The notes beneath the pieces were generated by a model that worked only from the letters and a program-made list of their open reading frames with translations, was not told the origin of the DNA and ran no database searches. 7,486 bases of DNA from a bacterium BMS3Abin14 (GTDB taxonomy: Bacteria; BMS3Abin14): contig BDTG01000023.1 of NCBI GenBank assembly GCA_002897695.1, forward strand, positions 1-7,486, in the 5' to 3' direction. Numbering within the stretch: position 1 is the stretch's first letter; each line of letters opens with the position of its first letter. Position numbers and translations under genes: made by a program. Shown here piece by piece: positions 1-7,486 of the stretch.

Positions 1-28
1 TAGTTAAGTAAAAAATATCTGTTAACCC

Positions 29-46
29 CCCGGCCATATGGCCGGG
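29..46 (+). terminator. Perfect 18-base palindrome, possible terminator of an upstream gene
   Basis: CCCGGCCATATGGCCGGG is a perfect GC-rich inverted repeat preceded by an A-rich stretch and followed only by a short ATTT. It lies just before the first gene of the window, where a terminator of a gene upstream of the window would be expected. The T-tract is weak and the loop would have to open from the central AT bases, so intrinsic termination is plausible but not certain. It could also be a bidirectional hairpin or a protein-binding palindrome. Confidence 0.5.
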
Positions 47-67
47 ATTTGAGAAGAGGGGCTTGAG

Positions 68-904
68 GTGAAAATACATTGGAAGGTTTTTCTGCTGGTT
101 CCGACTATGTTGCTTTTCCTGTCGGCGGCAGCCGTCGCCGACCCCATCGACGACGCCGAGGACTTACCGGCAACCGCCGCCGAGATGCAGTTCATCAATC
201 GCGTTGTCGATCAGGTCAAGGCGGCCGTGCCTCCCCTGGAAGGCTGGAATCGGAATGTGAGTGTCACCGCATCGGGTAACACGGTTCGGGAAGGAAAACA
301 GGTGTTGATTTACGAAAGAGCCCGTAACTTCCCCATGGAGATCAACATGCAGCTCAGCTTCAAACGCATCACAGCGGCCCAGAAAAAACAAGCCGTTGAG
401 GAAAAGTCCGCTCAGGAGCTCCAACAGGAGATGATGAACGCCGCCATGAGCGGTGACACGCAGAAGTCGGAGCAGCTCCAGCAGCAGCTTGCTGTGATGA
501 TGCAGGCCCAGATGACAGCGGGGCCCATGGGCCAGGCCGCAGGGGTTACCCCGATAACTCCACTGGAAAAACCCACCAAATTTTACATCCAGGTGATCAT
601 AAACGGGGAGGGCGAGCACATCGGCAAAGAGTACGACATGCCGATGTCAGGTGTGACCCACGCCTTCCGTGTCGACAAGGGTAAGGAGGATTATCTCAGC
701 TATACATTCTATTTAGGCGCCTGGGATGTCAGTGAACTGGATCGGAAGAACTGGAAGGTCATTTTTCCTGAAAGCATCCAGTCGCCTGCCAAGCACCTGC
801 GCGCCATGGTGGTCCGGGTAAACCTCTACGGGGACAGGGACAGCGTGGAAGGTTACCTGAAAAACTCCCTGGATCTGGGCAGACTTAATAGACTGCCGCA
901 TTAG
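68..904 (+). CDS. Exported protein of unknown function with a central Gln/Met-rich coiled-coil-like segment
   Basis: I do not recognise a family. The GTG start at 68 is chosen because a purine-rich AGAGGGG lies just upstream and because the product then opens with a classical signal peptide: MKIHWK, a hydrophobic core, and a likely cleavage after AVA near residue 24. Residues about 101-150 are rich in Ala, Gln, Glu, Lys and Met (AQKKQ, EELQQE-like and QLQQQL runs) and look like a helical hairpin or coiled coil. This segment interrupts two otherwise beta-like parts. The C-terminal half (about 170-278) has alternating hydrophobic residues, including FYIQVIING and YTFYLGAWDVS. No lipobox and no catalytic motif are seen. 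It lies 36 bases upstream of the next gene on the same strand, so co-transcription is likely. A periplasmic location is inferred. Confidence 0.8.
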   Translation: MKIHWKVFLLVPTMLLFLSAAAVADPIDDAEDLPATAAEMQFINRVVDQVKAAVPPLEGWNRNVSVTASGNTVREGKQVLIYERARNFPMEINMQLSFKRITAAQKKQAVEEKSAQELQQEMMNAAMSGDTQKSEQLQQQLAVMMQAQMTAGPMGQAAGVTPITPLEKPTKFYIQVIINGEGEHIGKEYDMPMSGVTHAFRVDKGKEDYLSYTFYLGAWDVSELDRKNWKVIFPESIQSPAKHLRAMVVRVNLYGDRDSVEGYLKNSLDLGRLNRLPH

Positions 905-925
905 CTGACCTGGATGAGATTGGTC

Positions 926-933
926 GAGGAGGT
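926..933 (+). promoter_or_regulatory. Strong ribosome binding site that fixes the start at 941
   Basis: GAGGAGGT lies seven bases before the ATG at 941. An in-frame ATG at 914 would add nine residues (MRLVEEVTI) in front of the signal peptide and would place this site inside the coding region, so 941 is the better start. Confidence 0.8.
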
Positions 934-940
934 AACGATT

Positions 941-1342
941 ATGAAGAAGGTAATGTTGGCGCTAATCCTGCTTGCCGTGGTGACGGTGGCCGCTGTGCCA
1001 TTGTCAGCAAACGCAGAGGACCTTTCCGCTGCCCAGCAGAAAATCCTTAAAAGCACCGGGGTTCCGGTGTACCCGGGGTCCACCTACACAACGGGGGATA
1101 ATGAAATCGCTACGGTGCTCTGGTTTAGCACCACGGATTCCCCGGATAAGATCATGGCCTGGTATGAGAAGAAGCTCTCCGGCTGGTCGGTGCTCGTGTT
1201 GAACGGCTCCAAGGTCCTCTACAAGGGGCCCAAAGGCATGGTGGCAAAAGACCTTTCGTCAAAACCGTACATCTTTGCCGAGGCTAAACATGAGATCCCC
1301 GATGATACGGAGGTAGAAATAACAATCCGGATCCCCAAGTAA
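941..1342 (+). CDS. Small exported protein, first of three paralogs (P-x-YPG / YEKKLSGW family)
   Basis: The product is 133 residues. It starts with MKKVMLALILL, an evident signal peptide with likely cleavage after SANA near residue 25. The mature part begins with a helix-like DLSAAQQKILKSTGVPVYPG, then a strand ending WFSTTDSP, then a helix ending WYEKKLSGW, and closes with a beta-rich tail ending ITIRIPK. The same order of elements recurs in the next gene and again at 3985-4554. I cannot name the family. It resembles uncharacterised small periplasmic proteins, with no cysteine and no metal-binding or catalytic pattern visible. It is spaced 36 bases after the preceding gene and 29 before the next, which fits an operon. 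It probably acts in the periplasm or is secreted; its substrate or partner is unknown. Confidence 0.88.
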   Translation: MKKVMLALILLAVVTVAAVPLSANAEDLSAAQQKILKSTGVPVYPGSTYTTGDNEIATVLWFSTTDSPDKIMAWYEKKLSGWSVLVLNGSKVLYKGPKGMVAKDLSSKPYIFAEAKHEIPDDTEVEITIRIPK

Positions 1343-1371
1343 CTGGTGAAATTCTAAAGGAGACAAACGTT

Positions 1372-1791
1372 ATGAAAAGAACGATGATTTTTACATTGAC
1401 GATCTGTTTGCCGCTGATCTTTTCGGCGGGAATCGCCTTGGCGGCAGACCTGCCGGCAAAGGATGTGAAGATACTGAAAGAGGCGGGGATCCCCCTCTAC
1501 AAGGGAGCTGAATTCCTCAATGGCGGCCTGGGTGGTGAAATAGGCGCCCGTTTCGCCAGTTCGGCGCCGGTGGAGGATGTGCGTGCGTTCTATAAAGGAA
1601 AATTCCCAGCCTGGGCACTTAACGCCGAATACGGAAGCTGGATTCTGTACGACGGGAAACCCGGCGGCGGGCCTGCCGCCTACATGGGCAAGCAGCAGGT
1701 CTCGGTGAAGGAGAATAAGAATCTCCCCTCATGGTTCGGCGTTGCCAAGAACATGACCACCGAGATCATGATCGTCGTGCCGCCCAAATAG
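1372..1791 (+). CDS. Small exported protein, second of three paralogs
   Basis: The product is 139 residues and the ATG is preceded by AAAGGAGA nine bases away. The signal peptide (MKRTMIFTLTICLPLIFS) probably ends after ALA near residue 24. The mature part aligns by eye with its upstream neighbour: DLPAKDVKILKEAGIPLYKG against DLSAAQQKILKSTGVPVYPG, then ARFASSAPVEDVRAFYKGKFPAW against WFSTTDSPDKIMAWYEKKLSGW, and a matching tail ending EIMIVVPPK. A Gly/Pro-rich loop (DGKPGGGPAAYMG) sits where the paralog has KGPKGMVAK. The two genes look like an old tandem duplication. No catalytic motif is visible and the function is unknown. The next gene starts 180 bases downstream, so a transcript boundary could lie there. 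Confidence 0.88.
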   Translation: MKRTMIFTLTICLPLIFSAGIALAADLPAKDVKILKEAGIPLYKGAEFLNGGLGGEIGARFASSAPVEDVRAFYKGKFPAWALNAEYGSWILYDGKPGGGPAAYMGKQQVSVKENKNLPSWFGVAKNMTTEIMIVVPPK

Positions 1792-1841
1792 CTCCGGCCG
1801 TAAGGCGCCAGGGACCATGATGCCAAACGGCCAATGTTATT

Positions 1842-1890
1842 ACTCTTCCTCTCCCCTGGAGGGAGAGGATTGAGGTGAGGGGGAAAGGGT
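1842..1890 (+). repeat. Intergenic hairpin repeat of the CTCTCCC...GGGAGAGG type
   Basis: CCTCTCCC at 1848-1855 pairs perfectly with GGGAGAGG at 1861-1868 around the five-base loop CTGGA. It is followed by ATTGAGGTGAGGGGG. From memory, sequences of the form CCTCTCCC-loop-GGGAGAGG-TTGRGGTGAGGG occur as dispersed intergenic repeats in many proteobacterial genomes. The rest of the 1792-1971 gap shows no open reading frame I would trust and no clear -35/-10 pair. The hairpin lacks a T-tract, so it is a poor intrinsic terminator, but it could stabilise the upstream transcript end. Confidence 0.6.
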
Positions 1891-1960
1891 TAACCTGAAC
1901 GAGCGGGCGAGAGAAAAGGGTTTTCAGTTGCGAAGGTGCCGGTAGCTGGACAGGGGCACA

Positions 1961-1965
1961 GGAGG
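1961..1965 (+). promoter_or_regulatory. Ribosome binding site that fixes the start at 1972
   Basis: GGAGG lies six bases before the ATG at 1972. The open frame extends back to a GTG at 1936, but that codon has no comparable upstream site and would add twelve polar residues ahead of the signal peptide. Confidence 0.8.
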
Positions 1966-1971
1966 ATAAAA

Positions 1972-3933
1972 ATGAAAGTTTCCATGTCTAAAACTGTTTT
2001 TGCTGTTCTTGCCGCCGCCGCTGTATTGCTGGGCAGCCAGTGGGCATCGGCCGCCAACCTGCCCACATGGGGAGGTCAGACGACCACCAATCAACCCCAG
2101 CCGATACAGCGGTCCCAACCGACGATCGTCTCACAGCCGGCTGCCAACGTTGCCTTGTCAGTGCAGATCCCTCAGCCCGGCACCTGGACAGCACCTGGAA
2201 CAACTTCTGGAACCAGTTCGGGCGCCACGGTAATTACCCCCACGCAGCGGCCCCGGTCCTTCCAACCAAAGGCCCGGTCCATGGTGACCCCACGCACCGG
2301 TTTTTCCAACAGAGGGATAAACTTTCAGCCGAAAGCTCTCGGCCAGGTTGAGGAGAGAAGGGCTTCCGGCTTCGGCCCACAGCTTCCCGCCATCGCTCCG
2401 GTTACCACCTGCTCCGGCTACAGGCAGACCCCTGATGTCGACCGTCTTACCGCCCCCCCCAGATACCTTCCCTATCAGTTGGCAACATTCACCCCTAGAT
2501 CCGCTCCGGGAGCCGACCTCCACTGCACCGATTTGAGAGGCGCATTTCTGTACCGTGTTGATTTCAAAGGAGCCAACCTCCGGGGTGCGAATCTGTCCGG
2601 AGTTGATCTTCTTGGAGCTGATTTTACGGGGGCTTTTCTCGAAGATGCCGACATGACAGGAGCGGACGCTGTAGCCGCGAATTTTACAAACGCCAGGCTG
2701 AACCGTACCAATTTAAGTAATACGATCATTGAGAAAGCAAACGGCGCGGATTTCAGAGGAGCGATTATCAACAATTTGGGTTTGGCCGGTTCCCTGAAGA
2801 ATGCGCATTTTGACGGCCTGGATTTCAGGAAACTTAGAACGTTTAGCTCTGGCCTTGGTGCAGATTTTTCCGGAGGAACCTTTGCGGGCACCAATTTTTC
2901 TGGTATTTCCATCCACCTCTCGGATTTTTCCAACGCCTATCTGGTTAGGGATTCATTTGAGAATGCCAGCATTTCGGCCGCAAAATTCGTCGGGGCGGAT
3001 CTTTCCCTGGCGGATTTTTCCAATGCTCTTCTACGTGAGATTGATTTCTCCAACGCCACATTAACAGGGGCAAAGTTCATAGCAACTGAGTCAGGGTATA
3101 TGGGGCCTAGTGGGCGTTTGGCGGATAGAGGCAACTCCCTGGTGGAACCTCGCCTGGATTTTACCAATGCCATGGCTGTAGATACGGATTTTTCACGGGC
3201 TTATTTGTATAAAGAGGTTTTCAAGGGAACAAATATGTTGCGGGCCATTTTTGACGGGGCCATGTTAAGAAATTCCGTTTTTTCGAAAAACAACCTGACA
3301 GAGGCCAGTTTCGTCGGAAGTGATCTGAGAGAATCGTTTTTTAACGGAGTTAATGCAGAAAAGGCAAGGCTCGATTCTTCAAAACTGGCAGGCAGTTTTA
3401 TTAGTGGGTCGAATTTCAAGCAGGCCAGTATGTCTAACGTGGAGATGAATTATTCAAAAATTCACGATGCCAGCTTCTACCAGGCAAATCTGGAGCAGTC
3501 CGGACTTATAAACTCAGAGTTCAAATCGGTGGACCTGAGGATGGCTAATTTTCAGGGTTCTGATTTGTCCCATAGCGTGTTTACTCCTTCCACCCAGCTT
3601 AACGGTGCCAACTTTACCGGTTCCAACTTGACCGCCATTTGGGAGTGTTCTCTTATTCTTCATCCCCGAAATTCTTACCAACCTTCCACATGTCAGAATG
3701 GTTTTGTAAAGCCCCTTGATCTTCGCAGCGTGAACTTCCGCAATGCTGATTTCAGCAGTGTCCGGCTCTATGGTAGTGATTTCAGAAACAGCAATCTTTC
3801 AGGCTCAAATCTGGATACTTTTGAAGAGAAGGACAAGGATCCAAATATTACGTATGAGGGCAAATTGGAGGGCGAGAGGCATGGGTACAAATTATCGGGC
3901 GCGATCATGCCTGACGGTACGGTTCATCCATAG
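1972..3933 (+). CDS. Large exported pentapeptide-repeat protein with an LPTWGG N-terminal module
   Basis: The product is 653 residues. A signal peptide ends at ASA (residue 27). The mature N-terminus is ANLPTWGGQTTTN, followed by a Pro/Gln/Ser/Thr-rich disordered-looking linker to about residue 180. From A181 to about residue 614 the sequence follows the A(D/N)Lxx / xDFSN pentapeptide pattern, for example GANLRGANLSG and GADFTGAF. Such repeats are known to fold into a right-handed quadrilateral beta-helix with about 20 residues per coil, so this stretch would make roughly 20 coils. Two interruptions break it: residues about 373-394, and about 558-580 with C559 and C574, which could form a disulphide loop. 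The tail ends in the common LSGAIMPDGT motif. The shared N-terminal module links it to the protein at 4569-5327. Function is unknown; a rod-like surface or periplasmic scaffold is an inference. Confidence 0.92.
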   Translation: MKVSMSKTVFAVLAAAAVLLGSQWASAANLPTWGGQTTTNQPQPIQRSQPTIVSQPAANVALSVQIPQPGTWTAPGTTSGTSSGATVITPTQRPRSFQPKARSMVTPRTGFSNRGINFQPKALGQVEERRASGFGPQLPAIAPVTTCSGYRQTPDVDRLTAPPRYLPYQLATFTPRSAPGADLHCTDLRGAFLYRVDFKGANLRGANLSGVDLLGADFTGAFLEDADMTGADAVAANFTNARLNRTNLSNTIIEKANGADFRGAIINNLGLAGSLKNAHFDGLDFRKLRTFSSGLGADFSGGTFAGTNFSGISIHLSDFSNAYLVRDSFENASISAAKFVGADLSLADFSNALLREIDFSNATLTGAKFIATESGYMGPSGRLADRGNSLVEPRLDFTNAMAVDTDFSRAYLYKEVFKGTNMLRAIFDGAMLRNSVFSKNNLTEASFVGSDLRESFFNGVNAEKARLDSSKLAGSFISGSNFKQASMSNVEMNYSKIHDASFYQANLEQSGLINSEFKSVDLRMANFQGSDLSHSVFTPSTQLNGANFTGSNLTAIWECSLILHPRNSYQPSTCQNGFVKPLDLRSVNFRNADFSSVRLYGSDFRNSNLSGSNLDTFEEKDKDPNITYEGKLEGERHGYKLSGAIMPDGTVHP

Positions 3934-3945
3934 GCTGGTTAATCG

Positions 3946-3963
3946 CTGAGGTTCGGCCCCACT
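3946..3963 (+). repeat. 18-base intergenic motif, copy 1
   Basis: CTGAGGTTCGGCCCCACT differs at two positions from the three-copy consensus TTGAGGTCCGGCCCCACT. It starts 13 bases after the preceding stop codon and ends 21 bases before the ATG at 3985. The ribosome binding site GGGAG (3973-3977) lies between motif and start. Confidence 0.7.
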
Positions 3964-3984
3964 TATTGCGTAGGGAGAAAAAAC

Positions 3985-4554
3985 ATGAATAATTTCCTGT
4001 CAAAAGCCACTTTAGCAATTGTTGTTGCCATGAGCTTTCTCCTGGGCAGCGCGCTGGCATACGCCGAGCCGTTTGCTCCAGGGGTTGAGGTTCCGGACGC
4101 CCGCTACAAGGAGTTCTTTCCAGACACCTCCAGGGAAATGGCGGAGATGACGGAACAGTGGCCGATTGTGATCAAGGAGAATATCCCGGACGCATCCGAG
4201 TTAGCTGCACCAGCATACCCGGGGGCGGTGGTCGTTAAACTGCTTGGACGTGCGCGGGTTGGGCGTTCTGAGTACATCGGTCTTGCCAGCGTTCAGTTGG
4301 TAAGCGAGGACACTTTCGAGAAAGTACACGATTTCTATTCAAAGAATCTTACAGGCTGGAATAAGAAGACTTATTCAAACGAGGATACTCACTGGGCCAA
4401 GGCCGGTGAAGTCGAAGTTAATTCCGGGGCTATGAAGGAGCCCCATGTGTGGGTTGCCAGCTTTTCGCAACTGGGCGGTGGTGGTGAGTGGTTCAGGAAG
4501 CTTGTGCCTGAAAGCCGAACACTTATCGAAGTGTACTACATGCCCGAAAAATAG
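3985..4554 (+). CDS. Exported protein, third and largest member of the paralog family
   Basis: The product is 189 residues and the ATG follows GGGAG by seven bases. The signal peptide (MNNFLSKATLAIVVAMSFLL) likely ends after AYA near residue 27. An extra segment of about 50 residues, rich in acidic residues and Pro, precedes the family core. The core then runs ELAAPAYPGAVVV, a strand with IGLASVQLVS, a helix EKVHDFYSKNLTGWNKK, and a C-terminus ending LIEVYYMPEK. This is the same order as the two paralogs at 941 and 1372, with a longer loop containing SQLGGGGEW. No catalytic residues are apparent. The next gene follows after 14 bases, so the two are very probably co-translated or co-transcribed. 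Function is unknown, and a periplasmic or secreted location is inferred. Confidence 0.88.
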   Translation: MNNFLSKATLAIVVAMSFLLGSALAYAEPFAPGVEVPDARYKEFFPDTSREMAEMTEQWPIVIKENIPDASELAAPAYPGAVVVKLLGRARVGRSEYIGLASVQLVSEDTFEKVHDFYSKNLTGWNKKTYSNEDTHWAKAGEVEVNSGAMKEPHVWVASFSQLGGGGEWFRKLVPESRTLIEVYYMPEK

Positions 4555-4568
4555 ATCACGGAGGAGAT

Positions 4569-5327
4569 ATGGTAAAAGAAATGAGGTCTTTCACATCTCA
4601 ATCTGTAATTGCCGTTTTTGTTTTCGCGGCCATTCTGTTGAACAGCACATGGGCTTCCGCCGGCAGCCTGCCCACCTGGGGCGGAGCAACTACTACCAAC
4701 AAGTTGCGTGTCCAGCAGCCCAGACAGCCTATCGCCTCGCAGCCAGCCGTCAACACCGCGCAGACAGTGCAGCTAACACAGCCAGGTATACGAACACGAA
4801 CGACCCCCAGGACCACATCGAGTTCCACTGTTTTAACTCCCATGCAACAGCGTGTATCCCAGCCTACGATCGAGCAGGTAGACAGGCAGGCAGACGGGCA
4901 GGTAGACAGGCAAGCAGAAACACCCATGAGTATCGCGCAGGATGAGTGTGTTCTTTACCTAGAATACACGAACCCTGCCTATTCTGAATTGGGGATGCAG
5001 ACCGCCGGCTTTGGGACAGTGATTTTGCCATCCGAAGACGAGTTGGCTGCTGCTATGGCTAACGGTGGTCCATACATATCAAATTATATTGTCTTGGAAA
5101 AAGGCGATTACAAGGCCATGTACCTGCCGGAGCTTATATTACTGCAGAATCTCAATAAAAATAATTCCGTGGAATTTCTCGTACGGCTTCCGGGGATCAA
5201 TATGACGGGTGCCGGCCTAGACGACTGGACGAAGGGTAAAAAGCGTAGCTCCACGTTAAGACCCGGCGAAAGTGCTCAATTCGATGAAGGTAGCGGGACG
5301 ACATTGATCAAGGTACGTTGCCCATAA
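4569..5327 (+). CDS. Exported protein with an LPTWGG N-terminal module and an unrecognised C-terminal domain
   Basis: The product is 252 residues. GGAGGAG ends two bases before the ATG at 4569 (core GGAG spacing five). A second in-frame ATG at 4581 is possible but less well placed. The signal peptide likely ends at WASA near residue 31. The mature part opens SLPTWGGATTTN and a Pro/Gln/Thr-rich linker (SQPAVNTAQTVQ, QPGIR, TVLTPMQQ) that matches the start of the pentapeptide protein at 1972. Two copies of an eight-residue unit (QVDRQADG, QVDRQAET) end the linker. The C-terminal domain (about 123-252) begins with C127 and ends with C251, which could pair. It contains a beta-like core (FGTVILPS, NYIVLEKGDYKAMYL, VEFLVRLPGI). 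I do not recognise it. The shared N-terminus with a different C-terminal domain points to a modular architecture. Confidence 0.87.
   Translation: MVKEMRSFTSQSVIAVFVFAAILLNSTWASAGSLPTWGGATTTNKLRVQQPRQPIASQPAVNTAQTVQLTQPGIRTRTTPRTTSSSTVLTPMQQRVSQPTIEQVDRQADGQVDRQAETPMSIAQDECVLYLEYTNPAYSELGMQTAGFGTVILPSEDELAAAMANGGPYISNYIVLEKGDYKAMYLPELILLQNLNKNNSVEFLVRLPGINMTGAGLDDWTKGKKRSSTLRPGESAQFDEGSGTTLIKVRCP
4874..4918 (+). repeat. Two tandem copies of a 24-base unit inside the linker
   Basis: GCAGGTAGACAGGCAGGCAGA (4874-4894) recurs at 4898-4918 with one mismatch, a period of 24 bases. It encodes two copies of an eight-residue QVDRQA-like unit. Copy number could vary between strains by slippage. Confidence 0.75.
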
Positions 5328-5349
5328 AAAATGCATTTGTCATAAAGTC

Positions 5350-5367
5350 TTGAGCTCCGGCCCCACT
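5350..5367 (+). repeat. 18-base intergenic motif, copy 2
   Basis: TTGAGCTCCGGCCCCACT differs from the three-copy consensus at one position. It begins 22 bases after the preceding stop and ends 18 bases before the ATG at 5386, with AAGGAG (5375-5380) in between. Confidence 0.7.
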
Positions 5368-5385
5368 CCTACAAAAGGAGAATTA

Positions 5386-5565
5386 ATGTCAGATGTAATT
5401 GACTACAAAATCCACGGGAACGACATGCAGATCGTGGAGGTCGAGCTGGATCCCGGTGAGGGAGTGCGGGGCGAGGGTGTAGGTCCTCTTGCACCGGTTC
5501 TGGCCAACACCAGCGATGGGGGGCAAGCGACGGCTTCCGGGTTTAAGCGCTCGGCTTCGCCGTGA
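5386..5565 (+). pseudogene. Truncated 5' end of an AIM24/TIGR00266-family gene running into a repeat
   Basis: The ATG at 5386 has AAGGAG five bases upstream. The first 30 residues (MSDVIDYKIHGND, then MQIVEVELDPGEGVRGE) match from memory the highly conserved start of the bacterial AIM24/TIGR00266 proteins. There the text normally continues with AEAGAMMYM-like residues and the protein runs to well over 200 residues. Here the resemblance stops at about position 5475. The frame continues for some 29 low-complexity residues and ends at 5565, inside a structured repeat. No later part of the gene is seen downstream in any frame. Unlike its neighbours it has no signal peptide. The best reading is a gene remnant cut by insertion of, or recombination with, the repeat. 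A recently created short peptide gene cannot be excluded. An upstream in-frame ATG at 5350 overlaps the 18-base motif and is unlikely to be used. Confidence 0.7.
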
Positions 5566-5596
5566 ACCAGCTGCGCTTCGCATTTAACCCGGAGCC
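5532..5596. repeat. Structured element that can form a stem with two inner hairpins
   Basis: GGCTTCCGGGTT (5532-5543) pairs with AACCCGGAGCC (5586-5596) with one bulged base. The enclosed sequence contains two further small hairpins: CGGC-TTC-GCCG (5552-5562) and TGCG-CTT-CGCA (5572-5582). Together they give a three-way-junction or cloverleaf-like fold on either strand. The layout resembles REP/MITE-like intergenic repeats. It overlaps the end of the AIM24 remnant and could mark the break point. Confidence 0.65.
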
Positions 5597-5609
5597 CGCC
5601 GCCAAAAAC

Positions 5610-5632
5610 AAAAAGCCACGAATGGACTTTTT
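5610..5632. terminator. A/T-flanked hairpin, possible weak terminator or repeat edge
   Basis: AAAAAGCCA (5610-5618) pairs with TGGACTTTTT (5623-5632) around a CGAA loop, with one bulged A. The flanking A and T tracts are typical of bidirectional terminators, although most of the stem is A-T. It lies 30 bases before the next start codon, so termination here would separate the last two genes from those upstream. It may instead belong to the adjacent repeat element. Confidence 0.4.
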
Positions 5633-5662
5633 GCGACTCTGTCAAAAAAGGAGGGATGATAC

Positions 5663-6817
5663 ATGAAAACACTAATTAAAAGAGGACTGACTTCAATCCC
5701 GGTTATCGTTTTGGGGGTCGTTTTGCTTGCTGTAACAGCTTTGAGCGCTACCCGGGCTGCTGCCGAAGTTGTTTATCAAGACAACCGTGAGACTGTCTCG
5801 GTAACCTTGCTGCCATACAGTCAGGAATTTTCCTACTGCGAAGATGGATCGTTTTCGCCTCACGACTTCGTTGTCTGGGCTCAAGTGAGCCGGACAAAAT
5901 CGGGAATTTGCACCAGGAAGATCCATTTTATTCGATCGACAGGAGCCAGCAGCTTGATGGGACTTCCCAACCCCGCCTGCAGATTTGACAACCTAAAAGT
6001 GCTCTCTATTCCTTTTTCTGAGGGGAATCTTTACAGCGTGTGTAAGGACAAGGGCCCGGTAGACATAACAATTGAACGACCGCTCAAGATAAGCCTGTAC
6101 GACAAGAAAGACCGTCTGGTCCGGGAGGTGAGCGCAGGCACGGCCACCGCACTCGTTCACTGCCCTGAAACGGTACCAGCCCAGCCTCCCACCGGACCTG
6201 CGCCGCGAGTTCTCCTGGGCAGCACTTGTACCCGTGGTGTTGACTGCCCTCCACTTAACCACTCCATGGCTCTTGGTGGAACAAGCCAGGGAACCACTTC
6301 GTCGTCGCAGCAGCGAATTTGCACGCAAACGCCCAGAACGGCTTCTGCATCCAGCGCTGCACAACCTGCGAATGCAACCGATCCGGTTCCGCTGACATGG
6401 GCGAAACCGCGCATCGTGAACAGAGAGCCGCTAATCGGTGAACGTACGGTGAGTTCAGCACGCGTTCAGAAGCTACCCCCGCAACGTGTCAAGGCTGTAA
6501 CACCGAGAATGCAAGCACCGGGAAAAAGGCGGACAGTAGCGAGAACAACCCGAGAAACCGGCCCGAAAGGGATAATAGTGGGAACCGCCCGCGGCGCCGG
6601 AACCAGAGGGATCATAGTAGGCACATGTCGCAATCTTCAAAAACGGCCCATACGGGATCCCTCTGTAGGGACCGATGGGACTGGGAGACTTCTGTTTCCT
6701 TTGTCCGATGGACGCACGATGGTGCTTCCTGACGGAATATACAAGGATAAGAGCGGTATCAGAATACATATGTTCGGTGGGCGCATCGTGATGGTCGACG
6801 GTATTCTCCCCCGCTGA
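5663..6817 (+). CDS. Exported Cys-rich multi-domain protein of unknown function
   Basis: The product is 384 residues; GGAGG lies eight bases before the ATG. The signal peptide likely ends at RAAA near residue 34. A first domain (about 35-170) contains four evenly spaced cysteines, C59, C83, C106 and C127, with C167 at its edge, suggesting disulphides formed after export. Residues about 170-300 are Pro/Ser/Thr/Arg-rich and look disordered, with C189, C195 and C220. Two copies of GIIVGT follow (303-308 and 316-321, 13 residues apart). A compact C-terminal segment (about 341-384) is Gly-rich and beta-like: SDGRTMVLPDG, then KDKSGI and GGRIVMVDGI. I do not recognise a family. The basic linker (KRRTVARTTRETG) could bind a polyanion, but that is speculation. 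Its linker style resembles the two LPTWGG proteins without sharing the motif. Confidence 0.87.
   Translation: MKTLIKRGLTSIPVIVLGVVLLAVTALSATRAAAEVVYQDNRETVSVTLLPYSQEFSYCEDGSFSPHDFVVWAQVSRTKSGICTRKIHFIRSTGASSLMGLPNPACRFDNLKVLSIPFSEGNLYSVCKDKGPVDITIERPLKISLYDKKDRLVREVSAGTATALVHCPETVPAQPPTGPAPRVLLGSTCTRGVDCPPLNHSMALGGTSQGTTSSSQQRICTQTPRTASASSAAQPANATDPVPLTWAKPRIVNREPLIGERTVSSARVQKLPPQRVKAVTPRMQAPGKRRTVARTTRETGPKGIIVGTARGAGTRGIIVGTCRNLQKRPIRDPSVGTDGTGRLLFPLSDGRTMVLPDGIYKDKSGIRIHMFGGRIVMVDGILPR
6569..6625 (+). repeat. 39-base degenerate internal repeat encoding GIIVGT twice
   Basis: GGGATAATAGTGGGAAC (from 6569) recurs as GGGATCATAGTAGGCAC (from 6608), 39 bases later. The two copies encode the same six residues with several silent differences, which suggests that the protein sequence is under selection. 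Confidence 0.6.
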
Positions 6818-6832
6818 CGGTGGAGCAAATCC

Positions 6833-6850
6833 TTGAGGTCCGACCCCACT
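6833..6850 (+). repeat. 18-base intergenic motif, copy 3
   Basis: TTGAGGTCCGACCCCACT differs from the three-copy consensus at one position. It starts 15 bases after the preceding stop codon and ends 31 bases before the ATG at 6882. In this copy the core GGTC-C-GACC is a perfect palindrome. Confidence 0.7.
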
Positions 6851-6871
6851 ACCCCGAATAATTTTGCGAAC

Positions 6872-6876
6872 GGAGG
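6872..6876 (+). promoter_or_regulatory. Ribosome binding site that favours the start at 6882
   Basis: GGAGG lies five bases before the ATG at 6882 and only two bases before the adjacent in-frame ATG at 6879. The second ATG is the better spaced and gives the usual MKK opening of a signal peptide. Confidence 0.65.
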
Positions 6877-6881
6877 AAATG

Positions 6882-7486
6882 ATGAAAAAGATCGTTCTTT
6901 TTACGTTGTTGATCGGATTTTGCGCGGTTCTGGCCGCCCCTTCCATTCAGGCTGGTGAATCAACCGCCCAGTACAGCGCTATTGAACGCATAAGCACACC
7001 ACGGGGTAACATGGAAGCGAGGGTCTTCGTCATGCCCGGCATGAAGCGCATGGAAATGCAGGGAGCTGTCCAGATCCTGCGTTTCGACAAGGGGGTCATG
7101 TGGGTCCTCATGCCGCAGCAGCACATGTACATGGAAAAGCCTATAACAGCGGCTCCGGGCGGAAGCGCCGACCTTAAATACCTGGAGAGGAAAAAGCTGG
7201 GCAAGGAGACCATTAAAGGCATGACAACCATAAAATACAAAACTGTTGCCGAGGATCAAGAGGGAAACAGGTTCACAGGCTTTTCCTGGCTCACCGCAGA
7301 TGAAATACTCGTAAAAAACGACATGACGACTACGAGCGGTGGACGGTCAATGACGGTGAAAACGGAACTTTCTGAACTCAAGGTGGGCAGCCAGAATCCG
7401 TCCCTCTTCGAAGTGCCGAAAGGCTACCAGAAGTTCGCCATGCCCGCAGGAATGCCGGGTGGTCTTCCAGGCGGCATGAAGATCCC
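6882..7486 (+). CDS. DUF4412-type periplasmic protein, 3' end outside the window
   Basis: The frame stays open to the end of the window, giving 201 residues without a stop. The signal peptide (MKKIVLFTLLIGFCAVLAAP) likely ends at IQA near residue 24. The mature part has the arrangement I associate with DUF4412 proteins, which are thought to have a LolA/LolB-like beta fold. A strand carries FVMPGMKRMEM, then ILRFDKGVMWVLMP and QQHMYMEKPI, followed by a LGKETIKGMTTIKYK segment, a WL-containing strand, and a SLFEVPKGYQKF motif near the end. The known tail is rich in Gly, Met and Pro (MPAGMPGGLPGG), as in many relatives. A role in handling lipid or another hydrophobic ligand in the periplasm follows only from the fold. 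It has no lipobox cysteine. It is the only gene here besides the AIM24 remnant and the pentapeptide protein that I can place in a known family. Confidence 0.8.
   Translation, partial: MKKIVLFTLLIGFCAVLAAPSIQAGESTAQYSAIERISTPRGNMEARVFVMPGMKRMEMQGAVQILRFDKGVMWVLMPQQHMYMEKPITAAPGGSADLKYLERKKLGKETIKGMTTIKYKTVAEDQEGNRFTGFSWLTADEILVKNDMTTTSGGRSMTVKTELSELKVGSQNPSLFEVPKGYQKFAMPAGMPGGLPGGMKI

Follow-up and report, generated by a model that had tools for sequence, protein, structure and literature searches.

A candidate N-terminal export-and-tether cassette shared by exported proteins of one bacterial locus

Introduction

In Borrelia burgdorferi, a single promoter, leader and localisation sequence is joined to Erp protein bodies of many origins (PMC10016077). 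The locus described here resembles this Erp (OspEF-related, upstream homology box) arrangement in that an exported family carries one leader and mature N-terminal sequence on unrelated bodies (PMC10016077), and in the recombination between front and body, which is indicated here by trees, AU tests and segment identities. However, Erp proteins are lipoproteins with a five-residue sorting sequence and are encoded on prophages (PMC10016077), whereas the cassette described here has no lipobox cysteine, its mature tag spans 45-90 residues, and the tagged genes lie in one syntenic block and not on a recognised prophage. Our best reading is that the cassette would be organised like the Borrelia leader and sorting sequences, in a non-lipidated and longer form, and no membership of that family is claimed.

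The mycobacterial PE domain is helical and is used by type VII secretion. PE/PPE proteins are a looser analogue, in which diverse C-terminal parts follow a conserved N-terminal region of ~110 residues that mediates export and localisation (PMC3218021). The proteins studied here differ in having a Sec-type signal peptide followed by a Pro/Gln/Thr tail. Polymorphic toxins, also a looser analogue, share a constant front and a variable back (PMC3482391), but the tagged bodies have neither a recognised toxin domain nor a neighbouring immunity family. Finally, the secreted protein YjbI matches one of our proteins by description, with a signal peptide, a pentapeptide beta-helix and exactly two helix-flanking cysteine pairs, but YjbI comprises 183 residues without a long tagged tail, compared with 653 residues including the tail in our protein (PMC12864828).

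Results and Discussion

Two exported proteins share an N-terminal segment

The DNA analysed (hereafter the window) is a complete contig of 7486 bases (C23) from a 2.28 Mb MAG (G000). The main genes on its + strand all appear to encode exported products, two of which, a pentapeptide protein and a 252-residue protein (Table 1), have ~95-99 N-terminal residues in common. BLASTP aligns these two proteins with 52/99 identities (E 1e-18), signal peptide included, and their mature parts score 154, compared with 39.6 +/- 6.6 for composition-preserving shuffles (Z 17). Both carry a signal peptide ending in AxA, followed by (A/G)(N/S)LPTWGGxTTTN, SQPAxNxA, VQ, QPG and TVxTPxQ. These shared motifs had been proposed in a sequence-only reading of the window, as had a match between the DNA from 2041 and from 4650, which is indeed exactly 29/35 bases and is the best such ungapped match on the + strand of the window, the sole pair of 35-base segments to reach 29. 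That reading had also placed the likeness right after the signal peptide. The mature part is shared as claimed, but the likeness also covers the signal peptide and extends in related genes to the ribosome-binding leader.

By their sequences, the downstream bodies of the two proteins are unrelated, again as previously proposed: the pentapeptide protein has 13 Pfam PF00805 stretches, whereas the body of the 252-residue protein has no family match in the Pfam search. The only cysteines of the pentapeptide protein (147, 185, 559 and 574) form two pairs flanking the helix, and the 252-type body lies between two cysteines; because of this placement, the bodies look periplasmic or surface-exposed. 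The tag consists of 74-77% P/Q/T/S/N/A/G and is almost uncharged. We infer a Sec-type signal peptide with AxA cleavage, a disordered tail and an envelope location. AlphaFold models, single-sequence and two-sequence, were uninformative (pLDDT 34 and 35).

Two familiar sorting motifs were considered and rejected. In sortase substrates LPXTG stands near the C-terminus, ahead of a membrane segment and a positive tail. LPTWGG is N-terminal, and the C-termini read ...GAIMPDGTVHP and ...LIKVRCP, so an LPXTG-like motif does not apply. A lipoprotein motif is likewise rejected, since there is no cysteine at the cleavage site; in an alignment of all nine tagged proteins described below, no row has a cysteine near this site.

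Table 1. Parts of the tagged genes and of a related gene in the window
Feature	Position	Strand	Basis
5' leader and ribosome-binding region, upstream of pentapeptide gene	1900..1971	+	
Pentapeptide protein, signal peptide (MKVSMSKTVFAVLAAAAVLLGSQWASA)	1972..2052	+	sequence reading, alignment
Pentapeptide protein, mature N-terminal tag, residues 28-70 (ANLPTWGGQTTTNQPQPIQRSQPTIVSQPAANVALSVQIPQPG)	2053..2181	+	
Pentapeptide protein, Pro/Thr/Ser-rich linker, residues 71-125; also kept in pentapeptide orthologues	2182..2346	+	
Pentapeptide protein, body, cysteine-flanked pentapeptide-repeat (beta-helix), residues 126-653	2347..3930	+	
Signal peptide of the 3985-4554 gene; no tag behind	3985..4065	+	
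252-residue protein, signal peptide; start 4569 or 4581	4581..4661	+	
252-residue protein, mature N-terminal tag, residues 28-69 (GSLPTWGGATTTNKLRVQQPRQPIASQPAVNTAQTVQLTQPG)	4662..4787	+	
252-residue protein, variable linker, contains 12-base tandem repeat (EQVDRQADGQVDRQ)	4788..4934	+	
252-residue protein, body, ~130 residues between two cysteines, no known family; occurs only behind tag	4935..5324	+	

The cassette is confined to one lineage

A profile search over 386 genomes detected the cassette on nine proteins from three of the lineage's 12 genomes, and no cassette was found in the 374 bacterial genomes outside it. This lineage is of phylum level and is represented by few sampled genomes, with searches by class and by phylum returning the same 12. 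The genome of the window has two copies only, both in the window. Five copies are present in G010, an incomplete MAG (71%), where four consecutive genes on C83 (L038) encode pentapeptide, 329-, 478- and 252-type proteins and a second pentapeptide gene resides on C182 (L039). The remaining two are in G011 (L037, JALHUC010000112.1): a 252-type gene and a gene whose body, a further one, is interrupted where the contig stops. G010 and G011 represent two genera other than that of the window's genome.

In 9/9 proteins the tag lies directly behind a signal peptide with an AxA-like end. Behind it are five bodies: the pentapeptide helix, the 130-residue body, two larger unknown bodies and the one truncated at the contig end. 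Searches of Pfam, NCBIfam, PADLOC and PHROGs found no family for any body other than the pentapeptide one, a plasmid search with the 252-type protein gave no match, and a literature search for LPTWGG found no paper. The tag is thus neither limited to the two window paralogues nor found at random positions (nine proteins, none at random). The sequence-only reading had named many hits behind signal peptides with diverse bodies as support for its view. Position and diversity hold for the nine copies in three genomes, but the breadth does not, since only one lineage has the tag. Because it is absent from the 374 other genomes, the cassette, so far confined to this lineage, is not a general sorting signal, and this narrow distribution limits its interest.

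The tagged genes are clustered in one syntenic block. At the syntenic locus (L041) of the same-genus genome G001, orthologues of the 914, 1372 and 5663 genes are present without any tagged genes. The tagged genes thus appear to be a block, all in one direction, that was gained or lost at a fixed place, and they probably form one transcription unit.

The tag is homologous and constrained

All 36 pairs of mature tags reach Z 8-26 against composition-preserving shuffles, whereas linkers of untagged proteins from the same locus mostly stay below Z 2. Chance or composition as the source of the likeness is ruled out by these shuffles, which indicate that the tags are homologous sequences and not merely alike in composition. 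Kinship with the Pro/Gln-rich linkers of a PASTA protein from the same locus, which contains PQWGG, was also rejected, since these mostly align no better than composition predicts (Z mostly below 2, a few at 4-5).

Twelve columns are invariant in the nine proteins (A27, W33, T38, T39, Q46, S54, P56, A57, A61, V64, Q65 and P75), and G34-G35 are present in 8/9. The WGG motif is missing in the 252-type protein of G010 (GNIRGWTTTN), and therefore is not strictly required. Indels fall in the Pro/Gln part of the tag. Nei-Gojobori estimates of dN/dS for the tag range from 0.12 to 0.52, mostly 0.15-0.35, with 0.4-0.75 synonymous differences per site; near-saturation of the synonymous sites makes these ratios approximate in absolute terms, and comparison between regions is safer. 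Among orthologues, tag identity is 0.55-0.75 compared with 0.57-0.63 for the pentapeptide body, and the 252-type body (0.47-0.60) and 252-type linker (0.39-0.63) are both below the tag. These values indicate protein-level constraint on the tag that is about as strong as that on folded bodies.

Gene 5' ends are exchanged

Counterparts of the leader in Table 1 lie upstream of tagged or signal-peptide-sharing genes in G010 and G011, and in G001 the counterpart sits at the same place, upstream of the AIM24 gene. Comparison of the leader with Rfam gave chance matches only and no known RNA element. It is also not a dispersed repeat, since matches over its full length are confined to this locus (G000, G010 and G001).

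The extent of sharing varies from gene to gene. The 252-type gene of G011 and the pentapeptide gene of the window have different bodies and 81% DNA identity over 182 bases, from the leader through the signal peptide and tag. Gene L037 3947 has the leader and signal peptide in common with tagged genes and diverges from the cleavage site on, and the signal peptide DNA of the 3985-4554 gene is 0.70-0.72 identical to that of tagged genes in G010. Conversely, the pentapeptide and 329-type genes of G010 share mainly the tag (0.84, versus 0.36 for the leader and 0.59 for the signal peptide). The closest tags belong to different bodies within one genome (DNA identity 0.82-0.85), with the window pair at only 0.65.

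Trees built on the signal peptide and tag unite three G010 genes, each with a different body, in a single clade (support 100/98 for protein and 100/99 for DNA). AU tests reject a tree that forces the pentapeptide genes into one group (0.0045 protein, 0.0087 DNA) as well as one that does so for the 252-type genes (0.027 protein, 0.0002 DNA), and both this clade and the tests of grouping by body rest on one incomplete MAG. When only the mature tag is used, the topology is unchanged but support is weak (73/77), and the AU values of 0.06 and 0.16 are not significant. The nearest relatives thus differ among leader, signal peptide, tag and body, and this, together with the rejection of grouping by body, indicates that 5' ends have been exchanged between exported-protein genes. 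Much of the likeness, leader and signal peptide included, stems from such exchange and homogenisation, which requires no docking function.

Possible roles of the tail

We propose that the stretch serves as an N-terminal export-and-tether cassette that the exported-protein genes at one locus exchange with one another, a reading that we regard as evenly balanced between right and wrong. The Sec-type signal peptide would export the protein through the inner membrane and be cleaved at AxA, exposing a mature N-terminus of the form GNLPxWGGxTTTxQPQ...SQPAxNxAxTVQ...PGTWTxPGTTS...TVxTPxQQP. This tail of ~45-90 residues, nearly uncharged and probably disordered, would most likely act as a flexible tether that keeps different bodies at one envelope site via a common partner, which the invariant Trp-Gly-Gly and SQPA/VQ positions may contact. 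Such a partner is our best guess, held with about half confidence, because the constraint and the fixed Trp-Gly-Gly, SQPA and TVQ exceed the needs of a spacer.

A docking, sorting or anchoring role had been suggested from the sequence. The match in constraint between the tag and folded bodies agrees with this suggestion, but the lineage restriction and the large contribution of 5'-end exchange do not, and docking is best called plausible. More tentative is the specific version, in which the disordered LPxWGG...SQPAxNxA...TVQ tail would be a lineage-specific signal read by one dedicated envelope receptor after signal peptide removal, with new bodies recruited by 5'-end exchange. Should the tail prove to be a docking signal, front exchange would offer a simple route for adding proteins to one envelope assembly. 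An uncultured phylum would then have a non-lipidated equivalent of the Borrelia leader and sorting module, and the cassette would provide a ready handle for finding the partner. Even without docking, the locus presents gene 5' ends that evolve as a mosaic and a Pro/Gln/Thr-rich tail that is as constrained as folded domains.

The main rival to docking, and one that we hold just as tentatively as the dedicated receptor, is that the tail only sets bodies apart from the membrane or one another and owes its likeness to gene conversion of neighbouring 5' ends. The almost chargeless composition, dominated by P/Q/T/S/N/A/G, fits a passive spacer, as do the copying of the leader and signal peptide and the finding that same-genome neighbours carry the closest tags; homogenisation within a genome could maintain the likeness of the tags even if they had no role in contacts. 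However, across genera dN is only ~0.2-0.3 while synonymous sites are near saturation, the 252-type tag is better kept than the adjoining linker, and the twelve invariant columns hold in all nine proteins.

It is unlikely that selection instead favours strong, co-ordinated expression and export through the leader, start region and signal peptide, with the tag merely carried in the exchange tract. Three tagless genes (L037 3947, L042 4104 and L041 5400) do have the leader and signal peptide in common with tagged genes, and some pairs are closer in signal peptide than in tag (dS 0.16 versus 1.2 for the window pentapeptide gene and the G011 252-type gene), yet several pairs share the tag and not the leader or signal peptide, as in the G010 pair above, and a tag that merely hitchhiked would not have a dN/dS of ~0.2. 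Slightly less probable still is an O-glycosylated stalk, in which the Thr/Ser/Pro-rich tail would be conserved as a substrate for extracytoplasmic modification and not as a ligand. TTT and TTSSPTV runs in most copies and the near lack of charge would suit such a stalk, but glycosylation of this kind depends on the density of Ser/Thr and does not call for Trp, Gly, Gln and Val at set sites. A trafficking module for polymorphic effectors is very improbable: the constant front, differing bodies and recombination recall the layout described for polymorphic toxins (PMC3482391), but Pfam, NCBIfam, PADLOC and PHROGs reveal no toxin, immunity or secretion-system family in the bodies, which are tandem complete genes and not cassettes behind one gene, and no small immunity-like gene follows each body.

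Other features of the locus

Three small exported proteins (914-1342, 1372-1791 and 3985-4554) are distantly related. They show a YPG/YKG...FY/WY...W pattern, belong to no curated family and have further copies in G010, G011 and G001. A PASTA-domain protein with a long Pro/Gln/Thr linker is encoded at the same locus (L041 3657-5201, L037 3-884 and L042 2-1563), and the body of the G010 PASTA protein bears a weak likeness to the tagged 478-type body (E 5e-4). Upstream of the second G010 pentapeptide gene, L039 1095-1196 is what is left of a 329-type tail and contains a stop codon, which suggests that this genome has another copy of the tagged array in decay.

The linker of the 252-residue protein contains a 12-base tandem repeat at 4871-4918 (VDRQADGQVDRQ) that is missing in the G011 orthologue. 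Just past gene ends, three copies of GAGNTYCGRCCCCACT (3948-3963, 5352-5367 and 6835-6850; chance expectation 0.07) look like a short dispersed intergenic repeat. The 5376-5524 segment is a deletion scar. In it, the start of the AIM24 gene that follows the leader in G001 (83% to L041 7403-7502) is fused without a gap to the last part of an OmpA-like gene (83% to L041 8567-8626); in G001 these are separate neighbours. Behind this scar, 5525-5600 holds a palindrome-like GGGTTTAAGCGCTCGGCTTCGCCG...GCATTTAACCC that, by reading, resembles a REP-type element.
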